A stretch of DNA of 64,000 bases from Propionibacterium sp. oral taxon 192 str. F0372 (GTDB lineage: Bacteria; Actinomycetota; Actinomycetes; Propionibacteriales; Propionibacteriaceae), in assembly GCF_000413315.1 (NCBI RefSeq), contig NZ_KE340297.1:124001-188000 (forward strand), written 5' to 3'. Of this stretch, positions 1 to 64,000 are shown piece by piece (the first letter of the stretch is position 1; every line of letters begins with the position of its first letter). A program made the translations under genes and the position numbers. The notes under the pieces are model-generated. The model was not told the DNA's origin and made no database searches. It saw nothing but the letters and a program-made list of their open reading frames with translations.

Positions 1-37
1 TGGCCTTATCTGGGCCATCAGGCGAGGGAGGACCAAC

Positions 38-571
38 GTGGCTGAGCTGTGGCTGTCCGCAGACGACATCGCCACCCACCTCGGGAGCACCAAAGCCACC
101 GTCTACACCTGGATCGCCGAGAAAGCCATGCCCGCCCACAAGGTCGGACGCCTCTGGAAGCTCCAAGCCAGCGAGAACGACGCTTGGAATGGGTTCGCCG
201 CGGCGGTGCGGGAAGCCGCTGCCCGACAGTCGAAAGCAGACGGCAAGGACGTCGGCCTGATCGACATCGCCTGGGCACCTCAGCCTGCGACCGACAGCGA
301 CGAGCCATCACCGATCGAGTTCGCCCTCGAAGCAGCACTCACGCGCTTCTTCGGCTCTGTCAAGATCGATCCCGACCGTTACTCCCGCGACATCGGCAAC
401 GTCACCCGCGAAGTCATCGACCGCCTTGCGGGGGCGAGCGCACACCTAGAAATCACCATCGACATCCAGGCCGTCAAACCCGAAGGGTTCGACGAATCCG
501 AGATCCGCACGATCAGCGAGAACGCCCACGTCCTCAAGTTCGACCCCAGCTCGGGCTTCGAGGAGAGCTGA
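38..571 (+). CDS. Excisionase-type HTH protein with an ATPase-tail-like C-terminus (defence island)
   Basis: 177 residues from a GTG start with a GGGAGGA ribosome binding site 6 nt upstream. Residues about 3-45 (LWLSADDIATHLG, then VYTWIAEKAMPAHKVGRLWKL) are a MerR/excisionase-type winged helix domain that should bind DNA. The C-terminus, roughly residues 130-177, contains GFDESEIRTISENAHVLKF followed by SGFE; from memory this resembles the last residues of large defence-associated ATPases (DUF499-like), so the protein may be a regulator or adaptor joining HTH and that tail. Frame 1 from the window edge ends at a TGA (43-45) overlapping this start, so an upstream gene of the same operon may precede it, although the other frames are also open. 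The next gene starts 8 nt after the stop. HTH call is firm; role is inferred. Confidence 0.75.
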   Translation: MAELWLSADDIATHLGSTKATVYTWIAEKAMPAHKVGRLWKLQASENDAWNGFAAAVREAAARQSKADGKDVGLIDIAWAPQPATDSDEPSPIEFALEAALTRFFGSVKIDPDRYSRDIGNVTREVIDRLAGASAHLEITIDIQAVKPEGFDESEIRTISENAHVLKFDPSSGFEES

Positions 572-579
572 GGGCGCCG

Positions 580-2067
580 ATGGCTCGATTCGGAAACGAT
601 CAGACGAACATTGGTCACCTCGACGTTCGCACAGTAGGTGAGGGTAGTCGAGTTGTGGCTTTTTTCGTTCCTACCGAACTACCGCATGAAGAATCCTCGG
701 CACGTCGGCGTTTGGCTGAGGGTGTGAAGCTCGTGGAGTTCGACGCTGAGACAGGTATCCTGAAGATACATCCTATTAACACGCTCCAGGGCCATGGTGA
801 CTATCTCGGTCCGAAGTACACGCGAGTGCATACCCTCACCTTGAATGTCGCGTTGTTGGATCACTACAGCTCTGGGTTATTTGATAGCTCTGAGTTATTC
901 GATAGCTCTGGGCTATTCGATAGCTCTGGGCTATTCGATAGCCAACTAGACGACCACGACGGAGACTACCAGTTGGAGTTGGAGTCAATCTTCGAAGCAC
1001 TGCCGTATGGATTCGTGAAAGACTTCAATTACGGTTTGGGCCTACTTAAAGACCTCAACCGGATCGTTCGCTTGGTCGAGGACAACACTGCGTGCGACGA
1101 AATAGTCTTCGTCGATGGCCGAAGTGCCGCCGTCGATCACACTGAGTTCCATCTTGGACTCGCACGCTTTGCCGATATCTGGGCGGAAATACGTAGGATC
1201 AGTGACCGAGGGATTCGCGCAACAGCTCGGGTGAAGGATGCCTTCGTTCACAATAATCTTTCTGCTGACCTGGACCTCATCCTTGCGGAACCATCGCTCG
1301 GAAGACACCCCAACTCGCGCACGATAGCGAAAGCCGCCAGCGGCATCGAAGAGCTGAGTACAGTGGAACGCGAGGCGCTGGTCGACACGGTTGCTTCCGA
1401 ATCAGCAAGCCTAGCGGCGCATTCGCCCCAGAAGTTCCAACGACTCAAGCGCGACATTGAACTCGTCAGTCTTGATCGACTCATCAAGACATACGAAGAC
1501 TCCCTGAGTCAGAACAAGCCTGAGTCCTACTGGCAGTCCTTCTTTGATGACAACGCCTTTGCGTTGCAACAGGTCTTCGGAGCCCCGATGGTCAGTGTCC
1601 GCTCTAGCGCGAATGTGGGTGGTACAGGGCTGTCGGGTAGCGGCGACAAGATCGCAGACTACCTGTTCAAGAACTCGCTCACGAATAACGTCGCTCTCGT
1701 TGAAATCAAGAAGCCGACCACGCAACTACTCGAGGGCCGAGAGTACAGGCAGGGCGTGTTCGGCCCATCGAAGGAGTTAAACGGCGCCGTCGCTCAAGTG
1801 CTGGACCAGGCGTACAGCCTGACGAAAAACCTCACTAGTCTGAAGGAGAGTTCGCGACAGTGGGACCTGGAGTCCTACGCAGTTTCTTGCTTCGTGGTTG
1901 CTGGACGCACCCCCTTAGCCAGCGACCCAGCGAGACAGAAGTCGTTCGAGCTGTATCGCGCGAACTCTCGCAGCGTGACGATCGTGACCTACGACGAGAT
2001 TCTTGAGCGACTGAGACTCCTTCGTGAGTTCCTCACACCGGCTTCTCCATCAGCCGAGGAGGTCTGA
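580..2067 (+). CDS. Shedu-like anti-phage nuclease, DUF4263 (SduA family)
   Basis: 495 residues if read from the ATG just after the HTH gene stop; the frame is open further upstream but only as a shadow of that gene. The C-terminal third matches the Shedu/DUF4263 nuclease: an ESYWQSFF entry motif at residues 315-322, DKIADYLF with D356 and D360, and EIKKP with E375 and K377, a PD-(D/E)xK arrangement, followed by GVFGPSKELNGAVAQVLDQ. Shedu proteins are known single-gene anti-phage nucleases whose variable N-terminal region is thought to sense infection. Here that region is about 300 residues and contains four tandem SSGLFD-type hexapeptides (residues 97-120). Base composition is visibly more AT-rich than in the chromosomal genes downstream, suggesting transfer. 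The family call is confident; the trigger is unknown. Confidence 0.85.
   Translation: MARFGNDQTNIGHLDVRTVGEGSRVVAFFVPTELPHEESSARRRLAEGVKLVEFDAETGILKIHPINTLQGHGDYLGPKYTRVHTLTLNVALLDHYSSGLFDSSELFDSSGLFDSSGLFDSQLDDHDGDYQLELESIFEALPYGFVKDFNYGLGLLKDLNRIVRLVEDNTACDEIVFVDGRSAAVDHTEFHLGLARFADIWAEIRRISDRGIRATARVKDAFVHNNLSADLDLILAEPSLGRHPNSRTIAKAASGIEELSTVEREALVDTVASESASLAAHSPQKFQRLKRDIELVSLDRLIKTYEDSLSQNKPESYWQSFFDDNAFALQQVFGAPMVSVRSSANVGGTGLSGSGDKIADYLFKNSLTNNVALVEIKKPTTQLLEGREYRQGVFGPSKELNGAVAQVLDQAYSLTKNLTSLKESSRQWDLESYAVSCFVVAGRTPLASDPARQKSFELYRANSRSVTIVTYDEILERLRLLREFLTPASPSAEEV
868..939 (+). repeat. Four 18-bp tandem repeats inside the Shedu-like gene
   Basis: Four consecutive in-frame copies of AGCTCTGGGCTATTCGAT and close variants (868-885, 886-903, 904-921, 922-939), followed by the start of a fifth. 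The last two copies are identical; the first two differ at one to three positions. Each copy encodes Ser-Ser-Gly/Glu-Leu-Phe-Asp. The period is a multiple of three, so gain or loss of copies would keep the frame. Confidence 0.95.
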
Positions 2068-2072
2068 TTGAG

Positions 2073-3137
2073 ATGGCACGCCCACCCGTGTGGAGGCACA
2101 CGCTCGACGAGGCTCGACGACAGGCACTCGTCGCGATTGACTTTTACAACCGACCCGGCGATCGGCGTAGTTTCAGCGACTTTATCGTCCACATCCATCT
2201 TGCCTGGCAGAACTTGCTTCACGCTGACCGGATGCGCCGAAAAGCAGAAATCTTCTACCGTGAGTCCAGCGGTCAGCGTCGCTTCAAACGGAACCGGGAT
2301 GGCTCCAAGAAGACCTGGGACCTGAGCCAATGTCTCAAGCACGAGTTCAACGACAACGACCCAGTCAGGGCCAATATTGAGTTCTTCGTGGGACTGCGAA
2401 ACCACGTGGAGCACCGTTTCCAGGACTCGATCCTGGTAGTAACTGCCCCACAGGCGCACGCGTGCATCATCAACTTTGAGTCAGAACTCGTACGCAGGTT
2501 CGGCTCCCACGAAACCCTGGGTTCGGAAATGAAATTCCCAGTCTTCGTGCAGTCGCTCAGCCCATCGAGATATAAAGAACAACGCAACCTCCGGCGTGAC
2601 CTGCCGACCACCGTCTCGAACTTCATCACCGAGTTCCAAGTCAGCCTATCTGACGAAGTGCGCAGCGATGAGCGATTCGCCTACCGCCTTCTGCTACTTC
2701 CGATGAAGGGGCCAAAGACGGATGCGGACCTCGCGCTCAACTTCGTGCGACAGGAAGACCTCAGTGAGGAGGAGCTTCAGGCACTCTTGGGGCAGGAGGG
2801 CAGCGTGATCATTGCCGAAAAGTACCGTGAAGCGATCCACGTCGATGAAATGCTCCCAAAAGCGGCAGCCATGGCCGTGGAGGCACGAATCGACTTCAAG
2901 TTCAGCGTCAACGACTTCACCAAGCTCCGGAAAATCTGGCAGATTGGCCCGGCCAAGAGCGGCGCCATGAAACAGTTGCCAGAGTCGGATGGTTACTGCG
3001 TCTACTCGCCCGCGTTTAAACAGTTCGTTTATAGACCGAAACTCGTAGATCGGATCGTGAACGCGGTCGATACAGCAGAGAAATACCAAGCGCTACTTGG
3101 CCACCCACCGACTCTGAAGAGTGACGACAGAAGCTGA
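2073..3137 (+). CDS. DUF3644-type protein with HEPN-like motif
   Basis: 354 residues, ATG 5 nt after the Shedu-like stop, with GAGGAGG at 2056-2062 as ribosome binding site inside the previous gene. The N-terminal half (LDEARRQALVAIDFYNRP, then HIHLAWQNLLHADRMRR) looks like the DUF3644 family often found with defence and restriction genes. Residues 105-116 read VGLRNHVEHRF, where R109 and H114 form an R-x4-H motif as in HEPN ribonucleases. The C-terminal part, from about residue 180, has no motif I recognise. The tight spacing with the Shedu-like gene argues for co-expression. It could be an RNA-cleaving toxin, an abortive infection effector or a partner of the nuclease; that is inference. 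Confidence 0.7.
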   Translation: MARPPVWRHTLDEARRQALVAIDFYNRPGDRRSFSDFIVHIHLAWQNLLHADRMRRKAEIFYRESSGQRRFKRNRDGSKKTWDLSQCLKHEFNDNDPVRANIEFFVGLRNHVEHRFQDSILVVTAPQAHACIINFESELVRRFGSHETLGSEMKFPVFVQSLSPSRYKEQRNLRRDLPTTVSNFITEFQVSLSDEVRSDERFAYRLLLLPMKGPKTDADLALNFVRQEDLSEEELQALLGQEGSVIIAEKYREAIHVDEMLPKAAAMAVEARIDFKFSVNDFTKLRKIWQIGPAKSGAMKQLPESDGYCVYSPAFKQFVYRPKLVDRIVNAVDTAEKYQALLGHPPTLKSDDRS

Positions 3138-3705
3138 GAGGGCACCCAGATGCGGTGCCAGCATGGCCTGAAGGGCAGGACTCCGTTGCTGAGTGGTGGA
3201 AGAAGACGCAGGCGATGGGCTCGTTGAGTTCGGAGAACCACATCGTTCTGGAGTAGAAGACGTGCTCGGCGGCGAGGTCGAGGCTCTTCCTCAGGTCTTT
3301 GCTCCGACTTCCTTCCGCCGCCACACGCCTCTTGCAGATCAAGGAGTGGCGGGTGTGGAAGTCGCCGGGTACAGGCGCTCACCTGCCGAGTGAAAGCGGA
3401 GGCAGGTGTGACGGTTTCGGTACGGGTGATATAGGCAGGCGACGGTTACAGGTACCTGTTGAAGACGGTGGTTGATGACAACCCTCACGGACGCCGAGCC
3501 GTGTGACTTTGGGAGAGAGAACCAAGGCAGGCAGTGTGAGCGGGGGTAGGAGCTATACCTGTTTCGTTTCGCCACCGCACCTTATCGTTGCAGACATGGA
3601 CAACCGAGTTGACGTGCGGAACTGGCTGCCGACGCTGACTCGGTTACCCGCGCCTTCTTCGGCTACTACCGTCAACGAGAAACCACCATAGATAGGGCTC
3701 ACACC
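3138..3705. other. Non-coding border of the defence island
   Basis: 568 bases with no convincing gene: all frames contain only short arginine-rich or stop-broken ORFs. Two small symmetrical elements are visible: an 8-bp perfect inverted repeat (CACCTGCC at 3380-3387 and GGCAGGTG at 3401-3408) and the palindrome ACAGGTACCTGT at 3448-3459. The 3380-3408 element lacks a T-run. The stretch could be decayed coding sequence from the island edge, but I could not assign it to any family. Confidence 0.5.
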
Positions 3706-4647
3706 ATGCATTACCTGGGAACCACCATCAGCAGGCGCACCATGCTAGGTGGCGGGATGGCTGTGGCCAGCGCGGCACTCGGCCTGGGAGGATGCTCGGC
3801 AACCAAAACCCCCTCCGCTTCCGCCCCGGCTTCCGACGACGTCAGCCACGTGCCAACGACCAGTTCTGTGTCCACGCCCCCGGCAACAACCCCCGGTTCG
3901 GTGGTCGTCGAGGAACATGGGTTCACCAGCGCGGGCAACCGCATCTTCGGGAAGCTTCGCCGTCCCGCGGGCGACGGAGAGCATCCAGTTGTCATCTTCA
4001 GTCACGGCTTTGGTGGCAACCACGAGCAGAAGCTGCACCTGCAGGAACTGTTGGCCCAACACGGGGTGGCGGTCTACAGCTTTGACTTCGCCGGCGGCTC
4101 GGGCTATGGACTCGGCCGCAGCGAGGGCAACATGACCGATATGTCGGTGCTGACCGAGGTCCAGAACCTCCAGGACGCTCTCACCTTCGTCAAAAGTCTC
4201 GAAGGCGTAGACCCCACCCGCATTACCCTCATCGGGGCCAGCCAGGGAGGTACGGTCACCACCCTCGTCGCCGAGCAGAACCCCGTCGGCGTCGAGCACA
4301 TCGTGCTCTTCTACCCTGCCTTCTCACTGTTCGACGACGCCCGCCAGCGCTTCGCCACAGCCTCGGACATCCCTGAGACCGTGGACTTCATGGGCCTGAC
4401 CGTCGGCAGGCGCTACTACGCCGACATGCTGGACATGGACATCTATGACCACATGGCGGGCTACCACGGCACCGTCACCATCTTCCACGGCACGGACGAC
4501 AACCTCGTTCCCCTGTCCTACTCTCAGCGAGCCGTGAACACCTTCTCCCACGCCACCCTCACGCCGCTGGATGGGGAGGGCCACGGTTTTTCCACCGCCG
4601 CGCAGGAGACCGTGGCCACCGCCATCCTGCCGACGATCACGTCCTGA
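3706..4647 (+). CDS. Exported alpha/beta hydrolase lipoprotein
   Basis: 313 residues. The N-terminus has a twin-arginine motif (SRRTML, R10-R11), a hydrophobic stretch and a lipobox LGLGGC with C30, then a Ser/Thr/Pro/Ala-rich linker to about residue 65, so it is probably a Tat-exported lipoprotein on the outer face of the membrane. The catalytic domain is an alpha/beta hydrolase: FSHGFGG oxyanion region, GASQGG with nucleophile S179, GTDD (D264 or D265) and GEGHGF with H293. The substrate is probably an ester or acyl group but cannot be read from the sequence. It stands alone between the defence island border and bioB, on the opposite strand to bioB. Base use is like the chromosome, not like the island. 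Confidence 0.85.
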   Translation: MHYLGTTISRRTMLGGGMAVASAALGLGGCSATKTPSASAPASDDVSHVPTTSSVSTPPATTPGSVVVEEHGFTSAGNRIFGKLRRPAGDGEHPVVIFSHGFGGNHEQKLHLQELLAQHGVAVYSFDFAGGSGYGLGRSEGNMTDMSVLTEVQNLQDALTFVKSLEGVDPTRITLIGASQGGTVTTLVAEQNPVGVEHIVLFYPAFSLFDDARQRFATASDIPETVDFMGLTVGRRYYADMLDMDIYDHMAGYHGTVTIFHGTDDNLVPLSYSQRAVNTFSHATLTPLDGEGHGFSTAAQETVATAILPTITS

Positions 4648-4770
4648 CCACCGGCTTAGCCCAAGGAGCCCCCATGTCATTGACCAACGATGGTTGAACC
4701 GTACTGTTCCTCTGACGTCCTGCTCAGCGGCTACCGGCTACCAGGCAAGAGGTCACGGACCCATCATTCC

Positions 4771-5868
4771 TCACACACCGGCGGGCAGGCCGGTCCCGGC
4801 GCCCCGACGCCTAAGTCGCAACTCGCCAGCGTCGGCGATCGCATCGGCCATCGCCTGGTTGTCTCCCGCGCATACCTGACCGGCTTTGCCGGATTCCAGT
4901 TCCTCCACCACGAAACCTGCATCAGCGATCATCGCCAAGTCCACATCACCAGACTGCCCTTCGCTGGTCAGGTAATCACCCAAGAAGATAGAATTGCAGA
5001 TCTCCAAAGCCAACGGTTGAAGACTCCGCAAGTGATACTCCCTGCCCGCCGCCGCCCGCACCTCAATATCTGGATGCACGAAACGCACCATGGAAAGGAT
5101 CTTCAAACAACGCTGAGGAGAAAGACCGCAGTACCCATGCAAAGGAGTACCTTCAAAAGGCAACAAGAAATTCACCGGAACCGAGTCGGCACCCAACTCC
5201 CGTAACCCAAAGGCAACATCAACGAGTTGCTCATCACTCTCCCCCATCCCAGCAAGCAATCCCGAACAAGCCGATAACCCACTAGCATGCACCGCCTGCA
5301 CCGTCGACACCCGATCAGCATGCGTATGGCTACTACAGATGCTCGGATAAAAGGATTCAGCCGTGTTCAGGTTGTGGTTATACCGGCTTACCCCGGCCTG
5401 CGCCAATCGTTGCGTCCCAGCTTCGTCGGTGATGCCCAAACAAGCACAAATATTGACCGCGGGATATTGCTCACGAATACTCTCAACGATTCCAGCCACA
5501 CGATCCATCTCACGCCGCGATGGACCCCGGCCAGAAGCCACCAAACACACCGTCGAGGCTCCCCGCCCCACACCAGCACGCACCTGCTCGATGGCCTCGG
5601 CTTCATCCAACCACGTGTAGCGCAACACCTGTGCGGTCGCTCCTAGGGCCTGCGAGCAATAGGAGCAGTTCTCCGGGCACATGCCGGATTTCAGGCTCAC
5701 CAAGTAGTTCAGTTTCACCTTGTTGCCGAAGAAGTGCCGACGCACCCTACCCGCGGCGGCGACAATGGTCATCACCTCCGCATCCGGGGCAGCGAGCAAC
5801 TCCGCAGCCTCGGCACGGCTCACGGACATACCTTCCAAGCCACGTGCCACCATCGACTCGAGATCCAT
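4771..5868 (-). CDS. bioB: Biotin synthase BioB
   Basis: Radical SAM enzyme that inserts sulfur into dethiobiotin in the last step of biotin synthesis. The cluster motif CPENCSYC (CxxxCxxC) is present, with [13 protein letters not shown] and the [11 protein letters not shown] segment typical of BioB. I chose the ATG at 5868 (365 residues) because GGAAGGGG lies just upstream of it; an in-frame GTG at 5886 would place that ribosome binding site inside the coding region. No bioA, bioD or bioF genes are nearby. It is divergent from a TetR gene, with two operators between them that match the BioQ motif, so biotin-responsive repression is likely. Residues beyond about 335 are a poorly conserved Arg/Gly-rich tail. 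Confidence 0.95.
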
Positions 5869-5938
5869 CACAACCCCTTCCTGCACACGACGAGCATCCC
5901 TCGCCGATGACCTCCGAGTGACACTCTACCAACAGAAT

Positions 5939-5972
5939 TGAACGATGTTCAGCTAAAGATGCTCAATGTTCA
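5939..5972. promoter_or_regulatory. Two BioQ-like operators between bioB and the TetR gene
   Basis: Site 1 is the perfect inverted repeat TGAACGATGTTCA (5939-5951), identical in form to the TGAAC-N3-GTTCA box of the actinobacterial biotin repressor BioQ. Site 2 is an imperfect copy, TGCTCAATGTTCA (5960-5972). Their centres are 21 bp apart, two turns of the helix, so both sites face the same side of the DNA. Site 2 lies just upstream of the -10 of the TetR gene. Divergent control of bioB and of the regulator itself is the natural reading. Confidence 0.8.
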
Positions 5973-5988
5973 CCGGTGGGGTGGGTCT

Positions 5989-5994
5989 TAAACT
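5989..5994 (+). promoter_or_regulatory. -10 box TAAACT of a leaderless TetR gene
   Basis: TAAACT ends 6 nt before the ATG at 6001, so transcription would begin at or next to the start codon. There is no Shine-Dalgarno sequence in the 20 nt before the ATG. The BioQ-like site 2 lies between this -10 and the expected -35 position. Confidence 0.55.
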
Positions 5995-6000
5995 CCTGCC

Positions 6001-6555
6001 ATGGCCCTGACCCGTTCCCAGATCCTCACCGCCGCTTTGGCAATCCTGGACGCCTACGGTCTGGCCGACATGACCATGCGCCGGGTAGCAAGTGCCCTCG
6101 ACGTCCAGCCTGGGACCTTGTACAACTATTTCCCGGACAAGCAATCACTGCTCGCCGGAGTCGCCGACCAGATCCTCTGCGAGGCCCTCGAACCCTTGGG
6201 CACCTGGCGAGAAGCCATCGAGGCCTGGGCGCACAGCCTGCGTCAGGTGCTACTAGCGCATCGCGACTCTGCCGAACTCGTCTCCGCGGCCCGCGGGTTC
6301 CAGCTGACCACGCACGACACGACGAGGCACCCGGCCACATTGATCGCCGCAGCAGGCCTATCCCCGGCCGAAGCGATCATTGCAGCCACCACCTGCCTGC
6401 ACTTCATCTTGGGTCACGTCACAGAAGAGCAGGCCCGGCGCGACCGTGAGGAGTTTGGCAGCACACCAAAGCCCGTTGCGTCGCTCACCGATCCGGACAC
6501 CAGTTTCAGTTTCGGACTGGGGCTGGTGCTTGACGGCATCGCGAGCCGTCTGTGA
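6001..6555 (+). CDS. bioQ: TetR-family regulator, probable biotin repressor BioQ
   Basis: 184 residues. The N-terminal TetR helix-turn-helix is clear: SQILTAALAILDAYG, then TMRRVASALDVQPGTLYNYFPDKQSLL (about residues 6-52). The rest is the helical ligand and dimer domain. Identification as BioQ rests on context: it is divergent from bioB, and the intergenic region carries a perfect TGAAC-N3-GTTCA box plus a second copy, which is the known BioQ target. No ribosome binding site precedes the ATG and a TAAACT hexamer ends 6 nt before it, so the mRNA is probably leaderless. Its 3' end overlaps the convergent cbiX gene by 142 nt, an unusually long antisense overlap. Confidence 0.75.
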   Translation: MALTRSQILTAALAILDAYGLADMTMRRVASALDVQPGTLYNYFPDKQSLLAGVADQILCEALEPLGTWREAIEAWAHSLRQVLLAHRDSAELVSAARGFQLTTHDTTRHPATLIAAAGLSPAEAIIAATTCLHFILGHVTEEQARRDREEFGSTPKPVASLTDPDTSFSFGLGLVLDGIASRL

Positions 6556-7229
6556 ATGCCCAGTCGGCTAGAACCCAAAGCCTCCCGATAGCGTGACACG
6601 ATCAGATCGACGAGTGTGGGATGCACTCCAATGGGCCCGGCCACCACGTCGGCCCCCAGCCCGTCGAGGATCTCTTGGTACCTGCCTTGGGCAAGGGCAT
6701 GGACCGCAACGCTCACCCGCAGGTAGCCCTCCGAACGCAACCGGGAGAGGGCTTGTGTGACTCTGGGAGTTGCGGCATACATGAACCCGACCCGAACCGG
6801 CACGCCGATGACCTGCTGGAGCGCCCGCGCCACCTCGTGGACTTCGGTATTCGATTCTGGGCGTGACGACCCAATGGAGGCCAGCACGACGGCATCGCCG
6901 GGGCCGCCGGCCTCCCGCAACCTGTCGGCCAGCGCTCCCACGAGTTCCCCACCCAGATGCGCAGTAGCCACCGCACGGCCACCAGCGTTCCCTAGAGCCG
7001 CAGGAATGTCATTGTCAACGTGATATCCCGCGGTGAGGAAGGCAGGCACGACGACGCAATCCTCCCGGGCAGCGACCACGTCGGCCAACCGCATGTCATG
7101 GACGTCCACGAAACCGGTCACGACCTCGGTATCGGGCAGTCGTCCGGCGACTGCCCGGCGCAATTCTTCGGCCGCATGAGTTCCCTGCCGGCTGCGGGTC
7201 CCGTGCAAGGCGATGACCAGATCACTCAT
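6414..7229 (-). CDS. cbiX: Sirohydrochlorin ferrochelatase (CbiX/SirB type)
   Basis: Inserts metal, here most likely iron, into sirohydrochlorin to make siroheme. Conserved features: LVIALHGTRSRQG at the start, with the metal-binding His in HGTR; VVPAFLTAGYHVDNDIPAAL with the second His; and the repeated half fold later, VHALAQGRYQEIL. The ATG at 7229 overlaps the stop of the upstream permease gene by 8 nt, so it is translationally coupled to it. It is the last gene of the sulfate-assimilation operon; siroheme is the cofactor of the sulfite reductase encoded first, which explains its presence. The last 45-50 residues (from about 225) lie in the overlap with the convergent TetR gene and look unlike the family, so the reading frame probably ran on after loss of an earlier stop. 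Confidence 0.88.
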   Translation of the reverse strand: MSDLVIALHGTRSRQGTHAAEELRRAVAGRLPDTEVVTGFVDVHDMRLADVVAAREDCVVVPAFLTAGYHVDNDIPAALGNAGGRAVATAHLGGELVGALADRLREAGGPGDAVVLASIGSSRPESNTEVHEVARALQQVIGVPVRVGFMYAATPRVTQALSRLRSEGYLRVSVAVHALAQGRYQEILDGLGADVVAGPIGVHPTLVDLIVSRYREALGSSRLGIHRRLAMPSSTSPSPKLKLVSGSVSDATGFGVLPNSSRSRRACSSVT

Positions 7230-8124
7230 TGCCCACCCCCACCAGCATCCGGGGCGTCTCGGCGGCCGAGGAAACCCGGCGGTGCACACGGATCACATTG
7301 CCCACTAGCCCCGCCCAAGCAACAACCATCACAAGGATGACCACCTGGTGCACCCCACCGTGGAAGCCAACCCCATCAAGAATCACCCGCAGATTGACGA
7401 CGACGATCATCCCGCCGACGATGACGCCCATGATCCGCGCAGGCACCTTGGACACCACCAGGGCGGCAAGCGGTGCGGCCACTACTCCGCCGGCCAGCAG
7501 CACCAGGACGATCCCGAGACTGATCCCCGACGTACCGAGTCCCAGGAGAAAACCTGCGGATGCGGCCGAGGAGACCAGGAACTCTGCGGTGCTCACCGAA
7601 CCGATCACTCTACGTGGTGTGGAGCGCCCGGCCGACAGCAGGGTGGTCGTGGTAACCGGTCCCCAGCCTCCGCCTCCCGTGGCATCCACGAAACCACCGA
7701 TCACACCCAGCGGGGCTAGGAACCGGGCACTGTGCCCGGTGGAACCCAGCAAGGTGGGCGGACGCCAGGTGAAGCGGACCAGAATGTAGCCGCCCAAGCA
7801 GGCGAGTAATCCCGACATGATGGGCGCCCCGGCATCGGTAGGCACCGACGACAGCACGGTTGCCCCCAGAAAGGCACCCACCGCCCCGGGTACCCCGAGC
7901 CAGATGACCATCGCCCGGTCGACATTCCCCAACCGCACATGGGCGAGGGCCGATGCAGCATTGGTACCGATCTCCGACAGATGCACCGAGGCGGATGCAA
8001 GGGCCGGGGACAGCCCCACCACCAGCAGCATCGACGAGGAGGTCACCCCGTATCCCATGCCCAGGGCGCCATCAACGAATTGAGCCACCAGGCCTGCCAT
8101 GCCAAGAAGCAGGAGCTTGCGCAT
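7222..8124 (-). CDS. TauE/SafE-type sulfite or sulfate permease
   Basis: 300 residues with about eight hydrophobic segments, beginning LLLLGMAGLVAQFVDGALGMGYG, the characteristic first helix of the TauE/SafE family, and a second repeat starting FLAPLGVIGGFVDATGGGGWGP. The family moves sulfur oxyanions or organosulfonates. In this position, within a sulfate-reduction operon that has no ABC sulfate importer, it is a good candidate for the sulfate uptake system, as in other actinobacteria. The ATG at 8124 shares its A with the cysN stop (TGATG); a GTG one codon upstream is possible. Confidence 0.85.
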   Translation of the reverse strand: MRKLLLLGMAGLVAQFVDGALGMGYGVTSSSMLLVVGLSPALASASVHLSEIGTNAASALAHVRLGNVDRAMVIWLGVPGAVGAFLGATVLSSVPTDAGAPIMSGLLACLGGYILVRFTWRPPTLLGSTGHSARFLAPLGVIGGFVDATGGGGWGPVTTTTLLSAGRSTPRRVIGSVSTAEFLVSSAASAGFLLGLGTSGISLGIVLVLLAGGVVAAPLAALVVSKVPARIMGVIVGGMIVVVNLRVILDGVGFHGGVHQVVILVMVVAWAGLVGNVIRVHRRVSSAAETPRMLVGVGNE

Positions 8125-9437
8125 CACAGTCCTTCCTCATCGAGCCCGACGGCACCGGTGCCGTCGATCATCCCGGCCGCTAGATTCGCCCCTGACTGGG
8201 AATCCACCAGCAGCAACGATCCCGTGCCGCGGTTTTGCTCATAGCTATCGGCCATCACCGGATTGGATAACCGCAGGCGCAGGCGCCCGATGTCGTTGAG
8301 TTCCAGTCGCTCGGCGGGCCGCGCATCCAGCGAATCGAGACCGAGGCGGCCGTCGATGGACGTGACGATTCCCTGCACCGTGCGGGTGGTGTGCTTGACC
8401 AAAACCTTGGCCCCCGGGGTGAGAGCCCGCTCGTGGAGCCACACGACGGTAAGCCTCAGATCCTTGGTCACCACTGGGGCATCCTGTGCGGAGGCAATCA
8501 ATTCACCTCGCGTGATGTCGATCTCGTCGGCCAGCCGCAGGGCCACCGACTGCGGAGCGAATGCCTCGGTCAGTTCCCCGGACGCGGTGTCGATTCCCAC
8601 GACGGTGGTGTGCTTCCCGCTGGGCAGCACCACCACCCGTTCACCCCGGCGAATCACTCCGGAACTGATCTGACCGGCATAGCCCCGGTACTCCCCCAGT
8701 TCCTCGGCGACGGCCGCGCCCTGGGGACGCAGGGCCAGCTGCACCGGAAATCGCAGCGGACGGTCAACCTCACCTGTCTCGGTGTGCCGGGTGGAAGGAT
8801 CATCGGCAGGCAGGGTTTCCAAAAATTCCAGCAGGCTCGGTCCGGTGTACCAGTCCATCTGCCGCGATCTGGACACCACGTTGTCACCGATCAGCGCCGA
8901 GACCGGCAGTACCTGGACCGATTCGATGCCTAGATTGGTCGTCACCCGGTGCACTTGGGCGGCCACCTCGGTGAACCTCTGTTCAGACCAGTCAACAAGG
9001 TCAATCTTGTTGACCGCGACGACGACATGTGGCACCCGCAGCAGGTGTCCGACAGCCAGGTGTCGCCTGGTCTGCTCGACAACGCCGTGCCGGGCGTCAA
9101 CCAAGACCACCAGCACATCTGCGGTGGATGACCCGGTCACGGTATTGCGGGTGTACTGCACGTGCCCGGGGCAATCTGCCAAGATGAAAGACCGCTTGGC
9201 GGTAGCGAAGTACCGGTAAGCGACGTCGATGGTGATGCCCTGTTCCCGTTCGGCGCGCAGGCCGTCGGTGAGCAGGGCCAGGTCAACGTGGCCCAGACCC
9301 TTGTCCCGGGAGACCCGCTCAACGGCTTCGAGCTGATCGGCGAGAACCGCCTTGGAGTCGTGGAGCAGCCGACCCACCAAGGTGGATTTGCCGTCATCCA
9401 CCGATCCGGCAGTGGCCATACGCAGGAGCGTTGCCAT
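8124..9437 (-). CDS. cysN: Sulfate adenylyltransferase large subunit CysN
   Basis: GTPase subunit of ATP sulfurylase; GTP hydrolysis drives formation of adenosine 5'-phosphosulfate from ATP and sulfate. G motifs are visible: GSVDDGKSTLVGRLL (G1, near residue 11), REQGITIDVAYRYF (switch I), DCPGH (G3) and NKIDLVDW (G4). At 437 residues it ends after the EF-Tu-like domains II and III and has no fused APS kinase, consistent with the APS-type reductase encoded by cysH, which does not need PAPS. Its ATG shares a base with the cysD stop (TGATG). Confidence 0.95.
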   Translation of the reverse strand: MATLLRMATAGSVDDGKSTLVGRLLHDSKAVLADQLEAVERVSRDKGLGHVDLALLTDGLRAEREQGITIDVAYRYFATAKRSFILADCPGHVQYTRNTVTGSSTADVLVVLVDARHGVVEQTRRHLAVGHLLRVPHVVVAVNKIDLVDWSEQRFTEVAAQVHRVTTNLGIESVQVLPVSALIGDNVVSRSRQMDWYTGPSLLEFLETLPADDPSTRHTETGEVDRPLRFPVQLALRPQGAAVAEELGEYRGYAGQISSGVIRRGERVVVLPSGKHTTVVGIDTASGELTEAFAPQSVALRLADEIDITRGELIASAQDAPVVTKDLRLTVVWLHERALTPGAKVLVKHTTRTVQGIVTSIDGRLGLDSLDARPAERLELNDIGRLRLRLSNPVMADSYEQNRGTGSLLLVDSQSGANLAAGMIDGTGAVGLDEEGL

Positions 9438-10336
9438 CAGAAATACCCTTCTTTCTTGCGATCCTCCATGGCGGCCTCGGTGAGTCGGTCGTCGGCCCTG
9501 GTGGCGCCACGCTCGGTGATCCTGGTCAGGGCCACCTCCTCGACGACCCGGGCCACGGTGTCGGCGTCGGATTCGACGGCGCCGGTGCAGCTCATATCCC
9601 CGACGGTGCGGTAACGCACCCGACGACGCTCGACACGTTCACCGGCGCGAGGTTGGTTTGCCTCCCCAACAGCGAGCCACATCCCGTCGCGCCGGAAGAC
9701 GTCCCGGTCGTGGGCGTAGTAGAGGGAAGGCAGTTCGATGTTCTCGGCCTCAATCCAGCGCCACACGTCGAGTTCGGTCCAGTTCGATAGAGGGAAGATC
9801 CGCACGTGTTCGCCCACCCGGTGGCGGGGGTTGTACAGATTCCACAACTCGGGGCGCTGGTTGCGTGGATCCCACTGACCGAACTCATCGCGCAGGGAGA
9901 CCACCCGTTCCTTGGCCCGGGCCTTCTCCTCGTCGCGCCTGCCTCCTCCGAAGACGGCGTCGAACCGCCCGGCCGCGATCGCATCGAGCAGGGGCAGGGT
10001 CTGCAAAGGATTGCGGGTCCCGTCGGCACGCTCGGCCAGACGCCCGTCCTTGATGTAGTCCTGCACCTTGGTCACCACCAGTCGTAACCCGAGCCGTGCC
10101 ACAGTGCGGTCACGGTAGTCGATGACCTCGGGGAAGTTGTGCCCGGTATCGACGTGCAGCACCGGGAACGGCACCGGGCAGGGCCAGAACGCCTTGGCGG
10201 CCAGGTGCAGCATCACCACCGAATCCTTGCCGCCGGAGAACAGCAGCACGGGGCGTTCAAGCTCGCCGACCACCTCCCGGAAGATGTGGATGGCCTCGGA
10301 TTCGAGCATCGCTAGTTGATCCAATTGCCTACTCAT
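9437..10336 (-). CDS. cysD: Sulfate adenylyltransferase small subunit CysD
   Basis: 299 residues from the ATG at 10336. PP-loop ATP pyrophosphatase fold with LLFSGGKDSVV near the N-terminus and HVDTGHNFPEVIDYRD, both hallmarks of CysD, the subunit that adenylates sulfate. GDMSCTGAVESDADTV and the C-terminal ERGATRADD segment also match. I prefer this start over an in-frame one 39 nt upstream because it overlaps the cysH stop as ATGA, like the other junctions of this operon. Acts as a heterodimer with CysN. Confidence 0.95.
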   Translation of the reverse strand: MSRQLDQLAMLESEAIHIFREVVGELERPVLLFSGGKDSVVMLHLAAKAFWPCPVPFPVLHVDTGHNFPEVIDYRDRTVARLGLRLVVTKVQDYIKDGRLAERADGTRNPLQTLPLLDAIAAGRFDAVFGGGRRDEEKARAKERVVSLRDEFGQWDPRNQRPELWNLYNPRHRVGEHVRIFPLSNWTELDVWRWIEAENIELPSLYYAHDRDVFRRDGMWLAVGEANQPRAGERVERRRVRYRTVGDMSCTGAVESDADTVARVVEEVALTRITERGATRADDRLTEAAMEDRKKEGYF

Positions 10337-11088
10337 CGTGTTTCCTCCACCCCAGGCAGTTGGTGCAGCCCGCATTCGGTCTTCGCATGCCCGGCCCAGC
10401 GACCGGACCGGGGATCCTCACCGGGTGCGACGGGTCTGGTGCACGGTTCGCAGCCGATCGACGGATAACCCTCATCGAGCAGCCAGTTCACCGGAATACT
10501 GTGACGGTCGGCGTACTCCCGCACTTGCTCATCAGTCCATGCCACGATGGGGTTGATTTTGACCATCTGGTGGGCCTCGTCCCATTCGACGAGCCCGGAG
10601 TGCGCCCGCAGCGGGTTGTCCACCCGTTTCAGTCCGGTCACCCAAGCCTCGTAGGAACCGAGTTCCCGATTGATCGGTTCTACCTTGCGAATCATGCAGC
10701 ACTTAGCCGGGTCATGTTCAAAAAGCCGAGGTCCCCATGTGGCCTCCTGTTCGTCGACGGTGAGTCGCGGCAAAGCCTCCACCAAGGTGATGTCCAGAGA
10801 ATGTGCCAATGCGTCGCGGGTGCCGAGGGTCTCGGCAAAGTGGAACCCGGTTTGCAGGAACAACACGTCCACACCCGGAATCCGTTGGGCGAAGAGGTGC
10901 GGGACGATGGTGTCGGCGGCCATTGAGCAGGCGATGACCAGATTGCGTCCGAAGGTCTCGGCAGCCCACCGCACCACCTGCTGAGCGGTGGCACCCGCCA
11001 GTTGCCCGGCCCCCCACTCGGCGATGCGACGCAGTTCTTCTGGGCCGCGCACCCGGCCCGGTCCGTGGGTGAGTGGTTCGATGCTCAT
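10333..11088 (-). CDS. cysH: Adenylylsulfate (APS) reductase CysH
   Basis: 251 residues. Reduces activated sulfate to sulfite using thioredoxin. The two cysteine pairs of the [4Fe-4S] APS reductases are present (KCCMIRK and GCEPCTRP), which separates it from the cluster-free PAPS reductases of enterobacteria, and the catalytic cysteine is in the C-terminal ECGLH. This agrees with the absence of an APS kinase in the operon. The ATG overlaps the stop of the sulfite reductase gene (ATGA). Confidence 0.95.
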   Translation of the reverse strand: MSIEPLTHGPGRVRGPEELRRIAEWGAGQLAGATAQQVVRWAAETFGRNLVIACSMAADTIVPHLFAQRIPGVDVLFLQTGFHFAETLGTRDALAHSLDITLVEALPRLTVDEQEATWGPRLFEHDPAKCCMIRKVEPINRELGSYEAWVTGLKRVDNPLRAHSGLVEWDEAHQMVKINPIVAWTDEQVREYADRHSIPVNWLLDEGYPSIGCEPCTRPVAPGEDPRSGRWAGHAKTECGLHQLPGVEETR

Positions 11089-12776
11089 CGCAGTGCCTCC
11101 TCATTAACCCGGTGCACCCACCGGGCGAAGCTCTCCTGGTCGTTTCGTTCGCCGAGGAATCTTCGGATGACTCGTTCCAGATAGTCGGGAAGATCAACGG
11201 CGTCCACTTTGAGGGCCCGCAGAGTCTTTCCCAGACCGGGGAGTTGCCGGTTCCCGGAGGTCAGCCCACCGCCAAGATGCACCTGGAAGGTCTCCACCTC
11301 TGACCCATCGGCGCCCTTGGCCAGCTGACCCTTGAGGCCGATGTCGGAGGTCTGGATACGCACGCAGGAGTTGGGGCAGCCGTTGATCGCAATGGTGATC
11401 GGCACGTCGATGTCTACCCCAGCGAAGCGGTTCTCCAACTCGGCGATGACCGTTGCAGCGGTGTCCTTGGTGTTGACGAAGGCCATCTTGCAGTACTCGA
11501 TACCGGTGCATGCCATGGTGTGGCGGCGGAATCTGGACGGGGATGCGCTGAATCCCAGCTTCTCGGCGCGGGCGATGAGACCGGCCACTTGGTGCGGGTC
11601 GACATCAATGACCAGGATTTTCTGCAATGGAGTGAGCCGCAGCCTGCGGGAACCGGCTGCCTCGGCGGCCTCCGCGAGGCCGATTAGCGAGCTGCCGCTG
11701 GTGCGCCCGACGATCGGGGTAAGTCCCACCCAGCGGCGTCCGTCAACCTGCTCGTGCACCCCAACGTGGTCTGGCTCTCCCTGGGGCACGACGGGGATGC
11801 CGTCGGCGAGCCGGTAACCGAGGTAGTCTTGTTCCAACACCTTCCGGAATTTCTCCACACCCCAGTCGGCGAGTAGGAATTTCATCCTTGCCTTGTTGCG
11901 CAGCCGCCGATATCCGTGGTCGCGGAAGATCGAGATCGTCGCGTGCCACACTTCGAGGGCCTGGCCGGGGGCGACGAAAACCCCCAGCCGCTCCCCCAGC
12001 TTCGGCGAGGTGGACAGCCCGCCGCCGATCCAGATGTCCCAGCCCGGGCCAAGTTCGGGATGAACGACCCCGACGAAGGAGATGTCGTTGATCTCGGGCA
12101 GCACGTCCACCGAGGGATGCCCGGTGATGGCGGTCTTGAATTTCCGGGGCAAGTTGGCCAACTCCGGATCGCCGATGTAGCGCTCCCGGATCTGCTCAAT
12201 CAGCCCGCTCGGGTCGATGACCTCGTCGGCGGCTATTCCGGCAACCGGGGAACCCAGGATGCCGCGTGGGGTATCTCCGCAGGCCTCGGTGGTTCGCAGC
12301 CCGGCGGCCTCCAGCCGCCGCCAGATCTCCGGTACGTCGGCGATGTCGACCCAGTGCAGTTGCACGTTCTGCCGATCGGTGATGTCTGCGGTGTTGCGGG
12401 CGAAGCGCCGGGAGATCTCGCCGACCACCTTGAGTTGTCCGGTGGTGATCGCCCCGCCGTCGAGCCGGACTCGCAGTAGGAAGTGTTCCCCGGACAGTTC
12501 CTCCGGGCTCAGTGAAGCGGTCCGGGAGCCGCCGATGGACTGGTCACGCTGGGTGTAGAGCCCCCACCAGCGGAAACGGCCATGCAGATCGTCGGCGGGA
12601 ATAGAACCGTGACCCGCAGCGGCATAGATGGATTCGATGCGTTCGCGCACCCTGAGCGGATTCTCGACGGCTTTGAACTCCTCATTGGCGTTGAGGGGCG
12701 TGCGCCCGTCGACGGCCCATTGGCCGTTGGACTTACCGGATGACGATGGACGAATACGTGTGGTGTTGGCGTTCAT
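11085..12776 (-). CDS. sir: Ferredoxin-dependent sulfite reductase (siroheme, 4Fe-4S)
   Basis: 563 residues, typical of the single-subunit NirA/Sir family that reduces sulfite to sulfide with ferredoxin. The four cluster ligands are in TMACTGIEYCKMAF and INGCPNSCVRI. Two ferredoxin-like half domains are seen, with the siroheme-binding TDRQNVQLHWV in the first. A ribosome binding site GAGAAGG stands about 6 nt before the ATG. It is the first gene of the sulfur operon; its 99-nt upstream gap to a small leader ORF contains a GC hairpin. Nitrite reductases share the fold, but all neighbours are sulfur genes, so sulfite is the likely substrate. Confidence 0.93.
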   Translation of the reverse strand: MNANTTRIRPSSSGKSNGQWAVDGRTPLNANEEFKAVENPLRVRERIESIYAAAGHGSIPADDLHGRFRWWGLYTQRDQSIGGSRTASLSPEELSGEHFLLRVRLDGGAITTGQLKVVGEISRRFARNTADITDRQNVQLHWVDIADVPEIWRRLEAAGLRTTEACGDTPRGILGSPVAGIAADEVIDPSGLIEQIRERYIGDPELANLPRKFKTAITGHPSVDVLPEINDISFVGVVHPELGPGWDIWIGGGLSTSPKLGERLGVFVAPGQALEVWHATISIFRDHGYRRLRNKARMKFLLADWGVEKFRKVLEQDYLGYRLADGIPVVPQGEPDHVGVHEQVDGRRWVGLTPIVGRTSGSSLIGLAEAAEAAGSRRLRLTPLQKILVIDVDPHQVAGLIARAEKLGFSASPSRFRRHTMACTGIEYCKMAFVNTKDTAATVIAELENRFAGVDIDVPITIAINGCPNSCVRIQTSDIGLKGQLAKGADGSEVETFQVHLGGGLTSGNRQLPGLGKTLRALKVDAVDLPDYLERVIRRFLGERNDQESFARWVHRVNEEALR

Positions 12777-12875
12777 GAGGCCTTCTCAGTGAGGGTGAGG
12801 GCCTACGCCTGCCAGAGGTAAGGTGATGTCCGGGATCCGGGCGCGCAGGCCCGGCACGGATGGGTCGGGCTAAGT

Positions 12876-12962
12876 TCAGCGGACCCGACAGATGGCGGCA
12901 GCAACGTCGGCAAGATCGACGTGATGCCGTCTCACCAGAATGTCGCTCTGCGCCTCGAACAT
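12876..12962 (-). CDS. 28-residue leader peptide of the sulfur operon (putative cysteine attenuator)
   Basis: A small ORF 99 nt upstream of sir, on the same strand: ATG at 12962, TGA at 12876. It starts MFEAQSDIL and ends RRHHVDLADVAAAICRVR. From memory, the pattern R-x-H-V-D-L followed about eight residues later by a Cys near the C-terminus matches the putative leader peptides annotated before sulfur genes in streptomycetes and relatives. A -10-like TATGTT (minus strand, 12975-12970) ends 7 nt before the ATG and no ribosome binding site is present, so it is probably leaderless. Between its stop and sir lies CCGGGC / GCCCGG, a possible attenuator stem. Inference: Cys-tRNA supply while translating the Cys codon near the end sets expression of sir onward. 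Confidence 0.7.
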   Translation of the reverse strand: MFEAQSDILVRRHHVDLADVAAAICRVR

Positions 12963-12974
12963 GTTGTGCAACAT
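12961..12974. promoter_or_regulatory. Inverted repeat ATGTTG-N2-CAACAT over the leader start
   Basis: Perfect 6-bp inverted repeat with a 2-nt centre, covering the putative -10 and the first two bases of the leader ORF start. A regulator bound here would block the sulfur-operon promoter. The cognate regulator is not in the window. Confidence 0.5.
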
Positions 12975-13115
12975 AACCCACGACCGGCATCGATTCACAA
13001 CCGGATACATGAGATTTCAACAAAGGTGACCCTAAATTCATCGCGGTGACGAGTGATTTCCTCTCCAGGAAAACATGGGACGGCACAGGGCGGCTCTGCT
13101 CCTCCCCGGCCACTG

Positions 13116-13167
13116 GCCATTGTGGCAGATCGGCAGGTGATTCCTCCCACCGATCTGCCACAATGGC
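13116..13167. promoter_or_regulatory. Perfect 18-bp inverted repeat at the murT promoter
   Basis: GCCATTGTGGCAGATCGG at 13116-13133 is repeated exactly, inverted, at 13150-13167 with a 16-nt spacer. The right arm contains CACAAT (13159-13164), which ends 6 nt before the GTG of murT and fits as a -10; the left arm carries the same hexamer facing the sulfur operon. It may be an operator or a pair of divergent promoters. A transcript reading through it would form a strong hairpin. Confidence 0.65.
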
Positions 13168-13170
13168 GAG

Positions 13171-14427
13171 GTGAGAGCATCGATCGTCGACACCATCCGC
13201 CGCCACCTCGCCTTCGGCTTAGGTAACGCGGCAGCGTGGGCCTCCCGCATCGCCGGGCGCGGGTCCGGCGCATCCATCAAGGGGATGGTGATGCGCAAGA
13301 TTTATCCGGAGCTATTCGATCGCCTGCTCACCGGCAAACGGATCGCCGTCGTCTCCGGGACCAATGGCAAGACCACCACCACCCACCTGCTGAGTGCCGC
13401 CATGCGGGAAGCTCTGGGGGAATCCCAGGTGGTCACCAACCCCGACGGGGCAAACCTCCGCGAGGGAATCACCTCCGCGCTATCGACCAATCCGAGCGCT
13501 CCGGTGGCGGTTCTCGAGGTGGACGAGCAGGTGGTGCCGGACGTCATCGCCAAAGGGCATCCCGAGACGCTCATCATGCTCAATTTCTCCCGCGACCAGT
13601 TGGATCGCCACCACGAGATCAATGCCTTGGGCAAGAAGTGGCGTCGTGCCCTGGAGCAGGCGGGACAAAATGCCCCGGTCGTCATCGCGAATGTCTCGGA
13701 CCCCCTCGTGGCGTGGTCGGCAGCCCCCGCCCACAAGATTGTTTGGGTCAACCTGGGCACCGACTGGTCGGCGGATTCCGCGCTGTGTCCCGGCTGCGGA
13801 GCGATGCTCACCCATCTGGACGGCCGGTGGGACTGCCCCGGCTGTGAACTGACCGAGCACCCGGCCGACTACTGGGTCGATGGGGACGAGGTGGTGGCCG
13901 CCGATGGCCGTCGCTGGCCGCTGCAGTTACAGGTGCCGGGGCGGTTCAACCGCGGCAATGCCGCCTGCGCCTTGGCCGCGGCGGTGGAGATGGGGATCGA
14001 TGAGAACGCCGCGATCACCGGAATGCGCCGGGTCGAGTCTCCTGCGGGACGTTTCGCCATCGGGGTCTTCGGCAACACCCGGGCCCGCCTAGTGCTGGCC
14101 AAGAATCCCGCTGGGTGGGCAGAATCGCTGCTGGTGATGGAATCCGACCCGGTGATCCTGGCCATCGATTCGTTGATTGCTGATGGCACCGATGTGTCAT
14201 GGATGTGGGATGTCGAGTACGAGAAACTCGCCGGGCGCCGGGTCATCTGCACCGGGCCGAGAGCAGCCGATCTGGCCATCCGGTTGTCCTATGCAGAGGT
14301 GGACCACGAGGTAATCCCAGATATCTCCGAGGCACTGAATGGCCCCTTCGACGGAACCGTTGACGTGCTGGCCACTTATTCGGCATTCCTGCGGTTGTGC
14401 CGCTTGGGAGGAATTGAACTGTCATGA
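13171..14427 (+). CDS. murT: Lipid II isoglutaminyl synthase subunit MurT
   Basis: 418 residues, Mur ligase family. With GatD it amidates the D-glutamate of lipid II to D-isoglutamine at the cytoplasmic face of the membrane. Visible: P-loop SGTNGKTTTTHLL (about residues 62-74), the central EVDE and NFSRDQLDR segments, a four-cysteine zinc ribbon inserted in the middle (CPGCG, then CPGC, near residues 207-228) that marks MurT, and a C-terminal DUF1727 region with SWMWDVEYE. The GTG start has no ribosome binding site and follows a CACAAT -10 by 6 nt, suggesting a leaderless mRNA. The stop overlaps the gatD start (ATGA). Confidence 0.95.
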   Translation: MRASIVDTIRRHLAFGLGNAAAWASRIAGRGSGASIKGMVMRKIYPELFDRLLTGKRIAVVSGTNGKTTTTHLLSAAMREALGESQVVTNPDGANLREGITSALSTNPSAPVAVLEVDEQVVPDVIAKGHPETLIMLNFSRDQLDRHHEINALGKKWRRALEQAGQNAPVVIANVSDPLVAWSAAPAHKIVWVNLGTDWSADSALCPGCGAMLTHLDGRWDCPGCELTEHPADYWVDGDEVVAADGRRWPLQLQVPGRFNRGNAACALAAAVEMGIDENAAITGMRRVESPAGRFAIGVFGNTRARLVLAKNPAGWAESLLVMESDPVILAIDSLIADGTDVSWMWDVEYEKLAGRRVICTGPRAADLAIRLSYAEVDHEVIPDISEALNGPFDGTVDVLATYSAFLRLCRLGGIELS

Positions 14428-15179
14428 CCCACAAGATCGTCATCATCTACCAATCCCTGCTCGGCATCTACGGGGATGCCGGGAATGGCAAAGTGCTCGC
14501 CAAGCGGCTCCAATGGCGGGGCGAACCCGCCGAGGTGGTCACCGTGGAACCCGGTCAGCCGGTGCCCAGCGATGGGTTGGTCTATCTGCTCGGCGGAGGT
14601 GAAGACTGGGCCCAGGTGGCCGCGGTCAAAGCCCTCAGCGCCACTGAGGGCGATGGCCTGCGCACCGGGCTAGATCGCGGCGCGGTACTGCTGGCGGTGT
14701 GCGCCGGATACCAATTGTGTGGCCGGTCATTTACCGTAGGCGACGATGAATTGGTCCATCCCGGTTTGGGGCTGCTCGATATCGAGACCCGTCGTGGCAA
14801 CGAACGAGCAGTCGGTGAGGTGCTCAGCACGGGCACCCTGCCAGACGGTTCCACCACCACGATCACCGGTTTCGAGAACCATGGCGGGTTCACCACTCTT
14901 GGCTCCGACGCAACTCCCTTCGCCAGAATCGAGATAGGTGTCGGAAACGGCACCGACGGCTTCGATGGGGCCATCCAGGGCCGGGTGCTGGGCACCTACC
15001 CACACGGCCCCCTGTTACCCCGCAACCCCGAACTCGCCGATGGCCTGCTGGAATGGGCCCTCGGACGCAAGCTGGAAGCCCTGCCCAAGCAGGTGGTGAA
15101 CGCCGAACACGAGACCCTGCGCGCCCAGCGGTTTCAGGTCGTGCGCACGACGAAGAACCGCGCCGAACAGACCCGCTGA
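14424..15179 (+). CDS. gatD: Lipid II isoglutaminyl synthase glutaminase subunit GatD
   Basis: 251 residues. Class I glutamine amidotransferase that supplies ammonia to MurT. The nucleophile is C93 in AVCAGYQLCG and the catalytic His is H194 in TYPHGPLLP, with GFENHGGFT between them as in the CobB/CobQ-like GatD group. Translationally coupled to murT by an ATGA overlap. The pair is essential in several Gram-positives and contributes to lysozyme resistance; that is family knowledge. Confidence 0.95.
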   Translation: MTHKIVIIYQSLLGIYGDAGNGKVLAKRLQWRGEPAEVVTVEPGQPVPSDGLVYLLGGGEDWAQVAAVKALSATEGDGLRTGLDRGAVLLAVCAGYQLCGRSFTVGDDELVHPGLGLLDIETRRGNERAVGEVLSTGTLPDGSTTTITGFENHGGFTTLGSDATPFARIEIGVGNGTDGFDGAIQGRVLGTYPHGPLLPRNPELADGLLEWALGRKLEALPKQVVNAEHETLRAQRFQVVRTTKNRAEQTR

Positions 15180-15208
15180 ACAATCCGCATCCGAGGGGGT
15201 CCGGCTGA

Positions 15209-15670
15209 ATGAGTGAGGTGGAAGCCTTCAAGAAGGAATACACTGAATTACTTCGGTGCTGCAAATACCCGAAGCATCGCATACAGCTTTGAGAAAGATC
15301 ATTATCTCCATATTGATGGGCCGCAGCTCACCAGTGCAGCAGGGGAACCCTGCTGGGTATCGGCTGGGCTCATCTCATGGGACGCGTCTTTCACGCTGTT
15401 CCCCATATCCTACGATGCTCTCGTCGCCGAGAATCTCCCGACGGCACGGCGGCTACCTTCCACCTCGACGACTCTGATGCAGCAGACATCGCCAACATCG
15501 TATCCGCGATAAGCAACAATCCCAACCTGAACAAACAGGACGGGTATGCGGCGAAGATCACGCAACGGATCGGACGAACCAAGACTATTGAAGCCACTGA
15601 TAGAAAGCCTCCATGGCGCGGTGGTACATATCCATGCCACGATCAGCGCATTGGCCCACAGTTCATCTAG
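15209..15670 (+). pseudogene. Frameshifted remnant of an unknown gene
   Basis: Three coding-like segments lie in order on the plus strand but in alternating frames. Segment 1 starts at an ATG with GAGGGGG upstream (MSEVEAFKKEYTELLR). Segment 2, one frame over from about 15246 to 15440, contains SIAYSFEKDHYLHIDGPQL and FTLFPISYDALVAENLP. Segment 3 returns to the first frame and contains TFHLDDSDAADIANIVSAI and ends at a TAG. The pattern is a +1 shift followed by a compensating -1 shift, as expected for a decayed gene or two sequencing indels. Composition is more AT-rich than the neighbours. I do not recognise the family. Confidence 0.6.
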
Positions 15671-15723
15671 AAAAAGGTCGATGTTTGCCGCAAGAAGGCT
15701 AACCAATCACCGATGGTCAAAAA

Positions 15724-16680
15724 TCAGTACACCCGCACCTGCAGTTGCCCGGGCACGATCCGGGCCCGCAGTTCCACCACGTCGGCGATGACGTCGCCAT
15801 CCAGTTGGGTGGCCTGCGGCTCCTTGGGATACACCACAACCTCACGGGCATCGTCATAGTCGAGCACATCGGTATTGCCCCGCGGGGTGATGAGGCCGAT
15901 GCGAGCTGCTTTGACCCACTGCCAGGGATGAGTGATCGGCACTCGCAGCACGTGCAGCAAGCCGTCATCCAACTGGGCGTCCGGGTAGACAGTGAGCCCG
16001 CCAGGGGTAGATGGGGTGAGCCCGATGAGCACCGTCCAGGTGGTCACCGGAACCTCCGGGGCGCCGTCGAGTCCGACCTTCATGTCGAGGGCCGGGCTCA
16101 GCGCGGCCTTCGCCCCCTGGGCGGCATAGGCCACCCAGCCGATAAAACGCTTGGTTTCGTAGCGGGTCGCCTCGATGGCCTCTGCATCCCGGCCGATACC
16201 CACCATCGTGGTGAAGATCTCCTCACGAACCGTCCCATCGGCGATGGTCAACTCCACCCGTCCGACATCGATCATCGCCACCACCCCGGTCAGCGCCACA
16301 TCAACCTGGCGAGTCAGATCCAGCTGGGTCAAGCGCAGATTGTGGGCCAGCACATTGCCGGAACCGCGCGACAGGATTCCCAACGCGACATCGGTGCCCA
16401 TCAGTTCCTTTGCCACCTCGCGCACCGTGCCGTCACCACCGACGACCACCACCAGATCGGCTCCTTGGTCTAAGGCTGCCCGGGCCTGTGGGGCGCCTGG
16501 CTCAGATTCGGTGGTAAATAACGTCACCGGAGCCCCGATGCCCAAGTCTCGGCACTTGGCGCCGACCGAGGCCAGCGCCTCGTGGGCACGGCGGGCGAAT
16601 GGATTGACCACCACGGCAACTCGCGAAGGCGGCGGGATCGTCACGGCTGGAACACAAAGCGGCACAGCGGGATTGTTCAC
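15724..16680 (-). CDS. Diacylglycerol kinase / sphingosine kinase family lipid kinase
   Basis: 318 residues from a GTG at 16680. The DAGK catalytic domain is clear: VAVVVNPFARR at the start, the nucleotide-binding GGDGTVREVAKEL, then GSGNVLAHNL; the C-terminal half (TQLDGDVIADV near the end) is the usual beta-rich domain. The family phosphorylates diacylglycerol or related lipids at the membrane, recycling them into phospholipid synthesis. An upstream in-frame GTG at 16743 exists, but CACAAT ends exactly 6 nt before the GTG at 16680, the same layout as murT, so I take a leaderless start there. Confidence 0.88.
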   Translation of the reverse strand: MNNPAVPLCVPAVTIPPPSRVAVVVNPFARRAHEALASVGAKCRDLGIGAPVTLFTTESEPGAPQARAALDQGADLVVVVGGDGTVREVAKELMGTDVALGILSRGSGNVLAHNLRLTQLDLTRQVDVALTGVVAMIDVGRVELTIADGTVREEIFTTMVGIGRDAEAIEATRYETKRFIGWVAYAAQGAKAALSPALDMKVGLDGAPEVPVTTWTVLIGLTPSTPGGLTVYPDAQLDDGLLHVLRVPITHPWQWVKAARIGLITPRGNTDVLDYDDAREVVVYPKEPQATQLDGDVIADVVELRARIVPGQLQVRVY

Positions 16681-16827
16681 CCTTCCATTGTGCCCGCTCC
16701 GCCGAAGCCCGGTCCCAAAGATGCGGTGACTGGCGACGGGCACTTATGCCCCAGAGCCCGCCAGATCCGCCAGCTTCGGCATGTCACCTCCACTTAGGAA
16801 GCCGGGATTGAACAGGAAGCAATAATC

Positions 16828-16846
16828 TGATATCACTTTAATATCA
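16828..16846. promoter_or_regulatory. Tandem TGATATCA / TAATATCA sites before the SPFH gene
   Basis: TGATATCA (16828-16835) and TAATATCA (16839-16846) lie 11 bp apart in the short AT-rich region 20 nt before the SPFH start. Eight-base sites at one helical-turn spacing suit a ribbon-helix-helix regulator, and such a protein is encoded second in this operon, so autoregulation is a reasonable inference. Confidence 0.45.
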
Positions 16847-16865
16847 TTCATTGAAAGGAGCCACC

Positions 16866-17828
16866 ATGGCAACCGAGCACGACATCGCCGAATCGGTCGG
16901 CGGCGACCCAGCCGGGCACCCCGTCGGACTCGACGGGACCCGCGTCGACATCAAGGAGAAGCCCGCCTGGGCAATCAACGGCGGGCTGGGGCTGCTTCTG
17001 TGTCTGGTGCTGATCTTCGGCGGCATTGCCTTGGCTACCGTTGGCATAAGTCACGCAAGCAACAACGCCGGCGGCGGGGGGATGATCTTCGGCGGCACCG
17101 TGGCATTCATCCTTGGTCTGCTCTGGTCATCAGCCTTCGCCATCGTCTCCCCCGGTGACACCATGGTTTTGTCCTTCTTTGGGTCCTACATCGGCACCGT
17201 CCGCAAGGCCGGTCTGCACATGATCATCCCCTTCGCCGGTCGCAAGAAGGTCTCGGTCAAGGTGCACAATTTCGAGACCAACGAGCTCAAGGTCAACGAT
17301 GCCGACGGTAACCCGGTCAACATCGCGGCCATCATCGTGTGGCAGGTGGCCGATACCGCCAAGTCGGTGTTCGCCGTCGAGGACTTCTCCGAATTTGTCG
17401 CCGTCCAATCAGAGGCAGCGCTGCGGCACGTCGCCACCGCCCACCCCTACGACAACCCGGCCCCCGGCGAGGAATCGTTGCGTGGCTCCACCGAACTGGT
17501 AGCCAGGGAACTCGCCCACGAGGTGGCCGACCGCATCGCCATCGCAGGTCTGGAGGTCATTGAGGCCCGCATCTCTTCACTCGCCTACGCCCCCGAGATC
17601 GCTCAAGCGATGTTGCAACGCCAGCAGGCCTCAGCCGTCATCGCGGCTCGCGAGCAAATCGTCGAAGGAGCGGTGTCGATGGTGCGCTCAGCCCTGGCCC
17701 AACTGGAAAACGACATCGTTACCCTCGACGAGGAACGCAAGGCAGCAATGATCTCCAACCTGCTGGTCGTGCTGTGCTCTGATTCTCGGGCAACCCCCGT
17801 GGTGAACACCGGCAGCCTCTACAGTTGA
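16866..17828 (+). CDS. SPFH/Band 7 (stomatin-like) membrane protein
   Basis: 320 residues. After a short polar N-terminus come two hydrophobic segments (about residues 36-60 and 72-95), then an SPFH domain: [50 protein letters not shown] and the later [22 protein letters not shown]. Such proteins form membrane scaffolds; their exact role in actinobacteria is unclear. AAAGGAG is placed 5 nt before the ATG at 16866. A ribbon-helix-helix gene follows after 1 nt, so the two are co-translated. Confidence 0.9.
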
Positions 17829-17829
17829 G

Positions 17830-18039
17830 ATGGCCGAACGTAAGCAGGTCTTGCTCCGTCTCGACCCAGCGGTTCACGATGCCGTAGCCCGCTGGGCCCG
17901 GGACGACCTGCGCTCGGTGAATGCCCAGATTGAGATGCTGCTGCGTGAGGAACTGAGACGGGCCGGTCGATTGCCCGACAAGATCACCCCTCCACCCAAA
18001 CGGGGACGGCCCGCCAAACCTAAGGCTTCCGAGGGCTAG
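17830..18039 (+). CDS. Small ribbon-helix-helix (Arc-like) DNA-binding protein
   Basis: 69 residues. KQVLLRLDPAVHDAVARWA, then SVNAQIEMLLREELRRAG, is the strand-helix-helix pattern of Arc/MetJ-type repressors, followed by a basic proline-rich tail (PPPKRGRPAKPK). Starts 1 nt after the SPFH stop. It is probably the regulator of its own operon through the TGATATCA-like sites upstream. It resembles an antitoxin but no toxin partner is present. Its TAG stop forms the first bases of the TAGGAT -10 of the next gene. Confidence 0.85.
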   Translation: MAERKQVLLRLDPAVHDAVARWARDDLRSVNAQIEMLLREELRRAGRLPDKITPPPKRGRPAKPKASEG

Positions 18040-18048
18040 GATTCACCC

Positions 18049-18984
18049 ATGAAACCCACCGTCGCCATCATCGGGGCTGGAGCCATGGGCGCGATGTACG
18101 CATGGCACTTCGCTAGCACCGGGCATGGCGTCGTACTTGCCGCCGACGAGCAACGCGCCGAACGACTCCGCCAAGGGCTGGTCGTCAATGGGGAACAGTT
18201 GATGCTCCCGGTACTCTCCCCCACCGATGAATCCGCTCCCGTCGATTTGGCTATCGTCGCCGTCAAGGATCGCCACCTGGCCTCGGCCATGACCGAGGCC
18301 AGCCGGGTGGTCGGGGCGCACACGACGGTCATCTCGGTGATGAACGGTCTGGATTCCGAGCACGAACTGGCCAGCCAATTTGACCCGGGCCAGGTGCTGT
18401 TGTGCGTCGCCGCAGGAATGGATGCCGTACGCGAGGGCTCATCCATCCGCTGGGCGCACCCCGGGAAATTGTTGATCGGCACCCCCGATGGCACCATCAC
18501 CCCGCGTTTGACCACCCTGGCCTCTTGGCTCAGCGCCGCAGGACTAGCCCACGAGATCCGCGATGACATGATGCACCAGATCTGGTGGAAATTCATGGTG
18601 AACGTCGGAATCAACCAGGCGTCTGCCGCGATGCGTGCCGATTATGGGGCGTTCCAGGCCAAGACCGGCGCGCGTAGTCTCATGCTGGGGCTCATCGACG
18701 AGGTTATCGCTGTGGCCGGTCCCGAGGGCGTCCATCTCGACCAAAGCGATGTGGATCGCTGGTTGAAGGTGCTCGCTACGATGGCACCTGATGGCCGGAC
18801 GTCGATGTGTCAGGACACCGACGCCGGGCGTCCCACTGAGGTGGAATCCTTCGCAGGAAGAGTTATCCGTTTGGGAGAGCGTCACGGCATCAGCACACCG
18901 CTGAACCAGGCGATGTACTGGATGCTGTCAGCACCCACCACACCACATTCGACCAACACTGAACAAGTAACCGGAGAGCAGTAA
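18049..18984 (+). CDS. panE: 2-dehydropantoate 2-reductase (ketopantoate reductase)
   Basis: 311 residues. NADPH-dependent reduction of ketopantoate to pantoate, a precursor of coenzyme A. The Rossmann motif IIGAGAMGAMYAWHF opens the protein; VAVKDRHL holds a conserved Lys and MHQIWWKFMVNVGINQ the second catalytic segment; CQDTDAGRPTEVESFAG is the family's C-terminal signature. The ATG is preceded by TAGGAT ending 6 nt before it and no clear ribosome binding site, so it may have a leaderless transcript separate from the SPFH operon. The stop overlaps the next start (TAATG). Confidence 0.9.
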   Translation: MKPTVAIIGAGAMGAMYAWHFASTGHGVVLAADEQRAERLRQGLVVNGEQLMLPVLSPTDESAPVDLAIVAVKDRHLASAMTEASRVVGAHTTVISVMNGLDSEHELASQFDPGQVLLCVAAGMDAVREGSSIRWAHPGKLLIGTPDGTITPRLTTLASWLSAAGLAHEIRDDMMHQIWWKFMVNVGINQASAAMRADYGAFQAKTGARSLMLGLIDEVIAVAGPEGVHLDQSDVDRWLKVLATMAPDGRTSMCQDTDAGRPTEVESFAGRVIRLGERHGISTPLNQAMYWMLSAPTTPHSTNTEQVTGEQ

Positions 18985-19487
18985 TGACCACCAACCCATA
19001 CGGACAATCCGACTCCTATTCATCGGATTCACCAAACCTCGGTCAGGATGCCTGGTTGCAAGGAGCCCAGGCAAGCCCGCAACCGTGGGATGATCAGGCC
19101 ACCTTCGGGGGAATTCAGTCCGGTTCGCAGTGGCAATACGCCCAGCCGCCGGAGCCGAACACCTCCGGAGTGCCGTCCTACGCCCAGCCGATGACTCCCT
19201 CGCCGCGCCAAGCGATGGCCCCCTACAACCCGGTTTACGGTCGTCCTCAGGTCTCCCGCAAGGAACCGTGGTTGTCCTTGGTTGCCTCCTTCTTCATCCC
19301 CGGACTCGGGTCGATAATCAACGGCGAGACAAGCAAAGGCATCGGAATCCTCGTCGGTTTCTTCGCCTGCATCTTCACCTCATTCCTGATCGTCCCGATC
19401 ATCGGCATCATCGCCTTCTTCGTCTGGGGCTTGGTTGACGCCTACCAGGGCGCCGAGAGATTCAACACCTATCACGGGCTGCGCTGA
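18984..19487 (+). CDS. TM2-like small membrane protein
   Basis: 167 residues. The first 85 are Pro/Gln/Ser/Tyr-rich and probably disordered. From residue 91 comes EPWLSLVASFFIPGLGSIINGE, a short polar turn, then GIGILVGFFACIFTSFLIVPIIGIIAFFVW: two or three membrane spans with the G-x-x-x-N-G-E turn seen in TM2-domain proteins. Function unknown. Its start shares a base with the panE stop. Confidence 0.75.
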   Translation: MTTNPYGQSDSYSSDSPNLGQDAWLQGAQASPQPWDDQATFGGIQSGSQWQYAQPPEPNTSGVPSYAQPMTPSPRQAMAPYNPVYGRPQVSRKEPWLSLVASFFIPGLGSIINGETSKGIGILVGFFACIFTSFLIVPIIGIIAFFVWGLVDAYQGAERFNTYHGLR

Positions 19488-19488
19488 G

Positions 19489-20271
19489 ATGCTTTTCGCC
19501 GCTGCGCTGACCCTGCTCGCAGGGTTGGCCAGTGGGTTGGGCGGGATGGCCTCGATCATCCGAAGCCCCGGTGGGCGGTCCTTCCTACCTGGTTCCCTCG
19601 GTTTCTCTGCTGGGGTGATGATCTACGTCTCGATGGTCGAATTACTGCCCCAGGCCACTGAAAACCTGACCGCCACGGCATCGGGCCGCCTCGGCGCCTG
19701 GTGGGCGGTGGGCTCCTTCTTCGCAGGAATCGCCCTCATCGCGGTCATCGACCGGCTGGTGCCCGACCGAATCAACCCGCACGAACCGAATCTCGCAGCC
19801 CACACCACCCCACGCAAAGATGCCCTAGTCAGAACCGGGCTGATCACCGCGGCCGCCGTCGGGTTGCACAATTTTCCCGAGGGTTTCGCCACCTTCATGT
19901 CTGCCCTCGACGATCCCGGTCTGGGCATCCCCATCGCCGTCGCGATCGGGATCCACAACATTCCTGAAGGCATCGCCGTCGCCGTTCCCATCCATGAAGC
20001 CACCGGATCACGCACCAAGGCAGCCCTGGCAGCCTGGGCGTCAGGACTCGCCGAACCGCTCGGGGCGCTAATCGGTTATGCCCTGCTCAGGCCATGGATC
20101 ACTGACACCACCCTGGGTGTGGTACTCGCCGGGGTCGCCGGAATCATGGTGTTCATCTCCTTCGACGAGCTGCTGCCCACTGCCCAGGAGTACGGACAGC
20201 ATCACACCGCAACCTACGGTCTGATGGCCGGAATGGCGGTGATGGCCCTCAGCCTGCTGTTGCTGGGCTGA
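19489..20271 (+). CDS. ZIP-family divalent metal transporter (ZupT-like)
   Basis: 260 residues, about eight hydrophobic helices. The metal-binding helices are plain: AAAVGLHNFPEGFATF (HNFPEG) and GIHNIPEGIAVAVPI (HNIPEG), the pair typical of ZupT, with SMVELLP earlier and FISFDELLP in the last part. It should import zinc, iron or manganese across the cytoplasmic membrane. Starts 1 nt after the stop of the TM2-like gene, so it is co-translated with it. A hairpin at 20318-20346 closes the transcript. Confidence 0.9.
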   Translation: MLFAAALTLLAGLASGLGGMASIIRSPGGRSFLPGSLGFSAGVMIYVSMVELLPQATENLTATASGRLGAWWAVGSFFAGIALIAVIDRLVPDRINPHEPNLAAHTTPRKDALVRTGLITAAAVGLHNFPEGFATFMSALDDPGLGIPIAVAIGIHNIPEGIAVAVPIHEATGSRTKAALAAWASGLAEPLGALIGYALLRPWITDTTLGVVLAGVAGIMVFISFDELLPTAQEYGQHHTATYGLMAGMAVMALSLLLLG

Positions 20272-20317
20272 CAGCCCCCGTGCCTCGACCAGCACCCGAG
20301 AGAAGCAGGCATGGCGA

Positions 20318-20346
20318 CGGCCCCGAACACCTTCTGCCCGGGGCCG
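20318..20346. terminator. Bidirectional hairpin between the ZIP gene and meaB
   Basis: CGGCCCCG (20318-20325) and CGGGGCCG (20339-20346) form a perfect 8-bp GC stem between two convergent genes, 14 nt past the meaB stop. It has no T-run, as is common for actinobacterial terminators. Confidence 0.6.
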
Positions 20347-20359
20347 CGATGCAGGTATC

Positions 20360-21376
20360 TCAATCGGGTTGTGCCCAATCCAAGGACGGAACCTGGGCCG
20401 CAAAGACCCGCAGCAACTCGCTGGAAGCGTCCAGGGCGCTGGTTTCACCGGAGTCGACGGCTTCTTCCATCCGATGAGCCAGTTCCCTCATCTCGCGGGT
20501 TCCGTGCAGCGAATCGAGAACCGCGGCCTCGGTCTGTGACCACATCCACGACACCTGCTGGGCACCGCGATACTTGGCCAGACCGTAGGTCTTCTCCAGA
20601 TGCACACGGTGGTCCAGCACCGCCTGCCACACCTCGTCGAGGCCACTTTTCTCCAAAGCCGAGCAGGTGAGCACTGGAACCCGGCGTTCGTTGGCCTGGG
20701 AACTGACGAGCTTCATCGCGATAGACAGGTCGCGGGCGGTCACCCGGGCCTCGGCCGCATTTTCGCCATCGGCCTTGTTAACCGCAATGACGTGGGCGAG
20801 TTCCAAGATGCCCTTCTTGATGCCCTGCAGCTGGTCGCCCGAACGGGCCAGCATCAACACCAGATAGGTGTCGACCATGCCCGCCACGGCAACCTCCGAC
20901 TGACCGACGCCGACCGTCTCGACGATAACGACGTCGTAGCCTGCGGCCTCCACCAGCAGCATCGCCTCACGGGTGGCTCGGGCAACACCACCCAGGTGCA
21001 GCCCGGTGGGTGAGGGGCGGATAAAGGCGTCGTCGGACTGCGACAGTATTCCCATCCGGGTGCGGTCGCCCAGTACCGACCCACCCGACACCGATGAAGA
21101 GGGGTCGACGGCAAGCACTGCGACCCGATGTCCCTGGTCGATGAGGCGGCAGCCGAGCGCATCGGTGAACGTGGATTTCCCGGCGCCCGGCACACCGGAG
21201 AGACCCAGTCTGATCGAGTTCCCCGAAGACCCCGCAAGCTCGCGCAGCATCTGCCGCGCGAGCTTGCGATGCTCCGGCTTGCGTGATTCGACGAGGGTAA
21301 TGGACCGGGCCAGAGCGACCCGGTCCCCACCCCTGACGCCGTCGATCAGTTCGGCGACATCGAAACGCCTAGGCAT
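20360..21376 (-). CDS. meaB: MeaB-type GTPase chaperone of methylmalonyl-CoA mutase
   Basis: 338 residues. G3E-family P-loop GTPase that loads and protects the adenosylcobalamin cofactor of the mutase. Motifs: [14 protein letters not shown] (Walker A, near residue 60), [22 protein letters not shown] (switch region typical of MeaB/ArgK), [12 protein letters not shown] (G3) and VNKADGEN (G4). Its start overlaps the mutB stop by 8 nt. The old name ArgK kinase should not be used. Confidence 0.95.
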
Positions 21377-23558
21377 TGTCCTCAGCGGTCTTGATCAGCG
21401 TGCTGAGCAGATCCTTGGCCGACTCGACGATGTTGGTACCCGGCGGGTAGATGGCCAAGGCACCGTCTTCGCGAAGCTCTTCGAAATCCTGCTCGGGGAT
21501 CACACCACCCACGACGATGCCGATGTCCTGACGGCCGGCCTTATCGAGCTCGGCGCGCAGGGCGGGCACCAAGGTGAGGTGACCGGCAGCCAGCGACGAG
21601 ACACCCACGACGTGGACGTCACCCTCAATGGCCTGACGTGCAGCCTCCTCCGGGGTCTGGAACAGCGGACCGACGTCGACGTCGAAACCGAGGTCGGCGA
21701 AAGCGGTTGCGATCACCTTCTGACCACGGTCGTGACCGTCCTGGCCCATCTTTGCGATGAGAATACGAGGACGGCGGCCCTCAATCTCTTCGAACTTCTC
21801 GATGAGGGTCTTTGTCTCGTCCATATTCGTCGAGGTTCCCGATTCCTTGGAGTAGACACCGGAAATAGTACGGATCTGGGCGGTGTAACGGCCGAAGACC
21901 TTCTCCAGTGCATCGGACATCTCACCAACGGTGGCACCGGCCCGGCCTGCGTCGATGGCCAACTTGAGCAGATTGCGCTCGGGATCGGAGGAATCCGGGT
22001 TCCCGGCGGCCCAGGTCAGTTTCTCCAAGGCGGCATTCACCGCGGCGGAGTCACGCTCGGCACGCAACTTCTCCAGCTTGGCGATCTGCTCCGCACGAAC
22101 CGCGTGATTGTCAATCTTCAGGGCCTCGACGGGATCGTCATGCTCAAGCACGTACTTGTTCACGCCGATCACCGGCTGACGACCCGAATCGATGCGCGCC
22201 TGAGTGCGAGCAGCCGCCTCCTCGATGCGCATCTTCGGGATGCCCGCCTCAATGGCCTTGGTCATGCCACCGGCTTCCTCGACCTCCTGGATGAGCGCCC
22301 AGGAACGCTCCGCCAGTTCACGGGTCAGGCTCTCCACGTATGCCGAACCGGCCCACAGATCAACCGAACGGCAGGTGCCCGACTCCTGCTGCAAGAACAG
22401 CTGGGTGTTACGGGCAATACGAGCCGAGAAGTCGGTCGGCAGCGCGATGGCCTCGTCGAGGGCATTGGTGTGCAGCGACTGGGTGTGGCCCTGGGTCGCC
22501 CCCATCGCCTCGACGCAAGTGCGCACCACATTGTTGTAGACGTCCTGGGCGGTTAGTGACCAACCGGAGGTCTGCGAGTGGGTACGCAGCGACATCGACT
22601 TGGGATTCTTCGGGTCGAACTGACGGACCAGGCGGGCCCACAGGATGCGCGCTGCACGCATCTTGGCGATCTCCATGAAGAAGTTGGTGCCAATTGCCCA
22701 GAAGAAGGACAGCCGCGGCGCGAACTGGTCGACCTTCAGGCCCACCGATTCACCGGCGCGGATGTACTCGACACCATCGGCCAGGGTGTAAGCCATCTCA
22801 ATGTCGGCGGTGGCACCGGCCTCCTGCATGTGGTACCCGGAGATCGAGATCGAGTTGAACTTCGGCATGTTGGCCGAAGTGAACGCGAAGATCTCCGAGA
22901 TGATCCGCATAGAAGGTGAGGGCGGGTAGATGTAGGTGTTACGAACCATGAACTCCTTGAGAATGTCGTTCTGGATCGTACCGGCGAGTTGTTCGGGCTT
23001 GACGCCTTGTTCCTCGGCGGCCACCACGTACAAGGCCAGGATGGGCAGCACCGCACCATTCATGGTCATTGACACCGACATCTGGTCGAGCGGGATGCCG
23101 TCAAACAACTGACGCATGTCGAGGATCGAATCGACGGCCACACCGGCCATGCCGACGTCACCGGCCACGCGCGGGTGATCGGAATCATAACCACGGTGGG
23201 TAGCGAGGTCGAAGGCGATGGACAGGCCCTTCTGACCGGCCGCGAGGTTGCGACGGTAGAAGGCATTCGACTCGGCGGCGGTGGAGAATCCGGCATACTG
23301 GCGGATGGTCCACGGACGCGAGGTGTACATGGTCGAGTACGGACCACGCATGTATGGCGCGAGGCCGGGCATGGTGCTCAGGTGGTCGAGCCCTTCGTAG
23401 ACATCGGCCCCGTAGAGGTGGGCCACCGGAATCTGCTCCGGGGTGGTCCACTCAACGGGATTCGACTCGCTGAGCAGCTTGTCAAAGGTGGCCTGGGCGT
23501 CCGCCGCGATGGCGGGGGTGCCCAGTTCGATGGTGTCGAAACGTGGCAGGTCGTTCAC
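21369..23558 (-). CDS. mutB: Methylmalonyl-CoA mutase large (catalytic) subunit
   Basis: 729 residues. Adenosylcobalamin enzyme that interconverts succinyl-CoA and methylmalonyl-CoA, the key carbon rearrangement of propionate fermentation. The N-terminal TIM barrel includes [20 protein letters not shown] and the [13 protein letters not shown] active-site segment. The C-terminal cobalamin domain has [10 protein letters not shown] with D607, H609 and G612, the lower axial ligand motif DxHxxG, in almost the same position as in the P. shermanii enzyme. Overlaps mutA by ATGA at its start and meaB at its stop. Confidence 0.98.
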
Positions 23559-25438
23559 TTGTTCACCCCCAGGGTGTTCAGGACGTCGGACAGGCCAGCG
23601 ACGACATCCATGCCCAAGGCGATGGTTCCGTCGATGACGCCGTCGGTGGAGACGTCTCCCAGTTCCTTGATGTTGCCGGCGAGGATGACCTTCGCAGCTC
23701 CGGCTTCCTTGAGGGCCTTAGCCACCTCGAAGCCCTGAACCGCGTACACCTTCGCAGACGAGCACAGGGCGACGACCGGAGTACCGGACGCCTTCCATGC
23801 TGCGACGATCTCCTCAGTGGTTCCGCCTTCCACGCTCGGGGTCTCCAAGCCTGCGATGTGGAAGTAGTTCGAGGCGAACCCTTCACGACCTCCGAAATCG
23901 CGGCGGGTTCCCAAGCAGGCCAAGAAGACCTTCGCGCCGGAATCCTTGGTGGCATCGCGCAGTTGCTCGAAGACCTCGGAATCGCGGCGCCAAACCAGAC
24001 CCCCATATTCGGGGGCCGCCGGGCGGGCGAGCGCGGTGGTGACTGCCGCCTCGGTCGGGTTCGGGAATTCCGAGACACCGGTGATCGGCTGCTTGCGGGT
24101 AGCGAGCAACTTGGCACGCTTGGCGTTGAGATCCTCGAGTGTCTTGGAGATCTCGCCGGAAGCGAGATAGGCGGCCATGCCACCAGCGGCTTCGACGGCT
24201 TGGAACTGGGTCCATGCCGCCTGAGCGATCTGGTTAGTCAGCGACTCGAAATACCAACCACCGCCAGCTGGGTCGTTGACTCGGCCGATATTGGACTCTT
24301 CGGCGAGAACGACTTGAGTGTTGCGAGCAACGCGACGGGAGAACGCTGCCGGGAGGCCCCATGCAGTGTCGAAGGGCAGCACAGTGATCGCCTCCGCGCC
24401 ACCGATGGCGGCAGAGAAGGTCTCGATCGTGGCTCGCAAGATGTTGACATAGGCATCGTCGCGGGTGATCTCACGCCACGACGTGACAGCGTGCTGACGA
24501 GCACCGCGCTTAGCCTCGGTGACACCGAAGACTTCGCCGACACGGGCCCACACGGTGCGCAGGGCACGCAGGCGGGCGATCGTGGCGACTTGGTCGGTGG
24601 TGGCCGAGACCCGGAAGGAAATCGCGTCGAAGGCGTCGTCGACCGAGATACCCTGGGCGACCAGGGCACGCACGTATTCGACGGCGGTGGCGATCACCCA
24701 AGCGACCTCGTGCACGTCGCCGGCACCGGCATTGTGGTAGATGGTGCCGTCCACGACGAAGGCCTGGGAATCCTTGAAGCCCTCCAGATCAGAGACCCAG
24801 TGGGCCAGATCGGATAAGTCAGCGGCAGTGCCATTGAGCGCCGCGACGCCGATCGGATCAATACCCAAGTTCAGCGACAGGTGATTCTTCGGCTTGTCGG
24901 AAGCGCCATAGTAGGCCAGCAAGGCATTCGCAGCCGCGGCCTGATCGGTGCGGCTCGACACCTCCACCTTGGCCAGCTCCAGCAGGACGTCCGCAAGAAC
25001 GGTGCCCAGATCGGCAGCGTCCACGGCATCGGGGTCGACACGCAGCCAAATGCTGGTAGCACCGCGCTCCAGATCGGTGGCGATCGCCTCGCGGGTGCGC
25101 GCAGCATCGGGATCCTCGTGCAGGGCGCGCACATCCCAAGCGTCCATCTCACCACTGCGCACCGTGGTGCCGCGGGTGAACGGGACCGTGCCGGGAGCAC
25201 CCAACTCTCCGATTGCGTCAGCCTCGGTATAGATTGGCTCGATGGTCAAGCCGTCAACCGTGTGCACGCGAAGCCGGTCAATGGCCTGATCGGCACTCAG
25301 CAGCTTGTTCTCCGGACGTCCCTTGTTCAGCACCTTGGCGACTTCGGCTGCCCACTGGTCGTAGGTCGGAATGCCGAAATCACCGGCGAGAACGAGGTCT
25401 TCCGCTGACGATCCTGCTGGTGGAGTAGGTGTCGTCAT
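23555..25438 (-). CDS. mutA: Methylmalonyl-CoA mutase small subunit
   Basis: 627 residues. Non-catalytic partner of MutB in the heterodimeric actinobacterial enzyme. It carries the same barrel and flavodoxin-like domains ([37 protein letters not shown]-like [34 protein letters not shown]), but the cobalamin motif DxHxxG is missing at the corresponding place (LGTRRDFG), as expected. GGGAGGAG gives a strong ribosome binding site. First gene of mutA-mutB-meaB; a long hairpin lies in its leader. Confidence 0.97.
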
Positions 25439-25525
25439 CGGTTCACTCCTCCCAGTGTTCGGGGTGGGGGCCAGTTCGGTCCCTCATGGTCACCCGCGAC
25501 CCTCCATAGCCGCGGACAAATGCTC

Positions 25526-25574
25526 GCCGGATCATCCACCCGGAGCCACAAAGCCGGGCATTGGATGATTCGGC
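25526..25574 (-). promoter_or_regulatory. Extended hairpin in the mutA leader
   Basis: A 13-bp stem (25526-25538 with 25562-25574, one G-T pair) encloses a second 5-bp stem (25539-25543 with 25554-25558). It lies 88 nt before mutA and 102 nt after the stop of the dehydrogenase gene. It could be a terminator for that gene or a leader structure controlling mutA; no T-run follows. It does not show the conserved core of a cobalamin riboswitch that I can recognise. Confidence 0.5.
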
Positions 25575-25675
25575 TATCAGCTGTTCCAGCATAACAACGG
25601 GCTTGGGGGAACAAGACGGCGGGTAGGTATTCGGAACGAAGCATCCACCCGTCGTCCACAATTCGTCACAAGATG

Positions 25676-26569
25676 TCAGTTCCCGGAGACCATCTCGATT
25701 CCATTCAGCTTGGCTGCCGCTTTGATCAGCGCGGGGTTGAACTCCTCACCGAAGCTCAACGCCGACGCCACCACCAGGGCCTCGTGAACACCCTCACCGA
25801 CGACCGCAGGAACCCCGAGTTCACCAGCCATCCGAGTGTAGTAGCGCACATCCTTGCGAGCATTGTCGAGTTGGAACTGCAGCCCGGTGAAGTCGCCTCC
25901 GAGAGCGGCACCCATAATCTTCAGCGGCCCTCCGGTGGCGAACCCACCAGCGGACATCACCTCAATGAGTTTGGCCGGGTCGACGCCGGCCTTAGCGCAG
26001 ACCGCCAAGCCCTCGGCGAGCATGGTGAGGGCCGACTGGAAGACTGTGTTGTTGACCAGCTTGATTGTATGACCAGCGCCCAGCCCCCCGACCCGGAAGA
26101 TGCCCTCGGCGAATGCCTTGAGCACCGGCTTGATCTCAGCAAACAACTCGTCGTCGGCACCGACCATCACGTTGAGGGTGCCCAGCTCGGCCTCGACAGG
26201 GGTCTTGGCGAGCGGGATATCGGCAAAGCGCACGCCCTTTTCAGCAGCCATCCCGGCGAGGCGCAGGGTTGTTGATGGCTCGGATGTGGAGGCATCAAGA
26301 ATGATCAGGCCCTGCTTGGGGTTGGTGAGCAAGCCATCCACCACCGAAGCGACGTCGGCGGCGGCAGTCACGCAGATGATGACGATGTCGCTGGTGAAGC
26401 CCAATTCAGCATGGTCAGCGGCCCTGGTGGCACCCAGCTCGTCGAGGCCCTCGGGAGCGCGAGTGCGCATCGTGTAGCTCAGCGGGAATCCCTTGAGCAG
26501 CAGGTTCTTGGCTATCCCATGGCCCATCATGCCGGTGGCGCCGACGAATCCGATCCGGGTGTCGTTCAT
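25676..26569 (-). CDS. Beta-hydroxyacid dehydrogenase (3-hydroxyisobutyrate dehydrogenase family)
   Basis: 297 residues from the ATG at 26569, chosen for the AGAGGA ribosome binding site 5 nt upstream; the frame is open 39 codons further. NAD(P) domain: RIGFVGATGMMGHGIAKNLL, where the usual G-L-G is G-A-T. DIPLAKTPVEAELGTLNVMVGA is the substrate loop and GAGHTIKLVNN holds the catalytic Lys and Asn. Members oxidise 3-hydroxyisobutyrate or reduce tartronate semialdehyde or succinic semialdehyde; the substrate cannot be settled here. It precedes mutA on the same strand, and 3-hydroxyisobutyrate oxidation leads towards methylmalonyl-CoA, so a valine-degradation role is possible. Confidence 0.85.
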   Translation of the reverse strand: MNDTRIGFVGATGMMGHGIAKNLLLKGFPLSYTMRTRAPEGLDELGATRAADHAELGFTSDIVIICVTAAADVASVVDGLLTNPKQGLIILDASTSEPSTTLRLAGMAAEKGVRFADIPLAKTPVEAELGTLNVMVGADDELFAEIKPVLKAFAEGIFRVGGLGAGHTIKLVNNTVFQSALTMLAEGLAVCAKAGVDPAKLIEVMSAGGFATGGPLKIMGAALGGDFTGLQFQLDNARKDVRYYTRMAGELGVPAVVGEGVHEALVVASALSFGEEFNPALIKAAAKLNGIEMVSGN

Positions 26570-26710
26570 GGTGTTCCTCTCAAGACATCGTCGTAGTAAA
26601 TGAGTTTCATCCTGCCACTGGCCGATTCGAGAGTCCGTCCAAAGGAATTCGTTGCCCGGGTTGCCGTGGGCATCGCACGAGACCACCCGTCACGGAGTGA
26701 GAATGACGCC

Positions 26711-27592
26711 ATGGCCTTGTCGACGAATGTCCACGACACTGCCCTCATCTTCGAAGGCGGGGGCATGCGCGCCGCCTACACCGCGGCTGTGGTGGTGGAG
26801 TTGCTGCGTCAAGAGATCCACTTCGACTGGGTTGCTGGTATCTCGGCAGGTTCCTCGAACACCGCCAACTACGTCTCCCGTGATGCGGGCCGAGCCCATC
26901 GGTGCTTCGTTGACTTCGCCGCAGATCCCCGGTTCGGGGGCTGGCAGCATTTTCTGCGACGTCGCGGGATGTTCAACGCCCACTACATCTACCAAGAAGC
27001 CGGACTCCCTGGGAGAGCGCTTCCCTTCGACTATGACACCTTCATGGCCAATCCGGCCCGGGCGAGTTTCGGGACCTTCGAGGCGGACACCGGCAGATCC
27101 TTCTACTGGACCAAAGATGACGTCGCCTCAATGCAGGACCTCATGGTACGGGTACAGTCGTCGTCGACCCTTCCGATCCTCATGCCCATCGTCCACATCG
27201 GTGACCATGCCTATGTTGACGGAGCGCTGGGGCCCAGCGGCGGGATCGCCCTCGATGCCGCAAAGACCGCCGGGTTCGAGAAATTCCTGGTGGTGCTCAC
27301 TAGACCACGCAGCTATGTCAAGAAACCGACGAAGTTGACCCCGGCTCTGCGCGCGGCCTTCCGCAAGTATCCAGCCATCGCCGACGGGAATGCCGCCCGA
27401 GCCGCCAACTACAACTCAACCCGCACCGAGCTGCTGGATCTTGAGGCGCAAGGCCAGGCCAAAGTCTTTTTCCCCACCGGCGAACTGGTTACCCAAGCAG
27501 AACGCGACGTTGCAACCCTGGAACGCAGCTTCCAATGCGGTGCCGCCCAAATTGCCCAAGAGATCGACTCATGGAAGGATTTCCTTTTTTGA
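26711..27592 (+). CDS. Patatin-like phospholipase
   Basis: 293 residues. Serine/aspartate acyl hydrolase fold: LIFEGGGMRAAYTAAVV gives the oxyanion loop, AGISAGSSNTANY the nucleophile Ser (GxSxG), and DGALGPSGGIALDAA the catalytic Asp (D-G-A). The family deacylates phospholipids or other lipids; substrate unknown. I chose the ATG at 26711, with GGAGTGAG about 10 nt upstream, over an in-frame upstream start. It is divergent from the dehydrogenase gene and convergent with rplQ, occupying the place where truA is often found in related genomes. Confidence 0.9.
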   Translation: MALSTNVHDTALIFEGGGMRAAYTAAVVVELLRQEIHFDWVAGISAGSSNTANYVSRDAGRAHRCFVDFAADPRFGGWQHFLRRRGMFNAHYIYQEAGLPGRALPFDYDTFMANPARASFGTFEADTGRSFYWTKDDVASMQDLMVRVQSSSTLPILMPIVHIGDHAYVDGALGPSGGIALDAAKTAGFEKFLVVLTRPRSYVKKPTKLTPALRAAFRKYPAIADGNAARAANYNSTRTELLDLEAQGQAKVFFPTGELVTQAERDVATLERSFQCGAAQIAQEIDSWKDFLF

Positions 27593-27616
27593 GCGCAGGC
27601 TTTTCCAAAAGTGCGC
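27593..27616 (+). terminator. Hairpin immediately after the patatin gene
   Basis: GCGCA (27593-27597) pairs with TGCGC (27612-27616) and CTTTT (27600-27604) with AAAAG (27607-27611), a stem with a small bulge starting right at the stop codon. The loop is tight (2 nt), so it is a moderate candidate. Confidence 0.4.
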
Positions 27617-27758
27617 ACTCAGGGAACAAGACTCGTGCGCTGTTTGCCCTCTCATCAGCCAAACCGCCCCCTTCTTCGCGCAACGTGACCTTTGAGCACC
27701 CAGACATGGGCTGAAAAGGCACATTGCGTGAAGGCAGGGTCGCTCTTCGATCATCCGA

Positions 27759-28283
27759 TCAGGCCTTGGCGGTATCCCCGGTCGTAGTCTCGGCCTCGAC
27801 GGCCTCTTCCTCGACCAGGTCCTCAGCGGTGGTGGGATCCTCGGCACCGGGCTTCGGATTGTCGGCCTTGGTGGTGTCCTTGACCTCATCCTTGGTTGCC
27901 TTGGCCGCAGCAGCCTTCTTGGCCACGGGTTCGGTCACGAGTTCGATGACAGCCAGCGGAGCATTGTCGCCCTTGCGGTTGCCGATCTTGGTGATACGGG
28001 TGTAGCCGCCCTCACGACCTTCCATCATGGGAGCGATGTCGGCGAACAAGGTATGCAGCACGTCACCGTTGGTGATGGTGCGGCGAACCAAGCGACGGGC
28101 GTGCAGATCGCCACGCTTGGCTTTAGTGATCAGAGTCTCGGCCAGCGGCTGGACGCGGCGGGCACGAGTCTCGGTGGTGGTTATGCGGCCATGCTCGAAC
28201 AGCTGGGAAGCCAGGTTCGCCATGATGATCCGCTCGTGAGAGGGGCTGCCGCCGATGCGGGGACCCTTGGTTGGCTTGGGCAT
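27759..28283 (-). CDS. rplQ: Large ribosomal subunit protein L17
   Basis: 174 residues. Starts [21 protein letters not shown], the standard L17 opening, with [14 protein letters not shown] and [25 protein letters not shown]. The core ends near residue 120; after it comes a long Ala/Glu/Thr/Lys-rich tail of about 50 residues that is probably disordered and is longer than in most bacteria. Last gene of the alpha operon (rpsM-rpsK-rpsD-rpoA-rplQ). Confidence 0.97.
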
Positions 28284-28311
28284 TTCTCAAATCTCCAGGT
28301 TTGGTGCCGAA

Positions 28312-29337
28312 TCAGTACTGCTCGGTCTCGATGAACTGGTCGTCGTCATCGCCCTCGACTGCACCGAACTGGTCGGCGGCAGCCAGCGGATCAAAGCCCG
28401 GGGCGCTGTCTTTGAGGGCCAGGCCAAGCTCAGCAAGCTTGGCCTTGACCTCGTCAATCGACTTGGAACCGAAGTTGCGGATGTCCAGCAGATCCTGCTC
28501 GCTACGGGAGACGAGCTCGCCCACCGTATGGATACCCTCACGCTTCAGGCAGTTATACGAACGCACGGTGAGGTTTAGGTCCTCGACCGGCAGTGCCAGG
28601 TCGGCAGCGAGTTGCTCATCGACAGGGCCTGCACCCATCTCGATGCCCTCGGCATCGACGTTCAGCTCACGAGCCAGTCCGAACAGCTCGACCAAGGTCT
28701 TGCCAGCCGAGGCCATGGCATCACGCGGAGTGATGGCCGGCTTGGTCTCGACATCGACGATGAGGCGGTCGAAGTCGGTGCGGGTCTCAACGCGAGTGGC
28801 CTCCACCTTGTAGGTAACCTTCACCACTGGCGAGTAGATCGAGTCAACCGGGATGCGGCCGATTTCGGCATCCGGGTTGTTGTTCTGCTGAGCAGACACG
28901 TAACCGCGGCCGCGCTCGACGATGAGTTCCATCTCAATGGAACCCTTCTCGTTGAGTTCGCAGATGTGCGCCTCGGGGTTGAGGATGGTCACACCGGCGG
29001 GAGCCGCGATATCGGCGGCAACCACCGCGCCGGCACCCGATTTGCGCAGATACATAGCGACAGGCTCATCCTCCTCCGAGGTCAGCACGAGCGACTTCAG
29101 ATTGAGGATGATCTCGGTGACGTCCTCGACCACACCGGGGAGGGTCGAAAACTCATGTTGGTTTCCCTCGATCTTGATCGAGGTCACTGCTGCCCCCGGG
29201 ATAGACGACAACAGGGTGCGACGCAACGAGTTACCCAAGGTATAGCCGAATCCCGGCTCCAAGGGCTCGATGACGAAGCGGGAGCGATGTTCCCCGAAGA
29301 CCTCTTCGGTCAGGGAGGGACGCTGTGCGATGAGCAT
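28312..29337 (-). CDS. rpoA: RNA polymerase alpha subunit
   Basis: 341 residues. N-terminal assembly domain with [24 protein letters not shown]-terminal DNA-binding domain from about residue 250 with ELDLTVRS-like [24 protein letters not shown] and the helix-hairpin-helix following, ending in an acidic tail. Dimer scaffold of RNA polymerase. Lies between rpsD and rplQ as in other actinobacteria. Confidence 0.98.
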
Positions 29338-29388
29338 TTGGTTTTCCTTTCGGCGCCGCCCGCCATATGACGACGCAGTGAAATGGGA

Positions 29389-29994
29389 TTACTTCGAGTA
29401 GAGCTCGACGATCGCCTGCTCGTTGACGTCGATCACGATCTGCTCACGGGTGGGCAACTGATGCACCAGGATGCGCATGCGGTTGATCTTGACAGTCAGC
29501 CAGCCGGGAACATTACGCTCGCCGAAAGTCTCGCGTGCGATCACAAAGGGATCGAGATCCATGGACTTCGGGGCAACGTCAATGATGTCCAGCGGGGACA
29601 CCCTAAACGACGGGATCGTGACGCGCTGACCGTTGACCAGGATGTGGCCGTGGGAGACCATCTGACGGGCCTGGCGGCGGGTCGAGGCAAAACCAGCGCG
29701 GTAGATCACGTTGTCAAGACGCGACTCGAGGATCTGGAGCAAGGTGTGACCGGTACGACCGGGCAGACGGTCGGCCTCCTCGTAGTAACGACGGAACTGC
29801 TTCTCGAGAACGCCGTATGCGTAACGAGCCTTCTGCTTCTCCTTGAGCTGCTGAAGGTACTCGGAATCCTTGCTGCGTCCACGGCCGTGCTGGCCGGGAG
29901 GATAGGGCCGATGCTCGAAGGCCTTGTCGTTACCGACAAGGTCAGTCCCGAAGCGGCGGGACTTCTTGGTGATGGGTCCGGTGTAACGGGCCAT
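29389..29994 (-). CDS. rpsD: Small ribosomal subunit protein S4
   Basis: 201 residues. Primary 16S rRNA binder, S4 RNA-binding domain in the middle (LESRLDNVIYRAGFASTRRQAR, then GHILVNGQRV). The N-terminus (ARYTGPITKKSRRFGTDL) has no zinc-binding cysteines, so it is the zinc-free form. In many bacteria S4 controls the alpha operon in which it is encoded. Confidence 0.98.
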   Translation of the reverse strand: MARYTGPITKKSRRFGTDLVGNDKAFEHRPYPPGQHGRGRSKDSEYLQQLKEKQKARYAYGVLEKQFRRYYEEADRLPGRTGHTLLQILESRLDNVIYRAGFASTRRQARQMVSHGHILVNGQRVTIPSFRVSPLDIIDVAPKSMDLDPFVIARETFGERNVPGWLTVKINRMRILVHQLPTREQIVIDVNEQAIVELYSK

Positions 29995-30024
29995 TGTTTC
30001 AGTCCTTTCTGATGACTCGGGCGA

Positions 30025-30432
30025 CTAGACGCGACGACGCTTGGGCGGGCGGCAGCCATTGTGCGGCATCGGGGTGACATCAGAGATGGTGCCGACCTCG
30101 AGGCCAATGGCGCCGAGCGAGCGGATCGCGGTCTCGCGGCCGGAGCCGGGACCCTTGACGAACACGTCAATGCGCTTGAGTCCGTGCTCCATCGCACGGC
30201 GGCCAGCGGCCTCGGCGGCCATCTGGGCGGCGAACGGGGTGGACTTGCGCGAACCCTTGAAACCGACGGTGCCTGAGGAGGCCCACGAGATCACGGCGCC
30301 GGTCGGATCGGTGATGGTGATGATGGTGTTGTTGAAGGTCGACTTGATGTGGGCCTGACCGGCGACCACATTCTTCTTTTCCTTGCGCCGCACCTTGGTC
30401 TTTGCGGCAGCCTTGCGGCCTGCAGTAGCCAT
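30025..30432 (-). CDS. rpsK: Small ribosomal subunit protein S11
   Basis: 135 residues. [21 protein letters not shown], then [20 protein letters not shown] and the C-terminal [15 protein letters not shown] identify S11, a platform protein of the 30S subunit. Follows rpsM after 42 nt and precedes rpsD. Confidence 0.98.
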
Positions 30433-30474
30433 AAGTTCTTTGTCTCCTGACAGTTGGGTTCAAGCTGACGAAGG

Positions 30475-30849
30475 TCAGCGGGCCTTCTTCTTGCCCGCGA
30501 CGGCCTTCTTCTTGCCCTTGCGAGTACGAGCATTGGTGCGGGTGCGCTGGCCCCGGACGGGCAAACCGCTGCGGTGACGACGGCCCTGGTAGGTGCCGAT
30601 CTCAATCTTGCGACGGATGTCGGCTGCGACGGTACGACGCAGATCACCCTCGGTCTCGTAGTTGGCGTCGATGTGGTCACGCAACGCGACGAGCTGCTCG
30701 TCGGTCAGTTCCTTGACGCGGATGTCCCCACTGATCCCAGTGGCTGCCAGGGTTTCGGCGGCACGAGTCCTGCCGATGCCGAAAATGTAGGTGAGTGCGA
30801 CCTCGAGGCGCTTCTCGCGCGGCAGATCAACACCTTGGAGGCGTGCCAT
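30475..30849 (-). CDS. rpsM: Small ribosomal subunit protein S13
   Basis: 124 residues. [21 protein letters not shown]-type opening, [12 protein letters not shown] and the basic tail [18 protein letters not shown] are diagnostic of S13, which contacts the 50S subunit and tRNA at the head of the 30S. It is the first gene after a 209-nt gap from rpmJ. Confidence 0.98.
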
Positions 30850-31058
30850 GTGGCGGTTACCTTTCTTGGTTGTCGCGACGAGTTTTCAGTTCGTCACGCG
30901 AAGGTGTGTGGCGTGAGGCGTTCTCGATTCGCCAGTCGGATTCACCGACCTCGAGACCCCGGCCTTCGTCCGGGGGTGGGCGCCGATCCCTCGGCTTGCC
31001 GACCCGCGAAGGGCCGGTGTGCACTCACGTTGTCATGTTCAGTTGTGTGCTGCGCGTC
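30850..31058 (-). other. rpmJ-rpsM intergenic leader region
   Basis: A 209-nt gap inside an otherwise tight cluster. It contains a GC hairpin, CCCCGG (30957-30962) with CCGGGG (30970-30975), and an AAAGG ribosome binding site for rpsM. The length and structure suggest a leader where ribosomal-protein feedback or partial termination could act; no known motif is recognised. Confidence 0.4.
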
Positions 31059-31172
31059 TCAGCCCTGACGCTGCTTGTGGCGAGGATTCGTGCAGATGAC
31101 ACGAACAACGCCACGGCGACGGATCACCTTGCAGTTGTCACAGATCTTCTTGACGCTCGGCTGAACCTTCAT
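31059..31172 (-). CDS. rpmJ: Large ribosomal subunit protein L36
   Basis: 37 residues, the full length for L36. [20 protein letters not shown], then [13 protein letters not shown], with the zinc ligands C11, C14, C27 and H32: the zinc-binding form. It is 16 nt after infA and is likely co-transcribed with it. Confidence 0.97.
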
Positions 31173-31188
31173 TCGAGCTTCTCCTTGA

Positions 31189-31410
31189 TTACTTGTGGCG
31201 GTAGACGATGCGCCCACGGGTGAGATCGTACGGAGACAACTCGACCACCACCCGGTCCTGCGGGAGGATCCGGATGTAGTGCTGTCGCATCTTGCCGTTG
31301 ATAGTGGCGAGCACCTTATGCCCATTGTCCAACTCAACGCGGAACATCGCGTTGGGTAGGGCTTCTACGACAGTTCCCTCAAGCTCGAGAGCTCCTTCTT
31401 TCTTCGCCAA
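31189..31410 (-). CDS. infA: Translation initiation factor IF-1
   Basis: 73 residues, the usual size, from a TTG start: the family sequence begins [12 protein letters not shown] and the codon in that place is TTG (31410-31408), with GGAG about 6 nt upstream; an ATT stands immediately before it. OB fold with [20 protein letters not shown] and the C-terminal [13 protein letters not shown]. Binds the ribosomal A site during initiation. There is no ATG or GTG in a suitable place, so the rare start is well supported. Confidence 0.95.
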
Positions 31411-31616
31411 AATCACTCCAGATGGATGTAGGTATGTTCCTCGGACGCCGTCTCCACGCGAGCCTCCTTCCCCGAGCGCACGCAAAAACGCCCACGGGCA
31501 CGATCTACCCACGTGACCGACGATCAACCATAGCCCGGCAGGGGCATAGACCCCAAATCTGGATGCCGTTGTGGCCATCAACCCCATCCCTCACGCAACC
31601 CGCCACGCCACACTAC

Positions 31617-31622
31617 TAGGCT
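31617..31622 (+). promoter_or_regulatory. -10 box TAGGCT of a leaderless YciI gene
   Basis: TAGGCT ends 6 nt before the ATG at 31629, and no Shine-Dalgarno sequence precedes the start; same layout as murT, panE and others in this window. Confidence 0.5.
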
Positions 31623-31628
31623 CACCCC

Positions 31629-31910
31629 ATGACGTACTTCGCCGTTGAATACCTCTACCGCGCCGATGCCGATGTGGCCGCCATCCGCCCCGAGCACCGC
31701 GCCTACCTGGCCACCCTCAAAGACTCCGGCTCGCTGAAGGCATCCGGTCCTTATGTCGGCACCGACCGTGATCGCGCCCTGCTGATTTTTGAGGCTGCCG
31801 ACCAAGCCGCGCTCATCGCGCTGCTCGACGCCGACCCGATGTCGGTCAACAACATCATCGAGACCCGCACCGTCACTGAGTGGAATCCGGTGATCCGCGT
31901 CTTCGAGTGA
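31629..31910 (+). CDS. YciI-family small protein
   Basis: 93 residues, ferredoxin-like alpha/beta fold. IRPEHRAYLATLKDSGSLKASGPYVG has the conserved R-x-x-H and G-P of YciI proteins, followed by LLIFEAADQAALIALLDADP. Members include dehydrochlorinases and uncharacterised stress proteins; no substrate can be proposed. It converges on the ABC transporter gene with only 13 nt between the stops. Confidence 0.88.
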   Translation: MTYFAVEYLYRADADVAAIRPEHRAYLATLKDSGSLKASGPYVGTDRDRALLIFEAADQAALIALLDADPMSVNNIIETRTVTEWNPVIRVFE

Positions 31911-31923
31911 CCCTGGAGTAAGT

Positions 31924-34900
31924 TCAGGCCAAGACCCAACCTGCCGCTCGAGTTCGTTGTTCCCAGAAGTCACGGTAGGGTCCGTCAACCCCGACGAGGT
32001 CTTCGTGGCGTCCCTGCTGCGCGACGTGGCCATCACCGGAGAGCACCACCACTTGATCGGCGGCTGCAATCGTCTCCAGTTTGTGAGCGATCACGATGAG
32101 CGTCGAGGTGCGCCTGAGCTGCTCCATCGCCGCGATGATGTGAGCCTCATTCTCCGCATCCAGAGCGCTGGTGGCTTCATCGAGCAACACGATCGGGGCA
32201 CGCTTCAACAAGGCCCTGGCGATGGAGACCCGCTGTCGCTCACCACCGGAGAGCGCACGTCCGCCCTCACCGACCCGGGCCTGCCACCCATCAGGGAGCC
32301 GCTCGGTGATCTCGGTCACCCCGGCCAGGTCTGCGGCCCACCGCACCCGGGCATCCGAGGCCGTAGGGCCGCCTACTTTGATGTTTGCATCAAGCGTGTC
32401 GTCGAATAGGTAGACGTCCTGGAAGACCATGGACAGTTGTTCCATCAGTTGAGCAGTCGGCATCTCCCGCACATCGGCCCCGCCGACCCGTACAACACCG
32501 GAATCCACATCCCAGAAACGTGCGACCAGCCGGGCCAGCGTCGTCTTACCACTACCCGAGGGCCCGACAACGGCACACATCGACTTGGCAGGTACCTGGA
32601 TACTTACCTTGTCCAATACAGGTTCACCGGCCCGGTACCCGAAGTCGACGCCGACCAACTCAACAGCTCCCGGTTCGGTGAGTTCCGCCCGGTTCGTCGG
32701 CTCGTCCATGATCTCGGCGTCCATCACATCATCAAGGTGGTTCATCATCTGACGACGTTCCTCCAGCCCGAAAGAACTGGATCCGATGTCCTCTAGCATC
32801 GTCGTGAAACGTAGACACATGCCGATCGTCGCAATCGTCGGAAGAGCATCCATCGCCCCAGAGACGGCCAAGGACGCGGTCAGCATGATCATTGCGACGA
32901 TGATCATCTGGGTGAGAGCCCCGGAAATCAGGTTCCCGGCACTTTCCCACCACAGAGCGCGCCAGGAAATCCGGCGAGCCTCAGCGAAGGCATCTCGCAG
33001 TCGCCCGAAGCTGCCTGCCGCATGGCAGGCACGCAGCGCACCTTGGCAGCGCGCGAATTCAACAATGCGGGTGGCAATCTCGCGTTCTGTCGGTTCGGCG
33101 AGTGCCTTGCCGTGGTCCACCAAGCGCTTGGCAAGCCCTAGGAGCACCACCATGACCGGTGCACCCAAGACCAGCAGCAGCCCCAGGCGCCAGTCCCAGA
33201 ACCAGGATCCGAGGCCGATGACCACGCAACCCGCGGTGTTCGAGGCAATCCGGTATAGGAAATGGGCAGCCGACTCCCCCAGTGACACCATTTCCTGACT
33301 GACCGCGCGGGACATGACACCTGCGGTCTGTGAGGTGAACCAACGCAGCGGCAACCTGGCGACCTTGTTCCCGATGGCATGATGAACATCGCGCATGAAA
33401 CCAAGGGCTCCGGTCATGCTCTGACGCTTGCCAACGAAATCCGATACGGTCGCGGCAACTGCAGCGACGCCCAGCACCAGAAGCCAGCCGCCAAGATCAA
33501 GCCCCCAGCAGGTGCCGCCGAGAGCCAAGCAAACCGAAATGGGCAGCAGCACCAGCAACGCGATCCCCGACACGGCGCCGTTGAGCGCCCCGAGACACAG
33601 TCCCCTGAAGAGCCTACGCCAGGAGTCATCGCTCATCAGGCGATGGTAATGGGCCAACATGGACCGAGCGACCGTGCGGATGCCCACCGGCGAATCCGGT
33701 CTGGGTTGTTCCTCCAAGAGCTGGCCATCGTCTTGCTCCCCGGGTTCTTCGGGAACCGCCCGGGGAACGGTCACCGGCTCCGCATCCTCTCCAGCCAATT
33801 GTCCCGACTGCCGCAGCAGCGCCCGGTAGTGCGGCTCGGTCAGCAATTCCTGATGGGTGCCGACCGCCGCCAGCCGACCCCGTTCCATGACAACGATCTG
33901 GTCGACGCCACGTACCGCCGTCGGCCGATGAGCAATGACCAGCACCGTGCGTCCTCGGACCAGGCTGCTTAGAGCCTTCTGAATCTCGGCCTCCGATTCG
34001 GGATCGGCCATGGCCGTCGCCTCGTCCAGGATGAGCACCGGGGTGTCTAGCAGAATCGCACGCGCAATGGCAATGCGTTGCTCTTGCCCTCCTGACAAGG
34101 AGGTCTGCGTACCGATGACCGTGTCATAGCCGTGTGGCAAGGCCATGATCTCCTCATCAATGCAAGCCGACCGGGCGGCTTCCCGGATCTGCTCCTCGCT
34201 GGCATCCGGGCGGCCAAGGGCGATGTTCTCCCGCACCGTGGCGCTGAGCAATTGAGCGTCCTGCAACACGAAGGAGACCGTCGAGTACAGGGTCTGCTCG
34301 TCCATCTCACGAAGATCAATCCCACCGATGCGTACCGCTCCTGTATCGGGATCCGCGAATCTGGCGATCAGGGTGGCCACGGTGGATTTCCCGGACCCTG
34401 AGGGACCCAGCAGAGCGGTGACGGTTCCGGGATGCAGGCTCAGCGTGACATCGTCGACGGCGAGAGTTTTGCCGTAGGAGAAGCAGACATGGTCGATCTC
34501 CACCAGTGCTCCCCGTGGATGACTGGTCTCCCGGGGTGCGGGCAGGATGGGAGCGTCAAGAACATCACACAGCCTCAGGGCAGCGGCCCCGGCCACCTGG
34601 TAGGACCAGGAGACCGACACGATGGTCATCAACGTCGTGGGCAGGACCAGCGCTACCAAGGTCGTGGCCAGTACCTGCGGCAGGGTGACTGCGCCCGAGT
34701 GGATCATCAACGACCCCACCCCGAGATTGATCAACAGGATCACCGGGACTGACACCCATGCGAATGCCGCACAGGCGATATTCACCAGCGGCATCGCCCA
34801 ACCCCAGTAGAACCGCGAGAACCCCTCCGCGGCATCAAGGTATGCACGATGAGCACGCCCTACCCTGCCGAAGGCCTTCACCACCGAGATGCCTGCCACG

Positions 34901-35589
34901 AATTCCACCATGGTGGAGGAGACATCGGCGAGTTTGCGATCCATCTCAACGGTTTTCTCATTCATGCCCCGCATGGAGATCGCATAGGTGAGCACGTGCA
35001 GAGGGACGGTGGCGACGGCCAGCAACGCCAGTCGCCAGTCGATCCACAGGGCGCAACCAAATAGTGCGAGCGGGGAGATGATGGCATTCAGTTGATCTAC
35101 GGGGCCATGGGCGATCACTACGTGCACAGCGGTGGTGTCGTCTTGGAGCGCATTGCGAACCCGCCCCGATGTGATCTCGGAAAACCATGCGAGCGGCGTG
35201 TGCCTGACCCGGTCGACGATGCCGCGTCGCAAATGATCACGCAACGCTAGATCGGCGAAATGCGTGACAGACAAAGCGATGAAGTACAGCAGAAGCCGTC
35301 CGGAGTATGCACTGACCATGACCAGGATGATGCTGCGTACCTGTCCGGCATCTGGGGTACTCCCCGAATCGTGCGCCGCCAGCAGGATCTCCCCGAGTTC
35401 AACCAGAGCCACGTAGGGAGCCACCGCCAGCAGCCCCGAAATGACCACCAAGAACTGCGCGAACAGAACTCGGCCACGCACCGGGGCACCCAGCCGTTTC
35501 AGCGCCTTTTGCCCCTCGACAGATCGCCGTTTGTCGCGGTTGTCTGCCTGCTCCACCTGATCTGACCCGGATGCCACTGGTTGTGTCAT
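31924..35589 (-). CDS. Fused double ABC transporter (TMD-NBD-TMD-NBD), siderophore type
   Basis: 1221 residues: two complete half-transporters in one chain. First half: about six membrane helices (residues 25-310), Walker A GPSGSGKST near 395, signature LSGGQ near 496 and Walker B LILDEATAMADPES. Second half: membrane helices from about 665, Walker A GPSGSGKTT near 1010, signature LSGGE near 1111 and LLDEATSALDAEN. The N-terminal helices (LAVAPYVALVELGEILL) and the DEATAxADPE motif are reminiscent of the YbtP/YbtQ and IrtA/IrtB iron-siderophore importers, which are normally two proteins. A strong AGGAGGAG site precedes the ATG at 35589. A TetR gene is divergent and an iron-box-like sequence overlaps the promoter, so iron uptake is favoured; drug export is the alternative. 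Confidence 0.88.
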   Translation of the reverse strand: MTQPVASGSDQVEQADNRDKRRSVEGQKALKRLGAPVRGRVLFAQFLVVISGLLAVAPYVALVELGEILLAAHDSGSTPDAGQVRSIILVMVSAYSGRLLLYFIALSVTHFADLALRDHLRRGIVDRVRHTPLAWFSEITSGRVRNALQDDTTAVHVVIAHGPVDQLNAIISPLALFGCALWIDWRLALLAVATVPLHVLTYAISMRGMNEKTVEMDRKLADVSSTMVEFVAGISVVKAFGRVGRAHRAYLDAAEGFSRFYWGWAMPLVNIACAAFAWVSVPVILLINLGVGSLMIHSGAVTLPQVLATTLVALVLPTTLMTIVSVSWSYQVAGAAALRLCDVLDAPILPAPRETSHPRGALVEIDHVCFSYGKTLAVDDVTLSLHPGTVTALLGPSGSGKSTVATLIARFADPDTGAVRIGGIDLREMDEQTLYSTVSFVLQDAQLLSATVRENIALGRPDASEEQIREAARSACIDEEIMALPHGYDTVIGTQTSLSGGQEQRIAIARAILLDTPVLILDEATAMADPESEAEIQKALSSLVRGRTVLVIAHRPTAVRGVDQIVVMERGRLAAVGTHQELLTEPHYRALLRQSGQLAGEDAEPVTVPRAVPEEPGEQDDGQLLEEQPRPDSPVGIRTVARSMLAHYHRLMSDDSWRRLFRGLCLGALNGAVSGIALLVLLPISVCLALGGTCWGLDLGGWLLVLGVAAVAATVSDFVGKRQSMTGALGFMRDVHHAIGNKVARLPLRWFTSQTAGVMSRAVSQEMVSLGESAAHFLYRIASNTAGCVVIGLGSWFWDWRLGLLLVLGAPVMVVLLGLAKRLVDHGKALAEPTEREIATRIVEFARCQGALRACHAAGSFGRLRDAFAEARRISWRALWWESAGNLISGALTQMIIVAMIMLTASLAVSGAMDALPTIATIGMCLRFTTMLEDIGSSSFGLEERRQMMNHLDDVMDAEIMDEPTNRAELTEPGAVELVGVDFGYRAGEPVLDKVSIQVPAKSMCAVVGPSGSGKTTLARLVARFWDVDSGVVRVGGADVREMPTAQLMEQLSMVFQDVYLFDDTLDANIKVGGPTASDARVRWAADLAGVTEITERLPDGWQARVGEGGRALSGGERQRVSIARALLKRAPIVLLDEATSALDAENEAHIIAAMEQLRRTSTLIVIAHKLETIAAADQVVVLSGDGHVAQQGRHEDLVGVDGPYRDFWEQRTRAAGWVLA

Positions 35590-35628
35590 GACGCTCCTCC
35601 TGCATCGAATAGAGAACATCATTCATTA

Positions 35629-35671
35629 ATAGCTGAGGGCAACCTTATACACACTCACTGCTAAGCAACAA
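35629..35671 (-). promoter_or_regulatory. Promoter of the ABC transporter with an IdeR/DtxR-like iron box
   Basis: On the minus strand TTGTTG (35672-35667 region), a spacer of 16 and TATAAG (35650-35645) make a plausible promoter. Overlapping its -10, ATAGCTGAGGGCAACCTTA (35629-35647) matches 14 of the 19 positions of the DtxR/IdeR consensus. Both are hand-aligned and tentative. Confidence 0.4.
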
Positions 35672-35690
35672 CATCCCTGCCCAACCGGGC

Positions 35691-35696
35691 TATCGT
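35691..35696 (+). promoter_or_regulatory. -10 box TATCGT of a leaderless TetR gene
   Basis: TATCGT ends 6 nt before the ATG at 35703; there is no ribosome binding site. The first transcribed base would be the A of the start codon. Confidence 0.5.
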
Positions 35697-35702
35697 GATC
35701 CC

Positions 35703-36320
35703 ATGACACGTCCGGGCCGCCCCACCGGTCCCAAACCGGGATTTAGCCGCCACCAGGTGGTGGAGACTGCGCTGGAGTTGGGCATCGCGGATTTCACGCT
35801 GGCCTGCGTCGCTTCTCGGCTCGGGGTAGCGACATCAGCCCTCTACCGCACGATCACCTCCCGCGACGATCTGCTGCGGGCTTGTCTGGAAGAACTCGCA
35901 TCCCGGATCGATTTCATCGCGGATCCCGCAGACTGGCGTCGTACCGTGCGGGCCCAAGCCGAGTGTTTGTGGGTGCTGTTAGAGACCAATCCCGGACTCG
36001 ACCGGGTATTGCAGATGCTTCCTTGGGCAGCCGAGTGCTTCGCGACGACGATCGGTGCCGCGTACCAGGCGCTGGTGGAGGCCGGGGTCGGCGAACACGA
36101 TGCTGCGCTGATGGTCGACATGGTGGCGGACACCACGATCGCAACCCACCTCGGAATCGTCGCGATGCGCCGTCGACCAGTAGACGACGCCGCACCGGAG
36201 CCTATGTTCAGCAGTCTGCCGCGCCCCTTCCACGCGGAACAGTCATGGACCGATCGCGGCTGGCTCGACCGCAAGATCGATCTCATCATCGACGGCTTGT
36301 CGACACGCATCAACTCCTGA
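35703..36320 (+). CDS. TetR-family regulator divergent from the ABC transporter
   Basis: 205 residues. HTH in the first 55: FSRHQVVETALELGIADFTLACVASRLGVATSALYRTITSRDDLL. The remaining helical domain (QAECLWVLLETNPGLDRVLQMLP, FHAEQSWTDRGWLDRKIDLIIDGL) resembles the TetR_C class with a C-terminal ligand pocket. Divergent placement 113 nt from the transporter start suggests that it controls that gene and itself. Confidence 0.85.
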   Translation: MTRPGRPTGPKPGFSRHQVVETALELGIADFTLACVASRLGVATSALYRTITSRDDLLRACLEELASRIDFIADPADWRRTVRAQAECLWVLLETNPGLDRVLQMLPWAAECFATTIGAAYQALVEAGVGEHDAALMVDMVADTTIATHLGIVAMRRRPVDDAAPEPMFSSLPRPFHAEQSWTDRGWLDRKIDLIIDGLSTRINS

Positions 36321-36394
36321 TCCGGCTCGCGCGGGTCCCAGATCTCTTCCGTCAGCCCTGGCGCCCGGATTGCTGGGCTCGCCAAGCGAGAAAC

Positions 36395-37231
36395 TCAGTC
36401 GAGTGACGCGATCCGCACTCCCCTGGCGGCTAGTTCTGCTGCTCCCCCGTCAGGCTCGGTGAGCACGAAAATACCGTCGGCGAGCACCGCCACCGAGTTC
36501 TCCCAGTGGGCTGCACGTGAACCATCACAGGTGACCACTGTCCACTCGTCGTCAAGTTCTACGTTCTCGGGCGAACCGAGGGTGAGGATCGGCTCAATCG
36601 CCAAACAGACACCCGGGACAATGCGAGCACCGCGGTGTGGACGCCCTGAATTGGGCACATCCGGTTCCTGATGCATCTCGGTACCGATGCCGTGCCCGGT
36701 GTACTCACGCACGATGCCAACTTGCAGCCCGGAGGTCTCGACACTGCGCTGGATTGCGTGGGAGATGTCCCCCACCCGTTTGGCGGAGGCCACCGCGGCG
36801 ATCCCGTCCCACAAGGCATTCCTAGTTACCTCGGAGAGCCTACGGGATTCATCATCAACCTCACCGACCATGAAGGTCCGCGCTGCATCGCCGTGCCAAC
36901 CGTCGACGACCGCACCGAAATCGATGGACACGATATCCCCTGCGACCAGTCTGCGTTGATCGGGGATACCGTGGACGACAACCTCATTCACCGAGATACA
37001 GGCTACCCCCGGATAGGGTGGGTAACCCCACTCGGCTCCATAACCCAAGAAATTCGAGGTAGCACCGTGCACGGCGAGCACGTCGCGGCCCACGGCGTCG
37101 ATCTCTGCCAAGGTCGCCCCAGCAACAGCGGCGGCCCCCATTTCGGCGAGTCCTTTGGCAACTACCAGCCCGGCTCGGCGCATCATCGCGATCTGAGCCG
37201 GAGTCTTCAACTGGATGCCATGACGGCTCAC
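36395..37231 (-). CDS. map: Methionine aminopeptidase type I
   Basis: 278 residues. Removes the initiator Met from nascent proteins. The dinuclear metal ligands are seen in [19 protein letters not shown] (two Asp), GHGIGTEMH (His), AIEPILTLG (Glu) and HWENSVAVL (Glu). Its start overlaps the adk stop (ATGA), giving the common secY-adk-map order; infA, which usually follows, is 5 kb away because of the inserted ABC/TetR/YciI genes. Confidence 0.96.
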
Positions 37232-37799
37232 TTGGCCAAGTGCTCCTTGACCGCGGCCTGGATACGGGCATCCACTTCTTCCACCGAACCGATGCCGTTC
37301 ACGTCGACCAGCAGCCCCTTGGCTGCGTAGTGATCAAGCAACGGCTTGGTCTCAGAAGAATAGATGTCCATACGCCGCCGGATGGTCTCCTCGTTGTCGT
37401 CGGCGCGGCCCTCCAACTCGGCACGACGCAGCAACCGTGTGATGAGCACCTCGGGATCAACATCCAAGAAGACAACGGCATCAAGCGCCTGTCCTTTGCT
37501 CGTCAAGTAAGCATCCAGGGCCTCAACCTGATGCATGTTGCGCGGGAAGCCATCCAGCAGGAAACCATTCGCGGTATCGGGCTGATCAAGACGATCGGCG
37601 ATGATCTCCTCGGTCAGCGAATCGGGGACAAGATCACCGGCAGCCAGCAGAGCCTCGACCTTCTTGCCGAGCTCGGTACCACTCTTCACATTGGCGCGGA
37701 AAATATCGCCGGTGGAAATCGCAGGAACACCATGATGGGCAGCCAGAGCAGGAGCCTGGGTCCCCTTTCCGGCGCCGGGGGCGCCCATGATGAGCAGTC

Positions 37800-37803
<4 letters not shown>
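37228..37803 (-). CDS. adk: Adenylate kinase
   Basis: 191 residues, the short-lid form usual in actinobacteria. P-loop [14 protein letters not shown] at the N-terminus, [11 protein letters not shown] and [16 protein letters not shown] are typical. Interconverts ATP, ADP and AMP. Both ends overlap the neighbouring genes by ATGA. Confidence 0.97.
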
Positions 37804-39113
<1,310 letters not shown>

Positions 39114-39411
39114 CCGGTCCCCTCTTTCCTAGTAGATTGAATTGCGGGCGTGCCCAAACAGACGCACCACGCGCAGCTCGGCCAGCCTATCAAGCACCAG
39201 GCCAACAACCCAGTTGTCGCGGCAAGGACGGCATTGACGACGCAATCCGGCCATCCGTGACCTGTGCGAGGTCGCAGTTGGCTTCGGTCAACGCCTTCGG
39301 CCCACCAACTCCCTGACCTCTCCCCGGGAAGCCCACCGGTGCCCGGTGCGTAACAATAGTCATCAGCCACGATGGAAAGCGCCACATTCACAACATCGAA
39401 AGGATGGATAC
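39114..39411. other. Divergent intergenic region between secY and the esterase gene
   Basis: 298 nt holding the promoters of secY (minus) and of the esterase-lysX pair (plus). I see the two ribosome binding sites at its ends but no promoter hexamers I would defend, no repeats and no RNA gene. Confidence 0.4.
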
Positions 39412-40593
39412 ATGGCCCACTGGTTCGCACCAACCGGCCCGGCACCGCTGGCCGTAGCCGCGTCGCTGCTCATCGCAGCTTGCTGGTGGGCCTTGATACA
39501 CATTCCCAGACATCACACCAGAACCGTTTGGGGATCAATCCTGCGCCAATTCATAGCATTTCTCACCACTTTGGTATTCGCCATGTTGGTGATCGCCCTG
39601 GCCTTGAACCGAGCCAACGGCTGGTACGGAAGCTGGACCTCGCTGCTCGGTTCCGGAGCCATCATGGAACAGACAACCGTCGGAGCCGAGACCCCCACCA
39701 ATCCTGATGCTCAGACCCCGGGAGAACCCGATGCGCCCCCACAGCAAAAGGAGGCCACCGCAATCCAAAAGGACCCCACGACCAATCCAGCCTTTGGTAC
39801 CCAGGACTGGTCGGATCCCACTAAGGGAAGGTACATCACGGTATCGATCCCCGAGTCAGGAACCGAGCGCACCCACAAGGCGTTGATCTGGCTGCCTCCA
39901 AACTATCTGAGTGACCAGAACCGCTTCCATCCGGTGATCGTCGCCTTCCCCGGGGTTCCCGGGTCGATCGAAACCTACCAGAACCTCAAGATCGGCGAAA
40001 CCATCAATGGCCTAGTTGACGCTCAGAAGATGCGTCATGCCATCGTGGTGATCCCCGACGTCTTCGAGAACAACGGCGACACTGAATGTGTCGATTCCAC
40101 CGACGGTAGCGTACGCACGGAGACATGGGTCACCAAGGATGTCACTGAATGGGTGAAGACCAATCTGCGAGCAGCCGATGCTCCCAGCGGCTGGACAACC
40201 CTCGGCTACAGCGCCGGTGGCTGGTGCTCCACGATGCTCACTATGCGCCATCCGGAGCTGTACTCGAGTGCAGTTTCACTAGCTGGTTTCTTCCACTTAG
40301 CCTTCGACGGTCCCGCGCTACGCCCACTTGATGACCCCGCCTACAACTTGGATACAGTTGCCGAGACAACCGCACCCGACGTACGCCTGTGGTTCTGGGT
40401 AGCCGTCGACGATGCCGCGCCGTACCAGTCGATGCAGCGTTTCGCCCCCCACGTACGAGCCCCCACCTCACTCACCCACACCACGCTGGCCAGCGGCGGA
40501 CACTCCGCCGAAGTATGGACCACCGGCATTCCGGTCGGGCTGGAATGGCTGGGCACCACCTCACCCCAGTTCGCCTGGACGGAGACGAAATGA
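39412..40593 (+). CDS. Membrane-anchored esterase (esterase D / mycolyltransferase-like fold)
   Basis: 393 residues from the ATG at 39412, with AAAGGATGG upstream. Two hydrophobic segments near residues 12-30 and 42-66, then a Pro/Gln/Thr-rich linker to about 125, then an alpha/beta hydrolase of the esterase family (PF00756 type): PVIVAFPGVPGS, the nucleophile in GYSAGGWCS, an Asp-rich VAVDDAAPY and the final His in SGGHSAEVW. The active domain should face outside. It overlaps lysX by ATGA. Enzymes that hydrolyse aminoacylated lipids are known next to aminoacyl-lipid synthases in corynebacteria and enterococci, so removal of lysine from lysyl-phosphatidylglycerol is a good hypothesis. Confidence 0.82.
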   Translation: MAHWFAPTGPAPLAVAASLLIAACWWALIHIPRHHTRTVWGSILRQFIAFLTTLVFAMLVIALALNRANGWYGSWTSLLGSGAIMEQTTVGAETPTNPDAQTPGEPDAPPQQKEATAIQKDPTTNPAFGTQDWSDPTKGRYITVSIPESGTERTHKALIWLPPNYLSDQNRFHPVIVAFPGVPGSIETYQNLKIGETINGLVDAQKMRHAIVVIPDVFENNGDTECVDSTDGSVRTETWVTKDVTEWVKTNLRAADAPSGWTTLGYSAGGWCSTMLTMRHPELYSSAVSLAGFFHLAFDGPALRPLDDPAYNLDTVAETTAPDVRLWFWVAVDDAAPYQSMQRFAPHVRAPTSLTHTTLASGGHSAEVWTTGIPVGLEWLGTTSPQFAWTETK

Positions 40594-43500
40594 GCCTGCG
40601 CAAGCAACGCGTCGCCAACCTGCTGTGCTGGTACTACGCAGCTGCCGTACTCCTTTCCGCATGGATATGGCTGAGTTATCGGCTGGTCCACGAACTGCAC
40701 GACCAGCTATGGCTCGATCTGTTTTTCTTGGCGGGCAACGCACCGGCCGGGGCATCGCTGATCTCGGTGGTGCTGTTGGCCGTTGTCACCCACGGCTTAG
40801 CCCATCGCAAACGCGCCGGGCTGGTTATGGTCCTGCTGTTCCAGATATTCGGAGTGCTGAGTTCCACCGTCATTGCTGTTCCCAGCATCACCGACCCTGC
40901 GACCCAGGATTTCATGCTTACCGCGATATTCACCGGTTGGCTGCTTTTCTCCCTGTTCGGGATATGGCTGTGCTGGTGGCTGTGGCCTGTTTTCCCGGCC
41001 AAGCTGGTACGCGGCTCATGGCTGCGGGCATTTCTCGTGCTACTCAGCGGCTCAGCCCTGGCCACCGCGATCGGTACGCTGATCATCCTGGTGTACCGGA
41101 GCCGTCCCTGGACGGTCTGGGAACAAGTGCAGGTCGTGCTCATGCAGGCCATTGGCATGACCAGCGACAACGGCTGGGGAGGTGTTCATCCGCCAAGGCC
41201 CGCCACAATCGTGGTCTCCGTCCTTCTTAGCCTCACCCTCATCGCCACCGTCACGGTGTTCACCCGCAGCGTGCGGCCCCAGGATTCCTGGAATCCCAGC
41301 ACCGAACTGGCCCTGCGTCACCTGCTGAACGACCACGCCGAGGACGACTCCCTGGCATATGTTGTCACCCGCCGCGACCGGCTCATCCACTTCGATGCGA
41401 CGAGATCAGCCGCCATTGGCTACCAGGTGATCGGCTCGGTCGCCCTGGCCTCCGGTGATCCGATCGGAAACCGGGAGAAATGGGACGATGCCATCACCGA
41501 ATGGCACGACACTGTCCGCGAGTACGGCTGGACTCCCGGAGTGATCGCTTGTGGCCCAGACGGTGCCCGCGCCTATTCCCGGACCCTAGGCTTCGAGATT
41601 CTGCGGCTTGGCGACGAGTCGGTGCTGGAGACCGCATCCTTCGACCTCGGTTCAACGGCCATGACCGAGGTACGGCGTGCCCATGCCCGTAGCCGACGCA
41701 GTGGTCTGACTGCCGAGATCGAGTTCCAGTCCGAGATGACCCCCGAAGCCATCGACGAGACCCGGACGCTGACCGCACGATGGCGCATCGGGGATGAACG
41801 CGGTTTCTCCATGGAGGTTGGGCGAATCGGCGATCCGGCCGACGAACGCATGGTGGTGGCGATGGTCCGTGACATAACCGGCCACCCGGTGGCGATCCTC
41901 ACCTTCCTGCCCTGGGGGCGTCACGGTTTGTCTCTCGACCTGATGCGTCGCAGCCCGCAAGCCCCCAACGGGGTCAACGAATTCTTGGTCGCCGAGGTGA
42001 TGGCCTGGGCTGCTGACCACGGCATTGAGCGAGTCTCGCTGAACTTTGCCTTCCTGCGCCATATCTTCGCCCGTGCCGAAGACGTCGCCGCAGCTCCCGG
42101 GGAGAGGTTCAGCTCCCGGCTGCTGGGCGCCCTGGACCGCTACTGGCAGATCCAGCGCCTCTACCGTTCCAATACCAAGTACCGCCCCGACTGGCGACCA
42201 CGCTATTTCGGGTTGCCCTCCCCGTTGATGCTCGTCCCCGTCGGCGTGGCCTCGATGCTCGCCGAGGGATTCATCCCTGACTGGTTCCATATGCTGCGCT
42301 CTGCTCCTGCGGGGGCCGGGCTCACATCTGCCGAGCTGACCGAACTACGGGAGACCACCCGGGCGCTTCCCCCAGGCAGCGATACGGTCCCCCGCTCCGA
42401 CCAATCCCGTCACCGCATCCGGCACCTACACGAGCTGCAGGATGCAGGGCAGCCGGGTTATCCGGTTGCCTCACGAACCTGCGTCGAATTGGCCGATCTC
42501 GCCGAGGACGCCACCGTAGATCCATCGATCGAGCTCGTCGGCCGGGTACGTTCGCTGCGTGACCATGGCGGAGTCTGTTTCATCGACCTGGTCGACGGCA
42601 TGGCACACCGCCAGCTGGTGGTCGAGGCCGAGGCCATCGGTCGCGAGAGCCTGCGCCGGATGGCCAGGCTTGTGGACAGCGGCGACCTGCTCGGGGTGCA
42701 CGCCCACAGCGGAGAATCCCGCAACGGCACTCCATCGCTGCTGGTTGACTCCTGGCAGATTCTGGCCAAAGCCCTGCAGCCGATTCCCTGGTGGGGATTC
42801 AACGATCCCCGGGCCCGGGCTCGGTCGCGCAGCCTTGATCTGCTGGTGCACCCCGAACAGATGGATCTGCTGGCTGCCCGCAGCCGGGCGATCACATCAG
42901 TGCGTCGCACTTTGGTAGATGCCGGTTTCTGCGAGGTGGAGACGCCGATGCTGAACACGGTGCATGGTGGGGCCAATGCCCGGCCCTTCCGCACCCATAT
43001 CAACGCCTATGACACCGATCTGGTGCTGCGGATCGCCCCAGAACTCGCACTCAAGCGCCTAGTCGTCGCAGGGATGGGAGCCATCTTCGAGATCGGTAAG
43101 AATTTCCGCAACGAGGGTGCCGACGCCTCGCACAACCCGGAGTTCACCGTCGTGGAGGCCTATCAGCCTTATGCTGACTACACCACCATGCGGCTACTCA
43201 CCCAGCGGATCATCCAGGAAGCCGCGACTGCGGTCCACGGACGCCCCGTCATGCCCCTGCCCACCGGACCCGATGGAAAGCTGGAACTCACCGACATCTC
43301 CGGAGACTGGGCCGTGGTAAGCGTCTGCGATGCCGTCTCCGAGGCAGTGGGCACCCGCATCGACCCGACAACCGACCTTGACGAGTTAATCGGGATTGCC
43401 CAGGAACACGGCATCCATATCGGCCCCGACTGGGGTGCGGGCAAGCTGATCGAGGAATTGTACGGGGAACTGGCCGAGGCCACCACAGTGGCGCCAACTT

Positions 43501-43850
43501 TCTACGTGGATTTCCCTGCTGAGACCTCACCGCTGACTGCTCCGCACCGCACCCAACCGGGCCTGGTGGAACGGTGGGATCTAGTGGCCGGAGGGATGGA
43601 GTTGGGAACCGCTTATTCGGAGTTGACCGACCCGATCATCCAACGCCAACGACTCGTGGAGCAATCCTGGCACGCCGCCATGGGTGATGCCGAAGCCATG
43701 GAGGTGGACGAGGACTTCCTCACTGCCCTGGAACTGGGCATGCCTCCCACCGGCGGGCTGGGTATCGGGTTGGACCGGCTGGTGATGGCCCTCACAGGTT
43801 CCTCCATCCGGCAGGTGCTGACTTTCCCCTTCATCCGTCCACAGCGCTGA
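40590..43850 (+). CDS. lysX: Fused lysylphosphatidylglycerol synthase / lysyl-tRNA synthetase LysX
   Basis: 1086 residues in three parts. Residues 1-230: about six membrane helices. Residues about 235-560: DUF2156 (GNAT-like) transferase domain (LALRHLLNDHAEDDSLAYVV, LASGDPIGN) that moves lysine to phosphatidylglycerol. Residues about 590-1086: an OB-fold anticodon domain and a class II lysyl-tRNA synthetase core with motif 2 IGKNFRNEGADASHNPEFT and motif 3 GLGIGLDRLVMAL. The fusion makes Lys-tRNA and uses it to modify membrane lipid, giving resistance to cationic peptides in mycobacteria. Starts inside the esterase stop (ATGA), so the pair is co-translated. Confidence 0.95.
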   Translation: MSLRKQRVANLLCWYYAAAVLLSAWIWLSYRLVHELHDQLWLDLFFLAGNAPAGASLISVVLLAVVTHGLAHRKRAGLVMVLLFQIFGVLSSTVIAVPSITDPATQDFMLTAIFTGWLLFSLFGIWLCWWLWPVFPAKLVRGSWLRAFLVLLSGSALATAIGTLIILVYRSRPWTVWEQVQVVLMQAIGMTSDNGWGGVHPPRPATIVVSVLLSLTLIATVTVFTRSVRPQDSWNPSTELALRHLLNDHAEDDSLAYVVTRRDRLIHFDATRSAAIGYQVIGSVALASGDPIGNREKWDDAITEWHDTVREYGWTPGVIACGPDGARAYSRTLGFEILRLGDESVLETASFDLGSTAMTEVRRAHARSRRSGLTAEIEFQSEMTPEAIDETRTLTARWRIGDERGFSMEVGRIGDPADERMVVAMVRDITGHPVAILTFLPWGRHGLSLDLMRRSPQAPNGVNEFLVAEVMAWAADHGIERVSLNFAFLRHIFARAEDVAAAPGERFSSRLLGALDRYWQIQRLYRSNTKYRPDWRPRYFGLPSPLMLVPVGVASMLAEGFIPDWFHMLRSAPAGAGLTSAELTELRETTRALPPGSDTVPRSDQSRHRIRHLHELQDAGQPGYPVASRTCVELADLAEDATVDPSIELVGRVRSLRDHGGVCFIDLVDGMAHRQLVVEAEAIGRESLRRMARLVDSGDLLGVHAHSGESRNGTPSLLVDSWQILAKALQPIPWWGFNDPRARARSRSLDLLVHPEQMDLLAARSRAITSVRRTLVDAGFCEVETPMLNTVHGGANARPFRTHINAYDTDLVLRIAPELALKRLVVAGMGAIFEIGKNFRNEGADASHNPEFTVVEAYQPYADYTTMRLLTQRIIQEAATAVHGRPVMPLPTGPDGKLELTDISGDWAVVSVCDAVSEAVGTRIDPTTDLDELIGIAQEHGIHIGPDWGAGKLIEELYGELAEATTVAPTFYVDFPAETSPLTAPHRTQPGLVERWDLVAGGMELGTAYSELTDPIIQRQRLVEQSWHAAMGDAEAMEVDEDFLTALELGMPPTGGLGIGLDRLVMALTGSSIRQVLTFPFIRPQR

Positions 43851-43860
43851 ACGAGCCGCT

Positions 43861-43892
43861 GCGGCCCCGGTCCCAGTTGGTGGCGGGGCCGC
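43861..43892. terminator. Bidirectional terminator between lysX and sdhB
   Basis: GCGGCCCCG (43861-43869) and CGGGGCCGC (43884-43892) form a perfect 9-bp stem with a 14-nt loop, 10 nt after the lysX stop and 12 nt after the convergent sdhB stop. Confidence 0.7.
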
Positions 43893-43904
43893 CGGTTAGG
43901 AGAC

Positions 43905-44663
43905 TCAACCGTTGGCACTGTGCGCGTCAGTGCGCAGCGCCCTGATCCGTTCCTTCGGCACCGCGGCCACCGCGGCCAGCGGGATCGACTGCGGACACAC
44001 CTTGGCGCATTCCCCATGCAACGAGCAGGGACCGAAATTGGCGTCGGCGACGGCCACCATCGTGCGTGCCCGCTTGCGGGCCTCCGGCTGGGAGATCGGC
44101 AAGGTCGCCAAGTGGGCAAGTTTCGCCCCGACGAATAACTGGGCCGAGCCGTTGGGACAGGCCGCCACGCAGGCGCCGCAGCCGATGCATGCGGCAAAGG
44201 TGAGGGCCCGTTCGGAGACCTCCGCGGTGGTGAGCACCGTATCCGCGTCGGGAGCGGTGCCTGCGTCGATGGATACCCAGGCACCGGACTGCACCACATC
44301 ATCGAGATGGTCCCGGGCAACGATCAGATCACGCTGCACCGGAAAGGCCGCCGAACGCAAAGGCTCCAAACGCACTGTATCGCCGTCGTGGAAACTCATC
44401 AGACGCTGGTGACAGGCGGTCATGTTGGGGGTTGGGCCGTGTGGCCGCGAGTTAACGGTCAACCCGCACACCCCACAAATGCCCTCCCGGCAATCCGATT
44501 CGAAGGCGACAGCCTCTTTGCCGTCACGGACCAGTTGGTCATTGAGGGTATCTAAGGCGTCCAGGATCGACATCGTCGGATCCAGTCCGTCCACTTGATG
44601 ACTCTCAAAATGACCAGCAGCATCAGGGGATGCCTGGCGATAGACCTCAAGTGTGAGCTTCAT
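43905..44663 (-). CDS. sdhB: Succinate dehydrogenase / fumarate reductase iron-sulfur subunit
   Basis: 252 residues. The N-terminal ferredoxin domain binds [2Fe-2S] (DCREGICGVCGLTVN with a later Cys in MTACHQ) and the C-terminal domain carries the [4Fe-4S]/[3Fe-4S] ligands: CIGCGACVAACPNG and CSLHGECAKVCP. Passes electrons between the flavin of SdhA and menaquinone. Last gene of sdhC-sdhA-sdhB; ATGA overlap with sdhA. In propionibacteria this complex also reduces fumarate in fermentation. Confidence 0.96.
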   Translation of the reverse strand: MKLTLEVYRQASPDAAGHFESHQVDGLDPTMSILDALDTLNDQLVRDGKEAVAFESDCREGICGVCGLTVNSRPHGPTPNMTACHQRLMSFHDGDTVRLEPLRSAAFPVQRDLIVARDHLDDVVQSGAWVSIDAGTAPDADTVLTTAEVSERALTFAACIGCGACVAACPNGSAQLFVGAKLAHLATLPISQPEARKRARTMVAVADANFGPCSLHGECAKVCPQSIPLAAVAAVPKERIRALRTDAHSANG

Positions 44664-46660
44664 GCGTAGCTCCTTGTCGTCATGTGGACCGTGGCAAAGT
44701 CCAGTGGTTCAGCATGCCGAGTAAACTGTCTCGGCCCGGATTCGGTGGGGTTGGATTCCCACACCGACACGAAACTCCAGTTGTCGTCGTCACGCACGGC
44801 TTCACCATCCTTGGAATGTTCCACCCGGAAATGGGCACCGCAGGATTCTTCACGGTCCAGGGCATCGACACACAACAGCTCGGCCAAATCGAGGAAATCG
44901 GCGACACGACCCGCCTGTTCCAAAGTGATCGATAACCCATGCCCGGTCCCGTTGATCCGCAGATCTTTCCAGAACTCTTCACGCAACTCCACCACCTCGT
45001 CGCGAGCGGTGGTCAGGGATTGCTGAGAGCGCTCTACCGAGCATCCTCGGTAGAGGATCACCCCCAGTCGGCGATGGAACTCACGTGGCGGAGTACTTCC
45101 CGGCACCGCCAGCAGCGCGGCGGTACGCTGCTGGGCCCGCTCAACGGCCGCAGCGACACACGGATCGCCGGGGGTCAGTGGAGTCCGGCCCAACCGACGA
45201 GCCAAGTGATCAGCCACAGAATTGGGGATAGTGAACCAGCCATCGACACAGGCCGACAACAACGAATTCGCACCCAACCGGTTAGCCCCGTGATAGCCCC
45301 AACCCGATTCACCAGCGGTGAACAGCCCGGGCAGGTTGGAGCGCAGGTCATAGTCGGACCACAACCCGCCCATGGTGAAGTGGGCGGCCGGGGCGATGCG
45401 CATCGGTGTGGAATAGGGATCCTCTCCGGTGGCATGAGCATACATCTCGAAGAGATTGCCGTAGCGACGCTCCAACTCATCATGACCCAACCTGTCCATC
45501 GCATCGGCGAAATCCAAGTAAACCGAGTCGTGTTGGGGCCCCACTCCTCTGCCTGCGGAGATCTGCGCGGTAGCGGCCCGCGAAGCGATGTCGCGGGGAG
45601 TCAGGTTACCGAAGGCCGGGTACATCCGTTCCAGGTAGTAGTCGCGTTCGGCTTCAGGAATCTGGCCTGGATCACGATCATCTCCGGCGGTACGCGGTAC
45701 CCAGATCCGCCCGTCATTGCGCAGCGACTCACTCATCAAAGTGGTCTTCGCCTGTTCGGGGGTTGGTGCGGGAAGTGCCGTGGGATGGAATTGGATGAAC
45801 GAGGGATTGGCGAACCAGGCACCACGCTGGTGCGCCCGCCAAGCGGCGGAAGCATTGGAGGAGACCGCCAGGGTGGACTTGTGGAAGATCGACCCGTAAC
45901 CGCCGGTGGCCAGCACCACTGCGTCACCCAGGATCGGAGCAATCACCCCGGTTACCAGATCGCGCACCACCACCCCACGGACCTCACCAGCGTCATCAAT
46001 GACATAATCAAGCACCTCGGTGCGGTTATGCAAGGCGACCCGTCCGGTGTTCACCTGACGCAGCAGGGCCTGTGCCCCGGCCACCTGAAGTTGCTGGCCG
46101 GTCTGGCCCCGCGAGTAGTAGGTACGAGAAACCTGCACCCCGCCGAATGACCTGGTAGCCAAGGTCCCACCGTATTCGCGGCCGAAAGGTACAGCCAAGG
46201 CGTTCATGTGATCAATGACCCGGATGGATTCCTGAGCCAGCCGGTAGGCATCGGCCTCCCGGGCCCGGAAGTCTCCGCCCTTGATGGTGTCCACGACGAA
46301 ACGACGGATGGAATCGCCATCCACCTTGCGGCCCCGGGCAGCGTTGATACCTCCCTGCGCGGCCACCGAGTGGGCTCGCCGGGCCGCGTCGTGGTAGGTG
46401 ATGGCAACCACGTTGAATCCAAGCTCGGCAAGCGAGGCCGCCGCACCGCTTCCCGCGAGACCGGTGCCCACGACGATGACCGTGAATTTACGACGGTTGC
46501 CGGTGGACACCAGTTTGTAGTCGGCCCGCCTGCGCTCCCAGGCGGTACGTGGGTCCCCCTCGGGAATGTGCCCGTCGACGATCTGTCCAGGACTCACCCC
46601 CACAACCCGCGAGGTAGGAACGACGAAGCCAAGAGTTGTTGTCTGCTGCTGGATAGTCAT
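44660..46660 (-). CDS. sdhA: Succinate dehydrogenase / fumarate reductase flavoprotein subunit
   Basis: 666 residues. FAD-binding VVGTGLAGSGAAASLAELGF, the flavin-linking His region RAHSVAAQGGINAARG, the substrate site FIQFHPTALP, and the capping-domain HFTMGGLWSDYDLRSNLPGLF with GESGWGYHGANRLG. Catalyses interconversion of succinate and fumarate on the cytoplasmic side. Length and order (C-A-B) match the Bacillus/Wolinella-type three-subunit enzymes. Overlaps sdhC and sdhB by ATGA. Confidence 0.97.
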   Translation of the reverse strand: MTIQQQTTTLGFVVPTSRVVGVSPGQIVDGHIPEGDPRTAWERRRADYKLVSTGNRRKFTVIVVGTGLAGSGAAASLAELGFNVVAITYHDAARRAHSVAAQGGINAARGRKVDGDSIRRFVVDTIKGGDFRAREADAYRLAQESIRVIDHMNALAVPFGREYGGTLATRSFGGVQVSRTYYSRGQTGQQLQVAGAQALLRQVNTGRVALHNRTEVLDYVIDDAGEVRGVVVRDLVTGVIAPILGDAVVLATGGYGSIFHKSTLAVSSNASAAWRAHQRGAWFANPSFIQFHPTALPAPTPEQAKTTLMSESLRNDGRIWVPRTAGDDRDPGQIPEAERDYYLERMYPAFGNLTPRDIASRAATAQISAGRGVGPQHDSVYLDFADAMDRLGHDELERRYGNLFEMYAHATGEDPYSTPMRIAPAAHFTMGGLWSDYDLRSNLPGLFTAGESGWGYHGANRLGANSLLSACVDGWFTIPNSVADHLARRLGRTPLTPGDPCVAAAVERAQQRTAALLAVPGSTPPREFHRRLGVILYRGCSVERSQQSLTTARDEVVELREEFWKDLRINGTGHGLSITLEQAGRVADFLDLAELLCVDALDREESCGAHFRVEHSKDGEAVRDDDNWSFVSVWESNPTESGPRQFTRHAEPLDFATVHMTTRSYA

Positions 46661-47367
46661 CGGATCAGCCCTACCAGAATCGCTACCGGAATGACGGCAT
46701 TACCCAAGACGATGGCTACAGCAACGCATCCAGCAATCACCTTAGCCACCGCCCGCCACCGCTTCGAAGTCGTGCCGAGATCGTTGAATGCCAACACCAC
46801 TCCGTGCCACAGGTGGGCCGCGACCAGCACCATGATGAGGGTGTAGAAGATCCCCATCCATGGCCGCGACAGGGAGGCAACCAGATTCGCGTAGGCACTA
46901 CCCTGCGTGAAGTGATCGGATGCGACACCGGCGCCAACGGTGAGATCAAGCACGTGCACCACGATGAAGACCGCGATGAGGATGCCAGTGACGGTCATCC
47001 ACCGCGAAACCGTGGGCGCTGCGGCCGCCTTCACCGCCCCGCGCGCCCGACGCGACTTCGACCGTAACACTAAGGCCGCAGTGATGTGCACTACCAGGCA
47101 CACCAGCAATACCACCCGCAGTGCCCACAACACCGACTGATGCGGCACCAGTGGATAACCCACTTCGCGCAGCCAGTGGGCGTAGCCGTCATAGGCATGT
47201 GCACCCAGGTAGACCTTGAGATTACCGAACAGATGAATGAGAACAAACAAGGCCCAGACACCACCGGTGAGGGCCATGGCTACCTTCCATACCCACAACC
47301 CCATCTCGCGAGAGGGTGCAGGCACAGGGCCGCAACGGGGTGGTCGAAGAGTCGGAGCTGAAGTCAT
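46657..47367 (-). CDS. sdhC: Succinate dehydrogenase cytochrome b subunit
   Basis: 236 residues from the ATG at 47367, where GGAGA precedes at a good distance; the open frame continues 32 codons upstream without family similarity. Five hydrophobic helices with histidines in the helices (FVLIHLFGNLKVYLG, VVHITAALVL, FIVVHVLDLTVG, AHLWHGVVLAF) suited to two hemes, as in the type B enzymes that link to menaquinone. Membrane anchor of SdhAB. Confidence 0.93.
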   Translation of the reverse strand: MTSAPTLRPPRCGPVPAPSREMGLWVWKVAMALTGGVWALFVLIHLFGNLKVYLGAHAYDGYAHWLREVGYPLVPHQSVLWALRVVLLVCLVVHITAALVLRSKSRRARGAVKAAAAPTVSRWMTVTGILIAVFIVVHVLDLTVGAGVASDHFTQGSAYANLVASLSRPWMGIFYTLIMVLVAAHLWHGVVLAFNDLGTTSKRWRAVAKVIAGCVAVAIVLGNAVIPVAILVGLIR

Positions 47368-47534
47368 CGCCGTCTCCTGCGTGGATCCCTGACCCGGCAC
47401 CGAGCATCGGCGCTCCGTGGAGTCCAAGTCACCCGAACCGCAGCGATGCGGATGCGGGTTCACACCAACGACGTGGGCTCCACCTGCTGGGTCCTTATTT
47501 CGACCTTAACAAAGCCCAGCAGCTCCCACAGCCA

Positions 47535-48044
47535 CTAGCCGAAATCGGTACCGGTTTGTTCGACGCGATTCCCGCCAAACAACAGATCGGTCAGTTCCAC
47601 CTGAACCTGTTCCACCTTCGGCACGTCCTCCAGTTCAAGGGGATCATCGGCGCTGGTCTGCAGGGTCAGCGTGCCGCAACCAAACAGCCGGTCGATAAGC
47701 GACTTCTCGTGGGTGACGTCAGAGATCCGGGTGAGCGGCAGGTCGTGACCGGTTCGGGTGAGGATGCCTTTGCGGGTGATGATCCGTCGATTGGTGAGGG
47801 TGTAGCTGGTGGTGATCCACCGCAGCCAGGGAAACACCGTCAGCGGCACCAAGCCAGCCACGACAACGGCCCACACCACGGTAAGAACCCAGCCGGGCCA
47901 GTTGTCAGGTAGCCGAGTGCTTGCGACCGCGCCGATGCCGATCAGCAGCACCCCACCAAACACGGGGAACAGCAGGATTTTCGGATGGGTGCGCATGCGG
48001 CGGACCTCGACCTCGTCGGCACCCAAGAGTTTATTCGAACCCAC
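47535..48044 (-). CDS. PH-domain (bPH2) membrane protein
   Basis: 169 residues from a GTG at 48044. Two adjacent membrane helices (KILLFPVFGGVLLIGIGAVA and WVLTVVWAVVVAGLVPLTVF) are followed by a bacterial PH domain: TTSYTLTNRRIITRKGILTR and LPLTRISDVTHEKSLIDRLFGCGTL, the standard pattern. Function unknown; such proteins are common singletons in actinobacteria. CAGGAT ends 6 nt before the GTG, suggesting a leaderless mRNA separate from rplO upstream. An in-frame start 90 nt upstream is less likely. Confidence 0.85.
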   Translation of the reverse strand: MGSNKLLGADEVEVRRMRTHPKILLFPVFGGVLLIGIGAVASTRLPDNWPGWVLTVVWAVVVAGLVPLTVFPWLRWITTSYTLTNRRIITRKGILTRTGHDLPLTRISDVTHEKSLIDRLFGCGTLTLQTSADDPLELEDVPKVEQVQVELTDLLFGGNRVEQTGTDFG

Positions 48045-48165
48045 TGCCCCATCCTGCCACGGAACCGATGTCCGGGTCCGCCATGACGAACCGTTCGCTA
48101 CATGAAGCGATGGGCGGGCCCATGACGGGACCACCCACCGCTGATCAGTTATCCGACCGGGATGC

Positions 48166-48612
48166 TCAGTTCTGTGAGACCGAACCGCCAGCGGCCTCGA
48201 TCTTTTCCCTGGCAGAGCCCGAGAAGGCGTCGGCAGTGATGTTGAATTTCACGCTCACCTCACCTGCACCGAGCACCTTTACCAGTTTGCCCTTACGCAC
48301 CAAGCCTTTGGCCACCAAATCGGCAACGGTGATCTTGCCACCGGCCGGGAAGGCCTCTGACAGCTTGGCCAGGTTGACCACTTGGTAGCTGACCCGGAAC
48401 GGGTTCTGGAAACCACGGAGCTTCGGCACACGCATGTGCACCGGCATCTGGCCTCCCTCAAAACTCTCGGGGACCTGAGAGCGCGCGCCCGTGCCCTTGG
48501 TGCCGCGACCGGCGGTCTTGCCACCCTTGCCGCCCTCACCACGCCCGACGCGTTTACGTGGACGGTTAGCGCCGGGAGCCGGCTGGAGATCATGAATCTT
48601 CAGTGCTGCCAT
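48166..48612 (-). CDS. rplO: Large ribosomal subunit protein L15
   Basis: 148 residues from the ATG at 48612. [36 protein letters not shown]-like glycine-rich opening, split here as [13 protein letters not shown] and [18 protein letters not shown], then [20 protein letters not shown]. Last gene of the spc operon in this genome; secY does not follow. Confidence 0.97.
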
Positions 48613-48614
48613 GC

Positions 48615-48797
48615 TCACTTCACCTCTTCGAGAACAACCAGGTGACGGACCGCACGCACCATGCCCCGGATCTCGGGACGATCGGCATGGGACACCTGAT
48701 CACCAATGCGCTTGAGACCCAATGCTCTCAGCGTTGCCCGGGCGGACGGTTTCTCACCGATCCCGGACTTGACCTGGGTCACCTTCAGCTCAGCCAT
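48615..48797 (-). CDS. rpmD: Large ribosomal subunit protein L30
   Basis: 60 residues, full length. [20 protein letters not shown], then [20 protein letters not shown] is the compact L30 fold. Start overlaps the rpsE stop by 8 nt; rplO starts 2 nt after its stop. Confidence 0.96.
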
Positions 48798-49398
48798 TGT
48801 CGGCCTCCTTACGAGCCTTCAGAATGGCAGCCGGAACCACGTCGGCCACCGGCTTGCCACGACGAGCGGCAATCGCCTCCGGCTCCTCAAGCGACTCAAG
48901 AGCAGCCACGGTCGCATGGACCACATTGATGGCATTCGCCGAGCCCAGCGACTTCGCCAGCACGTCAGAGACACCAGCGCACTCCAGCACTGCACGGGTC
49001 GATCCACCAGCGATCACACCAGTACCTGCGGAGGCCGGACGCAGCATGACGATGCCTGCGGCACGCTCACCCTGAACCGGGTGCGGGATGGTGCCGTTGA
49101 TCAACGGCACCTTGAAGAAGTGCTTCTTCGCCTCCTCGACACCCTTGGAAATCGCGGTGGGGACCTCCTTGGCCTTGCCATAGCCGACGCCGACCGTGCC
49201 CTTGCCATCGCCCACCACCACGAGTGCGGTGAAGGAGAACCGGCGGCCGCCCTTGACGACCTTGGCAACGCGGTTGATGGTCACAACCCGCTCAAGGTAC
49301 TCATTCTTCTTATCTTCATTGTTGCGGTCACGGCCACGACGATCATCACGGCCGCGACGCTCGCCCTGGCGGCCATTGCCGCGGGGGGATTCAGTCAT
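48790..49398 (-). CDS. rpsE: Small ribosomal subunit protein S5
   Basis: 202 residues. After an Arg/Asp/Gly-rich N-terminal extension of about 30 residues comes the S5 domain: [28 protein letters not shown] and [25 protein letters not shown]. Involved in decoding accuracy and mRNA entry. Between rplR and rpmD in the spc operon. Confidence 0.97.
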
Positions 49399-49421
49399 CG
49401 CTTCTTACCTTTCGTCGTGGA

Positions 49422-49805
49422 TTACAGGCCCAGACCGGCTTCGCGGGCGGCATCCGCCAGCGCAGCGATCCGACCGTGGTATTGGTGACCGGCACGGTCA
49501 AAGACCACCTGAGTCACGCCAGCATCCTGAGCGCGCTTGGCGATTAGTTCGCCGACCTTGACAGCCTTGGCAGTCTTGTCACCCACCAGCGCCCGCAGAT
49601 CAGCCTCCATCGTCGACGCCGAAGCAAGAGTCTTGCCGGCGACGTCGTCGATGACTTGGACCAAGGTGTGCTTGGCAGTCTTGGTGACCACCAGGCGCGG
49701 ACGCTCCGGGTAGCCAAAAACGCGCTTTCGACCACGAGCTGCGCGACGTCCGCGCGCGGCCCGCCTCGCAGCGGTGTGCTTGTTGACACGAAGTCCCATG
49801 GCCAT
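49422..49805 (-). CDS. rplR: Large ribosomal subunit protein L18
   Basis: 127 residues from the ATG at 49805; a second ATG two codons on (MGLRV) is nearly as good. [21 protein letters not shown], then [22 protein letters not shown] identify L18, which binds 5S rRNA with L5. Follows rplF with its start 2 nt after that gene's stop. Confidence 0.96.
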
Positions 49806-49807
49806 GA

Positions 49808-50350
49808 TCACTTACCAGCCTTTCCAGCCTTGCGCCGCACGTACTCACCCTGGTAACGCACGCCCTTGCCCTTGTAGGGCTCGGGCTTGCGGATCTTGCG
49901 GATGTTCGCAGCGACCTCGCCCACGACCTGCTTGTCGATGCCGCGGACGTGCATCCGGGTCGGGGTCTCGACCTCGAAGGTGATGCCTTCAGGGGCGTCA
50001 ACGATCACCGGGTGCGAGAAACCGAGGTTGAACTCGACCTGGCCCGGGCCCTTAGACACGACACGGTATCCGACGCCGACGATCTCAAGGGTCTTGGTGT
50101 AGCCGTCGGTGACGCCGACGACCATGTTGTTGACCAGGGCACGAGTCAGGCCGTGTAGCGAACGCGAGACACGCTCATCGTCCGGACGCTCAACGACCAA
50201 CTGGCCCTCATCGTTCTTGGAAATAGTGATCGGCTCGGAGATGGTCCGCTCAAGGGTACCCTTTGGGCCCTTGACCTTCACATCGCGGCCGTCAATGCTC
50301 ACATCGACACCGGACGGGACGGTGATCGGGAGCCTGCCAATTCGTGACAT
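49808..50350 (-). CDS. rplF: Large ribosomal subunit protein L6
   Basis: 180 residues. [20 protein letters not shown], the standard L6 opening, and the C-terminal [20 protein letters not shown]. Duplicated L6 fold near the factor-binding site of the 50S subunit. Confidence 0.98.
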
Positions 50351-50379
50351 GTGTGTTCCTCCTTCTCAGTTCCGTCCGC

Positions 50380-50787
50380 TCACCAGACGTAGGCGAGCAC
50401 TTCGCCGCCCACGGACTTCTGGTATGCCTGCCGGTCGGTCATTAGGCCCTGGGAGGTGGAGATGATCGCAATCCCCATGCCGCCCAGAACCTTGGGCAGG
50501 TTGTTCGACTTCGCGTAGACCCGCAGACCCGGCTTCGAGATCCGGCGCAGGCCGGCAATCGAGCGGGTGCGATCCTCGCCGTACTTCAAGGTGATGGTCA
50601 GTTTCTTACCAACCTCACCTTCAGCAGGCTCGGAGATCTTGAAGTCGGTGATGTAGCCCTCAGACTTCAGGATCCCGGCAATTCCTGCCTTGATCTTGGA
50701 ATGGGGCATAGTGGTCGAATCGTGATGTGCCTGATTCGCGTTGCGCAGACGCGTGAGCATGTCTGCGATCGGGTCAGTCATCGTCAT
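50380..50787 (-). CDS. rpsH: Small ribosomal subunit protein S8
   Basis: 135 residues. [20 protein letters not shown] at the N-terminus, then [20 protein letters not shown] and [22 protein letters not shown] at the C-terminus. Central 16S rRNA binder and, in enterobacteria, the feedback repressor of the spc operon. Two ATGs (50787 and 50781) are possible starts. Confidence 0.98.
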
Positions 50788-50861
50788 GGCTTGTCAGCCT
50801 CTTTCTCGCAGCGGTTTCCCCGGGGGACCTGCCACGTCGTTGGAATCGGAGGTGATCAAGA

Positions 50862-51047
50862 TCACCAGGAGGACTTGGTCACGCCGGGCAGAGCACCAGC
50901 ATGGGCGAGTTCGCGCAGGCAGATGCGGCACAGGCCGAAAGCACGGTAAACCGACTTCGGACGACCACAGCGCTGGCAGCGGGTGTAGGCGCGCACAGCA
51001 AACTTCGGCTTGCGGCCCTGCTTCACCTTGAGAGCAGTTTTCGCCAT
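50862..51047 (-). CDS. rpsN: Small ribosomal subunit protein S14, zinc-binding type Z
   Basis: 61 residues, the short form. [20 protein letters not shown], then the zinc knuckle [22 protein letters not shown] with four cysteines, then LRELAHAG. Many actinobacteria also keep a zinc-free S14 elsewhere under Zur control; it is not in this window. Confidence 0.97.
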
Positions 51048-51054
51048 CTTGGAA

Positions 51055-51717
51055 TCACTTCCTCTTCTTGCCCGGATACACCGGACCGCGACGCTTCGGA
51101 GCCTTGGGATCATCCTTGGCCTTGAATGGGAAACCGAGATGCTTGAGCAGGGCCTTACCCTCGGCATCGTTGGTGGCCGACGTCACAAAGGTGATGTCCA
51201 TGCCACGCAGGCGATCGATCTTGTCTTGGTCGATCTCGTGGAACATAACCTGCTCGTTGAGACCGAAGGTGTAGTTGCCCCGACCGTCGAACTGGTTGGA
51301 ATTCAGACCACGGAAATCACGGATGCGGGGCAGCGCAGTGGTCAGCAGACGGTCGGCGAACTCCCACATCCGGTCACCGCGCAAGGTGACGTGGCAGCCA
51401 ATCGGCTGCCCTTCACGCAACTTGAACTGCGCGATGGACTTGCGTGCCTTGGTCACCTGTGGCTTTTGACCAGTGATGGCAGTCAGATCACGAATGGCAC
51501 CATCAAGCACTTTAGAATCGTGGGCGGCGTCGCCGACACCCATGTTCACCACGATCTTCACTAGACCGGGGATTTGCATGACGTTGGCGTACTTGAACTC
51601 CTCGTTCATCGCCTGACGGATTTCATCGCGGTAGCGTTGCTTCAGACGCGGGGCGGTACCTGCGGACGCGCGAGCGACCTCAGCCACCTGCATCGGGGCA
51701 TCGGACTTGCGAGCCAT
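51055..51717 (-). CDS. rplE: Large ribosomal subunit protein L5
   Basis: 220 residues. [35 protein letters not shown] and the C-terminal [20 protein letters not shown] are L5; contacts 5S rRNA and the P-site tRNA. The N-terminus has an extra 20 residues. Start shares a base with the rplX stop. Confidence 0.97.
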
Positions 51718-52085
51718 CAGATCTCCTTCCCGGTCTTGCGAGCGATGCGGACACCGCGGGTGCTCTTGCGTTCGGAGCCATCGGCGCGACGCTTGGTCAC
51801 TTCAACGCGGTCGTACCCTACGCGGGTGACGACCTCCTTGCCCTTGCTATCCTTGGTCACCAACTGCACGTTCGAGACGTGGATCGGCGATTCGGAAGCG
51901 ATGATTCCGCCCTTGGTGGTGCGTCCGGTGCTGGGATCACCGGTGTCACGCACGTGGCGCTTCATAATGTTGACGCCCTGCACCAAGACGCGATCACGCT
52001 CGGGATACACAGCGATGATCTCGGCGACCACGCCCTTGTCCTTGCCAGCGATGACCTTGACGCGGTCACCCTTCTTGAGCTTCAT
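51717..52085 (-). CDS. rplX: Large ribosomal subunit protein L24
   Basis: 122 residues. [20 protein letters not shown] is the KOW motif of L24, followed by [18 protein letters not shown]. Assembly initiator protein of the 50S subunit; 2 nt from rplN. Confidence 0.98.
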
Positions 52086-52087
52086 GG

Positions 52088-52456
52088 TCAGATCACCTCC
52101 GGAGCGAGCGAAACGATGCGCATGTAGCGACGATCACGCAGCTCACGGGCCACCGGGCCAAAGATGCGAGTGCCCCTGGGCTCTCCGTCGTTCTTCACGA
52201 TAACTGCGGCATTCTCGTCGAATTTGATGTAGGAACCGTCCGGGCGACGGGACTCCTTGACGGTACGCACGACGACAGCCCTAATGACCTCGCCCCTCTT
52301 CACGCTGCCGCCGGGAATGGTGTCCTTCACCGTTGCAATGATGGTGTCGCCGAGACCGGCGTAGCGACGCTTGGTACCGCCGAGCACACGAATGCAGAGG
52401 ATCTCCTTTGCACCGGTGTTGTCGGCGACCTTGAGCCGCGTCTCCTGCTGGATCAT
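52088..52456 (-). CDS. rplN: Large ribosomal subunit protein L14
   Basis: 122 residues from the ATG at 52456, preceded by a strong GGAGGAG site. [20 protein letters not shown] and [20 protein letters not shown] are diagnostic. First gene of the spc operon (rplN-rplX-rplE-rpsN-rpsH-rplF-rplR-rpsE-rpmD-rplO); a 354-nt leader with its own promoter precedes it. Confidence 0.98.
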
Positions 52457-52810
52457 TCTTCTCCTCCGTCCCACCGGTTCCAGACATCTGGCCTGGTGAA
52501 ACTAGAAACGTTCCCCCTGGATTTTGCCAGGAGGCAGCCTCCTGCCCGCAGGCACGAGAACCATTGTGCTGTCCGGGAGAGGTCCCCTGTGAAGGGCACA
52601 GACCCAAGACAACTTTGATAGCCTAACGCATCGGTCAATCAACCACGTAATCGGTTCGGCAATGAGGGGCACTCTCCCCACCGGTGGATGCCCGTCCCGC
52701 AACCCGCTCTGCGCGTGGTGCGGCAAAGCACCCCGATAGTGGATGCCTGCACGCACGACGATGGCCCGCTCCCACCGGGAACGGGCCATCGCTGCTCGCA
52801 GCTGCACGAA
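52457..52810 (-). promoter_or_regulatory. spc operon leader region with stem-loops
   Basis: This gap holds the end of the S10 transcript and the start of the spc transcript. A plausible promoter on the minus strand is TTGATT (52642-52637), 16 nt, TATCAA (52620-52615). Downstream, in the expected 5' leader, CAGGAGGC / GCCTCCTG is an almost gapless palindrome around 52530-52546, and CCTGG / CCAGG flanking six bases forms a second stem next to it. No coding sequence is seen. Feedback by a ribosomal protein is an attractive but untested reading. Confidence 0.5.
52760..52790 (-). terminator. Terminator of the S10 operon after rpsQ
   Basis: GATGGCCCG (52760-52768) and CGGGCCATC (52782-52790) form a perfect 9-bp stem 21 nt after the rpsQ stop. 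No T-run follows. Confidence 0.6.
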
Positions 52811-53083
52811 TTACTTCGCGCGCTCAATGATCTCCATCAAACGCCAGCGCTTGGTGGCGGACAGCGGACGAGTCTCCATGACTCGCACGGTGTCACCGAT
52901 ACCGGCCTGATTGTTCTCATCGTGCACGTGCAGCTTGGTCGACTTGCTCATGACCTTGCCGTACAGCGGGTGCTTCACGCGGTCAGCGATCAGCACGACG
53001 ATGGTCTTGTCCATCTTGTCCGAGACCACGATGCCTTCGCGGACCTTGCGCCCCGCACGCTTAATTCCAGTTGACTCGCTCAT
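52811..53083 (-). CDS. rpsQ: Small ribosomal subunit protein S17
   Basis: 90 residues. [20 protein letters not shown], then [29 protein letters not shown], split here as two motifs, identify S17, an early 16S rRNA binder. Last gene of the S10 operon; overlaps rpmC by ATGA. Confidence 0.98.
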
Positions 53084-53316
53084 TCCTCAACCTTCAGATC
53101 GGGGTCTTCGATAATGCCCAGGTTGCGTTCCTGCAGCACCGTGTAGATACGGGCGATGTCCTTGCGGACCTCACGCAGCCGAGCGGTCGAGGCCAGCTGA
53201 CCGGTGGCTGACTGGAATCGAAGGTTGAACAGCTCCTCTTTGAGAGCCACAACCTGCTCGTTGAGTTCCTTTGCGGAAAGACCGCGCAGTTCCGCGGCAT
53301 TCAGTGCCTTGGCCAT
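53080..53316 (-). CDS. rpmC: Large ribosomal subunit protein L29
   Basis: 78 residues from the ATG at 53316, which lies just after the rplP stop; an upstream TTG overlaps that stop. [21 protein letters not shown] and [20 protein letters not shown] are typical; near the peptide tunnel exit. Confidence 0.97.
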
Positions 53317-53318
53317 GA

Positions 53319-53738
53319 TCAATTCTCACCTGCTTCGCGCTTGATGAAACGAGCCTTGAAGGGCAGCTTGTGGATGGCGAGGCGCATGGCCTCGCGGGCC
53401 ACGTCCTCCGCAACACCGGACAGCTCGAACAGCACACGTCCGGGTTTGACATTGGCAACCCAGAATTCCGGGGAACCCTTACCGGAACCCATACGAGATT
53501 CGGCGGGGTGCTTGGTCAGTGGGCGGTCCGGGTAGACGTTGATCCACACCTTGCCGCCACGCTTGATGTGACGGGTCATCGCGATACGAGCTGCCTCAAT
53601 CTGACGGTTAGTCAAATAGGAGGACTCGAGCGACTGAATGCCGTAGTCACCGAAGGCGAGCTGGGTGCCACCCTTGGCCAGACCATCGCGATGCGGACGA
53701 TGCTGCTTGCGGTGCTTGACTCGACGAGGGATCAGCAT
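53319..53738 (-). CDS. rplP: Large ribosomal subunit protein L16
   Basis: 139 residues. [19 protein letters not shown], then [24 protein letters not shown] and [21 protein letters not shown]. Close to the A-site tRNA in the 50S subunit. Separated from rpsC by 2 nt. Confidence 0.98.
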
Positions 53739-53740
53739 GC

Positions 53741-54565
53741 TCAGGCTCCTGCGTTCTCGTTGACGGGAGCAGCCTCAACGGCCGCCTCAGACTTGGTCGC
53801 CTCGGCACGCGCGTCGTCGGAACGACGGCGACCGCCACGATCGGAGCGCTCACCGCGGCCAGGGCGACGGTTGTTGCGCTGGCCACCCCGGGACGGGGCG
53901 GCATTGCGAGCTGCCTTCTGAGCTGCGCGCTCGGCACGGGTGCCAGTCACGTCACCCTTGTAGATCCACACCTTGACACCGATGCGACCGAAAGTGGTCC
54001 GAGCCTCGTAGAAGCCGTAGTCGATATCGGCACGCAGGGTGTGCAGTGGCACACGCCCCTCACGGTAGCCCTCAGAGCGGGACATCTCGGCGCCGCCCAG
54101 ACGACCAGAACATTTGATGCGAATACCCTTGGCACCGGCGCGCATGGCCGACTGCTGAGCCTTACGCATGGCGCGACGGAAAGCGACGCGGGCTCCGAGC
54201 TGCTCGGCAATCCCCTGGGCAACCAACTGGGCATCGGTTTCGGAGTTGCGAACCTCAAGGATATTCAGCTGGATCTGCTTACCGGTGAGTTTCTCCAACT
54301 CGCCACGAATGCGCTCCGCCTCTGCACCGTTGCGACCGATGACGATGCCTGGACGAGCGGCATGCAGGAAGATGGTCACGCGCTCGGAACGGCGCTCGAT
54401 CTCAATGGACGAGATGCCGGCGCGGTCCAAGTTCTTGTGCAGGAATTTGCGGATGCGGTCATCCTCGCCGATGAACTCGGCATACTGCTTATCCACATAC
54501 CAGCGAGATTTGTGGTCGGTGGTCACACCCAGCCGGAAGCCGATCGGGTTGATCTTCTGCCCCAT
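53741..54565 (-). CDS. rpsC: Small ribosomal subunit protein S3
   Basis: 274 residues. [20 protein letters not shown] opening, KH domain with [16 protein letters not shown], and the C-terminal domain [14 protein letters not shown]. After residue 218 there is a long Arg/Gly/Ala-rich, low-complexity tail, common in actinobacterial S3. Part of the mRNA entry channel. Confidence 0.98.
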
Positions 54566-54567
54566 GC

Positions 54568-54993
54568 TCAGGCCTCCTTCTCGGTCTTCTTGGTGGTTGC
54601 CTTGTTCTCACGGGGCTCAACGACCACGGTGATGTGCGAACCGCGCTTGAGGATCTGCGAGGCAGAGCCCTTGGCACGCGGGCGGATGCGACGCATGGTC
54701 ACACCCTCGTCGACATAGGCTGTCGACACGTACAGGTCATCGCGACGCAGGCCTTCGGCATTCTCCGCATTGGCGATCGCCGAAGCCAGCACCTTGTAAA
54801 CCGGCTCTGATGCGGCCTGCGGGGCAAACTGGAGAGTGGTCAGGGCGTCGTTGACGTCCATCCCACGAACCAAATCGACCACTCGGCGCACCTTGGTCGG
54901 ACTCATCCGCACGTGGCGGGCGATGGCATACGAGCCGGGCCGATCCCCGAGCAGGGCAAGGCGACGGCTGGGTCGCTCGTTGTTGTTGCTCAT
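54568..54993 (-). CDS. rplV: Large ribosomal subunit protein L22
   Basis: 141 residues. [20 protein letters not shown], then [21 protein letters not shown] and [17 protein letters not shown]. Lines the polypeptide exit tunnel; its loop is a known macrolide-resistance site. Short Lys-rich C-terminal extension. Confidence 0.98.
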
Positions 54994-55023
54994 TGTTGAA
55001 TCAGTTCCTTGTCTGCCCGGGCG

Positions 55024-55305
55024 TCAACGCCGACGGCTTTTCTTGTCGTCCTTCACATGGCCGCGGAAAGTACGCGTGGGAGCGAACTCACCGAGCTTGT
55101 GACCGATCATCGCCTCGGTGACGAACACCGGGACGTGCTTGCGACCGTCGTGCACCGCGAGGGTGTGGCCGAGCATGTCAGGGGTGATCATCGAGCGACG
55201 TGACCACGTCTTGATGACATTGCGGGTCCCGGCCTCATTCTGAGCATCGACCTTCTTGGCCAGATGCTCGTCGACGAAGGGGCCCTTCTTCAGGCTGCGT
55301 GGCAT
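55024..55305 (-). CDS. rpsS: Small ribosomal subunit protein S19
   Basis: 93 residues. [39 protein letters not shown] and [16 protein letters not shown] are diagnostic of S19 at the head of the 30S subunit. Confidence 0.98.
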
Positions 55306-55320
55306 CTCTCAAACTCCCAA

Positions 55321-56157
55321 TCAGCGCTTCTTGCCGGTCTTGCGGCGACGGATGATCAACTTACTGGACGCCTTGTTCTTGTTGCGGGTACGGCCTTCGG
55401 GCTTGCCCCACGGCGAAACAGGATGACGACCACCGGAGGTGCGGCCCTCACCACCACCGTGCGGGTGGTCGTGCGGGTTCATGACGACACCGCGGACGGT
55501 CGGGCGCACACCCTTCCAGCGCATGCGACCCGCCTTGCCCCAGTGAATGTTCGACTGCTCGGCGTTTCCGACCGAGCCGACGGTCGCACGGCAGCGGACA
55601 TCCACCATGCGCATCTCACCCGAGGGCAGACGCAAGGTGGCGTGGGCACCCTCACGAGCGACCAACTGCACCTCAGAACCGGCCGAGCGGCCCATCTTGG
55701 CACCACCACCGGGACGCAACTCCACAGCGTGCACCGTGGTACCAACCGGGATGTTGCGCAGCGGTAGGTTGTTGCCGGGCTTGATGTCGGCCTCAGGGCC
55801 GGATACCACGGTCATGCCTTGGGTCAGATTCGCCGGGGCGATGATGTAACGCTTCTCGCCATCGGCGTAGTGCAGCAGCGCGATACGGGCGGTACGGTTC
55901 GGGTCGTACTCGATGTGAGCGACCTTGGCCGGGACACCGTCCTTGTCGTAGCGTTTGAAATCGATGATGCGGTAGGCCTGCTTGTGACCACCACCGATGT
56001 GGCGGGTGGTGATCCGGCCCTGGTTGTTACGTCCGCCGGTCTTCGGCTTGGGAACCAGCAGCGACTTCTCGGGGGTCGAGCGGGTGACTTCGGCAAAGTC
56101 CGAGACGCTCGATCCGCGCCGCCCGGGAGTGGTCGGCTTGTACTTGCGAATGGCCAT
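55321..56157 (-). CDS. rplB: Large ribosomal subunit protein L2
   Basis: 278 residues. [20 protein letters not shown], then [20 protein letters not shown] and the conserved [18 protein letters not shown] near the peptidyl transferase centre. One of the most conserved ribosomal proteins; length as expected. Confidence 0.98.
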
Positions 56158-56180
56158 TAGTCTCTTCGTCCTTCTGGTGG

Positions 56181-56492
56181 TCAGGCCGCGGGGCCCTGGA
56201 AGATGTCGATGCGCTCACCGGGGGCCACCTGAATGATGGCGCGCTTGGTGTTCGCACGCTTGCCGATACCGAAACGGGTCCGACGGGTCTTGCCCTGACG
56301 GTTCAGAGTGTGAACCGAGAGTACCTTCACCCCGAAGACTTGCTGGACCGCGATTTTGATCTCGGTCTTGTTGGCCTTGGGAGAAACGATGAAGGTGTAT
56401 TTGTTCTCATCAATCAGCGCGTAGGACTTCTCGGAGACGACCGGCGCCAGCAGAATGTCACGCGGGTCGCGGATCTTGACGGTGCCGCTCAC
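56181..56492 (-). CDS. rplW: Large ribosomal subunit protein L23
   Basis: 103 residues. [20 protein letters not shown], then [20 protein letters not shown]. Docking site at the tunnel exit for trigger factor and SRP. Overlaps rplD by ATGA. Confidence 0.98.
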
Positions 56493-57160
56493 TTCTCCTC
56501 CTCGTTGGTCTCAGCGGACGTTCCCTTGGCCGGTCCGGCAACGAAAGCGTCCAAGGCCGCAGTGGTGAACACGATCGCGTCGGCGACCACCACGTCGTAG
56601 GCGTTTAACTGGTCGTAGCTCAGCACGTGCACACCCGGCAGGTTTCGTGCCGACAGCCAGCCGATCTCATCGGCGCGGTCGAGCACGACCAAGTGACGCT
56701 TGAAATCACCCAGCCCAGCGAGCAGGGTCGCAACCGACCTGGTCGACGGCTCGTCGCCGGTGACCAGGGCCTCCACGACGAAGACCTGCCCCTCACGGGC
56801 GCGGTCGGACAGGGCACCACGCAGGGCGGCTGCGATCATCTTCTTCGGGGTGCGCTGGGCGTAGGAACGCGGCAACGGACCGTGAGAGACGTAACCACCA
56901 GTGAACTGCGGACCGCGCAACGAACCCTGACGGGCACGACCGGTACCCTTCTGACGGAACGGCTTGCGTCCGGTACCGGATACCTCGGAGTGGCGCTTGG
57001 TGGAATGAGTGCCCTGGCGGGCGGCGGCCTGCTGGGCCACCACAACCTGGTGGATCAACGGGACGTTGGTCTCGACACCAAAAATTTCGGCAGGAAGCTC
57101 GGCAGAGCCAGATTTCTTGCCGTTGGCGCCCAGAACGTCAACCTTGGTGGACTCGCTCAC
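56489..57160 (-). CDS. rplD: Large ribosomal subunit protein L4
   Basis: 223 residues. [20 protein letters not shown] and [20 protein letters not shown] form the tunnel loop of L4. In enterobacteria L4 feeds back on the S10 operon. ATGA overlaps with rplC and rplW. Confidence 0.98.
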
Positions 57161-57816
57161 TTGGCATCACCCTTCTTGGCTGCGGAGCGGATGACAACCA
57201 GGGAACCCTTGTTGCCGGGAACCGCACCCTTGACCAGCAGCAGACCCTTTTCGACGTCGACCGCGTGGATGGTCAGATTCTGGATGGTGGCGCGCTCGGC
57301 GCCCATGCGACCGGCCATGCGCAGGCCCTTGAAGACCTTGCCGGGGGTCGAACATCCGCCGATAGAACCCGGCGAACGGTGCTTGCGGTGCACACCGTGG
57401 CTGGCACGCAGACCGCCGAAACCATGGCGCTTCATGACACCAGCGGTGCCCTTGCCCTTGGTGACGCCGGTGACATCGACCACGTCGCCATCGGCGAAAA
57501 CATCGGGGCCGATCTCCTGACCGACGGCGTAGTCAGCCGCATTGGAAGTGCGTAACTCGACGAGATGCCTGCGTGGGGTGACCCCGGCCTTCTCGAAATG
57601 ACCGGCCTCGGGCTTGGTCACGGACTTGGCGCGTACGGCACCGAAGCCGAGTTGGATGGCCGAATAACCGTCAGTCTCGGGGGTGCGGACTTGGGTCACG
57701 ACGTTCGATCCGGCGGCAATGACGGTGATCGGGACGACGCGGTTGTTCTCGTCCCACAGCTGGGTCATGCCGAGCTTCGTGCCCAACAGCCCCTTCACGT
57801 TGCGTTCAGTAGTCAT
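57157..57816 (-). CDS. rplC: Large ribosomal subunit protein L3
   Basis: 219 residues from the ATG at 57816 (a start five codons upstream is less likely). [17 protein letters not shown], then [20 protein letters not shown] and [20 protein letters not shown]. Assembly-initiator protein of the 50S subunit. Confidence 0.97.
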
Positions 57817-57827
57817 GTCAGCAGACC

Positions 57828-58139
57828 TCACGGAAGCTTGATCTCGATGTCGACACCAGCCGGCAGGTCAAGACGCATCAGCGAGTCAACCGTCTTGGGG
57901 GTCGGGTCGAGGATGTCGATGAGCCGCTTGTGAGTACGCATCTCGAAGTGCTCGCGGCTGTCCTTGTACTTGTGGGGTGAACGGATGACGCACCACACAT
58001 TCTTCTCGGTCGGCAGCGGCACAGGGCCGGCAACCTTGGCACCCGTACGGGTGACGGTGTCGACGATCTTGCGCGCCGACGAGTCGATGACCTCATGGTC
58101 ATAGGCCCGAAGCCTGATGCGGATTTTTTGTCCCGCCAC
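57828..58139 (-). CDS. rpsJ: Small ribosomal subunit protein S10
   Basis: 103 residues. [39 protein letters not shown] and the C-terminal [12 protein letters not shown]. First gene of the S10 operon; S10 is also NusE, a transcription antitermination partner. A long leader precedes it. Confidence 0.98.
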
Positions 58140-58596
58140 GGTTGTTCCTTCTACTCGTCCCTGTCACCTGGGTGACCGGTTGGTTTTGGGTGACAGTTGG
58201 ATGCGTTCACCTGGTTCTCGCGGGTCACCCTGCGGCGTCAACCGCGAAAATGCCCATTTCGGCGCCCATATCCACTTGTCAATGCCGTGTTGCTCGACCC
58301 CCGAGGTCGGGCGTGTCGTATCAGGTTCACCGCACTACTCAATCCCTTTTCAGCATCGTACGAGCCCGCAGGGAAACCCCGGCGCAGTGGGCTGTACCCA
58401 CGTCCAGCTCGGTGCGGCCCGCCTGATCGACATGCAATCACGAGAGCCTACTCCGGAACCTTGCATCCGAGTTATGCATCGGGTCAGACCACCGATTTCC
58501 GCCACTCAGACGCAACACCCCAAAGGAGCAACCTGAGAATCCTCTCACCATCGCAGCCAGGAATCAAATTGGCGCACCGACCGCTACCGTGTTCCC
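58140..58596. promoter_or_regulatory. Divergent promoter region of rpsJ and the fhuF-like gene
   Basis: 457 nt without a gene. On the minus strand TTGAGT (58342-58337), 16 nt and TACGAC (58320-58315) are a possible S10 promoter, leaving a leader of about 170 nt. On the plus strand TACCGT (58585-58590) ends 6 nt before the fhuF-like ATG. No iron box is visible before the fhuF-like gene. Confidence 0.4.
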
Positions 58597-59391
58597 ATGA
58601 TCCAGACCGACGATTCCGGCACACCGGTTACTCCGGCATTGTCCGCTGCTCTCGATGCTGCCCTCAGTTGCTCACGGACCTACCGGGCACGACGAGTGGA
58701 TGCGGATCAGGCTACCGGCGACTTCCATCACCTGGCCGCTGACCTGGTCGATCCGAGCACCGGGGCTGCCCGCGAGGTGATCGCCCGCCAGTGCGAGCAA
58801 CGCGGTCTACCCTACGGACGCCACGGCGCCTCGCTCATTTTTCAACGTTACTCCCACCGGATCTGCGGGCTCGGAATCAGCGCCGCGGTACTCACCTCCG
58901 GGATGCCTGCCCTCAATGTGACGAGTACAGTCATGATCATCGAGAAACCGAATCCCTCGGAGATCCTGTTGCTCAGCGACGAGATGATCACCGATCCCTC
59001 CCCCGGGCAAATCGTCCAGGCTCTGGTGACCAACCATCTCGAACCGCTTGCCGAAGCCTGGACCTCAGTGTGCCGGATGTCCCGGCGCGGGCTGATCGGC
59101 AACATCGCGGCTTCGTTCGGTTCGGCGGTGCGACGTCTTGAACCCTTCATCGGCACCGAGGCAGCCTTGGCCTGGGGGCACCGATTGGCCGGGACCCATC
59201 CTGCCCTGGGTTCCTTGGGAAATTACCTGGTGCTGGAACATGACGGCAGAAACGGACTGTTTTACGAACGGCGTACTTGCTGTCAGTGGTATGTGGTACG
59301 AGACAAGTACTGCTCCTGGTGCTGCCACCACGATCACGAGGAACGGCTAAAACTGTTCCGCGGCCAGTTGACCGGGACCCGCGACGATTGA
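58597..59391 (+). CDS. FhuF-like siderophore-iron reductase ([2Fe-2S])
   Basis: 264 residues. The C-terminal motif RRTCCQWY followed nine residues after the cysteine pair by CSWC (CC-x9-CxxC) is the unusual [2Fe-2S] ligand set of FhuF/FcbF-type ferric-siderophore reductases. The upstream region is helical and only loosely conserved, as in that family (RYSHRICGLGISAAVL). It should release iron from imported ferric siderophores in the cytoplasm, which could make it a partner for the fused ABC transporter at 31.9-35.6 kb. TACCGT lies 6 nt before the ATG and there is no ribosome binding site, so it is probably leaderless. Confidence 0.8.
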   Translation: MIQTDDSGTPVTPALSAALDAALSCSRTYRARRVDADQATGDFHHLAADLVDPSTGAAREVIARQCEQRGLPYGRHGASLIFQRYSHRICGLGISAAVLTSGMPALNVTSTVMIIEKPNPSEILLLSDEMITDPSPGQIVQALVTNHLEPLAEAWTSVCRMSRRGLIGNIAASFGSAVRRLEPFIGTEAALAWGHRLAGTHPALGSLGNYLVLEHDGRNGLFYERRTCCQWYVVRDKYCSWCCHHDHEERLKLFRGQLTGTRDD

Positions 59392-59394
59392 GAA

Positions 59395-59425
59395 GCGGAA
59401 ACCACACCAGTTAGTGGTTTCCCGC
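59395..59425. terminator. Bidirectional terminator between the fhuF-like gene and gltX
   Basis: GCGGAAACCAC (59395-59405) pairs with GTGGTTTCCCGC (59414-59425) with one bulged C, in the 37-nt gap between two convergent genes. Confidence 0.7.
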
Positions 59426-59428
59426 TGC

Positions 59429-60898
59429 TCAGCCACGCAGGGTCTCGGTCAACCGGTCGATACGGCGCAGGGTTGATTCCCGGCCCAAGATCTCCAGGGA
59501 TTCGAACAGCGGCGGGGAAACTTGGGTTCCCGAAGTGGCTACCCGCACCGGAGCGAAGGCGAATTTCGGCTTGAGACCCATCCCCTCGACCAGCGAGGAG
59601 CGCAGCGCCGCCTCGACGGCTTCCGCTGTCCATTCCCCCACCTCGGCAAGGGCTTTCCGTGCGGCTTCGAGTACCTGGACAGCATCGTCGCGCAGCTTGC
59701 CAACAGCGATTTCATCAAAATTTAGCGTCTCGTCATCGGCGAACAGGAAGTTGATCTTGTCCCAAGCCTGGGACAAGGTGGTGAGCCGCTCGGAGATCAG
59801 CGGAGTTGCTGCAGTGACAATCTCCCGCCCCCGCTCGGGAACCTCGTGCCATATCCCAGAAGACAACAGGTGGTCGATGATCCGGTCGGCGAGATCCGTA
59901 GTCGGCAGGGAACGAATGTACACCCCATTGAGCCAGTCCAGTTTCTTCACATCGAAGACTGGGCCCACGGTGGAAACCTTGCCCCAGTCAAAACCGGCAG
60001 TGAACTCCTCGAAGCTCGATACCTCTTGGCCACCCTCGACAGGCGGGTAGGCCAGCAGTTGGAGGAAGTTGCGCAGCGCCTCAGGCAGATATCCTTGCTC
60101 TTTGAACCACGTCAGCTGGGCGGCTGGATTCTTGCGTTTGGAAATCTTCGACTTGTCGGCATTGCGCAGCAGCGGCATATGGGCGAACTCAGGCTCTTGC
60201 CAGCCCAGCCATTTGTAGAGCAGGCGGTGCTTAGGGGTCGAAGAAATCCATTCCTCGCCGCGCACCACGGTGGTGATCCCCATCAGGTGATCGTCGACCA
60301 CGACAGCCAAGTGGTAGGTGGGAAAGCCATCAGCCTTGAGGATCACCTGGTCATCCGGACGCGGGGCATGCACCTCACCCCGGATCAGATCGGTGAAGGT
60401 CAACTCGGCATCGTCGGGAATCAGCATGCGTACCACCGGAGTCTCCGAGAAACCGGGAAGTCCGGCACGCTGTTCGCGGGTCATCCCTAAGCACAGTCTG
60501 TCATAGCCTGTGTCGGAACGTTTGTCGGCTTGTTGCTGCTCGCGCATCTGCTTCAACCGTTCCGCCGAGCACCAGCAGTGGTAAGCATGCCCGTCGGCGA
60601 TCAACTGGTCGACAAAGGGACGGTAGGTATCCAACCGCTCCGACTGCTTGTAGGGGCCGTAGGGCCCACCCAAGCTGGGCGACTCATCAGGGTCGAGCCC
60701 TAGCCAAGCGAGGGTCTCATTGATCTGTTCCTCGGAACCGGCAACCAGCCGGTTCCGGTCGGTGTCTTCAATGCGCAACACGAAGCTTCCCCCGGTCAGG
60801 TTCGCCCAGGCCTTGTCGAACAGGGCCATATAGGCGGTTCCGACGTGCGGGGCTCCCGTGGGGCTCGGGGCAACACGAGTACGAGCTGGATTGATCAC
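59429..60898 (-). CDS. gltX: Glutamyl-tRNA synthetase
   Basis: 489 residues, class I synthetase. HIGH-like motif in RVAPSPTGAPHVGTAYMALF, ERIEDTDRNR-type LRIEDTDRNRLV, and the KMSKS-like NADKSKISKRKNPA. GTG start at 60898; a TAGGCT is found 8 nt before it. In organisms without GlnRS the enzyme also charges tRNA-Gln for later amidation. Inserted with the DUF4112 gene between tuf and rpsJ. Confidence 0.97.
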   Translation of the reverse strand: MINPARTRVAPSPTGAPHVGTAYMALFDKAWANLTGGSFVLRIEDTDRNRLVAGSEEQINETLAWLGLDPDESPSLGGPYGPYKQSERLDTYRPFVDQLIADGHAYHCWCSAERLKQMREQQQADKRSDTGYDRLCLGMTREQRAGLPGFSETPVVRMLIPDDAELTFTDLIRGEVHAPRPDDQVILKADGFPTYHLAVVVDDHLMGITTVVRGEEWISSTPKHRLLYKWLGWQEPEFAHMPLLRNADKSKISKRKNPAAQLTWFKEQGYLPEALRNFLQLLAYPPVEGGQEVSSFEEFTAGFDWGKVSTVGPVFDVKKLDWLNGVYIRSLPTTDLADRIIDHLLSSGIWHEVPERGREIVTAATPLISERLTTLSQAWDKINFLFADDETLNFDEIAVGKLRDDAVQVLEAARKALAEVGEWTAEAVEAALRSSLVEGMGLKPKFAFAPVRVATSGTQVSPPLFESLEILGRESTLRRIDRLTETLRG

Positions 60899-60941
60899 AA
60901 GGCCTCAGCCTACCCGCACCCCTTGAGTCGGTGAGCTTTGG

Positions 60942-61481
60942 TCAGCCGACGAGCAGCCGCCAGATCATCCATCCCGTCCATACCACACCGGCCACCAGCA
61001 ATAGCGCTGTGCCTGTCAGGAGCGCTGCCGCCCCGAGCAGATAGCCCACCGAGTTGGAGCGGGCCCGGTCACGATCGGCGACCACCTGCCTCAGCAGCCG
61101 GTAGTTTCGACGATTGGCGCGATGGGCTACATCGGCCAGATCGCCGATCACCGGGATCGCCCCCAAAGCAGCGTCGATGGCAATGTTCAGACCCATCCTG
61201 GCCAGTACTGGCAAGGGCACCCGCAACCGAACTGCGTCTGCCATGATAACCACAGCCACGACGGTGGTGGTGGCGTCCCCGGCCAGCGGGATGAACCCCA
61301 GCACGGCATCAAGACCAATCCCGAATCCGGTGCCCGGCACCCGCACCAGATCATCCATCCACCACGCCACTGTGCGTGACCACATCACCTCACGGCGTAC
61401 CTGGGCCCGGTCAGTGGTCGTGAGGACTTCACCAGTGAAGGTGGGAATCCCATGATCAACCGGATGCTCAGAACTGGTCAT
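60942..61481 (-). CDS. DUF4112 membrane protein
   Basis: 179 residues. WWMDDLVRVPGTGFGIGLDAVLGFIPLAGDATT, here given as the segments WWMDDLVRVPGTGFGIGLDA and GFIPLAGD, with a second copy GAIPVIGDLADVAHRANRRN, is the DUF4112 signature. Two or three membrane segments, the last at the C-terminus (about residues 148-175). Function unknown. TAGGGT ends 6 nt before the ATG, so probably leaderless. Confidence 0.88.
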   Translation of the reverse strand: MTSSEHPVDHGIPTFTGEVLTTTDRAQVRREVMWSRTVAWWMDDLVRVPGTGFGIGLDAVLGFIPLAGDATTTVVAVVIMADAVRLRVPLPVLARMGLNIAIDAALGAIPVIGDLADVAHRANRRNYRLLRQVVADRDRARSNSVGYLLGAAALLTGTALLLVAGVVWTGWMIWRLLVG

Positions 61482-61807
61482 ACCCCAACCCTAACCACCT
61501 CGTCCCGAACCACACCTAAATGGTGAGGCCTTCTGCAGGACAGCTGAGAATTCATCGTGCCTTTCTCTGGGCAGCCGACAGAACCGCATCATCATCTCGG
61601 CACGTCCGCCTGCTGTCTCCAAGAGCATCCACGAACGATGTGTTTGTGGATGCATCCGCAGTGAACACCACACACCAAATCGAAGCAAGGTTCGACCGTC
61701 ATCAAAGACGTGCACGCCAAAACGACGGTTCTCGGATCCGGCACGGCCTCGGGCTGGAGCCTCAGGAGACACGGTTCCGGTTGGGAGCGGCAACCAATGG
61801 ACATGAC
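61482..61807. other. Intergenic region downstream of tuf
   Basis: 326 nt between the tuf terminator and the DUF4112 gene. It holds the TAGGGT promoter element of that gene at 61493-61488. A 100-codon open frame on the minus strand (61491-61793) runs through it but has no recognised domain or ribosome binding site, so I do not call it. Confidence 0.4.
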
Positions 61808-61844
61808 AGAACTGCCCGCTCCGGTGACCGGAGCGGGCAGTTCT
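61808..61844 (-). terminator. Terminator of tuf
   Basis: A 17-bp perfect stem (61808-61824 with 61828-61844; core arm AACTGCCCGCTCCGG) with a 3-nt loop, starting 17 nt after the tuf stop. The strongest terminator in the window. Confidence 0.85.
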
Positions 61845-61860
61845 CGTTCGATTCAGTATG

Positions 61861-63051
61861 TCACTTGTTGATCTTGGTGACTCGGCCCGAAGCTACGGTG
61901 TGGCCCCCCTCGCGAACGGCGAAACGCAGGCCCTCCTCCATGGCAATCGGCTTCTGCAACACGACGGAGATGTCGGTGTTGTCGCCGGGCATCACCATCT
62001 CAGTGCCCTCCGGCAGTGAAACGGTGCCGGTGACATCGGTGGTGCGGAAGTAGAACTGCGGGGAGTAGTTCGAGAAGAACGGCTTGTGACGACCGCCCTC
62101 CTCCTTGGTCAGCACGTAGACGGAACCCTCGAACTCGGTGTGCGGAGTGGTGGAGCCGGGCTTCACCACAACCATGCCACGCTCGACGTCTTCCTTCTTG
62201 GTGCCGCGGAGCAGCAAACCGACGTTGTCGCCCGCCTGACCCTCATCAAGGATCTTGCGGAACATCTCGACACCGGTGATGGTGGTGGTCTGGGTAGGAG
62301 CCAGGCCCACGATCTCGACGGTCTCGCCGGTCTTGATGATGCCGCGCTCGATACGACCGGTCACCACGGTGCCGCGGCCGGTGATCGTGAAAACGTCCTC
62401 AACGGGCATCAGGAAGGGCTTCTCGGTCTCGCGAGTCGGCTGCGGGATGTACTCGTCGACAGCCTTCATGAGCTCCATGATGGAGTCGGCCCACTTCTCA
62501 TCGCCTTCCAGAGCCTGATAGGCGGAGATTCGGACGACCGGGCAGTTGTCTCCGTCGAATTCCTGCTCGGACAGGGCCTCGCGGACCTCCATCTCGACAA
62601 GCTCGATGAGCTCCTCGTCGTCGACCATGTCGCACTTGTTCAGAGCTACCACGATGGCGGGGACGCCGACCTGGCGGGCGAGCAGGATGTGCTCGCGGGT
62701 CTGGGCCATCGGGCCATCGGTGGCAGCCACGACCAGGATGGCGCCGTCCATCTGGGCAGCTCCAGTGATCATGTTCTTGACGTAGTCAGCGTGCCCCGGG
62801 CAGTCCACGTGAGCGTAGTGACGAGCCTCGGTCTGGTACTCGACGTGAGCGATCGAGATGGTGATGCCACGCTGACGCTCTTCCGGTGCCTTGTCGATCT
62901 GATCGAACGCAGACACCGCGTTCAGCTCGGGGTACTTGTCGTGCAGCACCTTGGTGATCGCCGCCGTCAGCGTGGTCTTGCCGTGGTCGACGTGGCCGAT
63001 GGTGCCGATGTTGCAGTGCGGCTTGGTCCGCTCGAACTTGGCCTTTGCCAC
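61861..63051 (-). CDS. tuf: Elongation factor Tu
   Basis: 396 residues from a GTG start with AGAAGGAG upstream. GTPase delivering aminoacyl-tRNA to the ribosome. G1 [10 protein letters not shown], the switch I RGITI, G3 DCPGHADY, G4 NKCDMVDD, then domains II and III with the C-terminal [14 protein letters not shown]. It has its own promoter and terminator, separate from fusA. Confidence 0.99.
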
Positions 63052-63176
63052 TCTTGGGCTCCTTCTGATTTGTCGCCACGCGATCTACGTGGCCGAGCTT
63101 GTGTGCCTGTGGGATTTCCCCGCAGCTGAACCTGTCTGCTGACAGGGCCGCGGGCACGCGCCCACGAACTTTTCCA

Positions 63177-63205
63177 ATTGTTGTCATCCGGCCGCCGATA
63201 GTCAA
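63177..63205 (-). promoter_or_regulatory. tuf promoter
   Basis: TTGACT (63205-63200), 17-nt spacer, AACAAT (63182-63177) on the minus strand, leaving a leader of about 120 nt to the tuf GTG with small stems such as CCTGTC / GACAGG. The -35 is close to consensus. Confidence 0.6.
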
Positions 63206-63243
63206 ACCGGACGGCACGCGTTCTCCCTGTCGGCAACCGATGG

Positions 63244-63277
63244 CAACGGCCCCGGAGGAAATCCTCCGGGGCCGTTG
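63244..63277 (-). terminator. Hairpin after fusA
   Basis: CAACGGCCCCGGAGG (63244-63258) and CCTCCGGGGCCGTTG (63263-63277) form a perfect 15-bp stem with a 4-nt loop, 15 nt after the fusA stop. It should end or reduce transcription between fusA and tuf. Confidence 0.75.
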
Positions 63278-63292
63278 ATCTGGATCAGTTGA

Positions 63293-64000
63293 TCACTGCT
63301 CGCCACGAGCCTTCGCGATGATCTCCTCGGCGATGTTCTTCGGCACCTCACCGTAGGAATGGAATTCCATCGAATAGGAGGCCTGGCCCGATGTCTTCGA
63401 GCGCAGGTCGCCGACATAGCCGAACATCTCGGCCAACGGCACCAAGGCACGCACGACGCGGTTGCCGTGTTCCTCGTCCATCGACTGCGTCTGCCCACGA
63501 CGGGAGTTCAGGTCACCGATGACGGTGCCAAGGTAGTCCTCCGGAGTGGTGACCTCGACTGCCATCAGCGGCTCGAGCAGGGCCGGGTCTGCCTTGCGTG
63601 CGGCCTCCTTGAAAGCCATCGAACCGGCGATCTTGAAGGCGAGTTCCGAGGAGTCGACGTCGTGGTAAGCACCGTCGGAGAGAGTCACCTTGACGTCCTC
63701 GACCGGGTAGCCGGCCAGAACACCGAACTGCATGGCCTCCTGGATACCAGCATCGACAGCTGGGATGTACTCGCGCGGGATGCGACCGCCGGTGACCGCG
63801 TTGACAAATTCGTAGGCTGTGCCCGGTTCCTGTGGCTCGACGGTGATGATGACTTTACCGAACTGGCCGGAACCACCCGATTGCTTCTTGTGGGTGTACT
63901 CGACATTTTCCACCTTGCGGCGCAGGGTTTCGCGGTAGGCCACCTGGGGCTTGCCAATGTTGGCCTCGACGTGGAACTCACGCTTCATGCGGTCGATGAG
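63293..64000 (-). CDS. fusA: Elongation factor G, C-terminal part (cut by the window edge)
   Basis: The last 235 residues are in the window; the rest of the gene lies beyond 64000 on the upstream side. [20 protein letters not shown] and [20 protein letters not shown] belong to domain [22 protein letters not shown] and RRGQTQSM to domain V. GTPase that drives translocation on the ribosome. rpsL and rpsG would be expected further upstream. Confidence 0.98.

Follow-up and report, generated by a model that had tools for sequence, protein, structure and literature searches.

Short leader ORFs that precede sulfur genes in Actinomycetes conserve the motif HVDL at the peptide level and, at a fixed place after it, a UGU codon followed by a pyrimidine (UGU-Y) at the nucleotide level. 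The window (the whole stretch of 64,000 nucleotides analyzed here) harbors such an ORF of 28 codons ahead of the sulfate assimilation genes sir-cysHDN. Judged by its sequence, this ORF is a below-threshold, previously missed member of an already known leader family. It probably serves as a cis-acting cysteine sensor of sir-cysHDN, in which a ribosome would stall at the UGU codon and thereby operate an RNA switch of the trp type. With the window leader, a missed member in front of a sulfate-assimilation cluster is added to the class-wide set of cysteine leaders. The UGU-Y rule outweighs this single new member. It is a family-wide and cheaply testable statement on one codon as an amino-acid sensor.

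The leader ORF and its gene cluster

The leader ORF is located on the minus strand at 12876..12962 (ATG at 12962..12960, stop codon TGA at 12878..12876) and encodes the peptide MFEAQSDILVRRHHVDLADVAAAICRVR. The preliminary description had placed a 28-residue ORF at exactly these coordinates but had left the strand unstated. The conserved core RRHHVDLADVAAAIC (12888..12932, minus), which was delimited by alignment with 52 distinct relatives, extends from R11 to C25. It contains HVDL with the cysteine nine residues past the aspartate (HVDLADVAAAIC), a position termed D+9 in the following. The Cys codon is TGT (12890..12888), and its continuation into TGT CGG (12890..12885) obeys the UGU-pyrimidine rule. 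Together with the following pyrimidine, the codon (UGUC, 12887..12890, minus) is the predicted sensor, based on codon statistics across the family. It is the lone Cys codon of the leader; a run of Cys codons, as in the mycobacterial polycysteine leaders, is not present in the window ORF.

The sulfate assimilation genes follow on the same strand, and the leader stop is separated from the start codon of the first one by 99 nt. This gene is sir (11085..12776, minus), which encodes a sulfite/nitrite reductase hemoprotein according to NCBIfam nitrite/sulfite reductase matches and whose orthologs have the leader as well. It is succeeded by cysH for a (phospho)adenylyl-sulfate reductase (10333..11088, minus, NCBIfam) and by cysD and cysN for the small and the large subunit of sulfate adenylyltransferase (9437..10375 and 8124..9437, respectively, both minus), which were assigned by profile matches. 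A Shine-Dalgarno-like GAGAAGG of sir is found in the sequence at 12781..12787 (minus).

A −10 element of the TANNNT type (TATGTT, 12970..12975, minus) is positioned 7 nt before the leader ATG. A weak −35-like hexamer (TTGTGA, 12995..13000, minus) can be read from the sequence at a 19-nt spacer from the −10 element, and a strict sigma-70 scan returned no promoter. An alternative in-frame ATG at 13010 would yield a product of 44 aa and is located upstream of the TATGTT box. The start at 12962 is preferred because the box sits 7 nt ahead of it. Among candidate leader ATGs of the family (starts giving 24-30 aa), 18/39 have TANNNT 6-8 nt upstream, compared to 0.69% of positions (binomial tail 8e-29, with kinship among the sequences not corrected for), and 12 of these 18 boxed candidates are exactly 28 aa long. 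The position of the −10 box and its enrichment throughout the family make a leaderless transcript likely for the window, as the preliminary description had assumed for the start of the ORF.

Two inverted repeats are found in the same region. The first one, ATGTTG-CA-CAACAT (12961-12974, minus), overlaps both the start codon of the leader and its −10 box. The promoters of relatives do not show this repeat, which is perhaps due to chance, perhaps an operator. The second one is a near-perfect 21-nt repeat (CTGGCCATTGTGGCAGATCGG / CCGATCTGCCACAATGGCGAG) with a 16-nt spacer at 13113-13170, before a divergent murT-like gene, and its 17-nt arm has no other copy in the genome.

Conservation and family membership

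The sir genes and their upstream DNA were gathered from 95/197 Propionibacteriaceae genomes and from 80 named genomes. A leader-type ORF precedes sir in 46/89 Propionibacteriaceae loci and in 12 named loci, so the conservation in relatives that the preliminary description had looked to is indeed present. These sir leaders are stop-terminated ORFs that lie mostly 60-150 nt ahead of sir. They end with R-x-[HFY]-V-D-[LF]-x-R-[VT]-x-S-x-x-C, which is followed by 0-12 further residues. In a leave-one-out profile built from the syntenic relatives with the window excluded, the window peptide scores 30.1 bits (E 1.5e-8), and the remaining matches reach at most 10.5 bits.

The window peptide further matches the NCBIfam model NF042934 (“putative leader peptide,” cis_reg_atten, Actinomycetes) with 18.8 bits (E 9e-4), which is under the curated cut-off of 27 bits. 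It is the top match of this model across the 2.7-Mb genome and is located exactly before sir. The window peptide deviates from the consensus of NF042934 at two positions, namely D+3 (D in place of R) and D+6 (A in place of S). With these two substitutions and a score below the cut-off, automatic annotation would therefore miss the window leader. At E<=2e-5, the model is found in 175/297 genomes of the class and in 0/14 control genomes. Pfam gave no match. Rfam yielded no credible match, and its best hit (mir-1992) was rejected as an artefact of the inverted repeat at 13113-13170.

Members of the NF042934 family precede sir and cysH-like genes as well as genes for a sulfonate ABC transporter and for relatives of alkanesulfonate monooxygenase and SfnB. 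Others are located before genes for mercaptopyruvate sulfurtransferase, cysteine synthase, a sirohydrochlorin chelatase relative, and taurine dioxygenase. The earlier impression that H-V-D-L followed by Cys marks leader peptides of sulfur genes is borne out by these positions and by the NF042934 match. Polycysteine leaders of the mycobacteria-like type (e.g., LTKRRAVDLCRVAGCCCCCCSC, loci L204-L219) fall inside the same family. The single Cys had been considered “a different design” from such leaders. This does not hold, as the single-Cys form is the common one of a family that includes the polycysteine leaders and makes up the majority of the sir leaders (40/57).

Some family members are positioned before less expected genes. 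An HVDL...Cys leader is found ahead of a gene for the alpha subunit of a 2-oxoacid:acceptor oxidoreductase (L265, L266), a gene that would not be expected under the control of a cysteine sensor. A DctA/GltP-type symporter gene is preceded by family leaders at several loci (L005, L010, L012-L016, L027, L034), and a role of this symporter in cystine or cysteine uptake is a guess.

Among the named loci (L131-L193), those of Microbacterium, Agromyces, Rothia, and Arthrobacter almost always lack the HVDL leader before sir, and in these genera sir is probably controlled by other means. The sir loci of Promicromonospora (L139, L140, L143, L144, L146, L150, L152) contain a Cys-rich short ORF of another kind (e.g., CAMPTCACDCCRSCQ), at a distance of about 245-305 nt ahead of the sir anchor. 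This ORF represents a candidate for an unrelated cysteine leader.

The UGU-pyrimidine rule

Among sir leaders of the usual spacing, synonymous codon usage at the conserved residues (R, H, V, D, L, R, and S) largely resembles that of the sir genes, and selection at these positions therefore acts on the peptide. At the sensor position, Cys is encoded by TGT in 44/48 sir leaders; in the corresponding genomes, the sir genes contain 147 TGC and 2 TGT codons. The same codon is found in 95/96 further family members with Cys at D+9, most of which precede other genes (the observation covers family loci L005-L034 and L204-L273 and sir leaders L035-L203). Where these peptides have an additional Cys at D+2, seven codons before the sensor position, its codon is TGC in 40/42 cases. 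Within single peptides, TGC at D+2 is combined with TGT at D+9 40 times and the reverse never occurs. At D+7, D+8, D+11, D+12, and D+14, Cys is encoded by TGC or by a mixture of both codons. A count independent of the profile choice was obtained with a DNA pattern for HVDLxRxxSxxC, which occurs in the 297 genomes at 35 places with TGT (33 genomes, 11 genera) and at 0 with TGC. Exceptions to the rule are the TGC codons in the sir leaders of Saccharopolyspora and Kineococcus.

The preference extends one base past the codon. TGT is followed by a pyrimidine in 151/153 leaders (94/96 family members and 57/57 sir leaders), compared to 22% of the Cys codons in sir genes. The residues that follow the sensor Cys are heterogeneous (R, C, L, P, H, S, Q, W, or a stop). 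The open-access papers searched contained no report of the UGU-Y rule. The single Cys codon near the end of the ORF, put forward as sensor in the preliminary description, probably has this role.

The rule can be rationalized by decoding. The single tRNA-Cys, with anticodon GCA, pairs with UGC by Watson-Crick geometry and with UGU by G-U wobble. A 3′ pyrimidine is a poor decoding context, as known from classical suppressor-context work. Taken together, wobble reading and the poor 3′ context would therefore cause UGU-Y to respond more strongly than any other Cys codon when Cys-tRNA runs short. We give an even chance to the general form of this idea, namely that the Actinomycetes leader family senses, instead of Cys codons in general, one UGU-Y codon in a set position behind HVDL. 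Read by wobble and in a weakly stacked context, this codon would be hypersensitive to tRNA-Cys charging (or sulfur-dependent modification), so that one codon can replace a polycysteine run. Dependence on a sulfur-containing modification of tRNA-Cys is an additional and more speculative possibility, and HVDL at its fixed distance may add a contribution of the nascent chain. If true, the rule would explain why most leaders of the family need one Cys codon only, and it connects the single-Cys with the polycysteine leaders.

RNA segments around the leader stop

Four RNA segments can be differentiated around the stop codon of the window leader, all of them on the minus strand. Segment 1 (CGGGUC, 12882..12887) can pair with segment 2 (GCCCGACCC, 12862..12870), which lies just 3′ of the stop and can pair with either segment 1 or segment 3. 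Segments 3 and 4 form the hairpin CCGGGC-CUGCGC-GCCCGG (12837..12854), which starts 21 nt after the stop and is terminator-like without a U-tract. The GC stem CCGGGC/GCCCGG noticed earlier behind the ORF corresponds to this hairpin (CCGGGC-CTGCGC-GCCCGG in the DNA, 12854..12837). A scan for U-tract terminators found none in the window; one relative (L041) has TTTT.

The four-segment layout recurs within one Propionibacteriaceae clade, to which the window belongs, with segment 1 directly after UGU and segment 2 after the stop. GCCCG is found shortly past the leader stop in most of 21 aligned relatives, and the CCGGGC / GCCCGG hairpin follows about 20-31 nt past the stop in the clade. The hairpin core is invariant, hence a covariation analysis is uninformative. 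A hairpin common to all sir leaders was considered and rejected, as the CCGGGC hairpin is confined to this one clade. The layout is therefore not the mechanism of the whole family, and leaders outside the clade must use other RNA parts. In Propionicimonas-type sir leaders (L043, L048, L051, L052, L055), HVDL is lost and a Cys-Cys end (TGT TGC) is kept; a GCGCCCG segment behind the stop is also retained, in most cases together with the hairpin.

The competing antiterminator and terminator pairings can be formed in 20/20 sequences. Relative to shuffled sequences, pairing 1:2 is more stable by an average of 2.9 kcal/mol and pairing 2:3 by 2.3 kcal/mol. When a ribosome is modelled at UGU and RNA polymerase has just cleared segment 3, the probability that this segment pairs upstream is 0.84. 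It amounts to 0.52 for a ribosome at the stop, where the 3:4 hairpin reaches 0.99. The contrast between the UGU and stop positions is above the shuffle median in 20/20 sequences, which come from related species and of which few are significant alone (0.147 for the window). At equilibrium, the 3:4 hairpin beats pairing 2:3 in most sequences even when a stalled ribosome is included, and any switch must therefore be kinetic.

Proposed mechanism and alternatives

Reasoning from the kinship with the mycobacteria-like polycysteine leaders, the window leader would respond to cysteine by ribosome stalling. Transcription would start at or next to the ATG, as suggested by the −10 position, and a 70S ribosome would initiate at once on the leaderless mRNA. 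When UGU reaches the A site, the R-x-H-V-D-L-x-x-V part of the nascent chain would be placed 8-11 residues back in the exit tunnel. The UGU codon with its following pyrimidine would be read by the single tRNA-Cys via G-U wobble, and scarce Cys-tRNA would lead to a pause of the ribosome. A ribosome paused at UGU would cover segment 1 alone. In the folding model, segment 2 would then be free to pair with the emerging segment 3, which would delay or prevent the 3:4 hairpin and allow the expression of sir. With ample cysteine, the ribosome would advance 12 nt to the stop and cover segment 2, so that the 3:4 hairpin could form and expression would be lowered. The fall in expression would occur by termination, probably aided by Rho or without a U-tract. 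Transcription attenuation is, on this modelling, the leading mode of output, though unproven, and translation attenuation is its main rival.

In translation attenuation, the same sensor would act on a different output, as the paused ribosome would free the Shine-Dalgarno sequence of sir from a masking pairing. This output has been described for cysteine genes of M. smegmatis, which are reported to be attenuated by polycysteine leaders (PMC13236596). It would also fit with the leader codons about 16-24 nt before UGU, which pair downstream above shuffled controls (t about 3.4 for the best codon). The accessibility of the Shine-Dalgarno sequence, however, is nearly equal in stalled and free RNA (difference +0.034, t 1.95, 54 leaders) and remains at 0.47 in every state of the window leader. 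As the additional downstream pairing does not center on the Shine-Dalgarno sequence either, sequestration of this sequence by the leader as the switch is unsupported by folding, and we consider translation attenuation possible but rather unlikely.

A true arrest peptide is a less probable explanation. Here, free cysteine or another sulfur metabolite, and not a lack of Cys-tRNA, would be the signal for HVDL in the exit tunnel to stall the ribosome at the Cys codon. TnaC, an arrest peptide that responds to tryptophan, is the model for such a reaction. The conservation of R-x-HVDL-x-R-V at a fixed distance of 9 (or 10) from Cys is in line with it, as is the majority of single-Cys leaders, in which plain codon starvation would give a weak signal. 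The demand for UGU at the codon level, however, points to decoding and not to the peptide or a ligand alone.

It is more doubtful still that UGU-Y is kept for a reason other than decoding, for example because the codon overlaps with a structured RNA element, a pause site of RNA polymerase, or the site of an RNA-binding protein. The purely nucleotide-level nature of the preference and its reach of one base past the codon would suit such a site. But the UGU codon shows no excess of pairing with downstream RNA (difference −0.005), and base-pairing was rejected as the cause of its conservation. Furthermore, the motif persists over about 27 families with different downstream RNA, and the bases ahead of it are variable. 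Finally, a chance ORF without function, to which the match under the curated cut-off (18.8 vs 27 bits) might point, is contradicted by the leave-one-out E of 1.5e-8, the synteny, the −10 box, the conserved length, and the UGU codon, and is very improbable.

Comparison with known systems

The window leader shares with the NF042934 leaders the RRxHVDLxxVxxxxC core, the Cys at D+9, the UGU sensor codon, and the position of a short ORF before sulfur genes. It resembles a trp-type attenuator in its four segments with potentially competing 1:2, 2:3, and 3:4 pairings and in a putative sensor codon 4 codons before the stop; it differs in having one sensor codon and no U-tract after 3:4.

Polycysteine leaderless short ORFs in mycobacteria are said (PMC13236596) to have been described by Canestrari in 2020 as cysteine-responsive attenuators. 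They are leaderless, Cys-coding upstream ORFs before sulfur or cysteine genes, as the window leader with its predicted leaderless start would be too. Polycysteine members of the family with VDLCRVAGC(C)n have the same core and carry UGU at D+9. Ribosome occupancy of a Cys-rich ORF upstream of cysA2 has been reported (Shell 2015, PMC4633059).

Leader peptides of cys operons have been predicted in Mycobacterium, Propionibacterium acnes, and Bifidobacterium (Seliverstov 2005, PMC1262725). These leaders are similar to the window leader as short ORFs before cys genes, with Cys codons near the stop and no classical terminator. They are described as runs of Cys codons, and the passages considered here do not mention the single-Cys HVDL form and the codon rule. 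Compared to the mycobacterial polycysteine leaders, the window leader has one Cys codon in place of a run, is positioned before sir-cysHDN, and may have a transcriptional output.
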